A DNA stretch of 64,000 nucleotides from Sulfurisphaera ohwakuensis (GTDB lineage: Archaea > Thermoproteota > Thermoprotei_A > Sulfolobales > Sulfolobaceae). The DNA lies in contig NZ_CP045484.1 of NCBI RefSeq assembly GCF_009729055.1, positions 868,001 through 932,000 on the forward strand, written 5' to 3'. Each line of letters opens with the position of its first letter. The first letter of the stretch is position 1. This document shows, piece by piece, positions 1-64,000 of the stretch. Position numbers and translations under genes: made by a program. Under the pieces are notes generated by a model that had not been told where the DNA came from, did no database searches, and was given only the letters and a program-made list of their open reading frames with translations.

Positions 1-459
1 AGAAATTGGAGGAATAGATACAGCTTCTCCAGCGGCAAACTTCTTACCTACCATAACTGTGAAATCAGTCATTTCTGTATTAAGAGGCATATTGGCGTAA
101 ACTATTTCATATAAAGGTTCGTAAGGTCCCCAAATCATTTGGTCTGCACATTGTAGGCATAACCTAAATAGATTAGCCCAGTTCTGTTTATGCATTTCCT
201 CATGATCTTTCCAATTCTTCCAAAAGGTATATTGCATTAACATTAAGCTGTGCATTTCTTGACTCATTTCCATTTTTGCACCTCCCCATCTAGTCCCTAG
301 AGGAACTACTCCTATCTGTACATGATTTTGAAATCCTACAAACCCTGGATGTCTTGCCGTGACCATGCATACTTTGGGTCCTACTTTTCCGAAAAGTTCT
401 AATGTTTTAGGATCGTTTCTTACTTCTACCATGTTTATTGCTACATATGGTTTTGGCAT
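1..459 (-). CDS. sor: Sulfur oxygenase reductase, N-terminal 153 residues (cut by window edge)
   Basis: Cytoplasmic non-heme iron enzyme that disproportionates elemental sulfur with oxygen to sulfite, thiosulfate and sulfide. The reading frame starts at ATG (complement of 457-459) with [10 protein letters not shown] and runs off the left edge. Every residue known to matter in the Acidianus enzyme is at the same position: Cys31 in KVCMV, iron ligands His86 and His90 in WKDHEEMH, Glu114 in GPYE, and Cys101/Cys104 in LCLQC. The family is about 310 residues, so roughly half is present. The gene is divergent from the helical-repeat gene at 639. The 180 bp between them are A+T-rich and probably hold both promoters. 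The family call is very secure; only the C-terminus is unseen. Confidence 0.96.
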
Positions 460-638
460 ATTTGGTCATTACATTATTTTGATTTAAAGTTAATAAACAC
501 GTTATTCTTTTTCATTTAACTCTGTTAAAGTAAGTATTTTCCTCATCTACAGAATTTTATAAATATATTTTTTTGTTGACTTAGTTTATTTCAAATTTAA
601 TAGATAAACATATTAACCCATAATTACACACATTATTT

Positions 639-1310
639 ATGGACAAAAAGTTCTACGAACAATTACTAACTTCAAATAACAAATATGATAGATTAGATGG
701 GTGGAGAAAAGCAGACTTATTATACAAATCCATAGATCTTAAATCGTATAAGGAATACTTTTTAGAATTATTAGAGGATGAAGACATAGATGTTGCTTTA
801 CATGCATGGCAAATGTTACCTCAGCTAATAAAGCTTAATATAATAGATAAAAATGAATATGATGAGAAAAAGCTAGTAAGGGCATTGAGAGAAGGAGATA
901 TAAATGCTTGGTGGATAGCATATGATTTATGGAAAGAAGGAATAATATCCTTAGATTTACTTAAATCAAACATAGAATATTTTGAAAAATCCTTAAGATC
1001 GGATCCTTTGACAAGAATAAGTGCATGGAGCTTACTCCCCTACCTCCTGGATATGGGATTAATTGAAAAACCAGATAAAGATTATCTTACTGAGTTGCTT
1101 GAACAGCCACTTAATATACACATCAAGGTCAACGTAGTATATTTGATCCTAGAACTTAAAGAAAAGGGTATTATTAATAACGTGAACGTAGATGCTATTA
1201 AGAAAGTGATAGAAGACCCTAATTTCATAAAATTATCAGAAGCATATGAAAAAGATTGGAGAAAAGCTCTCCAATATATTCATGGCGAAGATTTTCCTAG
1301 AAAACTGTAA
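639..1310 (+). CDS. Helical-repeat (HEAT/ARM-like) hypothetical protein
   Basis: No function recognised. The 223-residue product is almost entirely predicted helix, with repeating units of about 40 residues in which W/L-rich helices alternate with acidic turns (DVALHAWQMLPQLI near 51, DINAWWIAYDLW near 87, LTRISAWSLLPYLL near 124). This suggests a HEAT/ARM-like solenoid used for binding another macromolecule. No signal peptide or membrane segment. The start ATG at 639 is chosen because no upstream in-frame start fits. A TATA-like stretch (TTTATAAATATATTTT) lies about 70-85 bases upstream. It is divergent from sulfur oxygenase reductase; a functional link is only suggested by the neighbourhood. 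Confidence 0.75.
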   Translation: MDKKFYEQLLTSNNKYDRLDGWRKADLLYKSIDLKSYKEYFLELLEDEDIDVALHAWQMLPQLIKLNIIDKNEYDEKKLVRALREGDINAWWIAYDLWKEGIISLDLLKSNIEYFEKSLRSDPLTRISAWSLLPYLLDMGLIEKPDKDYLTELLEQPLNIHIKVNVVYLILELKEKGIINNVNVDAIKKVIEDPNFIKLSEAYEKDWRKALQYIHGEDFPRKL

Positions 1311-1487
1311 AGAATAAAAACCTCATATGTTTGCTGACATAGAATCTTCTGATTAGATAGATTAATATTTTAGTAAATATTTAATTAAAAATATAATATT
1401 AGGTATTAGTGCTTAAACTTAATTTTAATAACTCTTATCTTACTTAGTATTTTATAAGGAAAATACCATATTTTCATTCTTTTCATC

Positions 1488-2495
1488 TTATGACGAATTT
1501 ATTCTATTTATTTTATATAAAACCCTAGTTAATGCGAAGGATTTCAATAATCTAGCAACACTACCTCTTATTGGGATTCCCATAAATATGCCTAGAAAGT
1601 TATTATCTATTTCTACGACATCAGCTAATTGCTTTGGTTTAAATTTCTCTTCAGAACCGGTTAATGCATTATTAATAGCGTGAACACCGGATTGCATAGA
1701 TACTTCAGCATTAGAAGGATATTTCAGAGATGCACAAGCACCAGCACCATAAACATCCTTATAATCTACTGAACTAAGATCATCGTTTACTACCATTTTA
1801 TAATTTTCAGTTGTGAAACCTAGTGAGTTAAGAATATCCGGTCCCCTAATTCCTCCAGCGTAAAATATATGATCCGCAGAAAAAGTACCTTGATTAGTAA
1901 TAACTTGTTTACCTTTTATCTCCTCTACACTAGTATCTAAAAGTAATTCTACTCCCAATTCTGTTAATATTTTTTCAGCAGTTAATGAAATCTCTTCTGG
2001 CATATGTGGCAAAATTCTCTTTCCCCTATTAATTAATGTAATTTTCTCTTTCCCTTTTATTTTTCCTAAAAGCTCAATTGTACTACCAATAAGTTCTATT
2101 CCTAAATCTCCTCCTCCTATTACTATTAAACTTTTAGCTTTACGTATTTCCTCCCTTATTTTAAGTGCATCTTCAAAACTTTCTAGTTTCATTACATGAT
2201 CTTTAGCCCCTTTTATCTTCGTTAAATCTTGCTTATAACCTAAAGCTACAATTAATTTATCATAAGGTATTTCACCCTTATTAGTGATAACTTTCTTTTC
2301 CCTAAAGTTGATTTTAAGAACTTCAGCTTGTATATCAGGCTTTCTATAAAACAATGCAGAATCTCCTTTAGCTATAGTATCAACCAATCTAGGCGTAAGT
2401 AAAAATTTGTCGTCCTTATCTATTAAGATGGCATCTTTATATACAGATTTAGCTGCTATTCCAGCAAATCCTCCTCCTAATATAACTATTCTCAT
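1488..2495 (-). CDS. FAD-dependent NAD(P)/disulfide-type oxidoreductase (NDH-2/SQR-like)
   Basis: Two-dinucleotide-binding-domain flavoprotein. The N-terminus MRIVILGGGFAGIAAK is the FAD-binding Rossmann motif, IVIGGGDLGIELIG near residue 125 is the NAD(P)H-binding motif, and VYGAGACAS near residue 250 sits where the second FAD motif is expected. The layout matches type-II NADH dehydrogenase and sulfide:quinone reductase relatives. I do not see the paired cysteines of a typical sulfide:quinone reductase, so an NADH:quinone-type role is more likely. An in-frame ATG seven codons further upstream would overlap the previous gene. The ATG at 2495 puts the Rossmann motif at the N-terminus and starts 4 bases after the upstream stop, so the two genes are probably co-transcribed. 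Confidence 0.88.
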   Translation of the reverse strand: MRIVILGGGFAGIAAKSVYKDAILIDKDDKFLLTPRLVDTIAKGDSALFYRKPDIQAEVLKINFREKKVITNKGEIPYDKLIVALGYKQDLTKIKGAKDHVMKLESFEDALKIREEIRKAKSLIVIGGGDLGIELIGSTIELLGKIKGKEKITLINRGKRILPHMPEEISLTAEKILTELGVELLLDTSVEEIKGKQVITNQGTFSADHIFYAGGIRGPDILNSLGFTTENYKMVVNDDLSSVDYKDVYGAGACASLKYPSNAEVSMQSGVHAINNALTGSEEKFKPKQLADVVEIDNNFLGIFMGIPIRGSVARLLKSFALTRVLYKINRINSS

Positions 2496-2499
2496 TATT

Positions 2500-4148
2500 T
2501 CACTCAACGGATTCAAGTTTTTCTCTAAATATAGATAGAATATAGTTCTTTGCTTGTGTAAAGGTCAATTTAGGTGGCATAGGTCTTTCATTAGGATCTA
2601 CTACAACATCCATTACAAATGGGCCTTTACTCTCCTTAAGCTTCTTTAACCCCTCATCTAAGTCTTTCGGGTCTTCTACCCTAACACTCTCAATCCCAAT
2701 GGCCTCAGCTAGTTTCGAAAAATCTGGGTTATATAAGTCCACACCCCATTCTGGATATCCCATAACTTCTTGTTCAAATTTTATCATTCCTAACTTAGAA
2801 TTGTTAAAGATTACTACTTTTATTGGCCTAGAGTATTTTTTAGCAGTTATTAATTCCATCATAGTCATAGCAAATCCCCCATCTCCCACTAGGGCTAAGA
2901 CTTTGTCAGTTACAAATGAAGCACCCACTGCCCCGGGAATGCCAATTCCCATAGAACCTAACCATGAAGAAAATACGAAACGCTGCTTACCAGAAGCTTT
3001 AAAATGCCTGCCCCCCACATGGTTACATTTCCAGTATCTACTACCACAACACCTTCCGTAAATATTTCTGAGAGTTTAGCAGCAACTTTCTGCGGTTTTA
3101 TTGGTGTTGAGTTATCTTCCTCTACTTTCTTTAATTCATTGAACCACTTTTCCTTGGAATCTTTCATTTTTACGTAAAACTTTTCTTCTTTTTCCCTTAC
3201 CTTACCTACAATCGATTTAAGAAAGTCTTCTACAGTAGTTACTAAAGGAACATCAACTTTCACTCTTTTTGAAATATTCTCTGGATTAGTATCTACTTGG
3301 ATCACCTTCACATCCTTAGGTAGGAAATTAACATAAGGAAAAGAAGTACCCAAAAGGATAAGTAAATCAGCTTTATTTAGTGCTTCCACAGATGGCTTAG
3401 TTCCTAAGAGTCCTATCCCTCCCATAACCTTCTCATCATAATCTGAAAGCACTCCTTTACCGTTTAACGCATAAATTATTGGAGAACCTATTTTCTCCGC
3501 AAATTCATTTAATAATTCCGCTGAACCTCTAGCTCCACCTCCTATCATTACAACGGGGTTATTACTCTCATTGATTAACTTTACCGCGGGATCAACATTA
3601 ACAGAGTAACTAACGTTAACCTCAAAAGTTCCTTCATATTCTTCTCCTTCCATTCTGAGAATATCAACTGGAAGATTTAGATGTGCAACTCCCCTCTTAG
3701 TCTTAGCCTCATAAATAGCCCTCCATATTAGATATCCCGCATTTTTTGGATTTACAACCATTTGATTAAATACAGCAACATCGTCAAACAATTTAACTAG
3801 GTTTACTTCCTGAAAATAATCATGTCCTAGCATATCACTTTCTATTTGACCAGTCAGTGCTACAACTGGTGCATGATCCATTTTTGTGTCATATAGTCCG
3901 TTTAATAAATGTATAGACCCTGGCCCAGAAGTTCCCATGCATGCAGTCACATTTCCAGTTAATTTAGATTCCACAGATGCAGCAAAAGCTGCTCCTTCTT
4001 CGTGCCTAACTTGTATATACTCTATCTCTTTATTTTTCCTAATTGCATCAACTAATGGATCTATAGAATCACCGGGTATACCATAAATTCTCTTTACTCC
4101 AGCTCTAACTAATGTATCGACTATTATTTCTGCAACATTTTTAGCCAT
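2500..4148 (-). pseudogene. Pyruvate oxidase / acetolactate synthase-like ThDP enzyme, frameshifted
   Basis: Thiamine-diphosphate enzyme of the POX/AHAS family, about 550 residues when both parts are joined. The first frame (4148 down to about 3015) has the PYR domain with ThDP-activating Glu in RHEEGAAFAAS, then the central domain. The second frame (about 3018 to 2500) carries the PP domain with the ThDP/Mg motif GDGGFAMTMMEL...FNN. The frames meet at a run of six C (six G in the sense strand) at 3011-3016. Adding one G gives a smooth NVTMWGGRHFK junction. In frame one the protein would instead end in 16 unrelated residues. This could be a real mutation, a homopolymer sequencing error, or -1 slippage on the G run, which would restore the full protein. 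It precedes the flavoprotein gene by 4 bases. Confidence 0.85.
3011..3016 (-). other. G6 homopolymer at the frame junction of the pyruvate-oxidase-like gene
   Basis: On the sense strand the codons read TGG GGG GCA in the upstream frame. A -1 shift inside the run reads TGG GGG GGC AGG, which gives WGGR and joins the two halves without loss of any residue. This is what a slippery run or a single-base deletion (seven to six G) would look like. Confidence 0.7.
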
Positions 4149-4391
4149 AGTATCTATTTTAGCTACTGATTAAAAAACGTTATTATTAAAGATTTTGATT
4201 CAAAGAGAATTATTTATCTAAATAAGATAGCCATTTTAACATATTATAAAAATTAATATCTTAATTCGATCTTTCACACGTATTTTTATGTGACGTGTGG
4301 TGAAGTAAATACAAAATTATCTTCAAAGTGGTTGTTGGAATATTATTGTTATGACAAGTTATTCTTTCTTAGCAGTTATAGAGAATAGTTT

Positions 4392-4547
4392 ACATTTTTA
4401 TACTCCGTTAAGAACTCATAAGAAATATAGTTTTACTAATTAAAAATTTCTTGTGATAAAAATGTGAAATAACTTCAAAATATTTATTATTTCATGAGCT
4501 AATATTATAATTTTTATGGTAAAGTAATTTCCTTAAACTGCTATCAG
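4392..4547 (+). repeat. Intergenic repeat family 1, copy A
   Basis: Non-coding stretch between the pyruvate-oxidase-like gene and vapB. It aligns over about 150 bases with 24608-24781 and 59885-60036. Shared blocks include ACATTTTTA..C..CGTTAA, a central TTTATTATTTCAYGA, TATTATAATTTTTATGGTAA and, in copies A and B, TTTCCT(T/C)AAACT...TATCAG. No reading frame is conserved. The rest of 4149-4594 is A+T-rich and shows no gene. Confidence 0.6.
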
Positions 4548-4594
4548 AATAACTTCAAAATAAGCTTATTACCTATAGTATGTATATAGTATAT

Positions 4595-4834
4595 ATGAAA
4601 ACGATAATGATAAGGGATGATGTGTACAAAAAATTGCTTGAAATTAAAGGAGATAAAAGCTTTAGTGAAGTGATTGAAGAATTAATAGAAGAATCGTTGA
4701 ATGTAAGGAGGAAAAAAATTGAAAAATATTTTGGGATTCTTAAGGAGGAAGAGGCCAAGGAGTTGACTAAAGAAATTGAGGAAATGAGGAAGAGGATTGA
4801 TGAAGATATTACTAGAAAGCTCAGCGATTATTGA
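4595..4834 (+). CDS. vapB: VapB-type antitoxin (DUF217 family)
   Basis: The 79-residue product begins MKTIMIRDDVYKKLLEIKGD, the ribbon-helix-helix-like N-terminus typical of archaeal DUF217 antitoxins, followed by a charged helical tail (residues 35-79) that would embrace the toxin. An in-frame ATG five codons upstream (4580) exists, but the family begins at MKTI, so 4595 is preferred. It overlaps vapC by 35 bases, the usual antitoxin-first operon, and presumably represses its own promoter. This is the only toxin-antitoxin pair in the window with both partners intact. Confidence 0.88.
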   Translation: MKTIMIRDDVYKKLLEIKGDKSFSEVIEELIEESLNVRRKKIEKYFGILKEEEAKELTKEIEEMRKRIDEDITRKLSDY

Positions 4835-5177
4835 GTACTTGAAGGGAAATAAGAAAGCAAAAGAAATTCTAGATAATGCTGAAGATTTTTATGTTAGCTC
4901 ATTGAGCGTCTATGAGATATTATTAGGAAAAATTAATGAAAATAAAATGTTAGATTTTCTATCATCATTTAAAGTTTTAAGCGTTACCCTAAAGGATTCT
5001 GTAATAGCATCGAGAATTTATAAAAGATTGAGAGATAAAGGAATACTAATCGGATCTTTTGACATACTAATGGCAGCTCAAGCTATCAATAGAGATTTAA
5101 CCCTTGTAACTAAAGATACAGATTTTTTAAGGATAAAAGGGGAATATGAGAATTTCAAGCTACTTATACTTTCATAA
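4800..5177 (+). CDS. vapC: VapC toxin, PIN-domain ribonuclease
   Basis: PIN-domain endoribonuclease of 125 residues. Acidic positions are Glu6 (MKILLESSAIIEYLKG), Glu39 (SVYEILLG), Asp88 (GSFDILMAAQA) and Asp106/Asp108 (VTKDTDF). The first catalytic position, usually Asp, is Glu here. Start ATG at 4800 is preceded by GAGGAT; a TTG one codon earlier is also open. It overlaps the end of vapB in another frame. Expected substrate is RNA (mRNA or tRNA), unknown in detail. Confidence 0.9.
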   Translation: MKILLESSAIIEYLKGNKKAKEILDNAEDFYVSSLSVYEILLGKINENKMLDFLSSFKVLSVTLKDSVIASRIYKRLRDKGILIGSFDILMAAQAINRDLTLVTKDTDFLRIKGEYENFKLLILS

Positions 5178-5233
5178 TCAAATGCAAAGTCAATGAATTT
5201 ATCATTAAAGGTTTTTAATTCTTAACCCTTTCT

Positions 5234-6958
5234 TTAACTACTAATCATTCCTTTACTTTCTTTCTCTTCAAGTTCCTTAATTAAGTTAATAATTTCGGCA
5301 TGTACAAATACTTGGGGGAAATTACCGGTAAATTCCTTCTTCTCAACATCTAAATGTTCTCCAATAAGCTTTAAGTTCCCTGCTATCTCTTCTATGTTAG
5401 AGATTATATTCTTTGCTTCTTCAATTCTTCCCAGCCTTATATAAACTCTAGCTAACCATAATGTAGTTAGGAGAAATGGATGTTTAGCTTCTCCCATAAA
5501 GTCGGTCTTATATCTCTTAACAAAGTTACCGACTTTAAGTTCCTTCTCTATCTTAGACAAAGTATTTAAGAAAAGTATATCTCTTTCGTTCACAAAACCA
5601 TATAGAGGTGCGGAAAGTATTGATGAATCAACGTCTTCACTTCCAGCAAATCTTGCAAAATAACCATTTGTTACACATTTTTCTAAAATCCATTTCCTCA
5701 GTGATTCTCTACTTTCCCTCCATCTATCTTCTTTGCCTATATGTTCTGCAAGCTTTCCAGCTCTATCTAAGGCTACCCACATCATTATTTTAGAGTGAGT
5801 ATAATGCCTAGGTTCACCTCTGTCCTCCCATATTCCAGAATCCTTTAATAACCAGTTTTCGGAAACCCAATCTGCAATGTATTCAACTTTGTCAAAGACG
5901 TCTTTTATATAAACCTTGTCTCCAGTTTTTTCAAAGTATTTATAAAGTGCGTTTAAGAAGAATCCCTCTACATCAAGTTGTATTTGTTTTGATGCTGCAT
6001 TTCCTATTCTAACGGGCTTTGAGTTCTTATATCCAGATAACCACATTAATTTAACTTCTGGTGGAGGTATTGTACCTTCTATAGTATATAAAGGATAATA
6101 GAAAGGTTTTGACGTAAAGTTAATTAATGACAAAAGGAAATTGAGTATCCTTCTAGCCTCTACAATAAACCCTGCATTAATTAATGCCTCAGCCGTAATT
6201 GATGAATCTCTAACCCAAGCAAAACGATAATCCCAATTTCTTGAGCCACCAACAACTTCTGGCAAAGAAGTAGTGGGAGCTGCAATTGATGCTCCAGAAG
6301 GAGAATAAATTGAACCTAAAAGAACGAAAACTGAAGATTTGTATAGATCCTCATACATGTTAGATTTAACTTCAAAACTCTCCCAGTATTCTATGGTCTT
6401 CTCGAAAGGCTTCTCAAAATTTAATCTTAAATTCTTTCCTCTTTCACTTAAAGCTCCATGCTCCACATCTGTAGAGTAGTTAGCTATTAAAAATCCTTTC
6501 CCTTCAGAAAATTTCCAGACGAAAGGTCCTTCTCTTTTAACTTTCCCGTCCCAACTATAGAGAAAAGCTACGCAATCCCTACCCTTAGAGTTGATAAACT
6601 TATCCTTTAGTATTATTGGCCTATAAAGTGCATACTTAAAGAAGGGTTTGAAAACTACTGAAAATGGAACTTCACTTTCAACCTTTCTTATTATCACAGT
6701 TTCACCTAAGGGTAATAAATCAGTAATTTTAATCTTTCCTTTTTCTGTATTAACTTCTGTAGTTAACACCAAAGGATGCTCATAATACTGCTTTAGCTGA
6801 GACTCTTTCTTTACTACTATAGAGAACTCTCCCCCGTCTTCATCTAGTAGCTTAGCAAATATTGAAGGAGAATCAAACTTAGGAACTGGGAACCAAACTA
6901 TTGAAGTACCTTGTATAATTGCGGAGGTTATCTGGTTTGATATAAAACCTAATTTCAC
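5234..6958 (-). CDS. GH15 glucoamylase / trehalase, intracellular
   Basis: 574-residue glycoside hydrolase family 15 protein: an N-terminal beta-sandwich (about 1-195) and a C-terminal (alpha/alpha)6 barrel (about 200-560). NWDYRFAWVRDSS (241-253) is the family signature. Glu378 in IWEDRGEPRHY is the likely catalytic acid and Glu490 in MGEAKHPF the likely base. No signal peptide, so it acts in the cytoplasm on maltodextrin, glycogen ends or trehalose; the related Sulfolobus acidocaldarius GH15 proteins were shown to be trehalases. The start ATG at 6958 is 71 bases from the divergent pcm start, so promoters share that gap. A second, secreted GH15 enzyme lies at 41854. Confidence 0.92.
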   Translation of the reverse strand: MKLGFISNQITSAIIQGTSIVWFPVPKFDSPSIFAKLLDEDGGEFSIVVKKESQLKQYYEHPLVLTTEVNTEKGKIKITDLLPLGETVIIRKVESEVPFSVVFKPFFKYALYRPIILKDKFINSKGRDCVAFLYSWDGKVKREGPFVWKFSEGKGFLIANYSTDVEHGALSERGKNLRLNFEKPFEKTIEYWESFEVKSNMYEDLYKSSVFVLLGSIYSPSGASIAAPTTSLPEVVGGSRNWDYRFAWVRDSSITAEALINAGFIVEARRILNFLLSLINFTSKPFYYPLYTIEGTIPPPEVKLMWLSGYKNSKPVRIGNAASKQIQLDVEGFFLNALYKYFEKTGDKVYIKDVFDKVEYIADWVSENWLLKDSGIWEDRGEPRHYTHSKIMMWVALDRAGKLAEHIGKEDRWRESRESLRKWILEKCVTNGYFARFAGSEDVDSSILSAPLYGFVNERDILFLNTLSKIEKELKVGNFVKRYKTDFMGEAKHPFLLTTLWLARVYIRLGRIEEAKNIISNIEEIAGNLKLIGEHLDVEKKEFTGNFPQVFVHAEIINLIKELEEKESKGMISS

Positions 6959-7029
6959 GTATGAAATTCAGGTTTATAAAATAAATACCTTTCTTAAAAC
7001 CTTTTTTTCGCTAATACAGTAGTTAATAT

Positions 7030-7725
7030 ATGAGTGAAAAAGAGGAAATATTGAGAAAGATTAAGACTCGAGAGTTAGCTGAAGCTTTCAACAAAGTTGA
7101 TAGGTCTTTATTCCTTCCAGAGAACTTAAAGGATTATGCATATACTCATGTAAATGAAGCTCTACCAATTCTGCCGGGTATAAATACTACTGCTCTTAAC
7201 TTAGGAATTTTTATGTTAGATGAGCTAGACCTTCATAAGGGACAGAAGGTTCTTGAGATAGGAACAGGAATTGGATATTATACTGCTTTAATTGCTGAAA
7301 TTGTTGATAAAGTTGTAAGCGTAGAAATAAACGAGAAAATGTATAATTATGCTTCTAAACTACTTTCTTCTTATCATAATATAAAACTTATACTGGGTGA
7401 CGGGACGTTAGGATATGAAGAAGAGAAACCTTATGATAGGGCGATTGTTTGGGCTACTGCACCTACGCTTCTTTGTAAACCTTATGAACAGCTTAAAGAT
7501 GGAGGAATAATGATTTTACCAATAGGAGTTGGAAGAGTACAGAAACTTTACAAAGTGATTAAGAAAGGAAATAATCCATCACTTGAGAACCTAGGGGAAG
7601 TTATGTTTGGAAGAATCGGTGGTCTTTACGGTTTTTATGATGATTATGATGATATTGAATTTAGAGTCAATAAATTAGAAAGACAAATAAAATCTATATT
7701 AGATAATTTGGTAAAGAAAACTTAA
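7030..7725 (+). CDS. pcm: Protein-L-isoaspartate O-methyltransferase
   Basis: SAM-dependent repair enzyme that methylates L-isoaspartyl residues in damaged proteins. Motif I LEIGTGIGYYTALIAE is at about residue 76, an acidic post-I residue follows in VVSVEINEK, and GDGTLGYEEEKPYDRAIVWATAP holds motif II as in Pcm proteins. The N-terminal LPILPGINTTAL segment replaces the usual active-site loop (I..GQTIS). The 231-residue length is normal, with an acidic C-terminal extension. Single gene, divergent from the GH15 gene. Confidence 0.9.
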   Translation: MSEKEEILRKIKTRELAEAFNKVDRSLFLPENLKDYAYTHVNEALPILPGINTTALNLGIFMLDELDLHKGQKVLEIGTGIGYYTALIAEIVDKVVSVEINEKMYNYASKLLSSYHNIKLILGDGTLGYEEEKPYDRAIVWATAPTLLCKPYEQLKDGGIMILPIGVGRVQKLYKVIKKGNNPSLENLGEVMFGRIGGLYGFYDDYDDIEFRVNKLERQIKSILDNLVKKT

Positions 7726-7859
7726 AATTTCCTGCATTAGATAAGGCAATCCTCAGTTTTTCCTTGTTCTCAATATTTTCTTTGTTATTAAAAATAGATT
7801 TACAAGTTATATTCCTTAATTAAATCTGATTACGTATTAAATCAACTAATGTGATATAG

Positions 7860-8305
7860 TTAAGTACTTTCAACGGGTATTTTAGTTAGAGAAATCTTTC
7901 TGTTTAAACCTACAATATCGACCTTAATGGTTAAGTTAAGTATTTTCTCAAAAGATACGTAGTCTTTTAGTTTACCCGAAAAGAGTTCCCACCAGAAGTA
8001 AGAAAAATAATCAGCAATCTGCAGAGGAACACTCATATAACTCCTTCCATGTTTCGATAAGGATACCCTAAAAGATTTTCTAACAATCCTTTCTAACAAG
8101 TCATCAAATATAGGATTATCGTAAAACGCAAATGTAGAGCTCTTATTAAAATTGAAACTCTTAAAAACTCCTAATAAATATTTTTTGTCAACTTTGTTTC
8201 TGTCAAGTAATATGACTATAAAAGACTCTATTCCGTATTTCTCAAACACATCTATTACTAACCTTCTAATTTTCTCTGAGTCATTAGTAGCGTGGATAAT
8301 GTGAG
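7860..8305 (-). pseudogene. DUF3800-like protein, C-terminal fragment (gene split by TnpB element)
   Basis: Reading frame that resumes right after the TnpB element with [17 protein letters not shown] and runs to the stop at 7860. It contains FIVILLDRNKVDKKYLL and SVPLQIADYFSYFWWELF, which match the late DUF3800 region (compare KLIHSADYVSGIVREYL in the intact homologue at 61283). DUF3800 has an RNase H-like fold. Joined to 9635-9790 across the element, the junction reads GKDYK-AHII in frame. The fragment is continuous with TnpB-derived codons upstream, but these are not part of the original protein. Confidence 0.72.
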
Positions 8306-9538
8306 CTACCCCGCCCTGAAGGGCGGAGCTTCCTGCTTCATAGCCCCACCTTGCCCGTAGCTTTTCGCTACGGGTAGAGGGTAGAGCTCCACAGGCACTA
8401 AGGATGGCTCCCACCCCGATCTCTTCAATATGTTTAAGCAAGCGTTATAATCACGATCAGTAACCCAACCACACTTAGGACAGCTGAACACACGGTCAGT
8501 CAAAGTTAACTCTCTCTTTACGTACCCGCATTTGGCACACATCTTTGAAGTATATGCTGGATTTATTAACAACAGTTTCTTTCCATATTTTTCCAACTGA
8601 TATCCTAGTATTCTCTTCAACTCATGGAATGCAACATCGTGTAACCTCATCCTCAACTTCCTTTCTGACTCCTCCACCAGTTGTTTAACATCTATGTCCT
8701 CCATTACTACAACGTCATAATGTTGTGCGAACCATTTGCCCAACTTCATATAGAGGTCTTGTCTCAAGTTCTTCAAGTGTTCATAACCCCTAGCTAACTT
8801 CACTTTTGCTTTAAACCAATTTTTCGACAAGAACTCTTTCCTCGAGAGAACCTTGTGGAGTTTCCTTATCTTCTCAAGTGCCCTCTCATAAGGTCTCAAG
8901 TTAGGGAAATAGAACCCATCACTCGTGGTTAAGAGTTTCTCTACCCCAACATCTATTGCAACTACCTTACCAGTCTTTGGGAGTTGAGAGAATCCAACAC
9001 CTTCAACTATGAAGGAGACATATACTCTCTCTGAACGTGTTAGTTTAACTACCACCCTCTTTACTTTGTCAAGCGGGAAGTCCCTATGAACAATGACCTT
9101 AAACACGCCGAGATTTGATAACCCCAATAACATCAGCTTCTTCTTATTCTTCCTACTCTTAGTCCTTATTTCCCTGCTCTCAAGTATTTTCCATCCACTT
9201 TGTGGGTAAACAAGAGAGTAGTACTTATGGGGTTTCTTCTCCTTAGGAAAGTGTGCTAGACCTTTGAAGAACCTATCCCTAGCATCGTAATAACGATCGG
9301 CAATTTGCTGTACTACTTGTGAGTAGAGTTGTTGGTACTCCTTATCTTGCTTTCTTAGATCTAGAGCGAGTTGTCTTAACTCCGTTTGTGTAAGACCCTT
9401 TCCGTCCCTTTGGTAGAAATAGATATCTGCCCAGCGTAGGGTGTTGTACATCTCACATGCTAACCTCAACTGGGCTTTTAACGCCCTAATTGTTTGATCG
9501 TCAACATATGCACGAAAGCGGAACCCTACGTTGGGCAT
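8306..9538 (-). CDS. tnpB: TnpB RNA-guided nuclease (IS605 OrfB)
   Basis: 410 residues, full-length. The RuvC-like triad is intact: Asp196 in [11 protein letters not shown], Glu280 in VVVMEDIDV, Asp363 in [13 protein letters not shown]. The zinc finger is C334-C337 (CAKCG) and C353-C356 (CPKCG). TnpB proteins are guided by an RNA made from the 3' end of their own element and cut DNA next to a short target motif, which keeps the element in place. The last codons (PPFRAG, stop at 8306) lie inside the right-end hairpin, so coding and guide-RNA scaffold overlap. Intact despite the absence of a transposase, so it may still be active. Confidence 0.93.
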
Positions 9539-9634
9539 TAATAAAATGTTCGAGAGTGGATTAAAAAATATTTCTACAAAGGGGGATATCCATCCCCACT
9601 GGCGAGGTTTTTCGCCCCCTTTGAACCCCTAAAC
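8306..9634 (-). mobile_element. IS200/IS605-family TnpB-only insertion sequence
   Basis: No TnpA is present, so this is an IS1341-type element. The left end (sense strand, from about 9634) begins near AGGGGTTCAAAGGGGGCG and has a GGGATGGATATCCCC hairpin. The right end (about 8306-8335) is the GCCCTTCAGGGC hairpin that also encodes the last TnpB residues. Boundaries were set by asking which cut restores the interrupted DUF3800 frame; they are uncertain by a few bases. Similar ends occur at 15130-15478 and 19690-19740. Confidence 0.75.
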
Positions 9635-9790
9635 TTTATAATCTTTTCCTAACGTCCGTTTAATCTCCTTAAAAGCCTTACCAAATTTTGTCTCTTCTAT
9701 TGAATTACTATCGTCTGAAACTACTATACTTATAACATAAGGTGATATGAGATCATGATCCCCAGAAGTATCAATGCCTAAAAATAACAT
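9632..9790 (-). pseudogene. DUF3800-like protein, N-terminal fragment
   Basis: Begins at ATG (complement of 9788-9790) with MLFLGIDTSGDHDLISPYVI, the N-terminal beta-hairpin of DUF3800 with its first acidic residue (compare HISIDEAGNPADDKPFVIS in the intact homologue at 61283). It ends in a stop supplied by the inserted TnpB element (GKDYKV then stop at 9629). The rest of the gene is at 7860-8305. A TATA stretch 25-35 bases upstream (9813-9824) predicts a leaderless or nearly leaderless message. Confidence 0.75.
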
Positions 9791-9810
9791 AAAGGTTTTT
9801 ATTAGTCAGT

Positions 9811-9825
9811 GCTATATATATTTAT
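9811..9825. promoter_or_regulatory. Bidirectional TATA region between the split DUF3800 gene and the hairpin RNA
   Basis: CTATATATATTTATAG is close to self-complementary. Measured about 26 bases to the left it would start transcription at the DUF3800 ATG (9790). Measured about 26 bases to the right it would start at about 9844, the first base of the hairpin. The intact DUF3800 locus has the same arrangement around 61950-61967. Confidence 0.5.
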
Positions 9826-9837
9826 AGTGACGATGAA

Positions 9838-9870
9838 GCGGAACCTCCCGGGGATACGGGAGGGATGAGG
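9838..9870 (+). ncRNA. Candidate structured RNA: hairpin with GGGATA loop, DUF3800-associated
   Basis: CCTCCCGGGGATACGGGAGG folds into a perfect 7-bp stem (9844-9850 with 9857-9863) closed by a GGGATA loop, followed by GATGAGG. Two tandem hairpins next to the other DUF3800 gene (61994-62058) have the same loop, stem length and tail but a different stem sequence (GTGCACG/CGTGCAC). The changes are compensatory, which argues for a conserved structure. Orientation follows the TATA box at 9811-9825. The 3' end of the transcript is unknown; G+C-rich sequence continues to about 9885. It is not a tRNA or a C/D box RNA by any motif I can see. Confidence 0.55.
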
Positions 9871-10056
9871 TGGAGGATGCGTAGTTAGTAGTATATCTTC
9901 GTTTTGGTGCTTTGGTAAATCCTATCTTTCTCATACGCTAAGCTTATCAACTACTTATATAAGTGAGGTTCTATCACAGTGCTAATTTAAAAGTAAACTC
10001 AGCATTGGTAATCCATTTTGGGAAAACTATTTTTAGCTCTTGAGTTAATTTTAGTT

Positions 10057-10617
10057 ATGGTTGAAACCGAGGTTAATGATAGGCATATACCACCTTTCAT
10101 CTTATCGTCACCACTACGTAGGTTATTTGAAAACCCTTATTCTCTCTTAAGAAAGTTTATAGTAGAGGGAATGGTTGTAGTCGATCACGGTTCCGGGCCA
10201 GGATACTATACAATACCTATGGCTAAGCTTGTAGGAGAAAAGGGTATTGTATACGCTGTTGATTCAGATCCAAAAACTATTTCTTATCTTGAGAAAAAAC
10301 TGAAAAAATTAGGAATCAACAATGTAAAGACCATTGTGAGTAGGAATTTAAGTCCAATAAGGACAGAGTCTGTCGACTTTTTAATTTCGAAAGATGTATT
10401 GTGCTGTACAGTTCTTCATAAAGAACTGGCAAAAGATATAGAAAGAGTTCTCAAAAAAGGTGGGAAAGCATATGTTACAGTAAGGCTTGGGAGAGTAAAT
10501 AAAGATCCTAGAGCCCTAAGTGCAGAAGAATTTTTCTCACTTTTCACTCTAATTAAGGAAAAGGGAAAGAGATGGTTAAGTGCTTGGGTTATCTTAGAAA
10601 AACCTAAAACATCGTGA
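10057..10617 (+). CDS. Class I SAM-dependent methyltransferase
   Basis: Rossmann-fold methyltransferase. VVDHGSGPGYYTIPMAKLVG is motif I, VYAVDSDPK gives the acidic ribose-binding residue, and LISKDVLCCT and VLKKGGKAYVTVRLG are motifs IV and V. The substrate is unknown; the short size (187 residues) and FENP..LLRKFI N-terminus resemble small UbiE-like archaeal methyltransferases. A TTG start 13 codons upstream (10018) is also open and sits about 26-30 bases after a TAATTTAAAAG box, so leaderless translation from there is possible. The ATG is preferred because the extra residues are hydrophobic and unlike the family. Confidence 0.82.
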   Translation: MVETEVNDRHIPPFILSSPLRRLFENPYSLLRKFIVEGMVVVDHGSGPGYYTIPMAKLVGEKGIVYAVDSDPKTISYLEKKLKKLGINNVKTIVSRNLSPIRTESVDFLISKDVLCCTVLHKELAKDIERVLKKGGKAYVTVRLGRVNKDPRALSAEEFFSLFTLIKEKGKRWLSAWVILEKPKTS

Positions 10618-10875
10618 GATAATATCTTCAGAATTATTTATCCAAATAAATATTCTCTGTTTATATTTGTTAAAATTAAAGAATTATACACACACTAAAT
10701 CTTTAAAAAATCTAAATATATCATAATCCTTAAGAATCTTTCCTAATTAAATAATAGGATATAACATCTATGTGGAATCCTATAATACCCATAGCTTTAA
10801 ACGATAGAATTTTATCTCAATAAAGAATAGTATCTTTATTATAACATCTGTAGCGTTTTTAAATAAGAAATGACA

Positions 10876-11202
10876 TTACTTTTTAGTTGTAAGAGCTAAA
10901 ATGCCCGCAATTAGTAGAAGTATAAACGGTATTATTCCGAAGAATCCAAATGGCAAAGAAAATATTGAGGCTAAAATTAGAAGAATTCCTGAAACCATTC
11001 TATCATTTATTAATGAACCTATAATACCTAATATAAATGCTGGTATAAACATAAAGAAGAATGGAAATCCCATCATCATAAAACCATATCCCATCATCCC
11101 TCCCATCATGTAAGGTCTATTAAAAAAGAACATGAATGCTGGTATTACAAAAACTAGTAATAATATTGATCCAATAAGTCCTAAAATTTGATAAGTCTCC
11201 AT
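10876..11202 (-). CDS. Small Met-rich multi-spanning membrane protein
   Basis: 108 residues with three or four predicted membrane segments (about 7-27, 43-63, 68-88, 90-105) and a Met/Gly/Phe-rich loop (MMGGMMGYGFMMMGFPFFF). No family recognised. It starts one base after the stop of the cupredoxin gene, so the two are co-transcribed and probably cooperate at the membrane. The Met-rich loop could bind copper, by analogy with Met-rich copper-handling proteins; that is inference only. Confidence 0.75.
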   Translation of the reverse strand: METYQILGLIGSILLLVFVIPAFMFFFNRPYMMGGMMGYGFMMMGFPFFFMFIPAFILGIIGSLINDRMVSGILLILASIFSLPFGFFGIIPFILLLIAGILALTTKK

Positions 11203-11203
11203 T

Positions 11204-11959
11204 TTACATCACTACAATTTCACCGTACATTCCCATTTCTGCATGTCCTGGATATTCACATAAATAGTAGTAAGTTCCTGGTTGAGAAAATGTAGTAGTA
11301 AAACTGAACTCATAAGCCTGTCCAGAGTTATAATTCGCTGGAGGTAATAAGGGACTCATTCCCAATACATTCATTCTTATATACATCATGACATAATATG
11401 GATAAGGAGGAGAAACTGGAGTTATCGCAATATTGTGATAATCACCCGCATCAAGATTTATTAACACGACATGGACTGAAGCACCAGAAGGTATTATCAA
11501 TGTGGGATTTATTAAACCATAAATCACGAAAACATTATGTTGAGCATAAGAAGGAGGAGTATAACCAGTTAAGTTTACAGCCCTTTTATGTCCCATTGAT
11601 AAAACCACTATAGTAATATCTTTTGATGTAAAGATTATACTATCGTTATTAGGAAATACCTTTGCATATGAAGGAACATCTCTCATCATAGATATCGCCT
11701 CAGATATAGGTACTGTACTTTCATACATCACTTCATATCCTCCATAATATCCCATCATATGATACATTCCTCCACCTCCCATCATCCCTCCACCCATCAT
11801 TCCTTGCCCATAATATCCCATATTCTGTAATTGTTGATTATAGTAGTTTGCAGACTCTTGTTGATATTGCTGCGGTAGATAAACCATGTAGTAAGCATAT
11901 GAAACTACACCAGCAACTACAACAGCTAATACAATTAATATTATAAATAACCGATTCAT
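11204..11959 (-). CDS. Membrane-anchored cupredoxin (sulfocyanin/rusticyanin-like blue copper protein)
   Basis: An N-terminal signal anchor (residues 4-24) is followed by a Gln/Tyr linker, a Met/Gly-rich stretch (about 50-75, several MMGGG units) and a cupredoxin domain. Type-1 copper ligands are visible: His in AGDYHNIAI, then Cys, His and Met in YYLCEYPGHAEMGM near the C-terminus. It would carry electrons on the outer face of the cytoplasmic membrane, as sulfocyanin does for the SoxM-type oxidase; here no oxidase genes are nearby. The Met-rich spacer is unusual and may hold extra copper. First gene of a two-gene operon with the Met-rich membrane protein. Confidence 0.88.
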   Translation of the reverse strand: MNRLFIILIVLAVVVAGVVSYAYYMVYLPQQYQQESANYYNQQLQNMGYYGQGMMGGGMMGGGGMYHMMGYYGGYEVMYESTVPISEAISMMRDVPSYAKVFPNNDSIIFTSKDITIVVLSMGHKRAVNLTGYTPPSYAQHNVFVIYGLINPTLIIPSGASVHVVLINLDAGDYHNIAITPVSPPYPYYVMMYIRMNVLGMSPLLPPANYNSGQAYEFSFTTTFSQPGTYYYLCEYPGHAEMGMYGEIVVM

Positions 11960-12116
11960 AGTATTACTTTTTATCTTTATGATATTTAAATCTACCTATA
12001 AACTTTTATTAAAATATATGATTTTTAGTTAAACATATTTTAAGGATAAAAACTAATAATAGTCATTATATATTAATTAAATTCTTTTATTTATCAAATT
12101 AATATTTTTTCTAGCA

Positions 12117-13241
12117 TTATTTTATTCCTATTTTCTCTCTCACTTTATTATACAACTCCTCTGTAATCTCTTCTACTTTTTTCTCATCTATTACGTACTC
12201 TGCAACCTTACTCCTTATCTTATCTTTAGTTTTAGCGTCAACCCTAAAGTATGCTATATGATCACCATTAAGGTACATATACACATAAAACCAACCTCTT
12301 TTTCTTTTTACATTCACACTAAAGTTATATCCTCTCTTCTCAATTATTTGCCCGTTAACCGTCATATTAATGAATTTATCTAACGCACTGTTTGACAATA
12401 TTGCGGGTATTATAGTCATCTCTAAAATAAACTTATCCCTAATTATCTTAGGCACGTTCTTTATTATTTCCTCCTGTATATCCTTAAGAACGTATAATTG
12501 CCTAGAATTTATATGAATTATTCCCATCGTAGAAATCTCCTGATTTATCTTCTCTGCTAAATCCTTAAAAACAGGCAGAAGTCTACTACTAATTAATTTA
12601 TCAATCTCACTTCTAAAATACTTAAATGCTAAAGGGTACTCTTTTTCATCTATACCTTCATATATCCTTTCCTCAATTTCCTTTAACTGCCTCTTAGCCT
12701 CCTCAATTTCATGAGTCTCTAAATGATAGGGGTATTCATATTTCCTTAATGTAACACCACATTTTTCACATTTAACCTCACTTAATTCTTCCGGCTTATT
12801 CTTTCTTAAGAAATCTTCAGCCACCTTAACTAGGTATTTAACATAATCATTTATCCATGAAGATACATTATCAACGCATTCAACTATTTTATCCTTATTA
12901 CACTCAAGCTCCAGATTATAGTCTACTGGTATCATACCGGAATAGAAGGATATACTTGCCTTATTATAATTCATTGTAGCCTCTACTATTGCATCATATC
13001 CCTCATCATCTTCTATCACATGTTCAACAATTAGTGGAGGAAAGTTAACTATATCTAAGTAAACTGTTAATGAGTCTCCAAACTCAATATCCAAATCATC
13101 TTCCAAAATTGTAGCAGTACCCCATTCATACTCCTTCATATAACATTTAGCTGGGACGTAATAAGGTATTTCATGAAATCTTCCGAACTCATCATAATAT
13201 TCCTCTTTAGTACACATGATCTCTTCAAAGTCCCTTAGCAT
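12117..13241 (-). CDS. Hypothetical protein with one zinc-finger-like CxxC...HxxxH motif
   Basis: 374 residues, no family recognised. A C-x2-C-x12-H-x3-H motif (CEKCGVTLRKYEYPYHLETH, about residues 157-176) looks like a C2H2 zinc finger. It is followed by a long charged coiled-coil-like helix (about 177-260) and a beta-rich C-terminal part (KRKRGWFYVYMYLNGDHIAYF). No signal peptide. The N-terminal third is acidic. Start ATG at 13241. It stands alone between the cupredoxin operon and a PaREP1 gene. A nucleic-acid-binding role is possible but unproven. Confidence 0.7.
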   Translation of the reverse strand: MLRDFEEIMCTKEEYYDEFGRFHEIPYYVPAKCYMKEYEWGTATILEDDLDIEFGDSLTVYLDIVNFPPLIVEHVIEDDEGYDAIVEATMNYNKASISFYSGMIPVDYNLELECNKDKIVECVDNVSSWINDYVKYLVKVAEDFLRKNKPEELSEVKCEKCGVTLRKYEYPYHLETHEIEEAKRQLKEIEERIYEGIDEKEYPLAFKYFRSEIDKLISSRLLPVFKDLAEKINQEISTMGIIHINSRQLYVLKDIQEEIIKNVPKIIRDKFILEMTIIPAILSNSALDKFINMTVNGQIIEKRGYNFSVNVKRKRGWFYVYMYLNGDHIAYFRVDAKTKDKIRSKVAEYVIDEKKVEEITEELYNKVREKIGIK

Positions 13242-13299
13242 ATTAATAAAATAACCATGTGAAATTTATTTTTTCTTCATTAAACACTTATCGGAAAAA

Positions 13300-13380
13300 A
13301 AGATTACAAGTCTCTACTTGAGCTTTCCGTCATAGACACCGATGGTTAGACCGGAAGTAAGGTACGCCATGGGTAAACAC
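13300..13380. other. G+C-rich unexplained patch upstream of a PaREP1 gene
   Basis: In an otherwise A+T-rich gap (13242-13468) lies a block of near-50 percent G+C (around 13318-13375) with GAGCTTTCCGTC and GATGGTTAGACCGGAAGT. GACCGGAAGT recurs in the IS110 leader at about 14076. It may be a non-coding RNA or an IS end remnant. I could not fold it into a convincing tRNA or box C/D RNA. Confidence 0.25.
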
Positions 13381-13468
13381 TGAGTATTCTTTATATCTTT
13401 TTTCTCATACATGCTATACTCGTATTTTCCCTGCTAATGTATAAAAGCTAGGAGTTAAAAGTTTAAAT

Positions 13469-13957
13469 GTGGAAGTTACAAAACCCTGGATTGATGATAA
13501 GAAATATAAACAAGATAGATTGACAGAAGCTAAATATGAGGCTGAACTGGCTAAAAGATTCCTTGAAAACGGATTATTTAGAAATGCCGCAGGTAAAGCT
13601 TTTCAAGCTTGGAAGGCTTTATTGGCAGCTATTTCAGTTGACTATGTGCAAGAGCTTTCTAAATACTTTAAGGGAAAGAAAAGGATGAGGGATGGAAGAA
13701 TAGTTAATTATGCTGAATGGATAATTGCGGTAATGCCGACAAGTAAGATGAGTAGTGTAGCCCAAATACTTGATAGTATAATAGGAAATGATATAGAAGC
13801 TTATACCGATATTGCAATTAAACTACATGAATTTCAATATAATGGATTAGATAAAAGTGGTGAAGTAAGCAGATATCCCTCAATAGAGTTTATGAAAGTG
13901 GACTTGGAAAAGCTTCTAAAGGCAATTGAAAAAATTATTGCTAGCAAAGGATACTGA
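13469..13957 (+). CDS. PaREP1-family protein
   Basis: 162-residue helical protein of the archaeal PaREP1/PaREP8 group, recognised by LAKRFLENGLFRNAAGKAFQ followed by AWKALLAAI. The group is structurally related to HEPN-type helical bundles and is often found multicopy near mobile DNA. GTG start at 13469. Function unknown; no catalytic RxxxxH is obvious. A decayed second copy lies at 57180-57422. It is directly followed by the IS110 element. Confidence 0.82.
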   Translation: MEVTKPWIDDKKYKQDRLTEAKYEAELAKRFLENGLFRNAAGKAFQAWKALLAAISVDYVQELSKYFKGKKRMRDGRIVNYAEWIIAVMPTSKMSSVAQILDSIIGNDIEAYTDIAIKLHEFQYNGLDKSGEVSRYPSIEFMKVDLEKLLKAIEKIIASKGY

Positions 13958-13980
13958 CTTCCTTATATAAAACATATTAG

Positions 13981-14122
13981 TCAGATCTGTGTAATACAGA
14001 TCTGACTGGGGTGTAGGCCGTTGACTTCCTTGGGCTTGAAGCCCGTCGGGGAGCTTGGCCCGCCTCCAATTCGGACCGGAAGTTGGGCAAAAAGCCCGAA
14101 TAAAACATAAGGGTGAGTATAC
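13981..14122 (+). ncRNA. Candidate IS110 bridge RNA / structured leader
   Basis: The roughly 140 bases before the transposase are far more G+C-rich than the surroundings and contain several hairpins: AGATCTGT pairing with ACAGATCT at 13984-14004, CTTGGGCTTGAAGCCCG near 14028, and TTGGGCAAAAAGCCCGAA near 14084. IS110 elements are known to encode a bridge RNA in the left non-coding end, whose loops pair with donor and target DNA. Position and length fit; loops were not assigned. Confidence 0.5.
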
Positions 14123-15068
14123 ATGGAGGCCCCAGTCGCAGGAATAGACGTATCAAAAGATAAATTAGTAGTATATTTCCAAGGCAAATACTACGAGTTT
14201 CCTAATGATAGGCAAGGTTATGAGGAGATAATTAAGATCTTGCCTAAGGGTTGTAAAGTGGGTATTGAAAGTACTGGAATTTACCACATTAACCTAGCAA
14301 AGTACTTGATGGGAGAGTATGACGTTAGGATTATTAATCCCTTCATACTCAAGAAGTTCAAGGACTTTAGGGGTAAGAAGAGTGATAAGAATGATGCTAA
14401 AAAGCTTGCTGAACTAGTTGTAAGTATGGGTAGTGAGTTTACAACAAGTGATGCTAGGGAGTTAACTAGCCAATGGGATTTTGTTGTTAAGAGTATTGCT
14501 AGGGTTAAGAATAGGTTGAGGAGGGATTTGACACTTTTGGGCTATAAGGATAGTTTGTCCAAGAAGAACTTAGAGGAGGTTTTGAGGGGTGGGGATAGTA
14601 TTGTCTTGGTTGAGGTTAGGTTTCTTTTGGAGGAGTTGGAGAGACTTGAGGTTAGGAAGAGGGAGATTGAGGAGAAACTTGAGGATCTTGTTCCCAAGGA
14701 TAGTTTGATTTTCACCATTCCTGGTATTGGTAAAACCTTGGGTTGTATAATTTTGGGTTGGTGATATTAGGCGCTTTAGTGATAAGAAGAGGTTTGTTGC
14801 TTATTGCGGTCTTGACCCAGTTATTGAGTCTAGTGGTAAGAGTGTTGTTTCTAAGGGTATTTCTAAGAGGGGTGATGCTGTTTTGAGGAGAGCTTTCTAT
14901 CTTGCAGCTTTAACTGCTATTAGGGTTAATCCTGTTATCAAGCGTTTTTATGAAGAGCATAAGGGAAAGTTGAAGGGTAAGAAGTTGATTATTGCCTGTG
15001 CAAGGAAATTAGCTGTTATTACTTGGGCTGTGCTGTATTATAATAAACCATTTGATGCTAGCGAGTGA
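14123..15068 (+). pseudogene. IS110-family DEDD transposase, frameshifted
   Basis: The N-terminal RuvC-like part is complete with D9 (VAGIDVSKDKL), E49 (VGIESTGIYH), D88 and D91 (SDKNDAKKLAEL). The coiled region and PGIGKTLGCIILG of the C-terminal domain follow, then the frame ends in a stop at 14764. Another frame continues from about 14757 with GDIRRFSDKKRFVAYCGLDP, SSGKSVVSKGISKRGDAVLR and the final helices to TGA at 15068. The join needs a few bases restored (the sequence around ATTTTGGGTTGGTGATATT looks like a 5-base loss from an EIGDI-type junction). The copy is probably unable to transpose by itself. Confidence 0.88.
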
Positions 15069-15129
15069 TAAGGAGAGCCTTACTTTTCCATAAGTAGTGT
15101 AGACTATGCTCGATTTTTCATGGAAAGGT

Positions 15130-15478
15130 TTTTATACCGGAAGCTCCCCACCCTGGAAGGGTCGGGGGTTCCCTTCCAGAGGGTTCATCGTTCCCACCAT
15201 CGATTCGGGATTACATCTCTCATTTGGTGGGCAGTCGGGTGGGGCAGAGACCCACCCCAAAATTAGAGTAGGGGATCCGTCATCCATATTGTCCGAATCC
15301 CGTGAAAGAGAGAAGAGGAATGATAGTTGCCCCTCCCTCAGTCCCATTAAGCCCCCAATCGAGCTGGGGAAGAGCGTCATTAACATCACTAAAAGATATC
15401 TCGATAAAGGGGTATATAAATATAAGGGGGCTATCCATCTCCACCCTGAAGAGTGAAGCTTTCCGCCCCCTTAACCCT
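15130..15478 (-). mobile_element. Non-autonomous (MITE-like) derivative of a TnpB element
   Basis: G+C-rich, highly structured block of about 350 bases. On the minus strand it begins with a left end like that of the TnpB element at 8306-9634 (GGGTTAAGGGGGCGGAAAGC, then GGAGATGGATAGCCCCC). It finishes with its right-end hairpin (GACCCTTCCAGGGTGGGG then AGCTTCC). The segment before the right end still encodes a TnpB-like C-terminal tail (VGTMNPLEGNPRPFQGGE). Inside are strong stems: CTGGAAGGG with CCCTTCCAG (15154-15180), CGGGATT with AATCCCG, GGTGGG with CCCACC. It keeps the guide-RNA end but no nuclease. Confidence 0.65.
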
Positions 15479-15648
15479 CATTTTGTAATTAAGGGACATA
15501 TAAGGATTTTTATTATGGCTTCCTCTTATAATCATTCATTTACTTATCCTAGGAATAAAAGGGGACTATTCTAATTCTTCTCTTATAAAATAAGCAGAAT
15601 ATAACACTTAACTAACCTTAAGACTATGTGGGATAAATTTGCGTAAGT

Positions 15649-15884
15649 GGACTGAATCCTTTTTCATATTGATAGAAATATTTTTATATTTTCGTTTATT
15701 TTACATTTCTATGGTGGAAATTATCTCTCATGCTGATGTGGGCTATGCCCAAGAGGATGAAAATTGCAGAGATGTGAGCCCCGTGCCGTTGGGCTCAAAG
15801 GAGTCCCATGACCCACATGTAGGTTGTTGAGGGCTAAGTCCCTACACTCAATCATGATTGAAATGAAGGTGTAGGGACAAACGG
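15649..15884 (+). mobile_element. Internally deleted IS607 (ISC1904-like) derivative
   Basis: 236 bases that carry both ends of the IS607 element found at 55148-57072. The left end is GGACTGAATCCTTTTTCA and the right end GGTGTAGGGACAAACGG. The last 120 bases match the 3' part of that element's tnpB, including codons for DVSPVPLGSKESHDP and the following hairpin region. TnpA and most of TnpB are gone. What is kept is exactly the region expected to make the TnpB guide RNA. Confidence 0.72.
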
Positions 15885-15920
15885 AAAAAAGTAATAAGCT
15901 GGGGATTCATAATATATAGT

Positions 15921-16145
15921 ATGGGCTACGTTGTAAAAGTTGATGATAGAGGTCGAATAAAACTTCCTAAAAACCTAGCTAATGCCGACTCAGTAATAAT
16001 TATTAATGCTGGAACTTTCTTCATTGGCATTCCTATTCCCAAGGAGCCTCTAGCTGAAACTTCTGGCATAATTGAAACCAAACTTAGTATTAAGGAGTTG
16101 AAAGAGATTGCTGAAAACGACGCATTAGGAAGGCACTCAAAATGA
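15921..16145 (+). CDS. vapB: AbrB/SpoVT-type antitoxin (VapB)
   Basis: 74 residues beginning MGYVVKVDDRGRIKLPKNLA, the swapped-hairpin AbrB DNA-binding fold, with a C-terminal toxin-binding tail (ETSGIIETKLSIKELKEIAE). The stop overlaps the start of the next frame (AAATGATG), the standard VapBC layout. The antitoxin is intact while its toxin is broken. Confidence 0.82.
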   Translation: MGYVVKVDDRGRIKLPKNLANADSVIIINAGTFFIGIPIPKEPLAETSGIIETKLSIKELKEIAENDALGRHSK

Positions 16146-16557
16146 TGATAGAGAGTGACATTTTCTTAGTATAAAGTCTAACTATAGGCTTAAAACAGCG
16201 ACAGAAACAATTCTTTTAAGAATAGCTAAAGGAGAATTGAGAGTAGTAGCTTCTAGAGAAGTATTTCATGAACTTTATTATGTTTTAAGGAATATGAATT
16301 TATCTCTACAAGATATACTCCTAAAACTTGGTGCATTAAAAAGCATACCTAACATAGAATGGATTCCTACTACCGTAAATATGGATCTTCTCGCAATATC
16401 TTCGACGCATCAATACGGTATATCCTCAGTATTCGATTCTTATTATGTAGCATCTTGCTTATTATACGATAAGGATAAGACCATAATTTCCACAGATCAC
16501 GTATTCGATAAAGTAGCTGGAATCAAAAGAATAGACCCAGGGGATTTTTTAAAGTGA
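16142..16557 (+). pseudogene. VapC PIN-domain toxin, frameshifted
   Basis: Starts at ATG 16142 with MMIESDIFLV, where Asp is the first PIN catalytic residue, but meets a stop after ten codons. A different frame continues with KSNYRLKTATETILLRIAKG and runs to TGA at 16557. It includes EVFHELYYVLR (second acid) and SSVFDSYYVASCLL and STDHVFDK (third and fourth acids). One or two bases are missing around 16170. The downstream half alone lacks the first Asp, so no active nuclease is expected. Confidence 0.8.
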
Positions 16558-16887
16558 GGGAAAAACAGAAAAATGAAAACCTTGTTTTAGCTTTCTTTAG
16601 CGTTAAAACCTATGGCTAAAATTCATGAATGGAACAACCTAAGGTGTTTATATAATATCCATTAATTCCTAATGGTACAATTAATATCACACTATGATGG
16701 AAACTCAAAATACTTCTGGTTTGTTAATCCGTTTAATTTACTTTATAAAAATAATGCAATAGAATTTTTCTGTAACTAAATCAAAAAGGAGTTAATCGGA
16801 AAAATAAAGCTTAACTTCAATAAACTTACTATAATCGCAAAATTTACGATAGATAGACATATATGTGGTTAAAGTAAGATTTTATTA
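16558..16887. other. 330-bp gap without recognisable gene
   Basis: A+T-rich, no long frame on either strand. A weak AAATTTACGATAG...TTTTATTA stretch just before 16888 may hold the promoter of the next gene; otherwise nothing is recognised. Confidence 0.4.
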
Positions 16888-17985
16888 ATGGAAGAGGGAA
16901 TACTTGACATAAAATACTACGATATGAATACTTGGAATGAATATTTTAACCAAGACGTGTTAAGGCTATATGAAGCTACAGTTAAGTTCTTGAAAATTTA
17001 TGAACAAGTTAAAAATCTCTCTGGTAAGAATGCAGTGGACTTAATAAAGGACGAGGGATATAAAACTATATTACTCGGTGGTGTGGAAGAAGATGGAAGT
17101 TTTACTGAGTTAAGCGCGTCAAAGTTTTACAGAGATATGTTTGGGCTTGACTTTGACGTGAATGCAGTAATCTCCGCTATTAAGGTTGGAGAGAACATTA
17201 ATGTGCCTATACAATTTGAGGAAAATGAGTTATATAAGAAGGTTCTTAACATTTACTCTAATCTGGATTTCATCCTCAATACAAAAGGGATAAGTAAGCC
17301 TAACGTTTCTTCTCCTCCAATAACTGACTATCGTAGTGTGCTGGAGACCCTTAAGGAGTTTGAGGAAACTTCACTAAGTTTTCTGAGCATTTATAATCCT
17401 AAAACCTTCTTTGTAACAAGTTTGAGAGGCACAACGTTAAAAGCCTTCAAACTTGCGTACCCCAAATTTAACGAGGAAATAATGAAACTGTTTGGCTTAA
17501 GTAAAATACTAGAAATAAGTTATTTACCAGACCAAAAAAAGGAATACACAATCTGGGGCTATGCTGATATGGTTAACGTAACTCTTAACTTAAATGACCA
17601 AGTAATGGGTACAAGTATTGGTTCAGCAATTATGGTAATAGACCATAAAATCTCTGAACTTTTTGGAGCGCCTTTAACTTATTACACTAAGTTAGATAGG
17701 GATGTTAAAGATGATTATAGAAGACTATTTTCTAATATAAAGCCCTTATTTAAAGGTGATAAAGATTATGAGAATTTTGGATGTTTAATTGAGAAGTTTA
17801 ATGTCCATTGTAGCTATCGCTATACGTCTAAAGGTATTTATTTCAGTAATCATTATGGAAATAATCTTATAAATTTCCTAAACGATATTGGATTATTACT
17901 TATTTATGTATATCAAATACGACATTTGGATATTGAAAGAAATGATCGGATTAGTATAGGGCTGGCATGTTATCTAGATATCTAG
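16888..17985 (+). CDS. Hypothetical protein, first gene of an accessory two-gene cassette
   Basis: 365 residues, not recognised. Mixed alpha/beta, no signal peptide and no clear membrane segment. Distinct spots are LILLGG-like KTILLGGVEEDGSF near residue 55, EFEETSLSFLSIYNPKTFFV near 165 and IWGYADMVNVTLNLNDQVMG near 222. It lies 26 bases before the PD-(D/E)XK-like gene and in the same orientation, so they are probably co-transcribed. The pair is flanked by toxin-antitoxin debris on the left and IS ends on the right, typical of defence or plasmid-derived cargo. Confidence 0.7.
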   Translation: MEEGILDIKYYDMNTWNEYFNQDVLRLYEATVKFLKIYEQVKNLSGKNAVDLIKDEGYKTILLGGVEEDGSFTELSASKFYRDMFGLDFDVNAVISAIKVGENINVPIQFEENELYKKVLNIYSNLDFILNTKGISKPNVSSPPITDYRSVLETLKEFEETSLSFLSIYNPKTFFVTSLRGTTLKAFKLAYPKFNEEIMKLFGLSKILEISYLPDQKKEYTIWGYADMVNVTLNLNDQVMGTSIGSAIMVIDHKISELFGAPLTYYTKLDRDVKDDYRRLFSNIKPLFKGDKDYENFGCLIEKFNVHCSYRYTSKGIYFSNHYGNNLINFLNDIGLLLIYVYQIRHLDIERNDRISIGLACYLDI

Positions 17986-18011
17986 ATACTCTCTCCTCAA
18001 GGTGTTGAGCC

Positions 18012-19553
18012 ATGGAAAGCAGAAAGGAAGAAAGAAATGAAAGTTTTATCCTAACAGAAGATGTAAAGGTCCGACAAGAGAAGAAATTAAGAATAGAACA
18101 AAAAGCCACGGTCTCTTCAGAAACCCAGCCCTCTGTCACAGCAACTTTAACTCTCCAATTCCCACTACCTCCTAAAGTTATGAGTGTAGGAGAGCTTGAT
18201 ACACAATTCAAAATAGCTGAGCATAATCCTACACCCATAAAGTTATCATTTCCTCAAAAACCTATCGTTACAGTGAACTCATTAGATACGACATTCTCGA
18301 TCTCCGAAATTTCAGTACCTATTCAGAAACTCCACTTTCAGCCACCCCCTACTGTCATGATTAGTTCACTAGACATCTCCTTTAAGGTTGATGAGGAGAA
18401 AGTCAAATTACCTAAGTTGTTCTTCCCTCCCAAAGTAACCGTTTCAGTATCTTCATTAGATGTCTCATTAAGTTCTAAACTAACTACCTTCGAAAGGAAC
18501 GATAAGGAGCTCCTCGAGAGTAAAAAGAAAGACGTTAGATTAGATGTTGATTTCCTTAATAATTTCTTTTCACTTACATCATCAATTATAGATGTAACTA
18601 ACGGTACAATACTAATTGTTTATGATGAAAACAAACCTGGGATTGAGGATTCCTTAAAATATATAGCTACTGAGATTGCATTATTTCACGGATATGAGAC
18701 TAATCCAATAACAATTTCTAGTGTTAGTGACTTAACTAGAATAGAGTTAAAGGATGTAGGGACTAGGTCTGGTATTTTCGTATTAAAGAAGGATTTGTGT
18801 AATTCAATTCAGGAAATTGAGAATATTCTATTTGATTCGCTTAATGGTATAAGCGGTTATAAGTATTCAATAATTATTATGCCTAAATGTCTTTATAATA
18901 CCTTATCTCCTAAAATATTATTTAAACCTAAGAGGATTGTAATAGAGAAATTAACAAGAGAAGAAATATCAACATTAGCCTACTTAGCATCTGGTTTTCA
19001 ATTAGATTGGAAGGGTTATGATGCGTTAGATAGAACAAGACAAATGTTTGAGGATCTTCTAAGCTCAGCTAGAAGATGGTTGAGGAGAAATTACATTAGC
19101 TTAGATATTCCTAACTTAGGTAATGAGACGGACTTACACAGAAATTTGAAGGCCTTTATATTAAAACATCTGATAGAAAATGAAAAAATAGATGGAAAGA
19201 GTATTTATGTCGAAAGTTATATAGGTAACTTAAAGCCTGATATATATGTTATTGATAGGAATTTAGCAATCGACGCTAAGACTAGTATTGGTCATTTACC
19301 TAGTGATGAGCTATTAGATGTTCAGAAATATGCTGGATTTGCAAAGAGTATTTGGGCTGTTATGAGACCTATTGCAGTCCTTTTAGATTTAGATGGTATT
19401 ATAGGAAGGCTAAAAGACTCTGATAGGCAAGGAATAGATATGGAAGTACTGATCCCAGTAAAGGATAAACTTGTAACGTTAGAAGAATTCATAAACGAAG
19501 GTAAGAAATATATGGCAGAACTCTTACAAGGCGGAAGAAGGGCTAAACCATAA
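18012..19553 (+). CDS. Repeat-containing protein with C-terminal PD-(D/E)XK-like nuclease domain
   Basis: 513 residues. Residues 45-157 hold four units of about 29 residues with the pattern KLxFPPKPxVxVxSLDxxFxI (SVGELDTQFKIAE, VNSLDTTFSISE, ISSLDISFKVDE, VSSLDVSLSSK), a beta-rich adhesive or scaffold module. The middle (about 175-380) is alpha/beta of unknown type. Residues 390-440 carry KPDIYVIDRNLAIDAKTSIG, with Asp410, Asp421 and Lys423 in the spacing of a PD-(D/E)XK nuclease, preceded by a helix with HRNLKAFILKHL. A restriction- or repair-like DNA nuclease is the best guess. Paired with the upstream unknown gene. Confidence 0.72.
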   Translation: MESRKEERNESFILTEDVKVRQEKKLRIEQKATVSSETQPSVTATLTLQFPLPPKVMSVGELDTQFKIAEHNPTPIKLSFPQKPIVTVNSLDTTFSISEISVPIQKLHFQPPPTVMISSLDISFKVDEEKVKLPKLFFPPKVTVSVSSLDVSLSSKLTTFERNDKELLESKKKDVRLDVDFLNNFFSLTSSIIDVTNGTILIVYDENKPGIEDSLKYIATEIALFHGYETNPITISSVSDLTRIELKDVGTRSGIFVLKKDLCNSIQEIENILFDSLNGISGYKYSIIIMPKCLYNTLSPKILFKPKRIVIEKLTREEISTLAYLASGFQLDWKGYDALDRTRQMFEDLLSSARRWLRRNYISLDIPNLGNETDLHRNLKAFILKHLIENEKIDGKSIYVESYIGNLKPDIYVIDRNLAIDAKTSIGHLPSDELLDVQKYAGFAKSIWAVMRPIAVLLDLDGIIGRLKDSDRQGIDMEVLIPVKDKLVTLEEFINEGKKYMAELLQGGRRAKP

Positions 19554-19689
19554 GATGAACGATTAGAATTTTATTATAAATTGTGTAAAATTCTATGAAT
19601 AACTGACTTCTCTCCAACCTGAACAGTTGCTCTGATCGCTTTATTAACCATCCTAGCCATTAAAGAAACTTAGGAAAACTCATAATTTA

Positions 19690-19740
19690 AATATAAAAGG
19701 GCTATCCATCTCCTTTGCGAAGCTTTCCGCCCCCTCTTTG
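19690..19740 (-). mobile_element. Solo left end of a TnpB-type element
   Basis: GGGCTATCCATCTCC followed by GCGAAGCTTTCCGCCCCCT is the same end sequence as at 15425-15470 (minus-strand sense). No nuclease gene or right end is attached, so this is a remnant. Confidence 0.55.
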
Positions 19741-19744
19741 TAAA

Positions 19745-19763
19745 ATGAATTTGGAGTCTAGGG
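19745..19763 (-). repeat. Solo terminal inverted repeat of the ISH3-like element
   Basis: ATGAATTTGGAGTCTAGGG matches the terminal repeat of the element at 37322-38460 (CCCTAGACCCCAAATTCAT when complemented) with one difference. It directly abuts the solo TnpB left end, showing repeated insertion and loss at this spot. Confidence 0.55.
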
Positions 19764-20253
19764 TATAACTTACTAATCGCGTTATAACTGTGTGTAATGA
19801 ATAACCATATAAAAATAAAAAAAAATTATATAATTCGGTATATATTTGATAATAAATTAATATTTAACGTGCAAAATCTAAACAGTTAATGTTTAAATAC
19901 GTTATAATTGACTCTCTTTATCAAGATCGAAAAATATAATAAGCAATAACCTTTAAGTAACTATTCAAAAATTTCATATTAATATTACATTTAAAGTAAG
20001 ATTTATTAAGTAAGTGATTAAACATAAAAATTAGTTTAAGTCTGAGCTTTAAATATAAAACCTTGCTACTAAGAATCAAGCATACTTCGCATTATTTACG
20101 CAAGTAACACGAATTACTTTTTTAGACTGTTTTCAAGGGTGTGTTCTCAAATAATCATAAAATTAGAAAAATATTTGTAAAATTATAATTAATCACAAAT
20201 TTTTATTGAATTAACTTAGAAATCAATAAGATTAGATCGTGAGGACTTACATC

Positions 20254-20516
20254 ATGGAGAGTTATAATTCTTATTATAGGGCTAACCTGATTAGACTAGC
20301 AACGGATAATAAGGCTGTTAATAGGAATGAGAGATTGGTTAAGTATAGTCTTGCCTTACTAAACGTCATTTAGCCCGTAATTTATCCAAAGAGAGAAGAT
20401 TCAGTATATCCTATGAGGACATCAATAAATATAATTTACTCCTATGCGAAATTTCAAGACTCATAGAAGTCTATGATCTATTAAGTAATTTTTACCTAGA
20501 CTCTCCCTATTTTTAG
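20254..20516 (+). pseudogene. Small frameshifted gene of unknown function
   Basis: ATG at 20254 opens a 39-codon frame (MESYNSYYRANLIRLATDNK to LLNVI). At about 20362 a second frame continues it (RHLARNLSKERRFSISYEDI...IEVYDLLSNF) to TAG at 20514. A single missing base would join them into an 87-residue helical, basic protein. Family not recognised. The rest of 19764-20643 holds A+T-rich sequence with no other gene. Confidence 0.5.
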
Positions 20517-20643
20517 TTTAAAAATATGCGGAATCTTCTTATGAAGGTCAATAATATTGAAACATAAACGAAAAGTCCAAAGAGACAAGAACATATAATC
20601 TCACAAAAAATAATGTAAAAGTTCTTTATGACGAGCAGTCTAT

Positions 20644-21966
20644 TCATGAAATCTCACTCAAACTTTTACCTTTGCCAGTCTCTATACCTTTTACGAACCA
20701 TACTACTGCAGCTATGAGACCTGAGGTCCACACTATCAAGTTAAATAAAATATATTGATATATCGATAATCCTGAGGTTAAAAATATGGTTGGTATATAA
20801 GCTCCAATAGATATGAATCTAACTATTGCAGTGTACGTTCCTCTCTTAACTGTAGGCCATATCTCTGCCTTGAGAGTATCTTCTGTTAGATAATTTATAC
20901 TAGTGAATACATTAAGGATAACCAATAAAATCCAAAATAGGATTAAATTAGTTGTCCATAAAGATATAGTAAAGTAAATTGCAGCAGTAGAGGCTACTAC
21001 ACCAGCAAGTGAAATTAAAAGGGTTAATTTTCTAGATATACTATCGGCGAAAGGTGATATTCCTAGTCCAGCTAAAAATTCAGCTGAATTAGCCACGAGA
21101 AGTATAATAGCGGTTAACTTCGGGAAGAAATACGGACCTAAAACATAAGTCATTAACCCGAAACCTATAGTATTAGCTGCTGCTATAATCGTAGTAACAG
21201 CAAGCCTTAGAGAGATTGGAGGCAACTTCTTTGGATCTTTAATAGGATCATCATTTATTTGTCTAGGTTCCTCTGTTTCCACTTGGCTAAAATATTTTTT
21301 GATTTCCTCTTCTGCTCTAGTTATATCTCCCTTATCTTCTAACCATCTAATAGACTCTGGAATTTTTTGTCTGGCATAAGCTAAAATCACAGCTATAATA
21401 ATTGCGGTAATACCTATCATAAACCTTTGAAATACAGTACTTGAGTAGGCACTACTTAATGCAACAGCTGCTAGCAATAAACCTCCAAAATTTATGAAAT
21501 TTATCTCGAAAAACATAGCTTTACTCCTATGTTTTCTTGGCATTATCTCATGGCTCATTACCATTATAGTATTCATCTCACCACCTGCAGCAAAAAGCAA
21601 CATTGCTAAAAAAAGTAATATCAAGTAATAGGTATAGGAAAAGGCTATTCCTATGGCACCTATGGCGTAAAGCGACATTGTTAAATAAAACATCCTTTTT
21701 CTACCTAACCTATCTGATAAAGGCCCGGTTACTATGATACCTATTATTAGCCAGAGAGGTGCCCAACTTAATAACAGACTCTCAAGAATTTTAGGTACAG
21801 GAACCCAATTTGTTGCTATAGATGACATACCGAAAATATAAGCTTCAAGTGCCATACCCGCTGAGAAAGATATAAAAGCCCAACTATGAATAGAAGTCCA
21901 TTTAGCATTTTCAAGAATTTTATGTAAATCTCTGTTTATAAAACTCACCTCAATAACATAATACAT
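20644..21966 (-). CDS. MFS transporter (sugar/metabolite:H+ type)
   Basis: 440-residue major facilitator with twelve predicted membrane segments. The conserved loop 2-3 motif reads GPLSDRLGRKRMF (about 82-94). The related loop 8-9 motif is SPFADSISRKLTLL. A cytoplasmic central loop (about 215-250) is charged. Substrate unknown; it is divergent from the SDR-thiolase operon, so import of a substrate for that pathway is possible. Start ATG at 21966 follows a TTTTAAATATA box. Confidence 0.85.
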   Translation of the reverse strand: MYYVIEVSFINRDLHKILENAKWTSIHSWAFISFSAGMALEAYIFGMSSIATNWVPVPKILESLLLSWAPLWLIIGIIVTGPLSDRLGRKRMFYLTMSLYAIGAIGIAFSYTYYLILLFLAMLLFAAGGEMNTIMVMSHEIMPRKHRSKAMFFEINFINFGGLLLAAVALSSAYSSTVFQRFMIGITAIIIAVILAYARQKIPESIRWLEDKGDITRAEEEIKKYFSQVETEEPRQINDDPIKDPKKLPPISLRLAVTTIIAAANTIGFGLMTYVLGPYFFPKLTAIILLVANSAEFLAGLGISPFADSISRKLTLLISLAGVVASTAAIYFTISLWTTNLILFWILLVILNVFTSINYLTEDTLKAEIWPTVKRGTYTAIVRFISIGAYIPTIFLTSGLSIYQYILFNLIVWTSGLIAAVVWFVKGIETGKGKSLSEIS

Positions 21967-22186
21967 ATTTACTTATATTTAAAATTCTCCTAATAAACTG
22001 GAATTATAACATAGAAAATAAAAGATAGATTACTCAGATCTTACGTCTTTATATCGTCTCAAAATATCTGGGAAGTTATTTTAATTCTGCAGTAATTATG
22101 TTAATTTTGAAATGTAGTATAAACATTTCGAATATTTTTATACGTAAATGTAAAAGCTTATAGTTTCTCTTCTCTGTATTAATCAT

Positions 22187-22939
22187 ATGGGCATAGAATT
22201 AAACGGAAAAATAGCCATAGTTACTGGAGCCTCTAGTGGAATTGGTAGGGCTATAGCATTTAAATTAGCTGAGAGGGGCGCAAATCTAATCTTAGGGGAT
22301 GTAAAAATTGATGAACTTAGAAAAGTAGCTGAGGAAATAATAAAAGAAACTAAAGTCAAAGTAGTACCTCTTTACGTTAATGTAGGAGATTTTAATTCAA
22401 CAAAAGAATTCTATAACAAAGGTGTATCAGAGCTTGGAGTAGATTATGTAGACATTTTAGTGAATAATGCCGGGATAAATAGAGATGCATTGTTCGTTAA
22501 AATGACTTATGAACAATGGGATGAAGTAATTAGGGTAGATTTATACAGTATGTTCAACATGACTAAACAAGTAGTTGAGGGTATGATAAGGAGGAATTAC
22601 GGAAGAATTATAAATATGTCATCATTAAGCTGGTTAGGAAACATAGGTCAAGCTAACTATTCAGCAGCAAAGGCTGGAGTAATAGGTTTTACTAAGACCT
22701 TAGCTAGAGAATTAGCTAAATATAATATAACGGTTAATGCAATTTGTCCGGGATTTATTGATACTCCAATGACCAGAGCAGTACCGGAAAAAGTAAGGCA
22801 GAAAATTATAGAGAGAATTCCAATGGGTAGAATAGGCCAACCAGAAGATGTAGCAAACTTAGTTGCATTTCTTGCATCAGATGAGGCCTCTTATATTACC
22901 GGAGAAGTTATAGGTGTTACCGGAGGGTTAGTTCTATAA
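22187..22939 (+). CDS. Short-chain dehydrogenase, 3-oxoacyl/acetoacetyl-CoA reductase-like
   Basis: 250-residue classical SDR. TGASSGIGRAIAF is the cofactor motif, NNAGINRDALF follows, catalytic Ser-Tyr-Lys is in MSSLSWLGNIGQANYSAAKAG, and PGFIDTPMTR completes it. The sequence is closest in style to FabG/PhaB reductases that act on 3-oxoacyl thioesters. The aspartate in LILGDVK after the Rossmann motif favours NADH. The stop codon overlaps the thiolase start at 22939, so it is translated in one operon with the thiolase and the DUF35 protein. Confidence 0.9.
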   Translation: MGIELNGKIAIVTGASSGIGRAIAFKLAERGANLILGDVKIDELRKVAEEIIKETKVKVVPLYVNVGDFNSTKEFYNKGVSELGVDYVDILVNNAGINRDALFVKMTYEQWDEVIRVDLYSMFNMTKQVVEGMIRRNYGRIINMSSLSWLGNIGQANYSAAKAGVIGFTKTLARELAKYNITVNAICPGFIDTPMTRAVPEKVRQKIIERIPMGRIGQPEDVANLVAFLASDEASYITGEVIGVTGGLVL

Positions 22940-24099
22940 TGATAGTAGGTTTTGCAAGTAATTTGTACAAAAAATATGAAGGCTCTGCTTTCGAAATCCT
23001 CGCAGATACTCTCTTTTCAGCATTAGATGTTGCTGGATTAAACAAAGACGAAATAGACGGACTTTTCCTCACTGTACTACCGGGAACTTTTGATGGTTAT
23101 GCTACACTTCACTTTCCTACAGCCCAAATAGCCCAATATCTCGGTATTAAACCCAAATTTACAAAGGTTTTTGATTACGGTGGTGCATCAGCTTTAAGTA
23201 TGATATATCATGCATATAAAGCTATTAAGGCTGGAGAAGGAGATACGATTGCTTGCATAGTAGGAGGAAAGGCTTCTGATCTAAGAGGTAAGGGGGTTAC
23301 TGTAGATTCGGTAGATAAAGCATATGCAGATGTAAGTATAACACCATTCGATAGGCTTTTCAGAGGTCTTAATGATTTAAATCCGGTATCTGATTATGCT
23401 TTAGTAGCTAATAGGCATAAGTATTTGTTCGGGAGTACTGATGAGCAGAGGGCATTAATAGCAGTAAGACAGAGGTTTAACGCACAAAATAACGATAAGG
23501 CTATGTTCAGAGACCCCCTCACAGTAGAACAAGTCCTTAAATCGTCTATTGTTGCAGAACCTTTAAGACTTCTGGAAATTGTTTACCCTATAGATGGCTT
23601 TCACGTATTTATAGTAAGTAAGAGGAGTTCTAAGTCTAACCTTAGACCGATAGATGTTTTAGCTTACGGAGAAGCTCACTGGACTGTAATGCCAACAGAG
23701 CTTGATGATATAATTTATACTCCAGCAGTTCAGAGTGCTAAGGATATATTTAATCTTAACAAAGTTGATGCATTCGAACTTTACGATTCCTTCACCATAA
23801 CAGTAATGTTGCAAGTTGAAGATATTGGTTTAGCGGAGAAAGGAAAGGGAGGAGAATTCTTCGAAAAACATGATACAACATATCTTGGCGATATTCCAAT
23901 AAATACTGGTGGAGGAAGCCTTAACACCGGGCAACCAGCATATATGAGCGGTGGAGTAATCTTGGAGGAAGCCTTACTCCAGTTGAATGACATGGCAAAA
24001 GGGCATCAGGTAAAAGATGCTGACACAGTTTTCTTAAACGGAATAGGCGGTTGGAATAGGGCTCATTCTGTTAGTTTAGTATTGGGTGAAGAAAAATGA
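22939..24099 (+). CDS. Thiolase-superfamily acyl-CoA acetyltransferase (SCP-x type)
   Basis: 386-residue thiolase homologue. The C-terminal NTGGGSLNTGQPAYMSGG matches the conserved GG...GHP region and ELYDSFTI the preceding motif. In the N-terminal half the usual nucleophile region reads KVFDYGGASALSMIYHAY with Gly-Gly-Ala where bona fide thiolases have Cys, so this copy may not be a conventional thiolase. SCP-x-like archaeal proteins of this kind are usually followed by a DUF35 zinc-ribbon protein, as here (4-base overlap). Likely role: C-C bond formation or cleavage of CoA thioesters together with its partner. Confidence 0.87.
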   Translation: MIVGFASNLYKKYEGSAFEILADTLFSALDVAGLNKDEIDGLFLTVLPGTFDGYATLHFPTAQIAQYLGIKPKFTKVFDYGGASALSMIYHAYKAIKAGEGDTIACIVGGKASDLRGKGVTVDSVDKAYADVSITPFDRLFRGLNDLNPVSDYALVANRHKYLFGSTDEQRALIAVRQRFNAQNNDKAMFRDPLTVEQVLKSSIVAEPLRLLEIVYPIDGFHVFIVSKRSSKSNLRPIDVLAYGEAHWTVMPTELDDIIYTPAVQSAKDIFNLNKVDAFELYDSFTITVMLQVEDIGLAEKGKGGEFFEKHDTTYLGDIPINTGGGSLNTGQPAYMSGGVILEEALLQLNDMAKGHQVKDADTVFLNGIGGWNRAHSVSLVLGEEK

Positions 24100-24446
24100 A
24101 ATTAGAGGAGATTTACGCAAAATATGATGAAATTATAAGAAAAGACTCTTCACTACCTTATATAAAGTGTAAGGACTGTAATTATACCTTCTTCTATGCT
24201 AGGCATTTTTGTCCCAAATGCGGTTCAAGGAATATTGAAGTTCTGAAGAGTTCCGGAATCGGTAAAGTGTTCTCGTGGACTAAGATATATAGGAAAGGTG
24301 AAACATGGATTTACGGGATTGTTGAACTTGAAGAGGGATTTAGAGTATACTGTAATTTCACCGATAACGTAAAGATAGGAGATAAAGTTAAGGTAAAAAT
24401 AGTCCGTAACGATAAGTACTATAGTATATTAGCTAGTCGGGTTTGA
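24096..24446 (+). CDS. DUF35 OB-fold/zinc-ribbon acyl-CoA-binding protein
   Basis: 116 residues. A rubredoxin-like zinc ribbon with two Cys pairs (CKDCNYTFFYARHFCPKCG, about 25-43) is followed by an OB-fold (GKVFSWTKIYRKGETW onward). DUF35 proteins bind and channel acyl-CoA for partner thiolases or HMG-CoA synthase. The gene overlaps the thiolase stop by four bases (ATGA). Confidence 0.9.
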   Translation: MKLEEIYAKYDEIIRKDSSLPYIKCKDCNYTFFYARHFCPKCGSRNIEVLKSSGIGKVFSWTKIYRKGETWIYGIVELEEGFRVYCNFTDNVKIGDKVKVKIVRNDKYYSILASRV

Positions 24447-24484
24447 CAAAAAAGAGGGTTAAATATTTAAGACATACTAAAAAC

Positions 24485-24606
24485 CTAGTCTCTTAAAGTA
24501 TCCAACAGTAATCTAGTAAATTTTTCATAATCTATCTCATAGACAACTTCAGCATTAGGTTTATTATTTGAGTAAAAGGACTGGTTAGCACTTATAGGAA
24601 AATCGT
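24485..24606 (-). pseudogene. Short coding remnant, unknown family
   Basis: On the minus strand a frame ends DFPISANQSFYSNNKPNAEV...RLLLDTLRD and stops at 24485. It reads like the C-terminus of a gene but has no start and is cut off by repeat family 1 at 24608. Family not recognised. Confidence 0.3.
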
Positions 24607-24607
24607 C

Positions 24608-24781
24608 ACATTTTTACATTACGTTAAAAATTTATGAGAAAGATCCTCTTATTAACTAAAATTTTCTTTTCATTAAGGGATAAAAAGTAAGGGAGTAAAT
24701 TAAAAATATTTATTAGCCCATGAGAAAATACTATAACTTTTTATTGTAAGGGAATTTCCTCAAACTACTAACTGGTATCAG
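24608..24781 (+). repeat. Intergenic repeat family 1, copy B
   Basis: Aligns with 4392-4547 and 59885-60036. It contains ACATTTTTACATTACGTTAA, which is also in copy C, and TTTCCTCAAACTACTAACTG, which is close to copy A. The remaining bases up to 24989 hold no gene; the acyl-CoA synthetase promoter is expected near 24960. Confidence 0.6.
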
Positions 24782-24989
24782 CTTAAGGTTTTGAGAGTTA
24801 GACTATACAATGTAAGCCGCAAGAGATATTTTCTATATGGAAATGTCTTTTTCCCTTAGCATTCACTAATAGAAAAGACCATATTATTAAATGGAGATTA
24901 GACATGTCCAGTTTAATACCAGGATCAAGTAAAAATATTCTGGGAATAAAATAGAAACTCCAAAATTAAGTGAACAAGAGGTATAAACG

Positions 24990-26504
24990 ATGAAATATAC
25001 AAGAGGTGAAGAGTTAGAAGAATTAAGACATACTAAACCAGTTATAGAAATAATTCCTTCTGACGACCCTATAGCTATAGACTATTTCGGTACAAAGATA
25101 ACGTATAGAGAATTGAACCTAATGATAGATTCTGTGGCTTCACAACTTGACATAAATAAAGGAGATGTTGTGATTATTACAATGCAAAATATTCCGCAGT
25201 TCATTATCACTGAGTTTGCAGTATGGAAAAAAGGAGGAATAGTATTGCCGGTAAATCCCTCTTATACAGAGAAGGAATTAGACTATATAATAGAAAACTC
25301 TGAAGCTAAGTTAATGATAAGGTCTTGTGAGGCTATTAACACAAAAAAGATAAGGACTATAACTACTAATCCAGAAACGTTCCATGAAATTCCTAGTGAA
25401 TTGAAAGCCAAATGGAAAATAATTGATTGTGAAGAAGAATTAGACTTCAAATCGTTACATCATGAGAAAGTTAATGTTTCTCCTAATGATCTAGCCTTAT
25501 TAGTATATACCTCTGGAACCACTGGGAAACCTAAGGGAGTACCTATAACACATAAAAATATTTATGCTTCATCTATAATATACAAACACTGGTTTAAGTT
25601 TACTGAAAAAGATAAAGTTCTGGGAATAGCACCTTTCTTTCATATTACCGGTCAGATCTTTCACATCACAACACCATTAATCTCGGGAAGTGAGATAGTG
25701 ATTTCATACAGGTTTGATCCAACTTTAGCTTTAAGAGATGTCGAGGAAAAGAAGACTACAATAACAATGGCTGTAGCAACTGCATATAGAGCTATGCTCA
25801 ATGAGTATAAGGGAGAAGATCTCTCAAGCATGAGACTTTGGTCTTCTGGAGGGATGCCTATGCCCAGAATGCTTGAAATTGAATGGAAGAAAAAAATAGG
25901 ACAGTGGATTTACATGGCCTGGGGTCTTACGGAGACTACTTCTCCCGCAACTTTATGGCCTTATCCCTATAATGGTGAACTACCAGTAGATCCAGAGACG
26001 GGAATAGTAAGTTCCGGTATACCGGTTTATAATACTGAGATAAGTATAGCTGAAGATGGTGAAGTTTTAGTCAGAGGACCTCAAGTTGTTTCAGGTTATT
26101 GGAAGATGGAGAAATTTAGAGATGGTTGGCTCCCCACAGGAGATATAGGCAAGATAATTGATGGTTGGGTTTATATTATAGATAGAAAGAAGGATATAAT
26201 TAACGCTTCTGGATTTAAGATTATGCCTAGAGAAGTGGAAGAAGTAATTTACATGCATCCAGCTGTAAGTGAAGTAGCAGTAGTAGGTTTACCAGATCAA
26301 TATAGAGGTGAAACAGTTGCAGCATTTATAAAGCTAAAGGATGATTATACGCCAAGCGAAAAAGTTGAGGAGGAGATTATATCTTTATGTAGAAAAAATC
26401 TAGCACCATATAAAGTGCCAAAAATTATTAGATTTGTTAATGAGATTCCAAAGACACCATCGGGAAAGATTATGAGAAGAGTTTTCAGAAATGAAAGAAC
26501 ATAA
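24990..26504 (+). CDS. AMP-forming acyl-CoA synthetase
   Basis: 504-residue ANL-superfamily enzyme that activates a carboxylic acid to the CoA thioester via an acyl-adenylate. The P-loop motif is LVYTSGTTGKPKGVPITHKN (about 170-190), YMAWGLTETT is motif A5, GWLPTGDIGKI and DRKKDIINASGFKI are A7/A8, and the acetyl-lysine-type catalytic Lys is in PKTPSGKIMRR near the end. Its neighbours (SDR, thiolase, DUF35) suggest fatty- or aromatic-acid CoA metabolism. Chain-length specificity cannot be read from sequence alone. It probably has its own promoter, since 543 bases separate it from the DUF35 gene. Confidence 0.92.
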   Translation: MKYTRGEELEELRHTKPVIEIIPSDDPIAIDYFGTKITYRELNLMIDSVASQLDINKGDVVIITMQNIPQFIITEFAVWKKGGIVLPVNPSYTEKELDYIIENSEAKLMIRSCEAINTKKIRTITTNPETFHEIPSELKAKWKIIDCEEELDFKSLHHEKVNVSPNDLALLVYTSGTTGKPKGVPITHKNIYASSIIYKHWFKFTEKDKVLGIAPFFHITGQIFHITTPLISGSEIVISYRFDPTLALRDVEEKKTTITMAVATAYRAMLNEYKGEDLSSMRLWSSGGMPMPRMLEIEWKKKIGQWIYMAWGLTETTSPATLWPYPYNGELPVDPETGIVSSGIPVYNTEISIAEDGEVLVRGPQVVSGYWKMEKFRDGWLPTGDIGKIIDGWVYIIDRKKDIINASGFKIMPREVEEVIYMHPAVSEVAVVGLPDQYRGETVAAFIKLKDDYTPSEKVEEEIISLCRKNLAPYKVPKIIRFVNEIPKTPSGKIMRRVFRNERT

Positions 26505-26881
26505 CATCACAGTATTAGTAAACTATCTTTTGAGTGCTTCATAATAAGATATAACAATATAGCTGTAAAAAATGTCAAACTACTTTGTATTTATGACATA
26601 TTATTATCTTTACTTTGAGTGAAACAAGGTGATCTCTTAATATAAGATATTAAGCACAGTTAAAAAGCAGGAGTTGAATATAATTGTTAAACTACCTGAA
26701 AACTTTTTATATATTATATTAAGGAGAGCTTAAATAGACGGAAAAGGTTATATTTTGGCGAAAGGCATGGCAGGGAAATAGGTGAAAGTGCTAAACTATA
26801 ATAACCTAGATAGTAGATAAAGCGACAAAACATTCACTAACCTACAATATCCACGACTTTAATATAGTAAACTGTACGATA

Positions 26882-27039
26882 ATGATATACTTAGGAATAC
26901 CAGATATAATGAATGAGTTAATGACACTATGCTGCGAATATAAGGACAATAACGACTTGTAATTGCTGGAGGAGTATTAGGGTTAGTTACACTAACAGAG
27001 TTCTTTCTACTAAGTTTAATAGGAGGGTTATCAAAGTAG
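26882..27039 (+). pseudogene. Possible remnant of a small membrane protein
   Basis: ATG at 26882 opens MIYLGIPDIMNELMTLCCEY, ending in a stop at 26960. A second frame continues VIAGGVLGLVTLTEFFLLSL to a stop at 27037 and would be a membrane helix. The two parts look like one gene broken by a small indel. Family not recognised. The rest of 26505-27134 shows nothing. Confidence 0.3.
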
Positions 27040-27134
27040 AAGGAGATAAGGGTGTAACCACTCTTTGTTAATTGAACCTTTTATTTTTAACTTTCTTTTG
27101 TTAGTAAACGATAGGTAAAAAGAAGTTAAAACTT

Positions 27135-28415
27135 TTAAACTGACGAGTATTCGTTAAAGAACTCATAGGCATGTTCAATGGCCTTGTAAAAGTTCTCCAA
27201 TTTAACGTTCTCATTAGGAGCATGAGCATTAGATGAAGGAGTCCCAACACCTATAGCGCTTACAATCTCCCTTATTCCCAAGTCGTAAAATACCCCCATG
27301 GGCTGAGTACCAGCAGAATTGGGAATTATAACTGGGTCAAGTAAGTAAACCTTTTTAGCTGAATTAATCATCGCTTTGACTACCTTAGCGTTAGGACTTG
27401 TCCTAACTGGCTTCTCCATTCCAAAAACTTCAACCTCAGCTCTATCCTTAACTACTTCAAGGAGTGATGAAAAGACTTTTTTAGGGTCTTGATTCGGGAC
27501 TAACCTAAAGTCGATCTTAGCAAAGGCGTATGCTGGGACTATAGTCTTGCTCCCCCTACCAACATAACCAGAATAAATACCGTCTATGTTACATGTAGGC
27601 TCAGTATATAATGCCCTTATGTCACTCTTAAGTTTATAAGCCCCCAATGATTTTCTTAACTCCTCCATATCTATATCAAGCTTAGCGATAAGTTCCTTCA
27701 TCTCATCACTTAAAGGCTCTATATCGTTATAAAACCCCTTAAGCTTTACCCTCTCACCGTCGTATATCTCGTTTAAAATTTTGATCAGCTCCCATACGGG
27801 ATTATAAACTATCGGTGCATTTGAAGAATGAATATCCCTACTAGCAGTCCTTACTGTCAGTTGGACGTATAGTAGTCCCTTAACTCCCAACACTATCATT
27901 GGTCTACCCCTAATATCTAACCCTGCTCCTTCCATGATCACTGCATCCGCTTTGGGCTTTTTCCTTTCCACGTAATTTGGTAAGTTTACACTACCTATTT
28001 CCTCCTCACCCTCAACTAGGAATTTGAAGTTTAAGTTCCCCTTGTATTTTGAAAACGCTATTAGTCTTGCAATTAACACTCCTTTATTATCTGATGCCCC
28101 TCTACCGTAAATATAACCATTTTCTATTGTAGCTGAAAAGGGAGGGTATTTCCACTCATTTAGGGGATCTACAGGTTGGACGTCATAGTGATTGTATACT
28201 AGTAGCGTCTTATCACCCCCATTATTAGCCTCACCGTAAACTACTGGATGCCCTCCAGTTTCTTCTATAGTGGCCTTTATTCCTAATTCTTCCATGAATT
28301 CTTTGAGCCACGAAGCCGTTTCCCTTATTCCCTCACAAGTTGCAGAGATTGAAGGGTGTTGTAAGAATTCCACGTACTTCTTTAATGCGTACTGTTTCTC
28401 CTCTTCAGTTAGCAT
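27135..28415 (-). CDS. M20-family metallopeptidase (dipeptidase/deacylase)
   Basis: 426-residue di-zinc hydrolase of the ArgE/DapE/CPG2 group. YNHYDVQPVDP gives the first metal His and Asp, YGRGASDNKGVL the bridging Asp, VEGEEEIGS the catalytic Glu and metal Glu, and SNAHAPNEN the last metal His. A dimerisation domain sits in the middle (about 180-300, RTASRDIHSSNAP). Likely cytoplasmic peptide or N-acyl-amino-acid hydrolysis. Start ATG at 28415, separate transcription unit. Confidence 0.9.
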   Translation of the reverse strand: MLTEEEKQYALKKYVEFLQHPSISATCEGIRETASWLKEFMEELGIKATIEETGGHPVVYGEANNGGDKTLLVYNHYDVQPVDPLNEWKYPPFSATIENGYIYGRGASDNKGVLIARLIAFSKYKGNLNFKFLVEGEEEIGSVNLPNYVERKKPKADAVIMEGAGLDIRGRPMIVLGVKGLLYVQLTVRTASRDIHSSNAPIVYNPVWELIKILNEIYDGERVKLKGFYNDIEPLSDEMKELIAKLDIDMEELRKSLGAYKLKSDIRALYTEPTCNIDGIYSGYVGRGSKTIVPAYAFAKIDFRLVPNQDPKKVFSSLLEVVKDRAEVEVFGMEKPVRTSPNAKVVKAMINSAKKVYLLDPVIIPNSAGTQPMGVFYDLGIREIVSAIGVGTPSSNAHAPNENVKLENFYKAIEHAYEFFNEYSSV

Positions 28416-28488
28416 AATATAGAGTAATTAAAGGGGCTTAAATATCTTTAAATTAACTTGTCACTAAAAAAGTAACTGAATTCGGAAA

Positions 28489-28600
28489 TTATGCTGATAT
28501 TTCATATTCTTCAATTAATGGTTTTCCTTTCGTACTAGGGATGAATTTAATGAAAAATACAAATATTATTATTACGAATATATCTATAGAGTATCATAAA
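28489..28600 (-). pseudogene. C-terminal remnant of an MFS transporter
   Basis: The minus strand encodes a hydrophobic end followed by FFIKFIPSTKGKPLIEEYEI and a stop at 28489. PSTKGKPLIE matches the PETKGKSLEE tail of sugar-porter MFS proteins. No start; stops occur upstream in the same frame. Confidence 0.45.
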
Positions 28601-28787
28601 TCTATAGTGGAAATCATTATTGCGAATGTGACAGTAATTATTGTTTAAGCTATAGAATCTGAACCTATAAATAATGAAGTTTCTTTACCTTTTATGAATA
28701 TCTGAAAGGATTTCTTGATTGAGAGACCATAATGCAACACTATATCCTATTTGAATCCAAAGATAATGTCGTCATTTATATATAAAT

Positions 28788-28884
28788 AAATTTATTAAAT
28801 GATCTTTCTTTATAAAGAATGTAAATATTAAATTAACATATTATTATATGCTAAAAATTTATAGAAATATAAATCCTCAACGAC
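28788..28884 (+). repeat. Intergenic repeat family 2, copy A
   Basis: About 95 bases shared with 58708-58807 and, inverted, with 60880-60966. Diagnostic blocks are AAATGATCTTTCTTTATAAA, GTAAATATTAAATTAACATA and TTTATAGAAATATAAAT. Not coding. Confidence 0.6.
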
Positions 28885-28920
28885 AACATTATGAAGAAGT
28901 TCATAAAAACATTATTAATG

Positions 28921-30247
28921 TTAATCTTTAAATGCACTATCTGCTTCTTTTATTACCTCATCTAACGTTTCTATACCTTGATCTATCTCCTCTTTATTTA
29001 TGATAAGGGGTGGAGAGATTATGAGCCATGATGGTCCATTATATACGTAAACCCCCTTCTCTAATGCTTTTTTTGATATAATATCTACAAGTGTGGGCTT
29101 TCCCTCATATTTATCTTCATAATCACCAAAAGGCGTATTATTCTTATCTTTAACTAATTCTATAGCCCAAAATAGTCCAATTCCTCTAACATCACCAATA
29201 CTCTTATGTCTCTCCTTAAGTTCAAATAATCTTTTCCCTAGATATTCTCCCATAACTTTAACATGTGACAATAGGTTTAACCTCTTGTATTCTTCAATTA
29301 CTGCCGGTATTGCAGCTAATGATACGGGATGTGCTTCAAACGTATGACCGTGGGCAAATATATGATCTTCAAAAAACTCACCAATCTTCTTATTAAATGC
29401 AGTAATTCCTATTGGGACATAGGAGGCTGAGGCACCTTTAGCAGTAGTTAAAATATCTGGCTGTATGTTCCATAAGTTAACTGCAAACCACTCCCCTACC
29501 CTTCCCCAACCAGTCATTACTTCATCAGCTATAAACAATACGTCATTCTCTTTGGCTATCTTCCAAAGTAGTGGCATATAATCTTTAGGGGGTACTATAA
29601 CACCATTAGTTCCGGTTATTGGTTCTACTATAATTGCAGCCACATTTTTCTCTTGCTTTATTATATAATCAACGTAATTTGCACATGCTAAATTACACTC
29701 AGGGTATTTTAGCTTTAAAGGGCATCTGAAACAATAAGGCTCTGGAAATCTTACTACACCCGGCATTGTATTTGGTTCAACAAACCATTCTTCTGTAATC
29801 ACCAGTTAACGATATTGATGCCTCTGTAGATCCATGATATGATCTATACCTAGCTAGTATCTTATATGATGGTTTTTTATATAACCTACTTACCTTTATT
29901 GCAGCTTCATTAGCCTCTGTACCGGATGTTGAAAAGAAGAATTTTGTAAGGTTTTTTGGCATTACTTCGAGAAGTGCTTTTGTTGCTTTAGCTCTAACTA
30001 CTGCACCGAAAGAGGAATTAATGTATTGTAAAGTGTCAAGTTGCTCTTTTATTGCATTTATTACTCTTTCATTTCCGTAACCAAGATTAACATTTACAAA
30101 TTGTGACGAAAAATCGAGATATTTTTTACCATTACTGTCATAGAAATAAACACCCCTACTACTCGTTACAATAATTGGTTCCCAACTACTTTGTTTACTC
30201 CATGTCTTGAATGTATGCTCTCTTATAATTTTCTTATCATCATCCAT
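28921..30247 (-). pseudogene. Class III aminotransferase (omega-amino acid/GABA type), frameshifted
   Basis: PLP-dependent transaminase of about 440 residues when joined. The first frame (30247 to about 29790) has FFFSTSGTEANEAAIKVSR and YRSYHGSTEASISLTGDYRR. The second (about 29800 to 28921) has VAAIIVEPITGTNG, LFIADEVMTGWGR, TTAKGASASYVPIG with the PLP lysine, and GHTFEAHPVSLAA. The frames meet at 29785-29794. Removing one A from AGAAGAATGG gives an unbroken YRRWFVEPNTMPG. Either a recent mutation or a base-call error. Context (Lrp regulator, permease, guanidino-acid hydrolase, second aminotransferase) suggests use of amino acids or polyamines. Confidence 0.87.
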
Positions 30248-31393
30248 AAAATATTGTTATTTTAGTACTAGTTATAAATCTGACCCATTTTATTCTTGTT
30301 ATTCCTAATGTAGTTTAAAGGATAATAATATATTTCTTGCCTAAGCAAGATGGAGAAAAGCTTGCTCTTTAGAATTTTAAATAAGTTAGCATTTATTGGA
30401 AAATCGTTGCACAAGATAATTCTTACAAATAATTTTCTAATACTTATATCTAATTTCAGTAAATAGGATAAGTAATAATATCGTTTTTATAGTAAGAATA
30501 TTCACTACTGAGAATGGTTTATTTAAAAATTATCTTATCGTTAGGATTTTACATAAACTGCTAATAAGTATAATATTAAACCTTATAGTGAAGTATAGTA
30601 TTATCTTTGAATACTCACAAAAAGGAGGGATGAAATGATTTTAGAAATAGTTTTGAGCAATAGAAATATTCAGTATGAAATTGTAGGTATTAAAAATGAA
30701 TGTTACTTGAGTTAACTATAGCATCTACGATAAAATCCAATTTAGGAGCCTGGTTATAATGCCATCGTAGCGATTTAACAAGTGAGTACATATTCCCATG
30801 AGAATATACAATGCATAATCAATGTAATTTACTTTATTAACAAAATTTTTATAGAAAAAAGGTATTATAGAATCCAACTGGCAGGATAATATTTAATGAA
30901 GATTTCATTTAGATTATATTATGTGTTGAACTATACGTTGCAAAACCTCATTAGAAAAGGCTCCTTTTTCCTAGATTATCAAAAATTAATAAGTTATTTC
31001 TAATTACATTTAATAAACTGATTTTATATTATCATACTCGTCGTAATTAAGTGAATTTAATTCTATGAAAAACGTTTTTTATAACTTTTTAGTTTATCTA
31101 ATTATTCACATTAATTACGCATTAGACACTCTCTACCGAAAACATTCCTAATGAAATTTATGATATTAAATAAAGACAGATTCTATGGGATTCATTTACT
31201 TAGCAATTCATTTTAGTACCATGTTTATGTTTAATTTCAGCTAAACTTTTTATATTATAATATATTATTAATTCTATGTAAAATAGACTCTTACAATCAT
31301 GTTGTACACTAACTGCACTAATTTATATGCTATCTAGTAATTATTATATATAAAAATAAATTGTGATAATAAATATATTCGATTATATTCGAT
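30248..31393. other. 1.15-kb region with no convincing gene
   Basis: Very A+T-rich. The only notable item is a 26-codon frame at 30635-30715 (MILEIVLSNRNIQYEIVGIK, then NECYLS) preceded by an unusually strong Shine-Dalgarno (AAAGGAGGGATGAA). It overlaps a three-codon ATGAAATGA. This may be a leader peptide or gene debris. The promoter of the aminotransferase gene should lie near 30250-30300. Confidence 0.35.
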
Positions 31394-31849
31394 TTACCAC
31401 CAAATAATCATGTTGGGGGATTCTTTAATTATTTTAACGACAACTTGAGTACTAGATCTTTCAATTTCTGGCATACTCATTAGTTTCTCTAGATAATTCT
31501 CTACAAATTCTTCTCTATTTCTATATCTACCTACAACAATAAAATCTATATCACCTAGTACAAAATAAACTCCCCATACACCAGGTAGACTAGCTAGCTT
31601 TGATCCTAGTTCTGTATGGTAATTTTTACCGTATCTAGCTCTTACTAAACTTATTACTATATAATCTAGATTTAATGCTGTTGGATCTATTTGAGCATAA
31701 TATCCTTTTATAATATTTAAAGCTTCCAATCTTTTAATTCTATAGGCTACAGTTGATTTAGGAATTTTCAACTCAGCACTTAAATCTTCTAATGAATATT
31801 TTGCATTTTTTTGAAGTATTTTCAGAATTTTTAAATCTATCTCATCCAT
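31394..31849 (-). CDS. Lrp/AsnC-family transcription regulator
   Basis: 151 residues. An N-terminal winged helix-turn-helix (about 4-50: DLKILKILQKNAKYSLEDLS, KIPKSTVAYRIKRLEALNII) is followed by a RAM ligand-binding domain (about 65-145: LPGVWGVYFVLGDIDFIVVG). RAM domains bind amino acids and drive octamer formation. It sits between the two aminotransferase genes and the permease, so regulation of amino-acid or polyamine use is likely. Lrp proteins usually also bind their own promoter (A+T-rich 31850-31900). Confidence 0.9.
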   Translation of the reverse strand: MDEIDLKILKILQKNAKYSLEDLSAELKIPKSTVAYRIKRLEALNIIKGYYAQIDPTALNLDYIVISLVRARYGKNYHTELGSKLASLPGVWGVYFVLGDIDFIVVGRYRNREEFVENYLEKLMSMPEIERSSTQVVVKIIKESPNMIIWW

Positions 31850-32270
31850 TCTTTATCAAATATTAAATAACATATAAAAATATAAATACATCTTTAGTAT
31901 ATAACACAATCATACAGTTGTTAATATTTTGGCTAAACGTTGACTATTTTCCCATGAGTCTACACAATATACAATACTATAATTTAATACGATTTATAAA
32001 TAATACTATAATAATATTTTGAAGGGAAATAAAAATATGAATGGAGTTTATTACTAAGACGTAAAGCGATCTAAGTTTAGTTTAACTTAGTTATTTAATA
32101 TACCTAATGTTAAATCTAAAATGTGCCACTATTATTATATAGTTATAAATAATGATTTAAACTTATAAAAATTTTGTTATTATTAAGCAAATTCACTAGC
32201 TCAAACTTAATTAAAATAGGAGCTATGAAAGTATTATAGGCAAAGCCTCTGTGTAATTTCTGTTATATTA
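31850..32270. other. Intergenic region, Lrp gene promoter, otherwise empty
   Basis: A+T-rich, with TATTTATATTTTTATATG upstream of the Lrp start on the minus strand as the likely promoter. No gene seen. Confidence 0.4.
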
Positions 32271-33245
32271 CTATCCTATAATAAATTGATGAGATTTAAC
32301 TCTATCATTTTCTAACACTATATATGCAGCTTGAAGCATGCCTGCGTTATAATTACTACCTGGATTTATAACAAGTGTATTATTTACTTTATCAAATCCC
32401 CTAGATTCATGGATATGCCCATGTAAACCTATTAAAGGTACGTATTCCTCTTCAATTTTTCTTACTGCTTTAGATCCTACGTGTGTAAAAACCATTTCCC
32501 CTCCTCTTACTACAGGTTTTAGATTATTATCAAGAAGCGGTGCATTATCTAGATTAGATCCAAATGGAGGTGCATGCAAATTAAAAATTGCTTTCCTTGG
32601 ATTATCTATTTTTTCAACCATTTGTTTTAAGTGAGCATAAATGTCGTCTTCCTCCATCTCTCTAGGAGTTTTCCAAGGTGTAGGATTTACATACCCGAAT
32701 GATATCATCTCATATCCGTTCAGATTTATTACTTCATCTTCGGTTTTAACTAATCTATTGCTCTTTTTAATTACATTAAACAGATAAAGTGGATCATCAT
32801 TTCCTAAGTTAGTATAGATAACAAGCTTGGTATCCTTCAATTTTTCATGCGCTATTCTATCCCATTCCTCTAATCTTTCAATCATAACTCTCTTGAACTC
32901 TTCTTCTAATACTTTCTTGTTTTGGCTTAGTTCTTCATAGCCTTTCTCGTCTACAATAGTATAATATGTTCCGTTACTTTTATAACTTTTAATTATCTTT
33001 TCTAAGCCTTCTCTACCTACTAAATTATTTTCAACTTTAAACTTTCCATCCTTCAACTCAATTATTGGTACTAAAGATTTCCCAGCCAAATCTCCTCCAA
33101 TAATTAGGACATCAGCTTTAACCATCAATGCCGCATTTAAGAATTTTCTAAACGCGGTTTCGGATCCATGTAGATCACTAGTAAAAAGTATCTTTAAGTT
33201 TCCAATTTTATTAGAGTCAGCTTTATTTCTGTTAAATAAACCCAT
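32271..33245 (-). CDS. Calcineurin-like metallophosphoesterase
   Basis: 324 residues with all metallophosphoesterase motifs in order: LFTSDLHGSE (about 20), IIGGDLAGK (about 49), NLGNDDPLY (about 147), IFNLHAPPFG (about 222) and LIGLHGHIHES (about 275). These supply the di-metal ligands. No signal peptide, so cytoplasmic. Substrate unknown (phosphoprotein, nucleotide or phosphodiester). Stands alone as a transcription unit. Confidence 0.9.
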   Translation of the reverse strand: MGLFNRNKADSNKIGNLKILFTSDLHGSETAFRKFLNAALMVKADVLIIGGDLAGKSLVPIIELKDGKFKVENNLVGREGLEKIIKSYKSNGTYYTIVDEKGYEELSQNKKVLEEEFKRVMIERLEEWDRIAHEKLKDTKLVIYTNLGNDDPLYLFNVIKKSNRLVKTEDEVINLNGYEMISFGYVNPTPWKTPREMEEDDIYAHLKQMVEKIDNPRKAIFNLHAPPFGSNLDNAPLLDNNLKPVVRGGEMVFTHVGSKAVRKIEEEYVPLIGLHGHIHESRGFDKVNNTLVINPGSNYNAGMLQAAYIVLENDRVKSHQFIIG

Positions 33246-33900
33246 GGTAATTAATAAATATAAAATACTTTAAAAATTTTACTAATGAGAGAGTTGAAAA
33301 AGTTACAAATATAATAAATAGAATATATGACTTATTATTTTTAGGTTATATGAATTGTAGTTCTTTCGTACATAGTTAAATTATATTTAATATTTAGTAG
33401 CAGTAATATAGTCTAAAATATGCAATATGGTACTGCTCTTAAGCACTAATGAAATTTGAAAATTATTTCCACTTTTATCTAATTATTACCAATATGTTTA
33501 ATGTTTAATCATCTAATTAGAATATATTTCGTTTAAGGATGTCATCTTTCTAGAGAAGACATAAGGACGAAAATCATTTGTATAGACTAAGGATTCTTAG
33601 GCTACCAATACAAACACTTCAAAACCCTCACATTTAAGTGTTTTCTAAAATAATGTTTAGTCTTTATATTTCTAGGTTTGGAGCGAGTGATATTAGGAAA
33701 ATTATATTTTAATTACAATAATATTTTTACGGATTTTTGAAATCGTTAACTGTTTGAGAACTGTTCCTATTTTTAACTAAGGGAAGAAGAATTAATAAAT
33801 AACGTAATTATACTTAGATGAAATTATAAAATTACAATAAATATATTATTTAAATTATAAATATAATAATATGATTAAAATAATTCTATACAATAACAGA
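33246..33900. other. Gap without recognisable gene
   Basis: A+T-rich; no frame above noise and no known repeat until the MITE-like element beginning at 33901. Confidence 0.35.
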
Positions 33901-34100
33901 GGGTCTCTTACGACTCCTTTTGAATTGTAATATTCTCATAGAATTAGAATAATTGTATGAAGAAATAATTGATTATCATCATTATCTCCATTAAGTCTGT
34001 GGTATAACTCGTTGGTCTCTTCAATTGTCAATCTACAATCAATTATTTAATCTCAAAATATTAAAATAAAATGAATTCATAAAAGAGCCGTGAGAGACCC
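33901..34100. repeat. 200-bp MITE-like element with terminal inverted repeats (family 3)
   Basis: Starts GGGTCTCTTACGACTC and ends GAGCCGTGAGAGACCC; the ends are inverted repeats with 14 of 16 positions matching. No reading frame inside. The left 55 bases, including AATTGTAATATTCTC, match 51593-51655 on the opposite strand and more weakly 52685-52742 and 58660-58700. Confidence 0.55.
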
Positions 34101-34315
34101 TTACATAACAGATTTTATGAAGTTATTTTTATCCATTAGCTAAGTTGATAACTAATGATTACTAGCCTCGAGTTGCTTTGGTTGGTCTTATGAATTAAGA
34201 TTTTATTATATATTATGTTGCATAAATTTAAGTAGAAAACTTTCTATTATATTTATATTAATGTAATTAATCTTAAATTATAAATGATTATATTATAATG
34301 AAAATTTGTATATAT

Positions 34316-34392
34316 TTATAATGATGATAAATAATCCAAGATTAGATGTTTAAAAGCTAGAGTATTTATTCTTATTTTTATAATGATTATAA
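34316..34392. promoter_or_regulatory. Two inverted-repeat operator candidates before the permease gene
   Basis: TTATAATGATGATAA (34316-34330) and TTATAATGATTATAA (34378-34392) are a near-perfect and a perfect palindrome, 62 bases apart (about six helical turns). They lie 68-144 bases upstream of the permease ATG. Lrp-type regulators favour such A+T-rich palindromes on one helix face, and an Lrp gene lies 2.5 kb away. Confidence 0.4.
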
Positions 34393-34459
34393 ATACTTTG
34401 GATATTATACAACTTGAACGTTCTAAAGATTTATAATATGTTCAAGATATCTAACACTT

Positions 34460-36019
34460 ATGTCAAGTAATAGAAAACCAGTATTTCTTAGAGAATCTTC
34501 TGGGCTGGTGAGAGAATTCGGAATTTTAGATGCATTATGGTTTAATATAGCATTGTTGGGCTTGCTTTTTTCTACGTATTATGTAACCTCGACAGGCCCA
34601 TTAGTAGGTGGAAGTCCTATTCTAGGCTTATTACTACCGTTAGGAGGATTTTTCCTAGTAGGCTGGTTATTTTCGTATATAGGCTCTAAGATACCTCGTG
34701 TAGCCGCCGATTATGTATACGTAAGTAGAAATCTACATCCTGCAGTAGGATTTGTGGGTAACGCAGGTTACTTTGTAGCTACGGTTCCACTATTTATGGG
34801 AATTTCTGGTATCACATTACAGACATTTGGTTTAATACCGTTTCTCACTATTCTAGGGTATTACACTCATAATCCAACACTTATCAGCCTAGGTTCGACT
34901 ATTGATAGTAATCCATATTTGATAATGGCTATAGGCGCTACGGAGATAGTAATAATGTCATTGATTCCTATATTTGGTAATAGGGTGTATAAGGTAATGC
35001 AATGGATAGCGATACCGTTAGCGTTAATAGCTGCTGTAGGAATGATAATAGTGGAGATAACAGTACCTAGTCATGTAGCTATATCTAGGCTAAATAGTTT
35101 CGCATTATATTATGCTAATGTTACTAACTTATATGAGAACGTTACTAGGTCGAATGTTGCTGTACCGGCATACTATAATATTTACAACATAATATCATTG
35201 AACCCGGTGTATGTTGTCGGATTCTCTTATATAATAAACACTGTATATATAGCTGGTGAGGTTAGAAACCCAAAAAGGAGTCTTCCCTTAAGTATCTTAG
35301 GTACATTAGTAATAACTGGTTTTATATTTACTGCGGCTTTAGCCTTAGAATACAACCAGTTTGGATATGATTTTACTACCAAGATGATGTACTTGAGTAT
35401 AGTTCAAGGTACCTTACCTATACCTACGCCTTATCTGGATATATTAGAAGGTGTAGCCAGCGGGAATGTTATTTTAGGTGCATTATTTGCTTTAGCAAGT
35501 ATAATCCAATTATTAATGTATCTAGCAGCAGCTTCATTTGTAGGGAGTAGATTGCTTTTCTCATATGCTATGGATAGAATAATGCCAGATTTTGTAGGTG
35601 ATGTGAGTGAAAAAAGACACGTACCAATTAAAGCCATTTTACTCTCTATGGCTGCAGGTTTAATAGGTCTAATAGTCTTTACCTTACCAGTGACATCTGC
35701 AGTAGCTTTTCTGCTATCAAGCGTTGCAGTAGCAATACTAATGTTGTTCCCTATGTCTGTAGTAGCTATAGCAGTATTAAGGACTGAAAAAGAAAATAAG
35801 ATAATAAGGTTAGTTTCAATTTTTGGATTAATATACCTAATCTTTACCTTCTATCAATATCTAACTGTTCCTGCTATAGGTGCTGATACCGTAATTGGTT
35901 ACGGAATTCTAGCTGGCTCCATATCAGTTTTATTCATAATTTTCTATGTTGCTAAATTAATCAGATCCAGACAAGGCATAGATTTTGATTTAATATTTAA
36001 AGAAATACCACCAGAATGA
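34460..36019 (+). CDS. APC-superfamily amino acid permease
   Basis: 519 residues with about twelve membrane segments. The first membrane helix follows a short cytoplasmic N-terminus (SSGLVREFGILDALWFNIAL). SYIINTVYIAGEVRNPKRSLPLSI (about 255-278) is the conserved cytoplasmic loop of amino acid-polyamine-organocation carriers. A glycosylation-rich outer loop (about 210-240, several N-x-T/S) is typical of an exported loop in this lineage. Substrate inferred only from the neighbours (guanidino-acid hydrolase, aminotransferases, Lrp): an amino acid or polyamine. Confidence 0.88.
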   Translation: MSSNRKPVFLRESSGLVREFGILDALWFNIALLGLLFSTYYVTSTGPLVGGSPILGLLLPLGGFFLVGWLFSYIGSKIPRVAADYVYVSRNLHPAVGFVGNAGYFVATVPLFMGISGITLQTFGLIPFLTILGYYTHNPTLISLGSTIDSNPYLIMAIGATEIVIMSLIPIFGNRVYKVMQWIAIPLALIAAVGMIIVEITVPSHVAISRLNSFALYYANVTNLYENVTRSNVAVPAYYNIYNIISLNPVYVVGFSYIINTVYIAGEVRNPKRSLPLSILGTLVITGFIFTAALALEYNQFGYDFTTKMMYLSIVQGTLPIPTPYLDILEGVASGNVILGALFALASIIQLLMYLAAASFVGSRLLFSYAMDRIMPDFVGDVSEKRHVPIKAILLSMAAGLIGLIVFTLPVTSAVAFLLSSVAVAILMLFPMSVVAIAVLRTEKENKIIRLVSIFGLIYLIFTFYQYLTVPAIGADTVIGYGILAGSISVLFIIFYVAKLIRSRQGIDFDLIFKEIPPE

Positions 36020-36075
36020 AAATCAAAATATTATTTTAAAATAAAATATTTTTATTATAATTACAAAATATAATG

Positions 36076-36990
36076 TTATATAGCTAGAGAAAGTACGCTC
36101 ATTCCTTCATAGATTATATTAGCAGCTAACATACTTGTTATCTCACTAACGTCATATGGTGGAGAAACTTCTACAACATCAAATCCAATTAGCTTATCAA
36201 ATTTTAGCTTTCTTATTATTTCGATAATTTCAAAACTAGTAAGTCCACCAACTTCTGGTGTTCCTGTTCCCGGAGCAAAAGCTGGATCTACGACATCTAT
36301 ATCTATTGATACATATGTAGGGCCTTTTAATGAATTTATCTCGTTAATAACCGTATTTAAGTTATACTTTAAGTCTCTAATCGTAAAACTCTTAACGCCT
36401 AATTTTTTCTTATCCTCTAAATCGTCTTTAGAAAAAGTAGATGCTCTTATACCAGCTTGTATTGGAACATTAATCAATCCTTCTTCAATTGCCCTCCTTA
36501 ACCAAGTTCCATGAGTATACTTCTTACCCCAATATAGATTCCAGAAATCATAGTGGGAATCGAAATGGACAATATTTACTTTACCGTACTTTCTATACAT
36601 AGCTCTTAATATCGGTAATGTGATTGAATGATCTCCTCCTCCTATAAAAGGTACTATCCCCTTAGATATTACACTATAAACACTATCTTCGATTACCTTC
36701 ATAGTATCTTCAATATAACCTGGAACAACATTAACATCACCTGCATCGCACGCATTTAGCATGTCAAAAGGATAGACATCAAGGAACTGATTATAAGGTC
36801 TTAAAAGTCTTGATCCCTGCCTAATGCCCATTGGTCCAAATCTAGCTCCTGGCCTATATGTCGTAGCATCATCGAATGGTATACCCAAGAAGACAGCTTT
36901 TACTTCCTCTCCTTGAGAACAAAGAGGAAGTCTTCCATACGTAGAAACTTGAGTAAAACGAGGCGATTTAAGAGCATCTATTTGTCTCAT
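36076..36990 (-). CDS. Agmatinase/guanidino-acid hydrolase (ureohydrolase family)
   Basis: Mn-dependent ureohydrolase that releases urea from a guanidino compound (agmatine, guanidinobutyrate or similar). Metal ligands are visible in FIGGGDHSITLP, VHFDSHYDFWN and VSIDIDVVDPAFAPG, and the VVEVSPPYD motif follows. About 304 residues from the ATG at 36990. An upstream ATG at 37035 would add 15 hydrophobic residues (MSSIILLGYIGYIRY), which is unlikely for a cytosolic enzyme. It converges with the permease gene and lies beside two aminotransferases, which favours a route from guanidino acid to omega-amino acid to semialdehyde. Confidence 0.9.
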   Translation of the reverse strand: MRQIDALKSPRFTQVSTYGRLPLCSQGEEVKAVFLGIPFDDATTYRPGARFGPMGIRQGSRLLRPYNQFLDVYPFDMLNACDAGDVNVVPGYIEDTMKVIEDSVYSVISKGIVPFIGGGDHSITLPILRAMYRKYGKVNIVHFDSHYDFWNLYWGKKYTHGTWLRRAIEEGLINVPIQAGIRASTFSKDDLEDKKKLGVKSFTIRDLKYNLNTVINEINSLKGPTYVSIDIDVVDPAFAPGTGTPEVGGLTSFEIIEIIRKLKFDKLIGFDVVEVSPPYDVSEITSMLAANIIYEGMSVLSLAI

Positions 36991-37035
36991 GTATCTTATA
37001 TAACCAATATAACCTAATAAAATTATGGAAGACAT

Positions 37036-37321
37036 ACAAAAAAGAAAGATTTAATAAAGTAAATTTAACTGAAAGATTCATCATCGAAAGTTTTAATATA
37101 GATTACTGCATCTAAGTATTAAAAATTTTTACGCTGAAAAAATCTATGTCGAACTATAAATTAATCTATGTTAAGGAATATATAACTCTTATATAAATAC
37201 AATAACACTAACTTAATAGTGATATTTCCTCTTCTGTTGAAGTTTATAGGACAAGACACTCGTCTTAAGATCTTTTATTTACCTAAACAGACTGTTGTAC
37301 TTTAAGTTATGAGAGAATATA
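37036..37321. other. Intergenic region between ureohydrolase and the ISH3-like element
   Basis: A+T-rich. It should contain the ureohydrolase promoter near 37040-37090. No gene seen. Confidence 0.35.
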
Positions 37322-37404
37322 CCCTAGACCCCAAATTCATTTTACAAAAATAATTTCAAAGAGTAATTATCTATTATCTTGAAAATTTTGTAATAAAAAG
37401 TTAA

Positions 37405-37464
37405 GGTGGACGGAGTGGTATTACCTTAGGGGAACTAACTTGATAATACCAGACTCCGTCCACC
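37405..37464 (+). promoter_or_regulatory. Hairpin that hides the transposase start codon
   Basis: GGTGGACGGAGT (37405-37416) pairs with ACTCCGTCCACC (37453-37464), and GGTATTA further in pairs with TAATACC. The TTG start (37440) lies at the edge of the loop with TTAGGGGAACT. Folding of the message would limit transposase translation, a common IS self-control, here unusually long. Confidence 0.5.
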
Positions 37465-38442
37465 CAAAGACACTTGCACAAATCAAGGAAAAATTATTTT
37501 CCATCATAAAGGGAAGAAAGGCAGAAGAAGCCAAGAAAACACTTGTAACAGCAGCACTAGCAAAAGATTCCGTAGAAAACAAGGCAAAAGAATTTGGCAT
37601 CTCACCACAAACAGTAAGAAACTACGTGGAAGAACAACCACAAGTAATAGAACAAATACTAAACATGATCAAAACAACCTCCATCAAGGAACTAGGTGAA
37701 AGAAAACGTGTAAAAATATCAATAGACTAACGTCAGTAAAATACAAGGGAAAACCAGTAGAAGGACTAAGCGGCTCAGAAAAAGATTACGCATAGAATTA
37801 CACAACAGCAACAACAAGAGTAAAGGGAAAAACACTAATACTAACACGCATAGAATGACTAGGCTAGAGATAGTTGAAAACCCAATACAACAAATACCAG
37901 CATTAGGCCTAGAAATAGAACTAGTAACACTAGATGCCGGATTCTATTCAGTAGACGTGATCAACTACTTATCAAGGTTTAACTTCATCATTGGAGTAGC
38001 CATGGAAAAGGTTGGAATACATAGAAATTTTGACGGGGATTATACTGCAAAGTCAAATGCTAAGAAGGCAACCTTTAGGCTAATAATACATCACGGTAGG
38101 GAAAAGGAGTACTTGGCAAAGGGGACAAACCTAGACGTAAATAGGAGTATTATTGTAAAATGGTATAACAAGGTTAGAACACCAATAGAAACATCATACA
38201 AGTTAATCAAATCTTTCCTAATCTTTACCTCATCAAGGAGTTGGCTATTCCGATTATTCATCTTCCTCCTAGCAATGTTAATCTATACACTATACTTGCT
38301 CCTCAAGGGGACAACGAGCAAGGAAGACTTCCGCTTACTCCTAACCATCTTGCTCTTGCAAGATAATATTACTATTTTGCAAGAATATTTAGTTAAATTA
38401 TTTTATCTATTTTTTAACTCTCTTGAATTATTTTCGGGGTGA
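37440..38442 (+). pseudogene. ISH3-like DDE transposase, several frame breaks
   Basis: N-terminal helix-turn-helix in frame one (EFGISPQTVRNYVEEQPQVI) up to RVKISID and a stop at 37728. A second frame continues LTSVKYKGKPVEGLSGSEKD then TAG in place of a probable Trp, then NYTTATTRVKGKTLILT. A third frame from about 37855 gives VTLDAGFYSVDVINYLSRFN (second catalytic Asp) and RTPIETSYKLIKSFL (catalytic Glu) to the end. At least two indels and one nonsense change, so inactive. Confidence 0.82.
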
Positions 38443-38543
38443 TGAAATTGGGGTCTAGGGAAGGATTTTCCTATAAATGCTATTCAGAATTTCTCTCATA
38501 TTCAATTATATGTACACATATTATATGTTTCTTTAAAAATTCT

Positions 38544-39866
38544 CTATGCATTTCTTGGTTCCTCCTTCACTGCTTCCTCAAATTTTTCTAATCCTCTATC
38601 CAATAATTGCTTAGGAATTGTTAGCGGTGCCATAAATCTTAGCACATTGTCGTAAATTCCAGCTTTATACATAATCACTCCTTTCTCCAAAAGTGTCTCT
38701 ATATAAGGCTTGACATTAATTGGATCTTTGCGTTCGTTTGAAAATTCTACTCCTATCATAAAACCTAATCCTCTAACATCGTACTTTCCTTTATAGTAAT
38801 TCTCCATAATCTCATCAAACCTCTTTTTAGCATATTCACCTAAAGAGACAACTCTATCCAAAATGTTAGAATTCATTAAGTAGTTTAATGTAGCGTTTCC
38901 CACAGCTATTCCTAAAGGATTACCTCTATACGTGCCTAAATGAAAGGCTTGAGGTAATTTATCAAGATCTTTATTATATGCAACTAATGATATAGGAATT
39001 CCCTCACCAATAGCTTTAGCTATCGTAACTATGTCTGGCTTTATTCCTTCCCACTCATAAGCCCAAATTTTCCCAGTCCTTCCAACCCCAGTTTGTACTT
39101 CATCAACTATTAGAGGAATATTGTATTCCGTAGTTATTTCTCTTAATCCCTTCAAAAATCCCTTGGGAGGGACTATATATCCACCCTCCCCAGCTATCGG
39201 CTCAACTATTAATCCAGCTACATCATTAATTTTTATTTCATGTTCTACTAGAGAAAGAACTTCATTTAGACAATCTCTAAATGGACATCTATATTCGTAA
39301 GGATATGGTAGTCTTATTACATTATTATCATAATATGGTTGGAACTTTCTATGGTTAGTTGAATTACTTAATCCCACAGTTCCCGCTGTAACTCCGTGAT
39401 ATGCTTCATTAAATGCTATAATGTATCTTTTCCCAGTGTTCCATCTAGCTATTTTTACCGCAGCTTCTACGGCATCTGCACCCGTTGTTGTAAACAAAAA
39501 TTTCGCATCGAAGTTAAGTGTTTTTCTTAGAGTTTTCATGAATTCTATTCTTATTTCAGTTGGAATTTCCAAATAATGCCAGATTTTATCCAATTGAGTT
39601 TCTATTGCTTTTCTTATTATTGGATTATTATGCCCTAAATTAACTACAGCAATTCCAGCAAACCAATCTATGTATATGTTATCGTCTACATCAATTATTG
39701 TAGATCCCTTGGCCTCTTTTACTGCTATCCTAAAGTATTTAGGATAATTTAGGGCAGACGTTTCTAATTCTTCTTGTTGTTTTAAAATTTCTAACGATTT
39801 AGGTCCAGGCGGTTTGACTACTATTCTTGGAGCATCTAAGATACTGTTATCTAAATTTTCCGTCAT
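38544..39866 (-). CDS. Class III aminotransferase (4-aminobutyrate type)
   Basis: 440-residue PLP enzyme, intact. TTTGADAVEAAVKIARW binds the PLP phosphate, FNEAYHGVTAGT is the aromatic-stacking motif, LIVEPIAGEGGYIVPP and LIVDEVQTGVGRTG supply the PLP aspartate, and TIAKAIGEGIPISLV carries the Schiff-base lysine. It transfers the amino group of an omega-amino acid such as GABA to 2-oxoglutarate or pyruvate, giving a semialdehyde. Distinct from the frameshifted paralogue at 28921. Together with the ureohydrolase it would complete guanidinobutyrate to succinate-semialdehyde conversion. Confidence 0.92.
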   Translation of the reverse strand: MTENLDNSILDAPRIVVKPPGPKSLEILKQQEELETSALNYPKYFRIAVKEAKGSTIIDVDDNIYIDWFAGIAVVNLGHNNPIIRKAIETQLDKIWHYLEIPTEIRIEFMKTLRKTLNFDAKFLFTTTGADAVEAAVKIARWNTGKRYIIAFNEAYHGVTAGTVGLSNSTNHRKFQPYYDNNVIRLPYPYEYRCPFRDCLNEVLSLVEHEIKINDVAGLIVEPIAGEGGYIVPPKGFLKGLREITTEYNIPLIVDEVQTGVGRTGKIWAYEWEGIKPDIVTIAKAIGEGIPISLVAYNKDLDKLPQAFHLGTYRGNPLGIAVGNATLNYLMNSNILDRVVSLGEYAKKRFDEIMENYYKGKYDVRGLGFMIGVEFSNERKDPINVKPYIETLLEKGVIMYKAGIYDNVLRFMAPLTIPKQLLDRGLEKFEEAVKEEPRNA

Positions 39867-40339
39867 AAGTACCTATATGTTTGAACAATATAAAAGAATT
39901 ACAAAGTTGTATTTGTATAATATTCAATTAACCTTCAAACTATGAACACGGCCTCTCCTAACTGGCCATTTAGGTCTTTACTACGGACTGCAATTTTGCT
40001 TACTAGATTAACATAATTCAATACACAAATGATACAGCATACTTGAATTATTCTATGTAGTTTAAATTGTAACATCCTCATCATATACGTTTACTCACTA
40101 CCTATATTACTTTGTGTATTTAATAGTTAAGATCTTACTCTACTAATAAATAAAATTACGAAAAGCTCATAAATTGTTAATCTGAATAACACAGAATAAA
40201 AACTTTATAGTCTAAGCTTTGTTAGTTCAAAAATCATAAGTAGTCCTATTATTTTCATAAAAATTTTATTTAGTTAAATATTTTTACGCAACAAGTTTAA
40301 GTATTTGTTTATAAGTTATAAATTATTATACCTTTTCTG
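39867..40339. other. Intergenic region with a short C-terminal coding remnant
   Basis: On the minus strand a frame ends SKIAVRSKDLNGQLGEAVFI and stops at 39935. It looks like the tail of a lost gene, family not recognised. The rest is A+T-rich; the TATA for the dehydratase gene is likely near 40305-40320. Confidence 0.3.
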
Positions 40340-41461
40340 ATGATAAAAGATATTAGAACCTACAAACTGTGTTATGAAGGTATAAATGAGGAGAGAGATG
40401 CGTTAGCTGTTAAAGCCTTAGCTGAACACCCTATGGAAATTGTAGTTACAGAAATAGAGACTTCCGATGGTTATGTAGGTTATGGTGAATCATTAGCTTA
40501 TGGTTGTTCTGATGCAGTGAAAGTTACGATAGATAAAATTCTTAAACCACTTCTTCTTAATGAGGACGAGGAGCTTATTGAAAATCTATGGGATAAAATG
40601 TATAAAGCAACTTTAAGATTCGGAAGAAGAGGTATAGTGATTGCTGGTATTAGTGGTATTGATATAGCCCTTTGGGATATAATGGGTAAGAAGACAAAGA
40701 AACCTATTTATAAACTATTAGGTGGGGCAAAAAAGAAAATTAGAGCTTATATTACTGGAGGATATTATTCAGAGAAAAAAGATTTGGAAAGGCTAAAGGA
40801 TGAAGTAGCATATTACGTGAAGATGGGCTTTAAAGGTGTTAAGATTAAAATTGGTGGAAAGTCTATGAATGAAGATTTGGAAAGGCTTAAAGCTGTTAGG
40901 GAGGTTGTAGGAGATAATGTAAGAATAGCTGTTGATGCCAATAATGTATATACTTTTGAAGAGGCATTAAAAATGGGTAAAGAGGTTGAGAAGTTAAACA
41001 TATGGTTCTTTGAAGAACCGATACAGACGGATTTGTTAGATCTAAGTGCTGAGCTTGCAAAGGAATTAGAGGTTCCAATAGCTGGATATGAGACAGCATA
41101 TACTAGATGGGAGTTTTATGAGATTATGAGAAAGAAGGCTGTAGACATAGTTCAAACTGATGCAATGTGGACTGGAGGAATATCGGAAATGATTAAAATA
41201 GGGAATATGGCTAAAGTAATGGGATATCCCCTTATTCCGCATTATTCTGCTGGTGGAATATCACTCATAGCAAATCTTCATGTTGCAAGTGCATTAGGAA
41301 CTGAATGGATTGAGATGCACTTAAGAAGAAACGATTTAAGGGATAAGATATTTAAGGAGCAAATTGAAATAGATGATGGGCATTTAGTTACTCCAGATAG
41401 ACCCGGATTAGGATATACTTTGAGAGAAGGTGTGCTAGAAGAGTATAAGTGCAAAAGTTAA
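40340..41461 (+). CDS. Enolase-superfamily sugar-acid dehydratase (mandelate racemase/MLE type)
   Basis: 373 residues. Capping domain (1-120), then a TIM barrel with GFKGVKIKIGG (catalytic KxK at about 170), VAVDANN-like IAVDANNVYT (metal Asp), WFFEEPIQ (metal Glu), IAGYETAYT (metal Glu) and LIPHYSAGGIS (His). Members abstract a proton next to a carboxylate and most often dehydrate aldonic acids. Substrate not determined; Sulfolobales use such enzymes in branched Entner-Doudoroff and pentose pathways. Single gene. Confidence 0.88.
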   Translation: MIKDIRTYKLCYEGINEERDALAVKALAEHPMEIVVTEIETSDGYVGYGESLAYGCSDAVKVTIDKILKPLLLNEDEELIENLWDKMYKATLRFGRRGIVIAGISGIDIALWDIMGKKTKKPIYKLLGGAKKKIRAYITGGYYSEKKDLERLKDEVAYYVKMGFKGVKIKIGGKSMNEDLERLKAVREVVGDNVRIAVDANNVYTFEEALKMGKEVEKLNIWFFEEPIQTDLLDLSAELAKELEVPIAGYETAYTRWEFYEIMRKKAVDIVQTDAMWTGGISEMIKIGNMAKVMGYPLIPHYSAGGISLIANLHVASALGTEWIEMHLRRNDLRDKIFKEQIEIDDGHLVTPDRPGLGYTLREGVLEEYKCKS

Positions 41462-41853
41462 ATTAGTTAAAGAATTTTTGTTTTAATCGGCCATTAAATG
41501 ATCCATATCATATTTTCTAATTACATTACGAATTTTTCAATATTTTTCTAACTCTATAGTGTATTTATTTCATATGTTCTATAAGATTTTCCTCATCATT
41601 ATTTTACAAGAAGCTCTAAGTTACAGTTTTTTAAAAAGAACGTAAGGTAAAATAACATGATTTTGTCATTAAATTAATCATATTTTATTATCATCTTGAT
41701 GAAGATTAAATATTGGAAGAGAATGATCAGAAGAATAATGAATTTTAACTATAATTCTTGTAAATGCTAAACCTAATCATATATCGCTATTAAAAAGGCA
41801 CATTAACAATCGTAGAATAAAAGACACTTTATTTTACAGCTTTTTACTCTAAT
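41462..41853. other. Intergenic region, no gene seen
   Basis: A+T-rich sequence between the convergent dehydratase and glucoamylase genes. No clear repeat, apart from weak T-rich runs that could end transcription. Confidence 0.35.
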
Positions 41854-43725
41854 TTAGATTTGACTATGATAGAATTTTTTTATTAAATAATATAGGATTG
41901 GTATCAAAGCTATTACTATAACTAAAAATATTAAAATCAGTACTGATGAATGTTCTTGCTTATAATGTAGAGAGACAATGACGAACATAGCTGATGACCA
42001 TGTTAACGGCGATGTAGTTGGCAACGGATAACTATCATTTACAGAAGGATTTACGGCTTCTGGCAATAGACCATGCTGACTATGATTATATGCCCAGAAT
42101 AGTATACTTTCTACCTCATTATACTTTCCAATCCCCTCTAGATACCATGCTTCAAATAACGTGGTAATTATCCACGGAGGACTAGGCGCGGTAGCATCAT
42201 ATAAATACTCGGAATAGTGATAAAGATCGTCAGGGAATCTAGCTAATCCGCCATATCTGGTTAATGTCTTTACTACGGTGTCAAAATTTTCGACAGAGTA
42301 GTTGGAGTTATAAGGCAAATATCCCATGTCAATGGGTAGTAATGTTGCGGAATCTATTGAAGGTGGCTCTGGTGTTAAGACTTCTTCACTCTTTCCATTT
42401 TCAAATAGTACAGAAGTCCCAAGTGCTGAGGCAAATGAATTATTGTCCCAGAAATATTTAAGGATGCTTTCATTTAGCAATTTCTCTGCTTTCAATACGA
42501 GAGTATAATTTAAGCCTAAAGCCTTATAGATTTTAACTACGCTTGATAAGCCTAAATCATTTATAGCTTCTGTCCAGAAATGATACGCTAATCTGTCCTC
42601 CCATACACTTAAGTCTGGGGGAATTAGGTGATATTTATCATTTTCTATCTGTTGAATTTGATATTCTACGCTTTCATTAATTCTGGGTAAAACTAACTTG
42701 AGAAATGTGGTATTGTGAGTTAAATTATAATAATCGTACACTCCGATCTCATACAGACCTATACTATCTAACTCTGGTATACCGAAACTCGAGTCTGGGT
42801 CTCCGTTGTAGAAATTATACCTGGTATACCAAACCCCGGGCTGAAGTTGTTCTGTATTAGTCATCCAAAGCCAATATTTTAAGGCTGAATTATAATGTCC
42901 AGATTGTTGTAGGGCTATGGCACTGAAAGCCGAGTCTCTAACCCAAGAATATAAGTATATTGGAGAAGGAGAAGCAGCGAAAGTGCCTAGATAAGGATTT
43001 TGATCATCCTTAATAAGTAAAAGAGAGAGGTAATATTCTTTCAATAACGTATTGGGTAATTTAGGAATTCTGGATTTGTTAAGCCATTGGGAAACTTCTT
43101 TATTATTTAAGTTAATTAAAGCCGATACACTGCTATACGGACTTGCGTTAACGCTTATTTCCAAGAACCATATTCCTTTAGATATATTAAATATAATTTC
43201 ATGATTTTGAATAAAATATGAGCTAATGTTAGATAAAAGGAAAACTGGTAATCTAGGCTTACTCATATTTATAACAATTTCTCCTCCTTTTTTATAAATC
43301 GTTGCATTTGTCAAAACTGTTATAGTTAATCTTGTTACTATATTAAACGTCAGTAGAATGTACGGAGTATAAGGAGGTGTCATTATTGTTATATTTCCTT
43401 CATTACCAGAAATAACAACACTGTTATTGAGTGTTAAATAAGCGTCTTCCGAAGTGATATTAATGTTCACACTAAAGTTTAGGATTCCCAATTTACCTAC
43501 ATAAAGGTTTCTTATTGAAGGAGGAAAAATCGGAAATCCATTAAGTAAAGGTTTAGGAACTTTTATACCAGTTACTATCCAAATTGACTGATTATCCCAG
43601 TTATTCAGTAAAAGATAGGATGGACTATTGTAATAAGTTTGAGAACTAGTGGAAGTAGTTAGCAACATAGGATGAAAAAACATAATTATTAATATTAGTA
43701 ACGGAAGAGCTTGTTTCTTATTCAT
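41854..43725 (-). CDS. Secreted, membrane-anchored GH15 glucoamylase
   Basis: About 623 residues. Signal peptide (residues 6-25, QALPLLILIIMFFHPMLLTT), an N-glycosylation-rich beta-sandwich, then the GH15 barrel with YLYSWVRDSAFSAIALQQSG, catalytic-acid region WEDRLAYHFWTEAIND and GLLPEAVNPSVNDSYPLPTT near the base. A C-terminal membrane helix (VLILIFLVIVIALIPILYYL) anchors it to the outside. It would cut glucose from starch ends at acid pH. ATG at 43725 overlaps the end of the ATPase gene by 8 bases; a longer open frame to 43803 would bury the signal peptide and is rejected. Last gene of the maltodextrin operon. Confidence 0.9.
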   Translation of the reverse strand: MNKKQALPLLILIIMFFHPMLLTTSTSSQTYYNSPSYLLLNNWDNQSIWIVTGIKVPKPLLNGFPIFPPSIRNLYVGKLGILNFSVNINITSEDAYLTLNNSVVISGNEGNITIMTPPYTPYILLTFNIVTRLTITVLTNATIYKKGGEIVINMSKPRLPVFLLSNISSYFIQNHEIIFNISKGIWFLEISVNASPYSSVSALINLNNKEVSQWLNKSRIPKLPNTLLKEYYLSLLLIKDDQNPYLGTFAASPSPIYLYSWVRDSAFSAIALQQSGHYNSALKYWLWMTNTEQLQPGVWYTRYNFYNGDPDSSFGIPELDSIGLYEIGVYDYYNLTHNTTFLKLVLPRINESVEYQIQQIENDKYHLIPPDLSVWEDRLAYHFWTEAINDLGLSSVVKIYKALGLNYTLVLKAEKLLNESILKYFWDNNSFASALGTSVLFENGKSEEVLTPEPPSIDSATLLPIDMGYLPYNSNYSVENFDTVVKTLTRYGGLARFPDDLYHYSEYLYDATAPSPPWIITTLFEAWYLEGIGKYNEVESILFWAYNHSQHGLLPEAVNPSVNDSYPLPTTSPLTWSSAMFVIVSLHYKQEHSSVLILIFLVIVIALIPILYYLIKKFYHSQI

Positions 43726-44821
43726 TGCTTTCCACTTTAGATTGCAACAGCATAAGATTTTTTTCACTTTCTTGGTCAAAAAGAACAATTTTACTAGTAT
43801 CAATACTTAATTTAACCTTTTCGCCTCTCTCTCTTCTCGTTATTGATTTTTCTATTACTCTTATAGTCTCATCCTCTATCTTAACATGAATAATACTATA
43901 TGGTCCTAAGTCTTCCACCATTTCTACACTACCTTCTAAAGGTCCGTTATCATTTAAGTAAAGGTCCTCTGGTCTAATACCTACTAAGACTTTTTGCCCT
44001 TCTTTAACTATACTTCTGAATTTAGTAGGTAACTCAATTTTAGTGCTGCCTATGATTATACTACTATCTTTTATTTCTCCTTTCAAGACGTTCATTGGAG
44101 GATTACCTAAGAATTTTGCTACCCATGCATTATTTGGTTCTCTGTATATTTCCATGGGATCTCCATAAGCTTGTATAACTCCCTCATGAAGTATTGCTAC
44201 CTTTGAGGCTAAACTTAACGCTTCTATCTGGTCGTGAGTAACATATATTATGGTTGGTTTAAGACTACGCTGTAATTGTTTTAGCTCTTCTCTCGCTAAA
44301 ACTCTAACTTGAGCATCAAGGTTTGATAAAGGTTCGTCCATTAATATGATATCTGCCCCTTTAACTAATGCTCTTGCTATTGCCACTCTTTGCATTTGAC
44401 CTCCGCTTAATTGGCTGGGCTTTCTGTCCAATAAGTCGTCTATTCTTAACATTCTAGCCACTTCCTCTACTTTCTTCTTAATTTCATCCTTAGGGACATG
44501 GGCTATCTTTAAAGGAAAGGCTATATTATCGTATACTGACATAAAGGGGTATAAAGCGTAGTTTTGCGGTACCATTGCAACATTTCTGTCTTTAGGAGGT
44601 AAATCATCTACTATTTTTCCTCTTAAATATACGTGACCTTTATCTTGCCTTAATAAGCCTGCTATAATTTTTAAAATTGTTGTCTTTCCTTCACCAGAAG
44701 GTCCTAGAATAACTACAAATTCTCCTTTCTCTATATCTAGGTTTAATCCTCTTAATACTTGTACTTTCTTTCCTTTTGACTCATACTCCTTCCAAATATC
44801 TTCTAATTTAACATAACTCAT
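43718..44821 (-). CDS. malK: ABC transporter ATPase, maltodextrin importer (MalK-like)
   Basis: 367 residues. Walker A GPSGEGKTTILKIIAGL (one Glu where most have Ser/Cys-Gly), Q-loop VPQNYALYP, signature LSGGQMQRVAIARAL, Walker B DIILMDEPLSNLD and H-loop THDQIEAL. The C-terminal regulatory OB/TOBE region (about 240-350) is typical of CUT1 sugar importers. The ATG overlaps the permease stop by 4 bases (ATGA) and is preceded by GGTGA. Confidence 0.93.
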   Translation of the reverse strand: MSYVKLEDIWKEYESKGKKVQVLRGLNLDIEKGEFVVILGPSGEGKTTILKIIAGLLRQDKGHVYLRGKIVDDLPPKDRNVAMVPQNYALYPFMSVYDNIAFPLKIAHVPKDEIKKKVEEVARMLRIDDLLDRKPSQLSGGQMQRVAIARALVKGADIILMDEPLSNLDAQVRVLAREELKQLQRSLKPTIIYVTHDQIEALSLASKVAILHEGVIQAYGDPMEIYREPNNAWVAKFLGNPPMNVLKGEIKDSSIIIGSTKIELPTKFRSIVKEGQKVLVGIRPEDLYLNDNGPLEGSVEMVEDLGPYSIIHVKIEDETIRVIEKSITRRERGEKVKLSIDTSKIVLFDQESEKNLMLLQSKVESNE

Positions 44822-45702
44822 TGTTTCACCCCAGCTAAACTACTGTACGCACGTGTCATCATTCTTTGGGAGACTATAAATAATGCCATTAGAGGTATAC
44901 CCATTATTACTGCTCCTGCAGCAAATATATTATATGCTGGTGCACTAGCAGGATTTAATAGCCCGGCCATGTAATAAAGACCTATTGTTGCAGTCCACGC
45001 TTTCACATTAGGCAACAAGAAGGAGTAAGCTAAAGCGAAATCTAAATAAGCACCACTGAAGCCCAATATTGCGGTTAAAGCCACTACGGGTAAGGCTAGT
45101 CTCATTATAATCCTTAAAAATGCTCCAAATCTTGATAGCCCATCTACCATTGCAATCTCCTCGTAAGAAGACGGGATAGCGTCTATACTCAGTTTTGCTA
45201 TGAAAGCGGCAAATATTGAGGTTCCGGGAGTATATGCTAATATTAAACCAATATAGTTAAGTAAATGAAGTTTAGCGAATAATAAATATAAGGGTACCGC
45301 TGTAGCAGTATAAGGAAAGAATGTTACAATATAAATGAATGTAGCTAAGATTTTCTTAGCTGGTATATTTAATCTTGATAATGCATATCCGGTTATTAAT
45401 GCTAATAGTACTGAAATTATTGCGGTAGATCCTGCTAGAATTAAGCTATTTCTAATCCATAGAGGAAAAGTACCACCATATAAATTTGCTGAGAGTAACT
45501 CCTTATATGCTGTGAAATATATATGTTTAGGTAATAATGTTGATATACTGAGAGATATTAAGCTTGGGGAGTTGCTGAATGATGTCATGAAAACATAATA
45601 TAAGGGGAAGATAGAGAAAAATGCCATAACTAATAAGATAAAATATGATATTGTTAATCTTATAATTTTAGAAATTTTATATTTTTTTCTAACACGAATC
45701 AT
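44818..45702 (-). CDS. malG: ABC transporter permease, maltodextrin importer (MalG-like)
   Basis: About 294 residues, six membrane segments. EEIAMVDGLSRFGAFLRIIM is the EAA loop that docks to the ATPase. ATG at 45702 is preferred over GTG at 45711 because GAGGTGA ends six bases before it. Works as a pair with the MalF-like permease. Confidence 0.92.
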   Translation of the reverse strand: MIRVRKKYKISKIIRLTISYFILLVMAFFSIFPLYYVFMTSFSNSPSLISLSISTLLPKHIYFTAYKELLSANLYGGTFPLWIRNSLILAGSTAIISVLLALITGYALSRLNIPAKKILATFIYIVTFFPYTATAVPLYLLFAKLHLLNYIGLILAYTPGTSIFAAFIAKLSIDAIPSSYEEIAMVDGLSRFGAFLRIIMRLALPVVALTAILGFSGAYLDFALAYSFLLPNVKAWTATIGLYYMAGLLNPASAPAYNIFAAGAVIMGIPLMALFIVSQRMMTRAYSSLAGVKQ

Positions 45703-45712
45703 GTTACTCACC

Positions 45713-46591
45713 TCATGTAAATGAGTCTAATATGTGTGTATACTTAATTACAATTATAGCAAGAACTATAACGAAAATGGTGGAAATCACAGACCAAGCA
45801 GCCGCTAAAGAGAAATTACTATAGCTAAATGCTTCCTCATAAGCATATACTATGAAAGTTTCTGTTGAGATTCCGGGTCCTCCACCGGTTAATATAAAAA
45901 TTGGGTAAAAATTATTCCATGTAAATACGAAACTGGTTATGAATACGAATGCAATAGTTTTCTTAAGAGAAGGTAAAGTTATTCTTAGAAATTTAGTTAA
46001 GGCGTTAGCTCCATCTAAATCTGCTATTTCATAAAGTTCTCTGGGTATGCTCTGGAGTGCTGAGTAAAAGACAGTCATAAAATACGGAAATGAAAGCCAA
46101 TCATTAGTTACTATCAATTCTATCCATGCGTCTGTGGTAGAAGTAAGTGAATTTATCTTAGGCAAGTGAAGTAAGGGTAAAATTAATTTGTTCATCATAC
46201 CATATGGGTCAACCCATAAGCCTTGCCATATTAAAAGTGAAATGAAGCCTGGAAAAGCCCAGGGTAAAATGAGAATAGCATAAAATATTGATTTGCCTTT
46301 AAGATCACTCTGATTAAGTATCAATGCTAGCAAAAATCCTAATAACATCATAGTCACTAAACTTCCTACAGTCCATATTAGTGTATTTTTCAATAGTTCC
46401 AGAAAATAACCATATTTAAATATTATTAAATAGTTTTTAAGGCCTACAAATTCATACTTAAAGAAATGTAATAGACTTAAGTTAGTAAACGAAATATACA
46501 GTGAGTATATTAAAGGAAATATAAAAAGAAATAACGTAACAACTAGAATAGGAAGGATGTAAAAAAACGGATAAATTTTATCCTTTCTCAA
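45713..46591 (-). CDS. malF: ABC transporter permease, maltodextrin importer (MalF-like)
   Basis: 292 residues, six membrane segments, EAA loop ELYEIADLDGANALTKFLRI. TTG start at 46591 with GGTGAA seven bases upstream, just after the binding-protein stop. No large periplasmic loop as in bacterial MalF. Confidence 0.92.
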   Translation of the reverse strand: MRKDKIYPFFYILPILVVTLFLFIFPLIYSLYISFTNLSLLHFFKYEFVGLKNYLIIFKYGYFLELLKNTLIWTVGSLVTMMLLGFLLALILNQSDLKGKSIFYAILILPWAFPGFISLLIWQGLWVDPYGMMNKLILPLLHLPKINSLTSTTDAWIELIVTNDWLSFPYFMTVFYSALQSIPRELYEIADLDGANALTKFLRITLPSLKKTIAFVFITSFVFTWNNFYPIFILTGGGPGISTETFIVYAYEEAFSYSNFSLAAAWSVISTIFVIVLAIIVIKYTHILDSFT

Positions 46592-46597
46592 TTAGGT

Positions 46598-48175
46598 TCA
46601 CCACTTCCATCTTCTCGGTAATACTACTATTAAGGGAGATAGTACTGCTGTTATTATCAAAAGGAACTGGGTCGGTGGTAATACTGGGAAGATTGGCAAT
46701 CCAGAAAGTAAACCATTTTGTACTAGTGACTGTACAAAAGCTTGCTCCATTCCTTGAGCAGCAGCATTAGCACTTATCTTACCAGCGAAGAACTCACTAG
46801 CATATTCGTGGAATGAATTCCAATAATAAGCCATTTGAGGTATGTTGGGGAACTTTTGGCCATATTGAGCTTGTTCTAATATTCCCTTCATGATACTATT
46901 TAGATATGAAGGCTGCAGTTTTCCTTCATTTAATTCAGTTATAGCTTCATTATAAGCTTGCACATTAGCTGGTATATCATGGGCTACATCCCATAATCTT
47001 AGATCTGCTTGATAACTAGTAAAGTATAACACAAATATTAAAGCTGCCTTTATTTGCATTGGTGTTGCTCCACTAGCTTGGGGAGAAGCTATTAAGAATC
47101 CAGTAGAACCTATAAATGGTGCGGCCCTCAAACCTGTTTGACTAACTATAGGTAATGGTGCAGCACCCAAATTTGGTCCTAAAGCTTGCAAATATGCATT
47201 TAGATCCCAAGGTCCGTCAAATATTATTGCAGTCTTGTTTGCTATAAATAATTGTCCTTCAGCTCCTCCAGCTCCTGTACTTGGTGCTAAATAATTAATA
47301 TGTAAGTTATAAGTTAGATTATACCAGAAGTTTAGTGCATCGACCATTGCGGTACTATTTAAAGCTGGGTAAACTTGCCCATTAGTAGTTGTAAATATGT
47401 TTCCTCCAAATCCTGCAAACCATGCTGCAAATCTATATCCATATTCTTGACTAGCACCATAGGCAATTCCCCAAATATGATAAGTCTTATTTACATTCTC
47501 AGCTATCTGAATTAATTGGTTAGTAGTGTTTGGAGGATATGGCACAAATTGTTTATTGTAAAACATTACTATGTAGTTTATATTATCTGGTAAGCCATAC
47601 ACAGAACCGTTTAATGTCCAATCATCTATAGCTGTAGGTAAGTACAAAGATGTTATGCTTTGAGGGAGGTATTCAGATAAATTCAATACTAGACCAGCTG
47701 CAAATAAAGCACCTCCAGAATCACTCGTATCTCTATATACTATAGGTGCTTTTCCAGCTTCAGCGGCAGTTTCGAACTGAGAAGTTCCTACTCCAACACC
47801 ATAGGTTACCTCAACATGAATCCATGGAAACGCTTGTTCGAAGGCAGCTAATGTTTCGTTAAATGCCTGGTTTTCAGAGGTGCTATAACTATCCCATACC
47901 GTTATTGTAACTGGAGTTGATGGTGGAGAAGTAAGTCCAACTAACTTCATTAAAACTTGCGGATTACTTGTGTTAAGAATAGCTGGAGATGTGGTAGTCG
48001 TTGTTGTTGTAGTAGATGATGTAGACGTCATTGTAGGAGGAGTTGTTGTAGTAGGCGTTACATGGTGCTGTGAAGAGATATAGGCATAATAACCACCTAC
48101 TGCCGCTACTATTATTACTATTACTACAATTATAGCTACAATAGTTTTAGATATTGCTCTTTTGTATTTTTTCAA
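46598..48175 (-). CDS. malE: Maltodextrin-binding protein, membrane-anchored at both ends
   Basis: About 525-residue extracellular solute-binding protein. The N-terminus KKYKRAISKTIVAIIVVIV is a class III (type-IV-pilin-like) signal, as in Sulfolobus sugar-binding proteins processed by PibD. A Thr-rich linker (about 35-65) follows, then the bilobal domain beginning PVTITVWDSYSTSENQAFNE. The C-terminus ends in a membrane helix and RRWKW. Start: TTG at 48175 follows GGGTGATTGC, a good Shine-Dalgarno; another TTG at 48187 is open. First gene of the importer operon. Confidence 0.9.
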   Translation of the reverse strand: MKKYKRAISKTIVAIIVVIVIIVAAVGGYYAYISSQHHVTPTTTTPPTMTSTSSTTTTTTTTSPAILNTSNPQVLMKLVGLTSPPSTPVTITVWDSYSTSENQAFNETLAAFEQAFPWIHVEVTYGVGVGTSQFETAAEAGKAPIVYRDTSDSGGALFAAGLVLNLSEYLPQSITSLYLPTAIDDWTLNGSVYGLPDNINYIVMFYNKQFVPYPPNTTNQLIQIAENVNKTYHIWGIAYGASQEYGYRFAAWFAGFGGNIFTTTNGQVYPALNSTAMVDALNFWYNLTYNLHINYLAPSTGAGGAEGQLFIANKTAIIFDGPWDLNAYLQALGPNLGAAPLPIVSQTGLRAAPFIGSTGFLIASPQASGATPMQIKAALIFVLYFTSYQADLRLWDVAHDIPANVQAYNEAITELNEGKLQPSYLNSIMKGILEQAQYGQKFPNIPQMAYYWNSFHEYASEFFAGKISANAAAQGMEQAFVQSLVQNGLLSGLPIFPVLPPTQFLLIITAVLSPLIVVLPRRWKW

Positions 48176-48187
48176 GCAATCACCCAA

Positions 48188-48553
48188 TTATCATTATGAT
48201 TCTTCCAATATAAAAATTTCTTCTTTTATTTATGGACTTTATACTTAAGTCATTATTTTTATAGATTCTCATAAATAATTATGAGAAAGTTTATACATTT
48301 CTCTAACTCAACATAGCAATAAATTATGAATTAAAAATAAATGCTCAAAACTTAATCATCGTTCTCACAATACTATTATTAGATTCTATGAAATTCCCTA
48401 AGTGCTAAATATCTTTAGGTGTTTTAAGTAATCTAATATTGTTTATTAGCTATTACAATAGTATAATGATATCATCTAAAATATTATTCAAAACTATAAT
48501 AATCATTATGAATGGAGGAAAATTTAAATATTTGTTAGAAATTGATTGATATA
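48188..48553. promoter_or_regulatory. Divergent promoter region of the maltodextrin operon and the amylopullulanase gene
   Basis: 366 non-coding bases between divergent genes. TTTTTATATTGG (minus strand, about 48205-48216) fits the importer promoter, and AAAATTTAAATATTTG (about 48519-48534) fits the plus-strand gene with a short leader. ATCATAATGAT (minus) and AATCATTATGAAT (48502-48514) are similar palindromic motifs on the two sides and could be sites for a shared regulator (inference). Confidence 0.45.
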
Positions 48554-51241
48554 ATGAAAGTTAAGAACTTTATGTTAAAATTTAGTGCTATGGTAATAAT
48601 ACTAATGATGTTGCCTTTATGGAGTTTGATAGTACCAGTTTCAACAGCGGGACAACTAAATGTGAACTTTACCGTAGCAAGTAACGGACTAGTTACAATA
48701 TATTTAGCAGGAATACCTAGCAACAATACTATTACTTTACATTATGGAATTGAAAACGGGCCTCAACAAGCCTGGATTGAAATATATAACACAGAAATGA
48801 AATGGAATGGAGAGAATTTTAGTGCTACTATAGGACCGTTTGAAAACGGAACATGGATAGCATGGGTCTTTTACGATAATACTACCGGACAATGGATAAA
48901 TTATGACAATCACCCTTTCTGGAACTGGAACTTAGAAGTTAATCCGCCTAATGTAGGTCAAACTTATGCTACTGTATTGCAAAACGGTTCTATATTAATA
49001 ACTATGATTGGGAGAGCACCAGATCAGATAGATATTCATTATGGTCTTACAACTGGTCCTCAAACTGGTCTTCCGTGGAGCAATATAACAGACGAGTTAA
49101 TGACTTATAACCCGCTTTGGGGGAACTATACTATTTTAATAGGTCCATTTAAACCTGGTCAGTGGGTACAATGGGTTTATCATGATTTAACTCTTAATCA
49201 ATGGATTCATAACGTTTCTGGAACTAATTTTGCAATACAAGATGTTTATTCTCCCATAATGTTCATTAACGCAACATACAATAAGTACGTTTATGTTGAA
49301 GGAGAGAAAGCATATATTTATGTGGAGCTAAATAACGAATACTCAATACCCATCAATGCTTTTCTTTCTCTAAAAATAGCAGACTTTTATTATAATACAT
49401 CAACTACTTTAAATCCTGGGTTAAATAACATATCATTTGCTATTGATACCTCTAATATTCCTCAGGGAATTTATAGCCCATTACTCAGCGTATATGTAAA
49501 TAATACTTTGCAAAGACAAGTAACCTTATCTCCATTTTACGTATTAAATACAACGGGTAAAAAACCATTAAGCCTTGTAATTGTGTGGAATATGCATCAG
49601 CCATTATATATTGCTCCTAATGGAAGTTGGGAACAACCTTGGGTTTGGCTTCATACTGGGCAAGATTTCATATGGAATGGTAGTCTAGTAGGTGCTTATG
49701 AATTACAAGCACTATTAATTAACCAATTTAATGTAAGCGTTACCATAGACTTTACGCCAGTATTGCTTTACCAATGGGAGACGATACTTCATGAAGAAAA
49801 CGCTACCTTTACATCAAACTTCGGAGTTAATGTGACCCATGATATTGAGGCTGTTAACTATACTCTAAACTTATATAAAACACTAATGAAGGAGGGAAAA
49901 GTAGAAGTCCTAACTGTACCATTCTATCATCCTTTACAGCCATTGTTACTCCAAGATGGATATTGGAGCGATGTTTTAGCCCAAATAGAGATGGGTGAGA
50001 ATATGACACATGAAGTGTTTGGAGTATGGGCTAATGGAACATGGACCCCAGAAATGGCATTCGATATGGATTTAGTAGGTCTTTATAACGAATCTGGAAT
50101 TTCATTTACTATATTAGACCAGCAAGCTTTCTTACCTTATGTAACGTTAGTAAATGGTTCCTTAAATCCAGATCAACCGTTTATAGTTGAAAATAATTTA
50201 GGTCAAACTATTGTAGTACTTTTTAGAAATACTACGTTATCTAACGAGTTCGGCTTTAAATTCTTCAGTCAATCATCTCAGCTTACAGCCCAAGAACTAA
50301 TTCAACAACTAGCTGAAATCTACATGAATAATCCAGGTGGAGTAGTTACCGTAGCCCTAGATGGTGAAAACCCATTAATATTTAATCCAACAACCGGCCC
50401 TAGTGATTTATATGCAATCTATCAAGCTTTATCTGAATATCAAGGAAGCTGGTTAATAACTCAAACTGCAAGCGAGGCAATAGCTACTCATAAACCTACT
50501 TCAATTATTACAAACTTGCCGGTCAATTCTTGGGACTTGAACCTAAACTACTGGAATAATGGCTACATAGGTAAAACAGAGATTTGGCAAAACGTATCTT
50601 TAGCTAGGGAATACTTGGTAGCGTACACTGTAGCGTTAGGAGATAACATTTCTCCATTGGTTTATTTACCATTTAACACAACGCCTAATTCTACTAACTT
50701 AATTGATACTTTATGGAATTACCTTTATGTAACTGAAGGCAGTGACTGGACATGGCAAACCGGTCCACCAGCATTTGGTCCAATATGGTTTAAAGAACAA
50801 GCTTTACTTTACACTCATACAATAATATCTACAGTAAAGAATCAATTTGAAAAGATAGAACTCCTAAAGGTGAAGTCGGAAGGTAATAAGATAAAGATAG
50901 ATATATATAACGGAATAAATAGCACATTACATCTGATATTAGTAATAAAGTATAATTCTACAGAAACTGCTTTCCCACTCATATTAAACCCCGGGGAAAA
51001 TGAATTTAAGTTACCGTTAAGAGTGAGTGGAACTATAGATATACTCTTATATTCTCCGGTAACTCCACAAGAGGTTGGATTAACATTAATACCTATTACA
51101 AATTATGGATTCTTAATTACCTCGTACCAAGTAACGATCACTAAGGGATCATCAAATGAAATGACGATCTTATCTACTATACTAGGGAGTATTGTAGCAT
51201 CATTAATTATTATTGAAATTATTAGGAGAAGATACATATAG
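48554..51241 (+). CDS. Secreted GH57 amylopullulanase/alpha-amylase with starch-binding domains
   Basis: About 895 residues. Signal peptide (MLKFSAMVIILMMLPLWSLI), then two related beta-sandwich modules (about 35-125 and 130-220) that share TI.LHYG/DIHYGLTTGPQ and look like starch-binding domains. The GH57 domain begins VIVWNMHQPLY (family HQP motif) and continues with GVWANGTWTPEMAFDMDLVG, where the catalytic Glu is expected in other members near such a region, and VALDGENPLIF. The C-terminus has a membrane helix (LGSIVASLIIIEIIRRRYI). Extracellular alpha-glucan debranching; products are taken up by the divergent importer. ATG 48554 is chosen over TTG 48542. Confidence 0.9.
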   Translation: MKVKNFMLKFSAMVIILMMLPLWSLIVPVSTAGQLNVNFTVASNGLVTIYLAGIPSNNTITLHYGIENGPQQAWIEIYNTEMKWNGENFSATIGPFENGTWIAWVFYDNTTGQWINYDNHPFWNWNLEVNPPNVGQTYATVLQNGSILITMIGRAPDQIDIHYGLTTGPQTGLPWSNITDELMTYNPLWGNYTILIGPFKPGQWVQWVYHDLTLNQWIHNVSGTNFAIQDVYSPIMFINATYNKYVYVEGEKAYIYVELNNEYSIPINAFLSLKIADFYYNTSTTLNPGLNNISFAIDTSNIPQGIYSPLLSVYVNNTLQRQVTLSPFYVLNTTGKKPLSLVIVWNMHQPLYIAPNGSWEQPWVWLHTGQDFIWNGSLVGAYELQALLINQFNVSVTIDFTPVLLYQWETILHEENATFTSNFGVNVTHDIEAVNYTLNLYKTLMKEGKVEVLTVPFYHPLQPLLLQDGYWSDVLAQIEMGENMTHEVFGVWANGTWTPEMAFDMDLVGLYNESGISFTILDQQAFLPYVTLVNGSLNPDQPFIVENNLGQTIVVLFRNTTLSNEFGFKFFSQSSQLTAQELIQQLAEIYMNNPGGVVTVALDGENPLIFNPTTGPSDLYAIYQALSEYQGSWLITQTASEAIATHKPTSIITNLPVNSWDLNLNYWNNGYIGKTEIWQNVSLAREYLVAYTVALGDNISPLVYLPFNTTPNSTNLIDTLWNYLYVTEGSDWTWQTGPPAFGPIWFKEQALLYTHTIISTVKNQFEKIELLKVKSEGNKIKIDIYNGINSTLHLILVIKYNSTETAFPLILNPGENEFKLPLRVSGTIDILLYSPVTPQEVGLTLIPITNYGFLITSYQVTITKGSSNEMTILSTILGSIVASLIIIEIIRRRYI

Positions 51242-51592
51242 AAAAGATAATAATTTTTTATTTAACATAATACTTATGAGACTAAGATTCATAATTTTTA
51301 AATATCATTTTTCCTTACTCCCTATGTTAATTCTGATTTTATGAATAGAACTTAATAGGTTGTAACAAGTACAAAAAGTATCACTAATAGGAAAATAGAA
51401 GCACTAGACAATTATTACTGGAGATTCATGAGTAGTTTGCAATTTCCATTTGCCTAAATAGAGTTAAGTTATTGTTATTAAGTATACACTAAGCAGTATT
51501 AATATGTGGATTGTATAAGAGTGCATGATAAGGAGGCTATAATTTAGATTATTCGTAATGATTTTACGTATTCTGTATTATTTATGCATTAA

Positions 51593-51655
51593 ATTATACT
51601 AATCTAATAGAGAATATTACAATTAGCGAAGAACGCGTGAAAGACCCACGTTCTT
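51593..51655 (-). repeat. Intergenic repeat family 3 copy
   Basis: The reverse strand GGGTCTTTCACG, AATTGTAATATTCTC and TAGTATAAT match the left part of the element at 33901 in order. AGAACG and CGTTCTT form a small hairpin here. No gene is seen elsewhere in 51242-51693. Confidence 0.5.
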
Positions 51656-51693
51656 ACAAATAAGCATATTCAATTATTGCTCAGTACAGAGCC

Positions 51694-52093
51694 TTAACTA
51701 TGTAGAATTACTTTAGTGTTTTTATATACTCTTTCTATTCCAGAATCCGTAGTATATACTACCGCATTCTCTTTTTCGGCTAATGCCACTATAAAACAGT
51801 CCACTATGGAAAGGTTTTGGTACTTAACTTTTAACTCTCCGGCTCTTAAGGCAAGTTCCCTTAGTGCTAATAATTTTTATTGGCGAATTTAGGATTAGTG
51901 AAAGCCTAACCTTCGCTTCCTCTAATCCCTTAAGTTTACCGTAAGTGTAAAGAAACTCTGCCAAATTGAGATCTGTAGTATAACCTTGACTCTTACCCAT
52001 GTAAACCTCTTCCATAGTTTCCTTAGTTTCGTCATTAAGCCCAGAAAAATATACGTGGAAAAAACCTGAATCAAATATTATTTTCTTTCTCAA
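51694..52093 (-). pseudogene. VapC PIN-domain toxin, frameshifted
   Basis: The first frame gives MRKKIIFDSGFFHVYFSGLN (first Asp) and TDLNLAEFLYTYGKL (second acid), up to NSPIKIISTKG, then drifts to a stop at 51824. The correct continuation is in another frame: KELALRAGELKVKYQNL, SIVDCFIVALAEKENAVV (third Asp), YTTDSGIERVY (fourth Asp) and a stop at 51694. One extra G in AAGGGAACTT near 51858 explains it. No active toxin is expected unless this is a base-call error. Confidence 0.82.
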
Positions 52094-52307
52094 CTTCTTC
52101 CTTCCTCAACTTTTCCAACTCCTTTAAAGCTAAATCTCCCATCCCCTTATCTATACCATAAGCATCAAGGAGAGTCATTTTTCGTTTTAAAACAATCTTA
52201 TCACCTTCAACCTCTAACTCCATATAAGAACCCTCCCTAATATTAAGCCTCCTTCTAACCTCAGCCGGGATAACTATAATTCCCTTCTTATGAACCTTTA
52301 CCTCCAT
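52071..52307 (-). CDS. vapB: AbrB/SpoVT-type antitoxin (VapB)
   Basis: 78 residues. MEVKVHKKGIIVIPAEVRRR followed by LNIREGSYMELEVEGDKIVL is a complete AbrB fold, with a Lys/Glu-rich C-terminal tail for toxin binding. It overlaps the toxin frame by 23 bases. Intact next to a broken vapC. Confidence 0.88.
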   Translation of the reverse strand: MEVKVHKKGIIVIPAEVRRRLNIREGSYMELEVEGDKIVLKRKMTLLDAYGIDKGMGDLALKELEKLRKEEVEKENNI

Positions 52308-52461
52308 GAGATGTATTTTGTTAAACTACTATTAAAGTCTAACTTACGAGAGAGTTAAACTACAAGGTAAGTTTAATTCAACTAGTAAAATGTCATAAAT
52401 ATAACTTAAAAACTAGTTATCTGGTGAATCTTTATAGTGCCATCATTAGGCTATTTACGGC

Positions 52462-52734
52462 GATTCAGGAGTTCTTTGCGATTTCATTTTTTTAACATTT
52501 TGGGATAAAATAATTAATTGTTCATTCAGTTATATTAATTAGGGGGCGAGTAGGAGGTTATACCGTGAGAGAACTTTAAACTATCGTGGTAGAGGGTTAT
52601 GGAGGCGTTCCTCCTCTCTCCACTTGCGTATAATCTGTTAAGCCTTTCTCTCATAATCTTAACATATATTGGATTTTTATTCATAGAATTATACTAATCT
52701 GAGAAAATTACAATTAGCAAAGAATCCCTGAATC
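52462..52734. repeat. 273-bp MITE-like element with terminal inverted repeats
   Basis: The ends GATTCAGGAGTTCTTTGC (52462-52479) and GCAAAGAATCCCTGAATC (52717-52734) are inverted repeats, 16 of 18 matching. The interior holds a G+C-richer patch (GGGGGCGAGTAGGAGG) and no frame. The right end with its flank (AATTACAATTAGCAAAGAA) belongs to repeat family 3. Confidence 0.55.
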
Positions 52735-52748
52735 TCCAAGAGTTTCTG

Positions 52749-53105
52749 CTAAATTAATCCTAATTCTTTTGCCAAATCTTCTAACTTCTTTGCTTCCCTT
52801 TTCATTTCCTTTATAAAAAGTGATGAAGGCTTTTCCCATTCTTCTGGAGTAAATGCAAAGAATTCTATGCGTGCTCTTAAGTATTTCCCCAATTTCTCAA
52901 GCCTATCAATGTATCTTAAGCCTTTAAAATCTGGAGATATTATTACTAAATCTATGTCACTTACCTCTAAATAATCTCCTCTAGCTCTAGAGCCTACTAC
53001 ATATACATCCTTAACACTAATTTCCTTTTTCACATCATTTATGAATTCTATTGCTTTTCTCACCAATTCAATCTGACTCTTTAACGCAGATTTCGCTTTA
53101 CCCAT
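52749..53105 (-). CDS. MNT-type nucleotidyltransferase (HEPN-partner antitoxin)
   Basis: 118 residues. VYVVGSRARGDYLEVSDIDL carries the GSRARG...DxD motif of minimal nucleotidyltransferases (about 35-54). Such proteins neutralise HEPN toxins, in studied cases by adding AMP units to the toxin. The start ATG at 53105 lies inside the end of the HEPN frame. Intact, although the HEPN partner is frameshifted. Confidence 0.88.
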   Translation of the reverse strand: MGKAKSALKSQIELVRKAIEFINDVKKEISVKDVYVVGSRARGDYLEVSDIDLVIISPDFKGLRYIDRLEKLGKYLRARIEFFAFTPEEWEKPSSLFIKEMKREAKKLEDLAKELGLI

Positions 53106-53469
53106 TCTATCACCTTTTCCGCCTTCTTAATTAATTCCTCAGCATCTTCTTTAGTATAAAGTGAATATGGTATAGTATTTGCTGCATCGGGATACCTAGA
53201 GATTGTTAGTGTAAAGTGAGTTTATTCACTTCATTTCTAATCTCATCTCCAGGTAATCCAATCTCCTCCTTTATTATGTTTAACAACTCGTTTAAATCGT
53301 AGGTTCGTTCAATCTTTCCCCTATCTATTAATAATGCCTTTAAAGCCTTCTCTGCAGCCTGTTTAGCCCAAAATGCAGAAGCATAATAATGACCAGTTGT
53401 GATAGTATCCTTAGCCGTTGTCAAATCCTCTAAAGCTTGCTTAAACCACTTTACTGCTTCTTCTCTCAT
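53081..53469 (-). pseudogene. HEPN-domain toxin, frameshifted
   Basis: Helical bundle starting MREEAVKWFKQALEDLTTAK with GHYYASAFWAKQAAEKALKA, as in archaeal HEPN ribonucleases. The frame ends at NKLTLH (stop at 53206) and continues in another as TISRYPDAANTIPYSLYTKE to 53081. Restoring one base after CACTA gives LTLHYTISRYPDAAN, the normal conserved stretch. The truncated product would lack the last helices. Confidence 0.82.
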
Positions 53470-53665
53470 TAGAAGAATAGCATTTAAACTTTTTAATATG
53501 ATTATCTACTAAAAAGTAGTGAAAAACTGTATAGAGGGAGTAAATTAATACGCTAACAAGAATTTGAGAAAGAGACCATAAATGCGTTATTTTAGAAAGA
53601 ATATAACTACTAGCCAAGAAAGAAAAGTAAAAATATGCGTAATGAATTGGTGTTAATAGAGTTTG

Positions 53666-55147
53666 CTAAACAGTCTCAGCTAATAATTTGAAGCTGTTTT
53701 TATCTAAATTGTTTAAATCAATCTCATACAAGTTATCATTTTTGTCTATTAATACTACCTTAGAGTCCAATAGTATCACATTCCTCCTTCCAACAGTATA
53801 AGCCGTAACTTCTCCTCTATCAGTCACTAAATCCCATTCTAACTGATCACCCTTTATATTTATTTCATTTATTTTTTTAACAGAAAATATTAGATTATTG
53901 TAAGCCAACGCAGTTTCCAAGATTTTTCTTGAATTTTTGTCTAATTTAGTATAGTCCTCCAATAAGAATACTTCATTTCCATTTTCATCATAAAATCCTA
54001 TAAATTTGGGATTAGTTATAGGAAATAACATTTTAGGTATTAGTCCATTATACTTCTTACCATCATAAATAACGTTCACAACACTTCTCCTCTCTGATGA
54101 CTCAATCTTTATATTATCGTTTACAAAATTGAATTTTGGCTCACTAATTTCTAATTTCCTAAATATATTCTCCTCATTTATTTGTTCCTTAAACATCTCA
54201 TAAAAGGCACCTTTTTTGTTGAGTAATTCTTCCGGTTTACCTTCTTCTATTACTCTACCTTGATTTAAGACAATTACCTTATCCGCATTCATTACTTCAT
54301 GAACATTATGAGTAACTAGTATTACAGTCTTACCTCTTGATACACTCATCATCGCCTCATAAACCTCTCTTTCACTAACTACATCAAGGTTAGAAGTAGC
54401 CTCATCGAATATAAGCATATCCGGGTTTTTCACAATTGCTCTGGCAATACTTAACCTCTGTCTTTGTCCTCCAGATAAGTAAGTTCCTCTTTCACCCAAT
54501 ATGGTATCATATGCAAAGGGTAATCTTACAATCTCGTCATGAATTCTAGCTATCTTACAAGCTTTAACTATATCAACCTCATTTACGTTTTCATCTCCGT
54601 AAGCTACGTTATATCCCACAGTGGTATCAAACAAAACTACGTCTTGGGGCACGTATGCTATTTTCTTTCTGAGGTAGTTCAAATCTATTTCCTTAATATT
54701 CACTCCTCCAATAGTGATTTTACCTTCATTTACATCATAGAATCTAAGCAACAGTTTAGCTATAGTGCTCTTACCGGAACCGCTTTTTCCGACAATCGCA
54801 ACCTTTTCTCCGGGCTTTATCCTTATACTAACGTCCTTTATTACTGGAAAGTGAGGATCATAGCCGAAGTAAACATGATCTAATACTATTTCCGCTGGCA
54901 TACTAGGTTTCTTAGGATTTTCTGGATTAGTTATTTCGGGCTTTACTTCTAATACTTCTCTTATTCTTTCAGCTGAAGTTAGGGATTGTTGAATGAATGG
55001 AAGTACGTTGCTTAGGTTATTTATGGGACCGTAGAACTGTGAAACGTAAGCTATAAAGGCGGTTATTACACCTAGTTGTATGATTCCAGATATTACCTCA
55101 TGTCCTCCTATCCACCATATTATCACTGTGGAGAGGTTAACTATAAA
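53666..55147 (-). pseudogene. ABC exporter ATPase with C-terminal DUF1854, N-terminus lost at IS607 element
   Basis: The remaining part starts inside the last membrane helices (VIIWWIGGHEVISGIIQLGV), then a complete ATPase: Walker A VGKSGSGKSTIAKLL, Q-loop VPQDVVLFD, signature YLSGGQRQRLSIARAI, Walker B MLIFDEATSNLD and H-loop VTHNVHEV. A roughly 150-residue C-terminal DUF1854 domain follows (RRNVILLDSKVVLIDKND). The coding sequence stops being homologous at 55148, where the IS607 element begins. The expected first 250 or so residues (membrane domain) are not found on the other side of the element, so more than a simple insertion happened. Confidence 0.8.
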
Positions 55148-55157
55148 CCGTTTGTCC

Positions 55158-56396
55158 CTACACTTTCATTTCAATCATTTTATCTTCATTCATGATCGAG
55201 TGTAGGGACTTAGCCCTCAACCACCTACCAAGCTTAACGGTAGATGGGTCATGGGACTCCTTAGAGCCCAACGGCACGGGGCTCACATCTCCAGCCCTAT
55301 TCAACAAGTTATACAATGCCACAACATCCCTATGCCACCTCTCTTTCCCCTTCTCACAAACACCAACCCTTGGGGCATTGCCCCCATCGGGTTGGTAAAT
55401 AATCTTCGATCCGTGGATTGGACAAACAGTGGAAGTATATGCTGGGTTAACCAAAATTACTGGAACACCAAACTCCCTAGCCTTCTCAATAATAGCGTTC
55501 TTCATAGATGAAAACGCTGAACGGTAAATTCTCAACCTAAGCTGAGAGTCTTTAACATCCTTAATCATATGCTCTGGAGTTCTCTTGGGCAAGTCCTCTA
55601 AAACTATGGCACTCTTACTTTCAAAAGCCTCTTTAACGATTAGCTTAGCCAACTTCCTCCTAACATCAGCCTTTTTATCCCTCTCTCTCAACCTCTTTAA
55701 CTTCCTCCTCACTTCTCTATCCTTAGTTGACCTACCAGTAGTCATCGACTTCCTCCTATACTCATAACCTAGAGTAATTTTCTTGGTGTTAGTCTCTAAG
55801 AGGATCGGTTTTCCATCAATTAATACAGAGACTGAATTCTCGTTAATGTCAACTGGGATGAAACCCTTAGGCTCGTAAGGTTTAGGCTCATCCTTCTTAA
55901 AGATGATGTAAAACTCTACCACATTCCCCTTCAACAATTTAAACCTAGCCTCACTCGCAATCCTCCAGCCCTTATTATAATACTCCCAAAAGATCTTAGG
56001 GAAGGTTGGTGAAATGAAAACCCTACCCTTCTTCGTGGAAATTGAAACCCTATCAAGGCTGAACTTCCACAAGTGGTCATCTAAGTGCACAGTAACTTTT
56101 CTCACTGACGGTTTATCAGTATAAGTCCTACCCCTCTTCTTTAACTTCTCAAAACTGTCTAATCTCTCACTCGCATCCTCACAGGCGGTGTAAATATAAT
56201 GGGAGGGTAAGTCCTTATGTTTCTCCCTTTCAACCTTATAAATTCCCGCTTTAATCCTAGTGAAGGAGGTAGTTTTGTTTGAAAGTCCATAATTTATTGC
56301 ATCCTCTAGAACCTCTCTGTACTCCTCCTCAACTTCTTTAAGTGCTGAGTATGTGGCGTAGTCGACCCTAACTCTTAACTTCACTGTCCTCTCCAC
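55158..56396 (-). CDS. tnpB: TnpB RNA-guided nuclease of IS607 element
   Basis: 412 residues. RuvC residues Asp183 (IPVDINENSV), Glu267 (AIVLEDLPK) and Asp357 (RWHRDVVALYNLL) are present. The zinc finger is atypical: CPIHG (C325, H328) and VCEKG (C347), so one ligand position is His and one Cys may be missing. The last 50 codons overlap the conserved 3' end that should form the guide-RNA scaffold, also kept in the deleted copy at 15649. Start ATG lies within the end of tnpA. Confidence 0.92.
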   Translation of the reverse strand: MERTVKLRVRVDYATYSALKEVEEEYREVLEDAINYGLSNKTTSFTRIKAGIYKVEREKHKDLPSHYIYTACEDASERLDSFEKLKKRGRTYTDKPSVRKVTVHLDDHLWKFSLDRVSISTKKGRVFISPTFPKIFWEYYNKGWRIASEARFKLLKGNVVEFYIIFKKDEPKPYEPKGFIPVDINENSVSVLIDGKPILLETNTKKITLGYEYRRKSMTTGRSTKDREVRRKLKRLRERDKKADVRRKLAKLIVKEAFESKSAIVLEDLPKRTPEHMIKDVKDSQLRLRIYRSAFSSMKNAIIEKAREFGVPVILVNPAYTSTVCPIHGSKIIYQPDGGNAPRVGVCEKGKERWHRDVVALYNLLNRAGDVSPVPLGSKESHDPSTVKLGRWLRAKSLHSIMNEDKMIEMKV

Positions 56397-57009
56397 TTAG
56401 CTCACCTATCAGTTTTTTTACACCTTGAACGAGGATTGTCTTCTTGTGACTTCTCATTCCGTAAATTTTCCCAGCGAATGAAGTAATGATGGAGATTAAG
56501 TCTTCTACGAGTTCCTGCGTGGCATCTTTGGGCTCCTCACCGAAAACTATCTCGATCTTAACTCCCATGGTTGAAAAGAACTCCTCTAAGTACTCAAAGC
56601 CAAACCTCGTTAACCTATCCTTGTAGGTTATTAATACGACATCAATACTCCTCCCCTCAACCAGTTTGAATAGTCTTAACAATCCTTTCCTTTGTGTGTT
56701 TAACCCGCTTGCAATATCTTTTAGTACTTCAACTACCTTGTAACCCTTTGCTGTTGCGTAATTTGTTAGGTAGTTTATCTGCCTCTCCAAATCTTCTTTT
56801 TGATCAGTTGATGAAACTCTTGCGTAAATTACAGCCCTTATTTCCTCCCTCTTCTCTAAGTATTTCTTAACTTCGCTGTAAGGTATCCTATACTTCCCAC
56901 CCTCAGTTGTTACTACCCTTATCTTCCCTTCCCTGACCCACCTTAACAAGGTTGAGTATGAAATGCCGAGGAGTTGGCAAGCCTCCTTAGGTCTCAGTAA
57001 TCTTTCCAC
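56368..57009 (-). CDS. tnpA: IS607 serine recombinase TnpA
   Basis: 213 residues. A MerR-like helix-turn-helix at the N-terminus (RPKEACQLLGISYSTLLRWV) precedes the catalytic domain, the reversed order typical of IS607. The catalytic serine is in IYARVSSTDQKEDLERQ (Ser66), with arginines in LITYKDRLTRFGFEYLEEFF. It probably mediates insertion with little target preference. Confidence 0.92.
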   Translation of the reverse strand: MERLLRPKEACQLLGISYSTLLRWVREGKIRVVTTEGGKYRIPYSEVKKYLEKREEIRAVIYARVSSTDQKEDLERQINYLTNYATAKGYKVVEVLKDIASGLNTQRKGLLRLFKLVEGRSIDVVLITYKDRLTRFGFEYLEEFFSTMGVKIEIVFGEEPKDATQELVEDLISIITSFAGKIYGMRSHKKTILVQGVKKLIGELSGEDSEVKS

Positions 57010-57179
57010 AAAAATAGTTGATGATAAACTAATATAAAAAGATTTTTATTAACGTGAAAAAGGATTCAGCCCATTATACTGATATTCATGAGGTGCTAAG
57101 GCTAATTTGGAAACTAAGTTTACATCTTTTCCTAAAAGGAGGGATAGTTCCTCTATATAGGAAGTAGGTATAATAGCAA

Positions 57180-57422
57180 TTAACCAACTTTACTACTTTC
57201 CTCCCTTTCAATTTCTTCTTGCCAAGATATTTCTTTAACAACTCTCCCCTTATATCTACCAGTATATCACCTAACAGAGCTTTCCATGCTTGGAATGCTT
57301 TACTCGCAGCATTATGTAAAAGCCCTTCTTTTGCAAATTCCTCAGCTATATTGGCCTCAAATCCACTTCTTTATCTTAGTTCTCTGATAATATTCAATAT
57401 CAAACCTCGGTAATTCTTGCAT
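57180..57422 (-). pseudogene. PaREP1-family gene remnant
   Basis: ATG at 57422 opens MQELPRFDIEYYQRTKIKKW, stops, and the next frame continues EANIAEEFAKEGLLHNAASK AFQAWKALLGDILVDIRGEL, closely resembling the PaREP1 protein at 13469. One extra T at the break. The homologous part ends at KGRKVVKLV, so the C-terminal half is missing. Confidence 0.68.
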
Positions 57423-57613
57423 ATAATAATAACAATTTTTTTAGGAAATAAAGTTTTTATCACTTTTTATCTTGAGATAGTTATATAGCTGACATTATAT
57501 TTTGGATTAAGATGATTTTTATCTATATAAAAGGTATAATAAGTAACCTCTCTCCTAATTATTTTCAGATTACTCCGAATGGTTTATAATCTCCAATTTT
57601 AAAGTAATCAAAT

Positions 57614-58648
57614 ATGAGTGAAAAAATTGTTGATGAGATACTTAATAATCCTCAATTACTTTCAGTACTAGCTGAAAAAATTTATGGTAAGCTTAAGGAC
57701 GAGATTGTAATAAAGAAATTGGAAGAAAACAGTGAAAGTATAAGGGCTTTACAAGAGGAGATTAAAAAGCATACTGAAGCAATTCAAGCACTTCAACAAG
57801 CAGTCCAATCTTTACAAGAAACTGTTAAGAAACAAGGAGAAGCCATCCAGGCTTTACAAGAAACTGTGGATAAACACACCCAAGCCATAGTATCACTTCA
57901 AGAAGTAGTCAAAAAACAAGATGAAGCCATTCAAAGACTCCAGGAGACTGTAGATAAGCATACTGAGGCTATAGTATCACTTCAACAAGCAGTCCAATCT
58001 TTACAAGAAACTGTTAAGAAACAAGGAGAAGCCATCCAGGCTTTACAAGAAACTGTGGATAAACACACCCAAGCCATAGTATCACTTCAAGAGATTGTTA
58101 AGAAACAAGGTGAGGCTATAGAAGCTCTACAAGATGCGGTGAAGAAACAAGGAGAAGCCATCCAGGCTTTACAAGATGCAGTCAAGAAACGAGGTGAGGC
58201 TATAGAGGCTTTGCAGAAGGCTGTGCTTAGGTTGGGTAGGGAGGTTAAGAGGCTTTCGATAGAGTTGGGTGGTTTTACTAATAGGGCGGGGAAGGGTATG
58301 GAGAGGGCTATGTTGAAGCTTTATAGGAAGGCTTTGGAGCTTCATGGTGTTGATCCTAAGAGGGTAGTTCATGGTAAGATAGTTGATGACGAGGGGGTAA
58401 TTGAGAAGGGTAAAGTGTTTGAGGTGGATTTTTATGAGACTAATGATTATGTTTATGTGTTTGAGATAAAGAATTTTGCGGATAAAGGTACATATGATCA
58501 AATCATTGTTAGAAAAAAGTTGTTCTCTGCAAAGTATAAGGATAAGAAGGTAAAAATATTTGTTGTAGCAAACTTTGTGGATAAGAGGGTAAAGAAGAAG
58601 CTTGAGGAAGAAGGGGTAGAAATTATAGCTTCTCATGTGGTTAAGTAA
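57614..58648 (+). CDS. Coiled-coil protein with PD-(D/E)XK-like C-terminus (DUF3782 type)
   Basis: 344 residues. Residues 40-205 are a nearly uninterrupted coiled coil of 14-residue units (KKQGEAIQALQETV and variants). Residues 215-344 form a compact domain with KVFEVDFYETNDYVYVFEIK, where Asp and ExK have the PD-(D/E)XK spacing, followed by KVKIFVVANFVDKRVKKKL. Such fusions are widespread in crenarchaea and unexplained. At DNA level a 189-base block is duplicated (57801 onward and 57990 onward), pointing to recent unequal recombination. ATG 57614 in its own transcription unit. Confidence 0.85.
   Translation: MSEKIVDEILNNPQLLSVLAEKIYGKLKDEIVIKKLEENSESIRALQEEIKKHTEAIQALQQAVQSLQETVKKQGEAIQALQETVDKHTQAIVSLQEVVKKQDEAIQRLQETVDKHTEAIVSLQQAVQSLQETVKKQGEAIQALQETVDKHTQAIVSLQEIVKKQGEAIEALQDAVKKQGEAIQALQDAVKKRGEAIEALQKAVLRLGREVKRLSIELGGFTNRAGKGMERAMLKLYRKALELHGVDPKRVVHGKIVDDEGVIEKGKVFEVDFYETNDYVYVFEIKNFADKGTYDQIIVRKKLFSAKYKDKKVKIFVVANFVDKRVKKKLEEEGVEIIASHVVK
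57801..58095 (+). repeat. In-frame DNA duplication inside the coiled-coil gene
   Basis: CAGTCCAATCTTTACAAGAA and about 85 following bases recur 189 bases (63 codons) later almost unchanged, while adjacent units are more diverged. The period is a multiple of three and of the heptad. Confidence 0.7.
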
Positions 58649-58659
58649 TTATATTTTTC

Positions 58660-58700
58660 CCTTCTGATAAAGAAAATTACAATTCACAAAGAAACCTAAA
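58660..58700 (-). repeat. Intergenic repeat family 3 fragment
   Basis: The reverse strand GGTTTCTTTGTGAATTGTAA then TTTTCT resembles the right end at 52685-52734. It is fused directly to a family 2 copy. Confidence 0.4.
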
Positions 58701-58707
58701 TCTTCCC

Positions 58708-58807
58708 ATTTATATATTAAATGATTTTTCTTTACAAAAAGTGTAAATATTAAAATAGGGCATTATTGAATGTCAACAGTTTATAGAAATATAAATAGCT
58801 TAGCGAC
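58708..58807 (+). repeat. Intergenic repeat family 2, copy B
   Basis: AAATGATTTTTCTTTACAAA, GTGTAAATATTAAA and GTTTATAGAAATATAAAT match 28788-28884 in the same order. It ends 70 bases before the transporter start, so it may supply that gene's promoter. Confidence 0.58.
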
Positions 58808-58875
58808 TACACTAGGATTCACTAATACATCGTATCAAAGATAACTTTATAGTTTAAGGATAAAACGGGTAGCAA

Positions 58876-59691
58876 GTGAAAGTTGTAAAATACTTAATCC
58901 CTTACGTTTTAATAAGTTCGTTTAACTATTACTTTGCCAAAGAAGCAATATCTTCTGCTTCACCCATTGTTTTTAACCTCATTAGATACTTAATATCTAC
59001 AGCAATATTTGTCTTGTTAACTAAGAAAGTGATTTTTAGCAAAGATATAATCCAATTAGCAATTTACACTACTGCTTCATCACTCCTTTGGGCATATGGA
59101 TTACTCTATGTAACTCCAGCTGAGTCAGCTGTGTTAAGTTATACTATGCCGTTATTTTCAATCCCAATAGCCCTTCTAGTGTTATCAGAAAACCCTACGC
59201 TAATTGAGATTATTGGTGTAATCATAGGGTTTTCTGGAGTGATCCTTTACGGTTTACCTTTAATTCATGGGTTTACGTTATTGGGATCAATTGTAACAGT
59301 TATTAATGCAATATTTTGGGCCTCTTTTTCAGTATATTATAGAAAACTAAGAGAATACAATCCACTAGTAGTTAACTCAAGCCAGTTTGCCATTGGTTCT
59401 ATAATATTGACATTATTACTGCCGATAGACTATAAAGTTAATTTAAATGAGCAATTCGTATATGGTATTGCATATACTTCCATACCAGGAGGAGCATTAT
59501 CGTTCTTTTTATGGAATATGATAGTAAAGATAGAGAAGATTTCAAGGGTTACTGTTTTAAGCTTTTTAGTTCCTATTATAACTACTTTAGTGGAATATAT
59601 ATTATATGGAACTCTTCCTCTATTCATTCAAGTAATTGGAATTATTCTCATGTTTGTAGGAATTTTGGTCTCTAGGATAAGGAAGATATAA
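58876..59691 (+). CDS. EamA/DMT-family transporter
   Basis: 271 residues with ten predicted membrane helices in two homologous halves (EamA repeats, about 5-125 and 135-270). The first half has YYFAKEAISSASPIVFNLIR and SSLLWAYGLLYVTPAESAVL. GTG start at 58876. Drug/metabolite exporter of unknown substrate. Confidence 0.87.
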   Translation: MKVVKYLIPYVLISSFNYYFAKEAISSASPIVFNLIRYLISTAIFVLLTKKVIFSKDIIQLAIYTTASSLLWAYGLLYVTPAESAVLSYTMPLFSIPIALLVLSENPTLIEIIGVIIGFSGVILYGLPLIHGFTLLGSIVTVINAIFWASFSVYYRKLREYNPLVVNSSQFAIGSIILTLLLPIDYKVNLNEQFVYGIAYTSIPGGALSFFLWNMIVKIEKISRVTVLSFLVPIITTLVEYILYGTLPLFIQVIGIILMFVGILVSRIRKI

Positions 59692-59884
59692 AATAAAACT
59701 TTTGCAGTAAATAATAGAATATAAAAAGATATTTTCTCTATAATATTTAACAATAAAATCTATATAAAAATGAGGATGAAATATTGATCCAATGAAAAAT
59801 AAAAATGACTAAATGAAATTCATCCTTTTTGACCTAAATCAAAAGACTAAATGAAGAAGTGCAAATTAGGAAAAATCTTTATAG

Positions 59885-60036
59885 TCTTACATTACGTTAA
59901 AAACATATAATAGATCTCTTCTTGTTGAATGAAAATTTTTTATTAATAAGCAATAAAATAAGAAGTTAAATTAAATATATTTTATTATTTCACGAACAAA
60001 TATTATAATTTTTTATGGTAATGAAACAAACACATC
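59885..60036 (+). repeat. Intergenic repeat family 1, copy C
   Basis: CTTACATTACGTTAAAAA, TTTTATTATTTCACGA and TATTATAATTTTTTATGGTA align with copies at 4392 and 24608. The rest of 59692-60123 has no gene; two ACTAAATGAA motifs at about 59810 and 59842 are unexplained. Confidence 0.58.
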
Positions 60037-60123
60037 CTTTTTATCTTGAAATTTTCTTAAAGTATAATATACTATTGTTTACAAAGCGATATTCATGTAA
60101 TTACCTTAATTTATCACGGAAAT

Positions 60124-60573
60124 TTAGTGTTGGTTTTCTCTAACCCATCCATCTTTAACCCTCTTAAGTCCCTTAATCTTCTCAAGAACTTTTCTTTTAT
60201 TATCTTCATAAATGTTAAGTTTATCACAGATAACTTTGCCTTCGTAAAAAGCATCAATAACAATAGTATTAAACTCACGTATTTTATCTTCTAGCTTTTC
60301 TTTCTTAACAAAATGAAGTTCTATTGCATCGGTTGGTGGAAATTTTGGCATTTCTTCACCTATAACTAAAAGATCATAATCACTGTAAATTTTATAATCT
60401 CCTCTAGCTCTAGAACCGAAGAGTATTACCGTGTAATTTCTCTCGCATAAATAGGAAACGTACTCCTTGAATTGTGTTTCCTCCTTTTTGTAGAGCTCTA
60501 GTAGATCAGATAATAGAGAGAATCGTTTCCATGCATCTGACACATTTCTCACCTTCACTTCTATCCATATCAA
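60124..60573 (-). CDS. MNT-type nucleotidyltransferase (HEPN-partner antitoxin)
   Basis: About 140-149 residues. VILFGSRARGDYKIYSDYDL is the nucleotidyltransferase signature (GSRARG...DxD, about 50-69), and IELHFVKKEKLEDKI continues the fold. The open frame begins with TTG at 60573; GTG codons at 60558 and 60552 are alternatives and the true start is unclear. Overlaps the end of the upstream HEPN frame. Intact. Confidence 0.84.
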   Translation of the reverse strand: MIWIEVKVRNVSDAWKRFSLLSDLLELYKKEETQFKEYVSYLCERNYTVILFGSRARGDYKIYSDYDLLVIGEEMPKFPPTDAIELHFVKKEKLEDKIREFNTIVIDAFYEGKVICDKLNIYEDNKRKVLEKIKGLKRVKDGWVRENQH

Positions 60574-60863
60574 TTATCTCTTCTTCCGGATATCTAGAAC
60601 CTAAATACATTAGGGAGAGATAGTTAGCACAATCAAGTATTTTATCGTTTAATTGGAAATTTTTAATTTTTGCTACCTCCTCCAATAGTCTCTTTATCGA
60701 ATGTGTATAAATTATTCCCCCCAGTGGTTTGAACTAATATGCCTTTTAATCTCAGTTCTACAGCCAGGACAGCATGGAAACAAGCTTCCGGATAATAGCC
60801 TTTATCGAGAAGAAGATAAGCGACCTCTTTATCTTTATCACTTTTTTCAAACCACTTTGCCAC
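60506..60863 (-). pseudogene. HEPN-domain toxin, frameshifted
   Basis: Begins MAKWFEKSDKDKEVAYLLLD with GYYPEACFHAVLAVELRLKG, an archaeal HEPN bundle. Around 60700 the frame switches: after NNLYT it drifts to a stop at 60663, while another frame gives HSIKRLLEEVAKIKNFQLND and MYLGSRYPEEEIIDMD to 60506. Two bases seem missing within ACACATTCG. The second half holds the conserved SRYP region, so the truncated protein should be inactive. Confidence 0.8.
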
Positions 60864-60879
60864 AATATCTTATCTAAGC

Positions 60880-60966
60880 GAATAATTAAAACTCTTTAGC
60901 AGTTAATAATGTGTTAATTCAATATTTATGCTCCCTATAAAGAAAGGTCATCTAATAAATTTAAAT
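60880..60966 (-). repeat. Intergenic repeat family 2, copy C (inverted)
   Basis: The reverse strand TATTTAAATTTATTAGATGA, CCTTTCTTTATA and GAATTAACACATTATTA match the family. It reaches to 17 bases before the HEPN start codon, so it provides that gene's promoter. The rest of 60967-61282 is A+T-rich with GGGAGGGAGATTC and AAAGGAGGTAATTTT but no gene. Confidence 0.55.
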
Positions 60967-61282
60967 ACAAATGACAATATTATCGTCGTGGACACTAATT
61001 TTATTAATCCGATATAAATTATATAAAATATAAATTTAGTTTCAATTCATTATTAGATCCGTCATCTAATAATAAAGGATGTTATAATTTTGATCTATAT
61101 TTAAATTTTTATTGTATTATAATCAAAGTGTTAAAAAGGGAGGGAGATTCACGGCAACTTGAATCTATAAAGGAGGTAATTTTAAATAAATTGTGAATGA
61201 AATTATTACTCAAATTTGAAATTTACGTATTAAAGCCTATGTATATTCATATGGAATCGCGGTAAGTTTAGTGAACATAAGT

Positions 61283-61921
61283 TCAATAATCTTCTATGTT
61301 AATTAGCCTGATTTCAAAATTCTTATTGATTACATTAAAATATTCTTCTATATAAAATCTATATTCTTTTTTAATGTCCATCAAATATTCTCTAACTATT
61401 CCAGAAACGTAATCTGCTGAATGAATTAACTTATACTTATCATGCCCCGTAAACTCTATCCTCATAACTTTAGCTAAAGACCACTTATGAAAATTAGTAA
61501 GAATATATTGCTTATCACTATCTCTTAACACAGGAGTCCTATCATAATAAACAAAAATCTTCTTTCCTACAACATATTTCCTCAAATTTAGCCCTATAAT
61601 TTTCCCGTATATTTTCGCTGAATGAGCAGTAAGATCAGTTTTCTTATCTATTATTAATGAAATCCCGGTTAAGTTTGACAATACCTTATTAACGAAGATC
61701 CCCTTAACGTTTTTACCTAATCTATGTTGTTTAGGCGGGTCTTCAGACCACTTAAAAAACTTAATGTGTTTACCAGTAAGCCTTTGCACATCGACTAATG
61801 CTTCATCATACAGTTTAAGATAATTATCTATATCATATATTAGTACTGCAGAGATTACGAAAGGTTTATCATCAGCTGGGTTTCCTGCTTCATCAATTGA
61901 AATATGGATTTCCCTATCCAT
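61283..61921 (-). CDS. DUF3800 protein (RNase H-like fold)
   Basis: 212 residues, intact. The N-terminal HISIDEAGNPADDKPFVISA gives the first acidic residues and the typical strand-turn-strand of DUF3800. KKIFVYYDRTPVLRDSDKQY (about 120-140) and KLIHSADYVSGIVREYL (about 165-181, with the late conserved Asp) complete the likely metal site. DUF3800 is a predicted nuclease-like domain of unknown biology. Start ATG at 61921 follows a TATA palindrome at 61950-61967. Immediately beyond lie two tandem GGGATA-loop hairpins, as beside the other DUF3800 gene of this window. Confidence 0.85.
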   Translation of the reverse strand: MDREIHISIDEAGNPADDKPFVISAVLIYDIDNYLKLYDEALVDVQRLTGKHIKFFKWSEDPPKQHRLGKNVKGIFVNKVLSNLTGISLIIDKKTDLTAHSAKIYGKIIGLNLRKYVVGKKIFVYYDRTPVLRDSDKQYILTNFHKWSLAKVMRIEFTGHDKYKLIHSADYVSGIVREYLMDIKKEYRFYIEEYFNVINKNFEIRLINIEDY

Positions 61922-61949
61922 CTTACACTAAAAAGCATGTCCATCTTAC

Positions 61950-61967
61950 ATATTTAAGCTTAAATAT
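61950..61967. promoter_or_regulatory. Perfectly palindromic TATA region between DUF3800 and the hairpin pair
   Basis: ATATTTAAGCTTAAATAT is an 18-base perfect palindrome containing a TATA-like TTAAATA on both strands. Start sites 26 bases away would fall about 11 bases before the DUF3800 ATG on the left and about 10 bases before the first hairpin on the right. Confidence 0.5.
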
Positions 61968-61990
61968 TTCCTAAAATAAGTTATTATTTG

Positions 61991-62058
61991 GGAGTGCACG
62001 GGGATACGTGCACAATGATCAGAATAAACGAGTGCACGGGGATACGTGCACAATGAGG
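61991..62058 (+). ncRNA. Candidate structured RNA: two tandem hairpins with GGGATA loops
   Basis: GTGCACGGGGATACGTGCAC occurs twice (61994-62013 and 62032-62051), each a 7-bp stem with a GGGATA loop followed by AATGA; the second ends AATGAGG. The repeat unit GAGTGCAC...AATGA is 27 bases with 11 bases between units. The hairpin at 9844-9863 near the other DUF3800 gene shares the loop, stem length and tail with a different stem. This is not a CRISPR array: the spacer is too short and only two units exist. Confidence 0.55.
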
Positions 62059-62164
62059 TAATTTGAAATTTTTGTGCAATAATCTAATTAGAAAAATTTC
62101 TATCAAAAGATAAAAAAGCCTTGCCACCCTGAGCGAGGATAATTTAAATATACCATTTTTCTAA

Positions 62165-62530
62165 CGAGTAATTTAATGGTTAGGGGAAGGAAACTTAATC
62201 AAAGTAACAGTTTTCTATAAAGATTAGGCTTACACATTCCCATCCTAGCCTTCTAAAATCGTCGTGTTAAAGCATTAAAATACTCTTCCGCCGGTTAAGA
62301 AAAAAAAGGATAAAACCCAAATGAAAATGATGTGTTAGAAATTATTCACCAAAAGTTGTAGGAGAAGTTAAGGGAGGAATCCAATCTATTATAAAAGGTT
62401 ACTGAGGATTGTCATAGGGATTACCCTCTTAGTATACAAGATTTGGTATAACAAACCAAGGATTAGTAGGTTCTCAGGCGTATATAAAGAAAGTCAGCTA
62501 TTAGGGATAATAATGCTTTTTAATACCTAG
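62165..62530 (+). pseudogene. Degenerate transposase-like remnant
   Basis: A frame near the right (about 62395-62530) reads LRIVIGITLLVYKIWYNKPR then ISRFSGVYKESQLLGIIM, like the C-terminal end of IS5-type transposases, with a stop at the end. Upstream bits in other frames (RLGLHIPILAF at about 62225) look like the same gene, broken many times. The assignment to a family is tentative. Confidence 0.4.
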
Positions 62531-62546
62531 CTATTATAACTCTACC

Positions 62547-64000
62547 ATGAGAAAATACTTAACGTTGGCTTTGATAACGGTTTTTTTAATCCCCCTAATC
62601 TCGGCTTACGCCTTAATCTTACCTCAAGGTTATTTTTTATATATACCAATAAATGTGAACTCTCTATCAGCCTTAATATATGCAACAAAGAGTAATGTTA
62701 CTGTTAGTGTTGCAGTGATGACGCTTTCTCAGTTTAATACTTTTAATGAGACGGGTGTATTGAAAGGTTTGGTGGTACAAAACAGTAGTTTAGTGGTTAA
62801 CGGTGTTTTACTGAATCCAGGTGAATACTATCTTGTGGTCTACTCTCCTACACAAACAGCTAATATCACTTATTACTATAACCTAACACAAATTAAAGCT
62901 GAGAACTCATCAATGTATGTTGAGGAGTTCATAACAATACCGGGAAATAGTTATTATAAATTGCCAATTCACCTATCAACACTAGGCTCACCTTCTCAAC
63001 TGTTACTAACAGGAGTATCAAACGAGACTGTAAAATATGAAGTTTATAATAATGAGTCACAATTAGTGTTTGAATCGTCTCAAGTAACCCTTACTTTTAA
63101 TTATACTTCGTTCACATGTTACTATAATGTAAGCCTACCTAAGGGAATGTATTATTTATATATAGTTAATCCTAGCACAACTCCGGCACTTGTAGCCTTC
63201 GAATACAGATTATATCCAATATACGTTAATCCGTATTTAAGGTCGACTTTATACAACACAACTGCCCTTCCATACGGAATAGCATCTTATGGCGTTACTG
63301 GTGATAAGACTTACTCTATAAATACTACTTCAGTTAGAGGTTTCTATAATATTTCGAGTATCCTAGCCTATAATGGTAGTCAGAGTATAGTACCACAATA
63401 TGGTGCTTCGCTTCAGCTAAATGCTATATTAGTTATTAATAATAAGGATAACACTTCGCAAATATTGTGGGCACAAAACGTGATAAGCTTCATTACTAAT
63501 GAATCAGCAATGAATTATTGTATAAATATATGGAATTTTACTTATCCTTCAGCCTCAGTCATAAATTCAAGCATAATAGGAAAAGGGAATGTATACAATT
63601 CCTCAAACCAATACTTCTACGCCTATGGTACACCATACACGGTCTATAATTTGCCTCTTTCTGGTTTCTTAGAGATTAACGAAACAGTTATGCCGGGTAA
63701 AGGAGTTGAAATTATCTTCTCTGAGACTGAAGTCGAAAATGGAACTTACACGTCTTCATCTGCAGTAATTGACGAAGTGCTTGTTAAAGATCCTAACGTC
63801 TCTTCAGCTTATTTCTTAGTTGATGGGTCTCAATATACTCCAGCTGGAGTAAAAAGCAGTTTTGGAGCATTTTATGATGCAGAACTTGTGTTTGGAGGAT
63901 TCGCAGATGGAGAAATAACTAATTTCAAGTCACTAATAGCTACCCTTTCCTTATGCTATTTTAACGGGACGGACTATGAAAAATTCCCTTCTTATTATAC
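62547..64000 (+). CDS. Thermopsin-family acid protease (peptidase A5), cut by window edge
   Basis: At least 484 residues, open at the right edge. The signal peptide is MRKYLTLALITVFLIPLISA. An N-terminal extension with many N-x-S/T sites precedes the thermopsin core: LPYGIASYGVTGDKTYSINT, RGFYNISSILAYNG, then QYGASLQLNAILVINN and LWAQNVISFI, which match the conserved A5 blocks. Secreted, heavily glycosylated, pepstatin-type acid protease for peptide scavenging. The length before the core and beyond it suggests one of the large thermopsins with extra domains. ATG 62547 follows a CTATTATAA stretch. Confidence 0.88.
   Translation, partial: MRKYLTLALITVFLIPLISAYALILPQGYFLYIPINVNSLSALIYATKSNVTVSVAVMTLSQFNTFNETGVLKGLVVQNSSLVVNGVLLNPGEYYLVVYSPTQTANITYYYNLTQIKAENSSMYVEEFITIPGNSYYKLPIHLSTLGSPSQLLLTGVSNETVKYEVYNNESQLVFESSQVTLTFNYTSFTCYYNVSLPKGMYYLYIVNPSTTPALVAFEYRLYPIYVNPYLRSTLYNTTALPYGIASYGVTGDKTYSINTTSVRGFYNISSILAYNGSQSIVPQYGASLQLNAILVINNKDNTSQILWAQNVISFITNESAMNYCINIWNFTYPSASVINSSIIGKGNVYNSSNQYFYAYGTPYTVYNLPLSGFLEINETVMPGKGVEIIFSETEVENGTYTSSSAVIDEVLVKDPNVSSAYFLVDGSQYTPAGVKSSFGAFYDAELVFGGFADGEITNFKSLIATLSLCYFNGTDYEKFPSYY

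What the first reader, a model, noticed from the sequence alone, without database searches (positions are those of the whole stretch)
16888..19553. Unrecognised two-gene cassette with a repeat module and PD-(D/E)XK-like domain
Seen: two adjacent genes, neither of a family I recognise. The second has four 29-residue beta-type repeats (SLDxxFxI core) and a late D-x10-DxK motif. It sits between a decayed VapBC and IS ends, the usual setting for defence cargo. A partner protein plus repeat-bearing nuclease could be an anti-virus or anti-plasmid system.
Basis: partly seen in the sequence, partly recalled or inferred. Interest (0 to 1): 0.65.

Follow-up and report, generated by a model that had tools for sequence, protein, structure and literature searches.

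The report
Unrecognised archaeal two-gene nuclease module
Two adjacent genes found together across many heat-loving archaea, one carrying a DNA-cutting-enzyme fold and the other matching no described protein family, form a mobile unit that current catalogues of antiviral systems miss; it most likely acts against invading DNA, but no activity has been tested.

Summary
Gene A (16888-17985, 365 aa) and gene B (18012-19553, 513 aa) are real, matched by no Pfam, NCBIfam, PADLOC or PDB-sequence entry. They form one unit: in 398 Thermoproteota genomes A occurs in 38, B in 36 and both in 32 (Fisher p about 1e-36). They lie A then B on one strand, gap -62 to +128 bp, in 32 of 38 pairings. B's C-terminus is a PD-(D/E)XK nuclease domain: AlphaFold2 gives the alpha-beta3-alpha-beta core (pLDDT about 90), E372/H376/K380/E401/D410 are near-invariant across relatives, and D421-x-K423 is kept (16 members) or replaced by E-x-E (23). 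B also has a significant 29-residue repeat and an AAA+-like middle domain without Walker A. A is helical, with no known relative. The unit is patchy, decays often, and differs between near-identical species (Rpb2 99% identical, A/B 52-53%). Some copies sit beside pAgo, a TmtA-like HSP90/NOV_C gene, CARF-PIN, HerA-NurA or a methyltransferase, though a control set was not clearly poorer in defence genes. Best reading: an unrecognised nuclease-effector conflict or defence module. The nuclease fold is near certain; the defence role is inferred (about 0.55).

The parts
16860..16865 (+). TATA-box-like TATATG about 26 bp before the ATG of gene A (leaderless-type archaeal promoter, inferred)
   Evidence: sequence; inference from known Sulfolobales promoters, not tested
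16888..17985 (+). Gene A, 365 aa partner protein of a family without database relatives; predicted helical N-terminal half; conserved LLGGV, YNPRTFF and SLxG motifs
18012..19553 (+). Gene B, 513 aa: repeat module, AAA+-like middle domain, PD-(D/E)XK domain; start preceded by GGTG (possible internal Shine-Dalgarno)
18150..18500 (+). Four 29-30 residue repeats of B (residues 47-163), FPxPPxVxxSSLDxxFxI type
   Evidence: 0/2000 shuffles; relatives with significant periods of 29-35 in the same region
18543..19046 (+). B middle domain (residues 178-345): beta/alpha Rossmann-like, AAA+-like topology with a lid-like LAYLASGF helix; no Walker A motif
   Evidence: AAA+ top matches, low TM-scores; weak profile support; no P-loop in 52 members
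19104..19526 (+). B C-terminal PD-(D/E)XK nuclease-like domain (residues 365-505)
19239..19280 (+). Catalytic signature D410-x10-D421-x-K423
13954..15488 (+). Upstream multi-copy insertion-sequence DNA with a broken transposase
15649..15889 (.). Upstream short multi-copy element (MITE-like)
15921..16557 (+). VapB-like ORF followed by a decayed PIN (VapC-like) frame
   Evidence: family named from sequence appearance, not scanned
19622..20399 (.). Downstream non-coding stretch holding three segments that match repeats in related genomes (19622-19735, 19793-20009, 20245-20399)

Best explanation
A and B are one functional unit: a mobile, two-gene conflict or defence module of Thermoproteota whose effector is a metal-dependent PD-(D/E)XK nuclease. 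SHOWN: pairing, operon arrangement, irregular distribution, and (by confident prediction) the nuclease fold with intact catalytic residues. INFERRED: A, and possibly the AAA+-like domain without P-loop and the repeat array of B, hold or position the nuclease and respond to foreign DNA or its replication, after which B cuts nucleic acid and blocks the invader or kills the host cell. The repeat region is the most likely docking surface for A: the two relatives whose repeat region is replaced by unrelated sequence lack any detectable A gene in their genomes.
For: Pairing: both in 32 of 398 genomes against 38 A and 36 B, Fisher p = 9e-37; 32 of 38 pairings lie on one strand within 150 bp; A and B distances correlate (Mantel-type Spearman 0.52, 0/2000 permutations). 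Nuclease: alpha-beta3-alpha-beta order and pLDDT mostly 85-95 for residues 345-500; near-invariance of E372, H376, K380, E401, D410 and D-x-K / E-x-E census; profile match to archaeal Hjc at p = 0.0011 with PDI and D/E-x-K aligned, the best score among about 40 control families (next 0.035). Mobility: Rpb2 identity 99% (G003) and 90% (G011) against B 52% and 65-71%, A 53% and 73%; same-genus G002 has none; in G003 the pair lies about 0.8 Mb from the DNA matching the window's upstream flank; IS/MITE flanks. Only A and B are conserved between loci. Decayed copies in G001 and G006. Defence neighbours: G032 has divergent pAgo, then A, B and a TmtA-like HSP90-ATPase/NOV_C gene 2-3 bp apart; G022 has CARF-PIN about 100 bp after B; G284 and G134 have HerA and NurA nearby; G174 has a type II methyltransferase. 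Repeat/A link.
Against: The sampled neighbourhood scan (130 neighbours against 130 control genes) is not clean enrichment: controls included a CRISPR type III locus and HerA genes, and PADLOC hits include generic ATPases. In genus g18 (three species) A and B sit at two separate conserved chromosomal places beside housekeeping genes, and A stands alone in conserved context in G055/G321 and G325/G339/G052, which fits a cellular role better. No viral, phage or plasmid relatives were found. The swapped-N-terminus argument rests on two genomes, one with a frameshifted B. A sequence-only precedent in this order misled: an archaeal OLD-family nuclease proved to act in the cell cycle, not defence (PMC12796447).
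Confidence: 0.55

Rival explanations
1. DNA repair, recombination or chromosome maintenance: B is a structure-specific nuclease (Hjc-like active site) and A its adaptor, an accessory housekeeping function passed around horizontally.
For: Closest tested profile is Hjc; A and B occupy fixed chromosomal positions in three species of genus g18 and A does so in other genera; HerA-NurA lies nearby in some genomes; archaeal OLD nuclease Cran1 turned out to be cell-cycle related (PMC12796447).
Against: Absent from about 90% of sampled Thermoproteota genomes, including same-genus G002; very divergent between near-identical species; frequent decay; neighbours otherwise not conserved.
Confidence: 0.22
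2. Toxin-antitoxin or addiction pair: B is a nuclease toxin, A its neutralising partner, maintained by post-segregational killing.
For: Two-gene operon with overlapping or nearly touching frames, mobile, patchy, decays often, next to a VapBC remnant in the window.
Against: Both proteins are unusually large for a TA pair; A is missing in two genomes that keep a B with a swapped N-terminus; B is kept away from A in genus g18.
Confidence: 0.13
3. B's PD-(D/E)XK domain is catalytically dead and only binds nucleic acid; the pair is regulatory or structural.
For: The D-x-K pair is replaced by E-x-E in most non-Sulfolobales members, so the usual lysine is lost there.
Against: All other acidic positions plus H376 and K380 are near-invariant, the window protein keeps D-x-K, and E-x-E occurs in active restriction enzymes such as BamHI (own knowledge).
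Confidence: 0.1

Closest known systems
PD-(D/E)XK nuclease superfamily (Hjc archaeal Holliday-junction resolvase the closest of the profiles tested)
   Same: Core order alpha-beta-beta-beta-alpha-beta; PDI ... D/E-x-K strands align in register with Hjc; helix-borne conserved E as in many members
   Different: Much larger multidomain protein with extra invariant H376 and K380; no curated family matches; no evidence of junction specificity
CoiA nuclease-like domain (PF06054)
   Same: ExxxHxxxK helix followed by PD and D/E-x-K/Q resembles the CoiA pattern (from memory); one of 39 members hit it at E = 0.22
   Different: Not a significant match; CoiA_nuc is essentially absent from the phylum; different architecture
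Classic-clade AAA+ ATPases (NSF, p97, FtsH)
   Same: Foldseek ranks AAA+ folds first for B in PDB and high in viral libraries; order of strands and a lid-like helix fit
   Different: No Walker A in any of 52 members; TM-scores about 0.2 and profile comparison weak; if related, an inactive derivative
Known nuclease-effector defence systems (e.g. Gabija, CARF-nucleases, short pAgo operons)
   Same: Compact mobile operon with a nuclease and a partner, sometimes next to pAgo, CARF-PIN or HerA genes
   Different: No PADLOC model matches A or B meaningfully; no recognisable signal sensor, CARF, PIWI or active ATPase

Membership tests
PD-(D/E)XK nuclease superfamily | alpha-beta3-alpha-beta core | tested here: met
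   AlphaFold2 helices/strands H374-390, E398-400, E411-413, E418-423, H430-438, E446-451 at pLDDT about 85-95
PD-(D/E)XK nuclease superfamily | Acidic residue of the second strand (PD) and (D/E)-x-K (or E-x-E) of the third strand conserved | tested here: met
   D410 in 41 of 44 long rows (2 gaps); D-x-K 16, E-x-E 23, E-x-K 1
PD-(D/E)XK nuclease superfamily | Profile similarity to a known member above unrelated families | tested here: inconclusive
   Hjc p = 0.0011, probability only 20%, but best of about 40 and in catalytic register
PD-(D/E)XK nuclease superfamily | Metal-dependent nucleic-acid cleavage | not testable with these tools
   needs purified protein
Hjc (PF01870) | Match to the Hjc family model | tested here: not met
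   no Hjc hit for 39 B members in Pfam
AAA+ ATPase | Walker A (GxxxxGK[ST]) | tested here: not met
   absent in all 52 B sequences
AAA+ ATPase | AAA+ fold | tested here: inconclusive
   Foldseek ranks AAA+ first (E 2e-5), TM about 0.2; hhalign p = 0.014 without P-loop register
Any catalogued defence system (PADLOC 2.0) | Hit to a system protein model | tested here: not met
   no hit for the window proteins; best among 39 B members E = 0.016
Defence system in general | Changes virus or plasmid susceptibility | not testable with these tools
   needs genetics
Defence system in general | Enrichment near known defence genes | tested here: inconclusive
   pAgo, TmtA-like, CARF-PIN, CARF-HEPN, Cas6, MTase near some copies; control set also had a CRISPR locus and HerA
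Toxin-antitoxin pair | Toxicity of one gene relieved by the other | not testable with these tools
   needs expression assay

The most novel reading that the evidence does not exclude
A phylum-wide archaeal immune module of a new architecture: an unprecedented sensor/adaptor (A) docks on a repeat array of B; an AAA+-derived domain that has lost ATP binding gates a PD-(D/E)XK nuclease; and in some lineages a protease (HExxH protein overlapping gene A by 4 bp, or a proteasome-like N-terminal-threonine protein next to the pair) releases or activates the nuclease.
Probability: 0.22. Interest if true: 0.78.

Novelty: new variant of a known kind. Interest (0 to 1): 0.55.

Why it matters
A 2026 census of archaeal immunity reports that Thermoproteota generally show low defence prevalence except for restriction-modification, CRISPR-Cas and Argonautes (PMC12988326). 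A mobile nuclease module present in roughly one in ten sampled genomes of that phylum but invisible to curated libraries could be part of what such censuses miss. It also offers a test case in genetically tractable Sulfolobales, and a protein family (A) with no known relative.

Tried and rejected
Pfam, NCBIfam, PADLOC and PDB sequence searches with single proteins and with 39-42 member sets: only chance-level hits, nearly all to a single member (the A relatives were not scanned against PADLOC). IMG/VR scans with four alignments and tblastn of B in PLSDB and INPHARED: no relatives. Broad alignments could not seed collection scans. DUF234 (the PD-(D/E)XK domain of archaeal STAND ATPases) as the nearest family: profile p 0.04, rejected in favour of Hjc-like. 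CoiA as the family: not significant and almost absent from the phylum. AAA+ membership: Foldseek favours it but no P-loop and weak profile score, kept only as 'AAA+-like'. Fold search with A: nothing. N-terminal domains of the swapped B proteins as fused A: tested with the A profile, not supported. Defence-island enrichment by sampling: inconclusive. Phyla other than Thermoproteota were not searched.

Full report
OBSERVATION. Upstream of A there is a TATA-like hexamer at the distance expected for a leaderless archaeal transcript; B is preceded by GGTG, as expected for an internal gene of an operon (inference). B's N-terminal region repeats with a period of 29 residues (0 of 2000 shuffles as strong). 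D410-x10-D421-x-K423 is present. IS and MITE-like DNA flank the pair: 13954-15488 recurs about eight times in the same genome and 15649-15889 many times, while 19622-19735, 19793-20009 and 20245-20399 match repeats in related genomes. The PIN frame upstream is interrupted near its start.

NO KNOWN FAMILY. Neither protein, nor 39 B and 42 A relatives scanned one by one, gives a credible match in Pfam or NCBIfam; B and its relatives give none in PADLOC, nor does the window's A; PDB sequences give none.

THE PAIR IS A UNIT. Protein and profile searches found relatives across Sulfolobaceae and across the phylum. In a phylum sample of 398 genomes A occurs in 38, B in 36 and both in 32 (p = 9e-37). 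Of 38 pairings of a B with the nearest same-strand A, 32 lie within 150 bp, always A before B, many overlapping by 1-30 bp; distances of A and B correlate (Spearman 0.52, 0 of 2000 permutations). Beyond A and B, no gene is shared by most loci.

MOBILITY. The window's genome and G003 (same genus) share 99% identity in Rpb2 but 52-53% in A and B; G011, of another genus, shares 90% in Rpb2 but 65-73% in A and B. G002 lacks the pair. DNA matching the window's upstream flank is in G003 about 0.8 Mb from its A-B pair. Several copies are broken: A in G001 and G006, B in G010 and a second copy in G001. Horizontal exchange or long-retained divergent paralogues would both explain this; the first is simpler.

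Across members E372, H376, K380, E401 and D410 are near-invariant; position 421/423 is D-x-K in 16, E-x-E in 23 and E-x-K in 1. The C-terminal profile scores best against archaeal Hjc (p = 0.0011) with PDI and D/E-x-K aligned; the best unrelated control gives 0.035. The absolute probability is low (20%), so the fold claim rests on topology, motif and conservation together. The middle domain (about 178-345) is a beta/alpha domain for which Foldseek lists AAA+ ATPases first or high in two libraries, but TM-scores are about 0.2, profile support is weak and no member has a Walker A motif: at most an inactive AAA+ derivative. The N-terminal repeat region is predicted with low confidence; periods of 29-35 are significant in several relatives and not detectable in others. 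In G028 and G030 the N-terminal region is replaced by unrelated sequence and no A gene is found in the genome. This suggests that the repeat region belongs functionally with A; n = 2.

GENE A. AlphaFold2 gives a helical N-terminal half (pLDDT about 85-95) and an unresolved C-terminal half; no fold match. The strongest motifs are LLGGV, YNPRTFF and SLxG.

CONTEXT. Individual loci are suggestive: G032 carries a divergent pAgo, then A, B and a TmtA-like HSP90-ATPase/NOV_C gene with 2-3 bp spacing; G022 has a CARF-PIN gene about 100 bp after B; G284 and G134 have HerA and NurA nearby. In G284 and both G386 contigs a HExxH-motif protein overlaps gene A by 4 bp. Four loci (G030, G150, G174, G233) have a proteasome-like protein, most with an N-terminal MT. 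A sampled scan of 130 neighbours against 130 control genes was not decisive: neighbours gave pAgo, CARF-HEPN, Cas6, TmtA, methyltransferases and HerA; controls gave one type III CRISPR locus, HerA and many generic ATPases.

READING. The nuclease assignment is strong (my estimate 0.85-0.9). The defence or conflict role is the best overall explanation because of mobility, patchiness, decay, two-gene economy and repeated company of immune genes, but it is an inference. The main counter-evidence is genus g18, where A and B sit at separate, conserved housekeeping-like places, and A-only copies in conserved context in other genera. Precedent warns against over-reading: a Sulfolobales OLD-family nuclease expected to be a defence protein acts in the cell cycle (PMC12796447).

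NOVELTY. I found no description of this pair in the library searches, which cover open-licence papers only. The effector belongs to a known superfamily, so I rate it a new variant of a known kind rather than categorically new; A is without known relatives.

Noticed in passing
L059:8591-9406, L145:5081-5884, L157:2944-3762, L159:8913-9734: A proteasome-like (Ntn hydrolase, mostly MT start) protein lies next to the A-B pair or B in four distant genomes; Pfam Proteasome E = 0.0038, below cut-off.
   Followed up: partly
L133:2550-3437, L134:1736-2623, L156:5000-5884, L148:16276-17151: A 291-295 aa HExxH-motif protein of no Pfam family overlaps gene A by 4 bp in three contigs and, in G134, overlaps an AAA/STAND-like gene instead.
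   Followed up: partly
L049:6298-7977, L059:5854-8493: B proteins whose repeat region is replaced by 430-560 aa of unrelated sequence, in genomes without gene A.
   Followed up: yes
L137, L138, L139, L146, L147, L150: In three species of one genus A and B are unlinked, each in its own conserved chromosomal neighbourhood (one of the three also has an adjacent A-B pair, L063).
   Followed up: partly
L067, L130, L068, L131, L132, L136: Stand-alone A genes without B beside them; those in L067/L130 and L131/L132/L136 share conserved chromosomal context.
   Followed up: no
L157:5641-7960, L161:3547-7032: Two or three A paralogues in a row before a single B.
   Followed up: no
L064:8620-9246, L160:242-1048, L141:7333-7977: A 208-268 aa protein before B, winged-helix-like in L064; the L141 member matches the A profile weakly (E 9e-7), possibly a split or duplicated A module.
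   Followed up: no
window 13954-15488 and 15649-15889: Multi-copy IS with a broken transposase and a MITE-like element with many copies in the same genome.
   Followed up: partly
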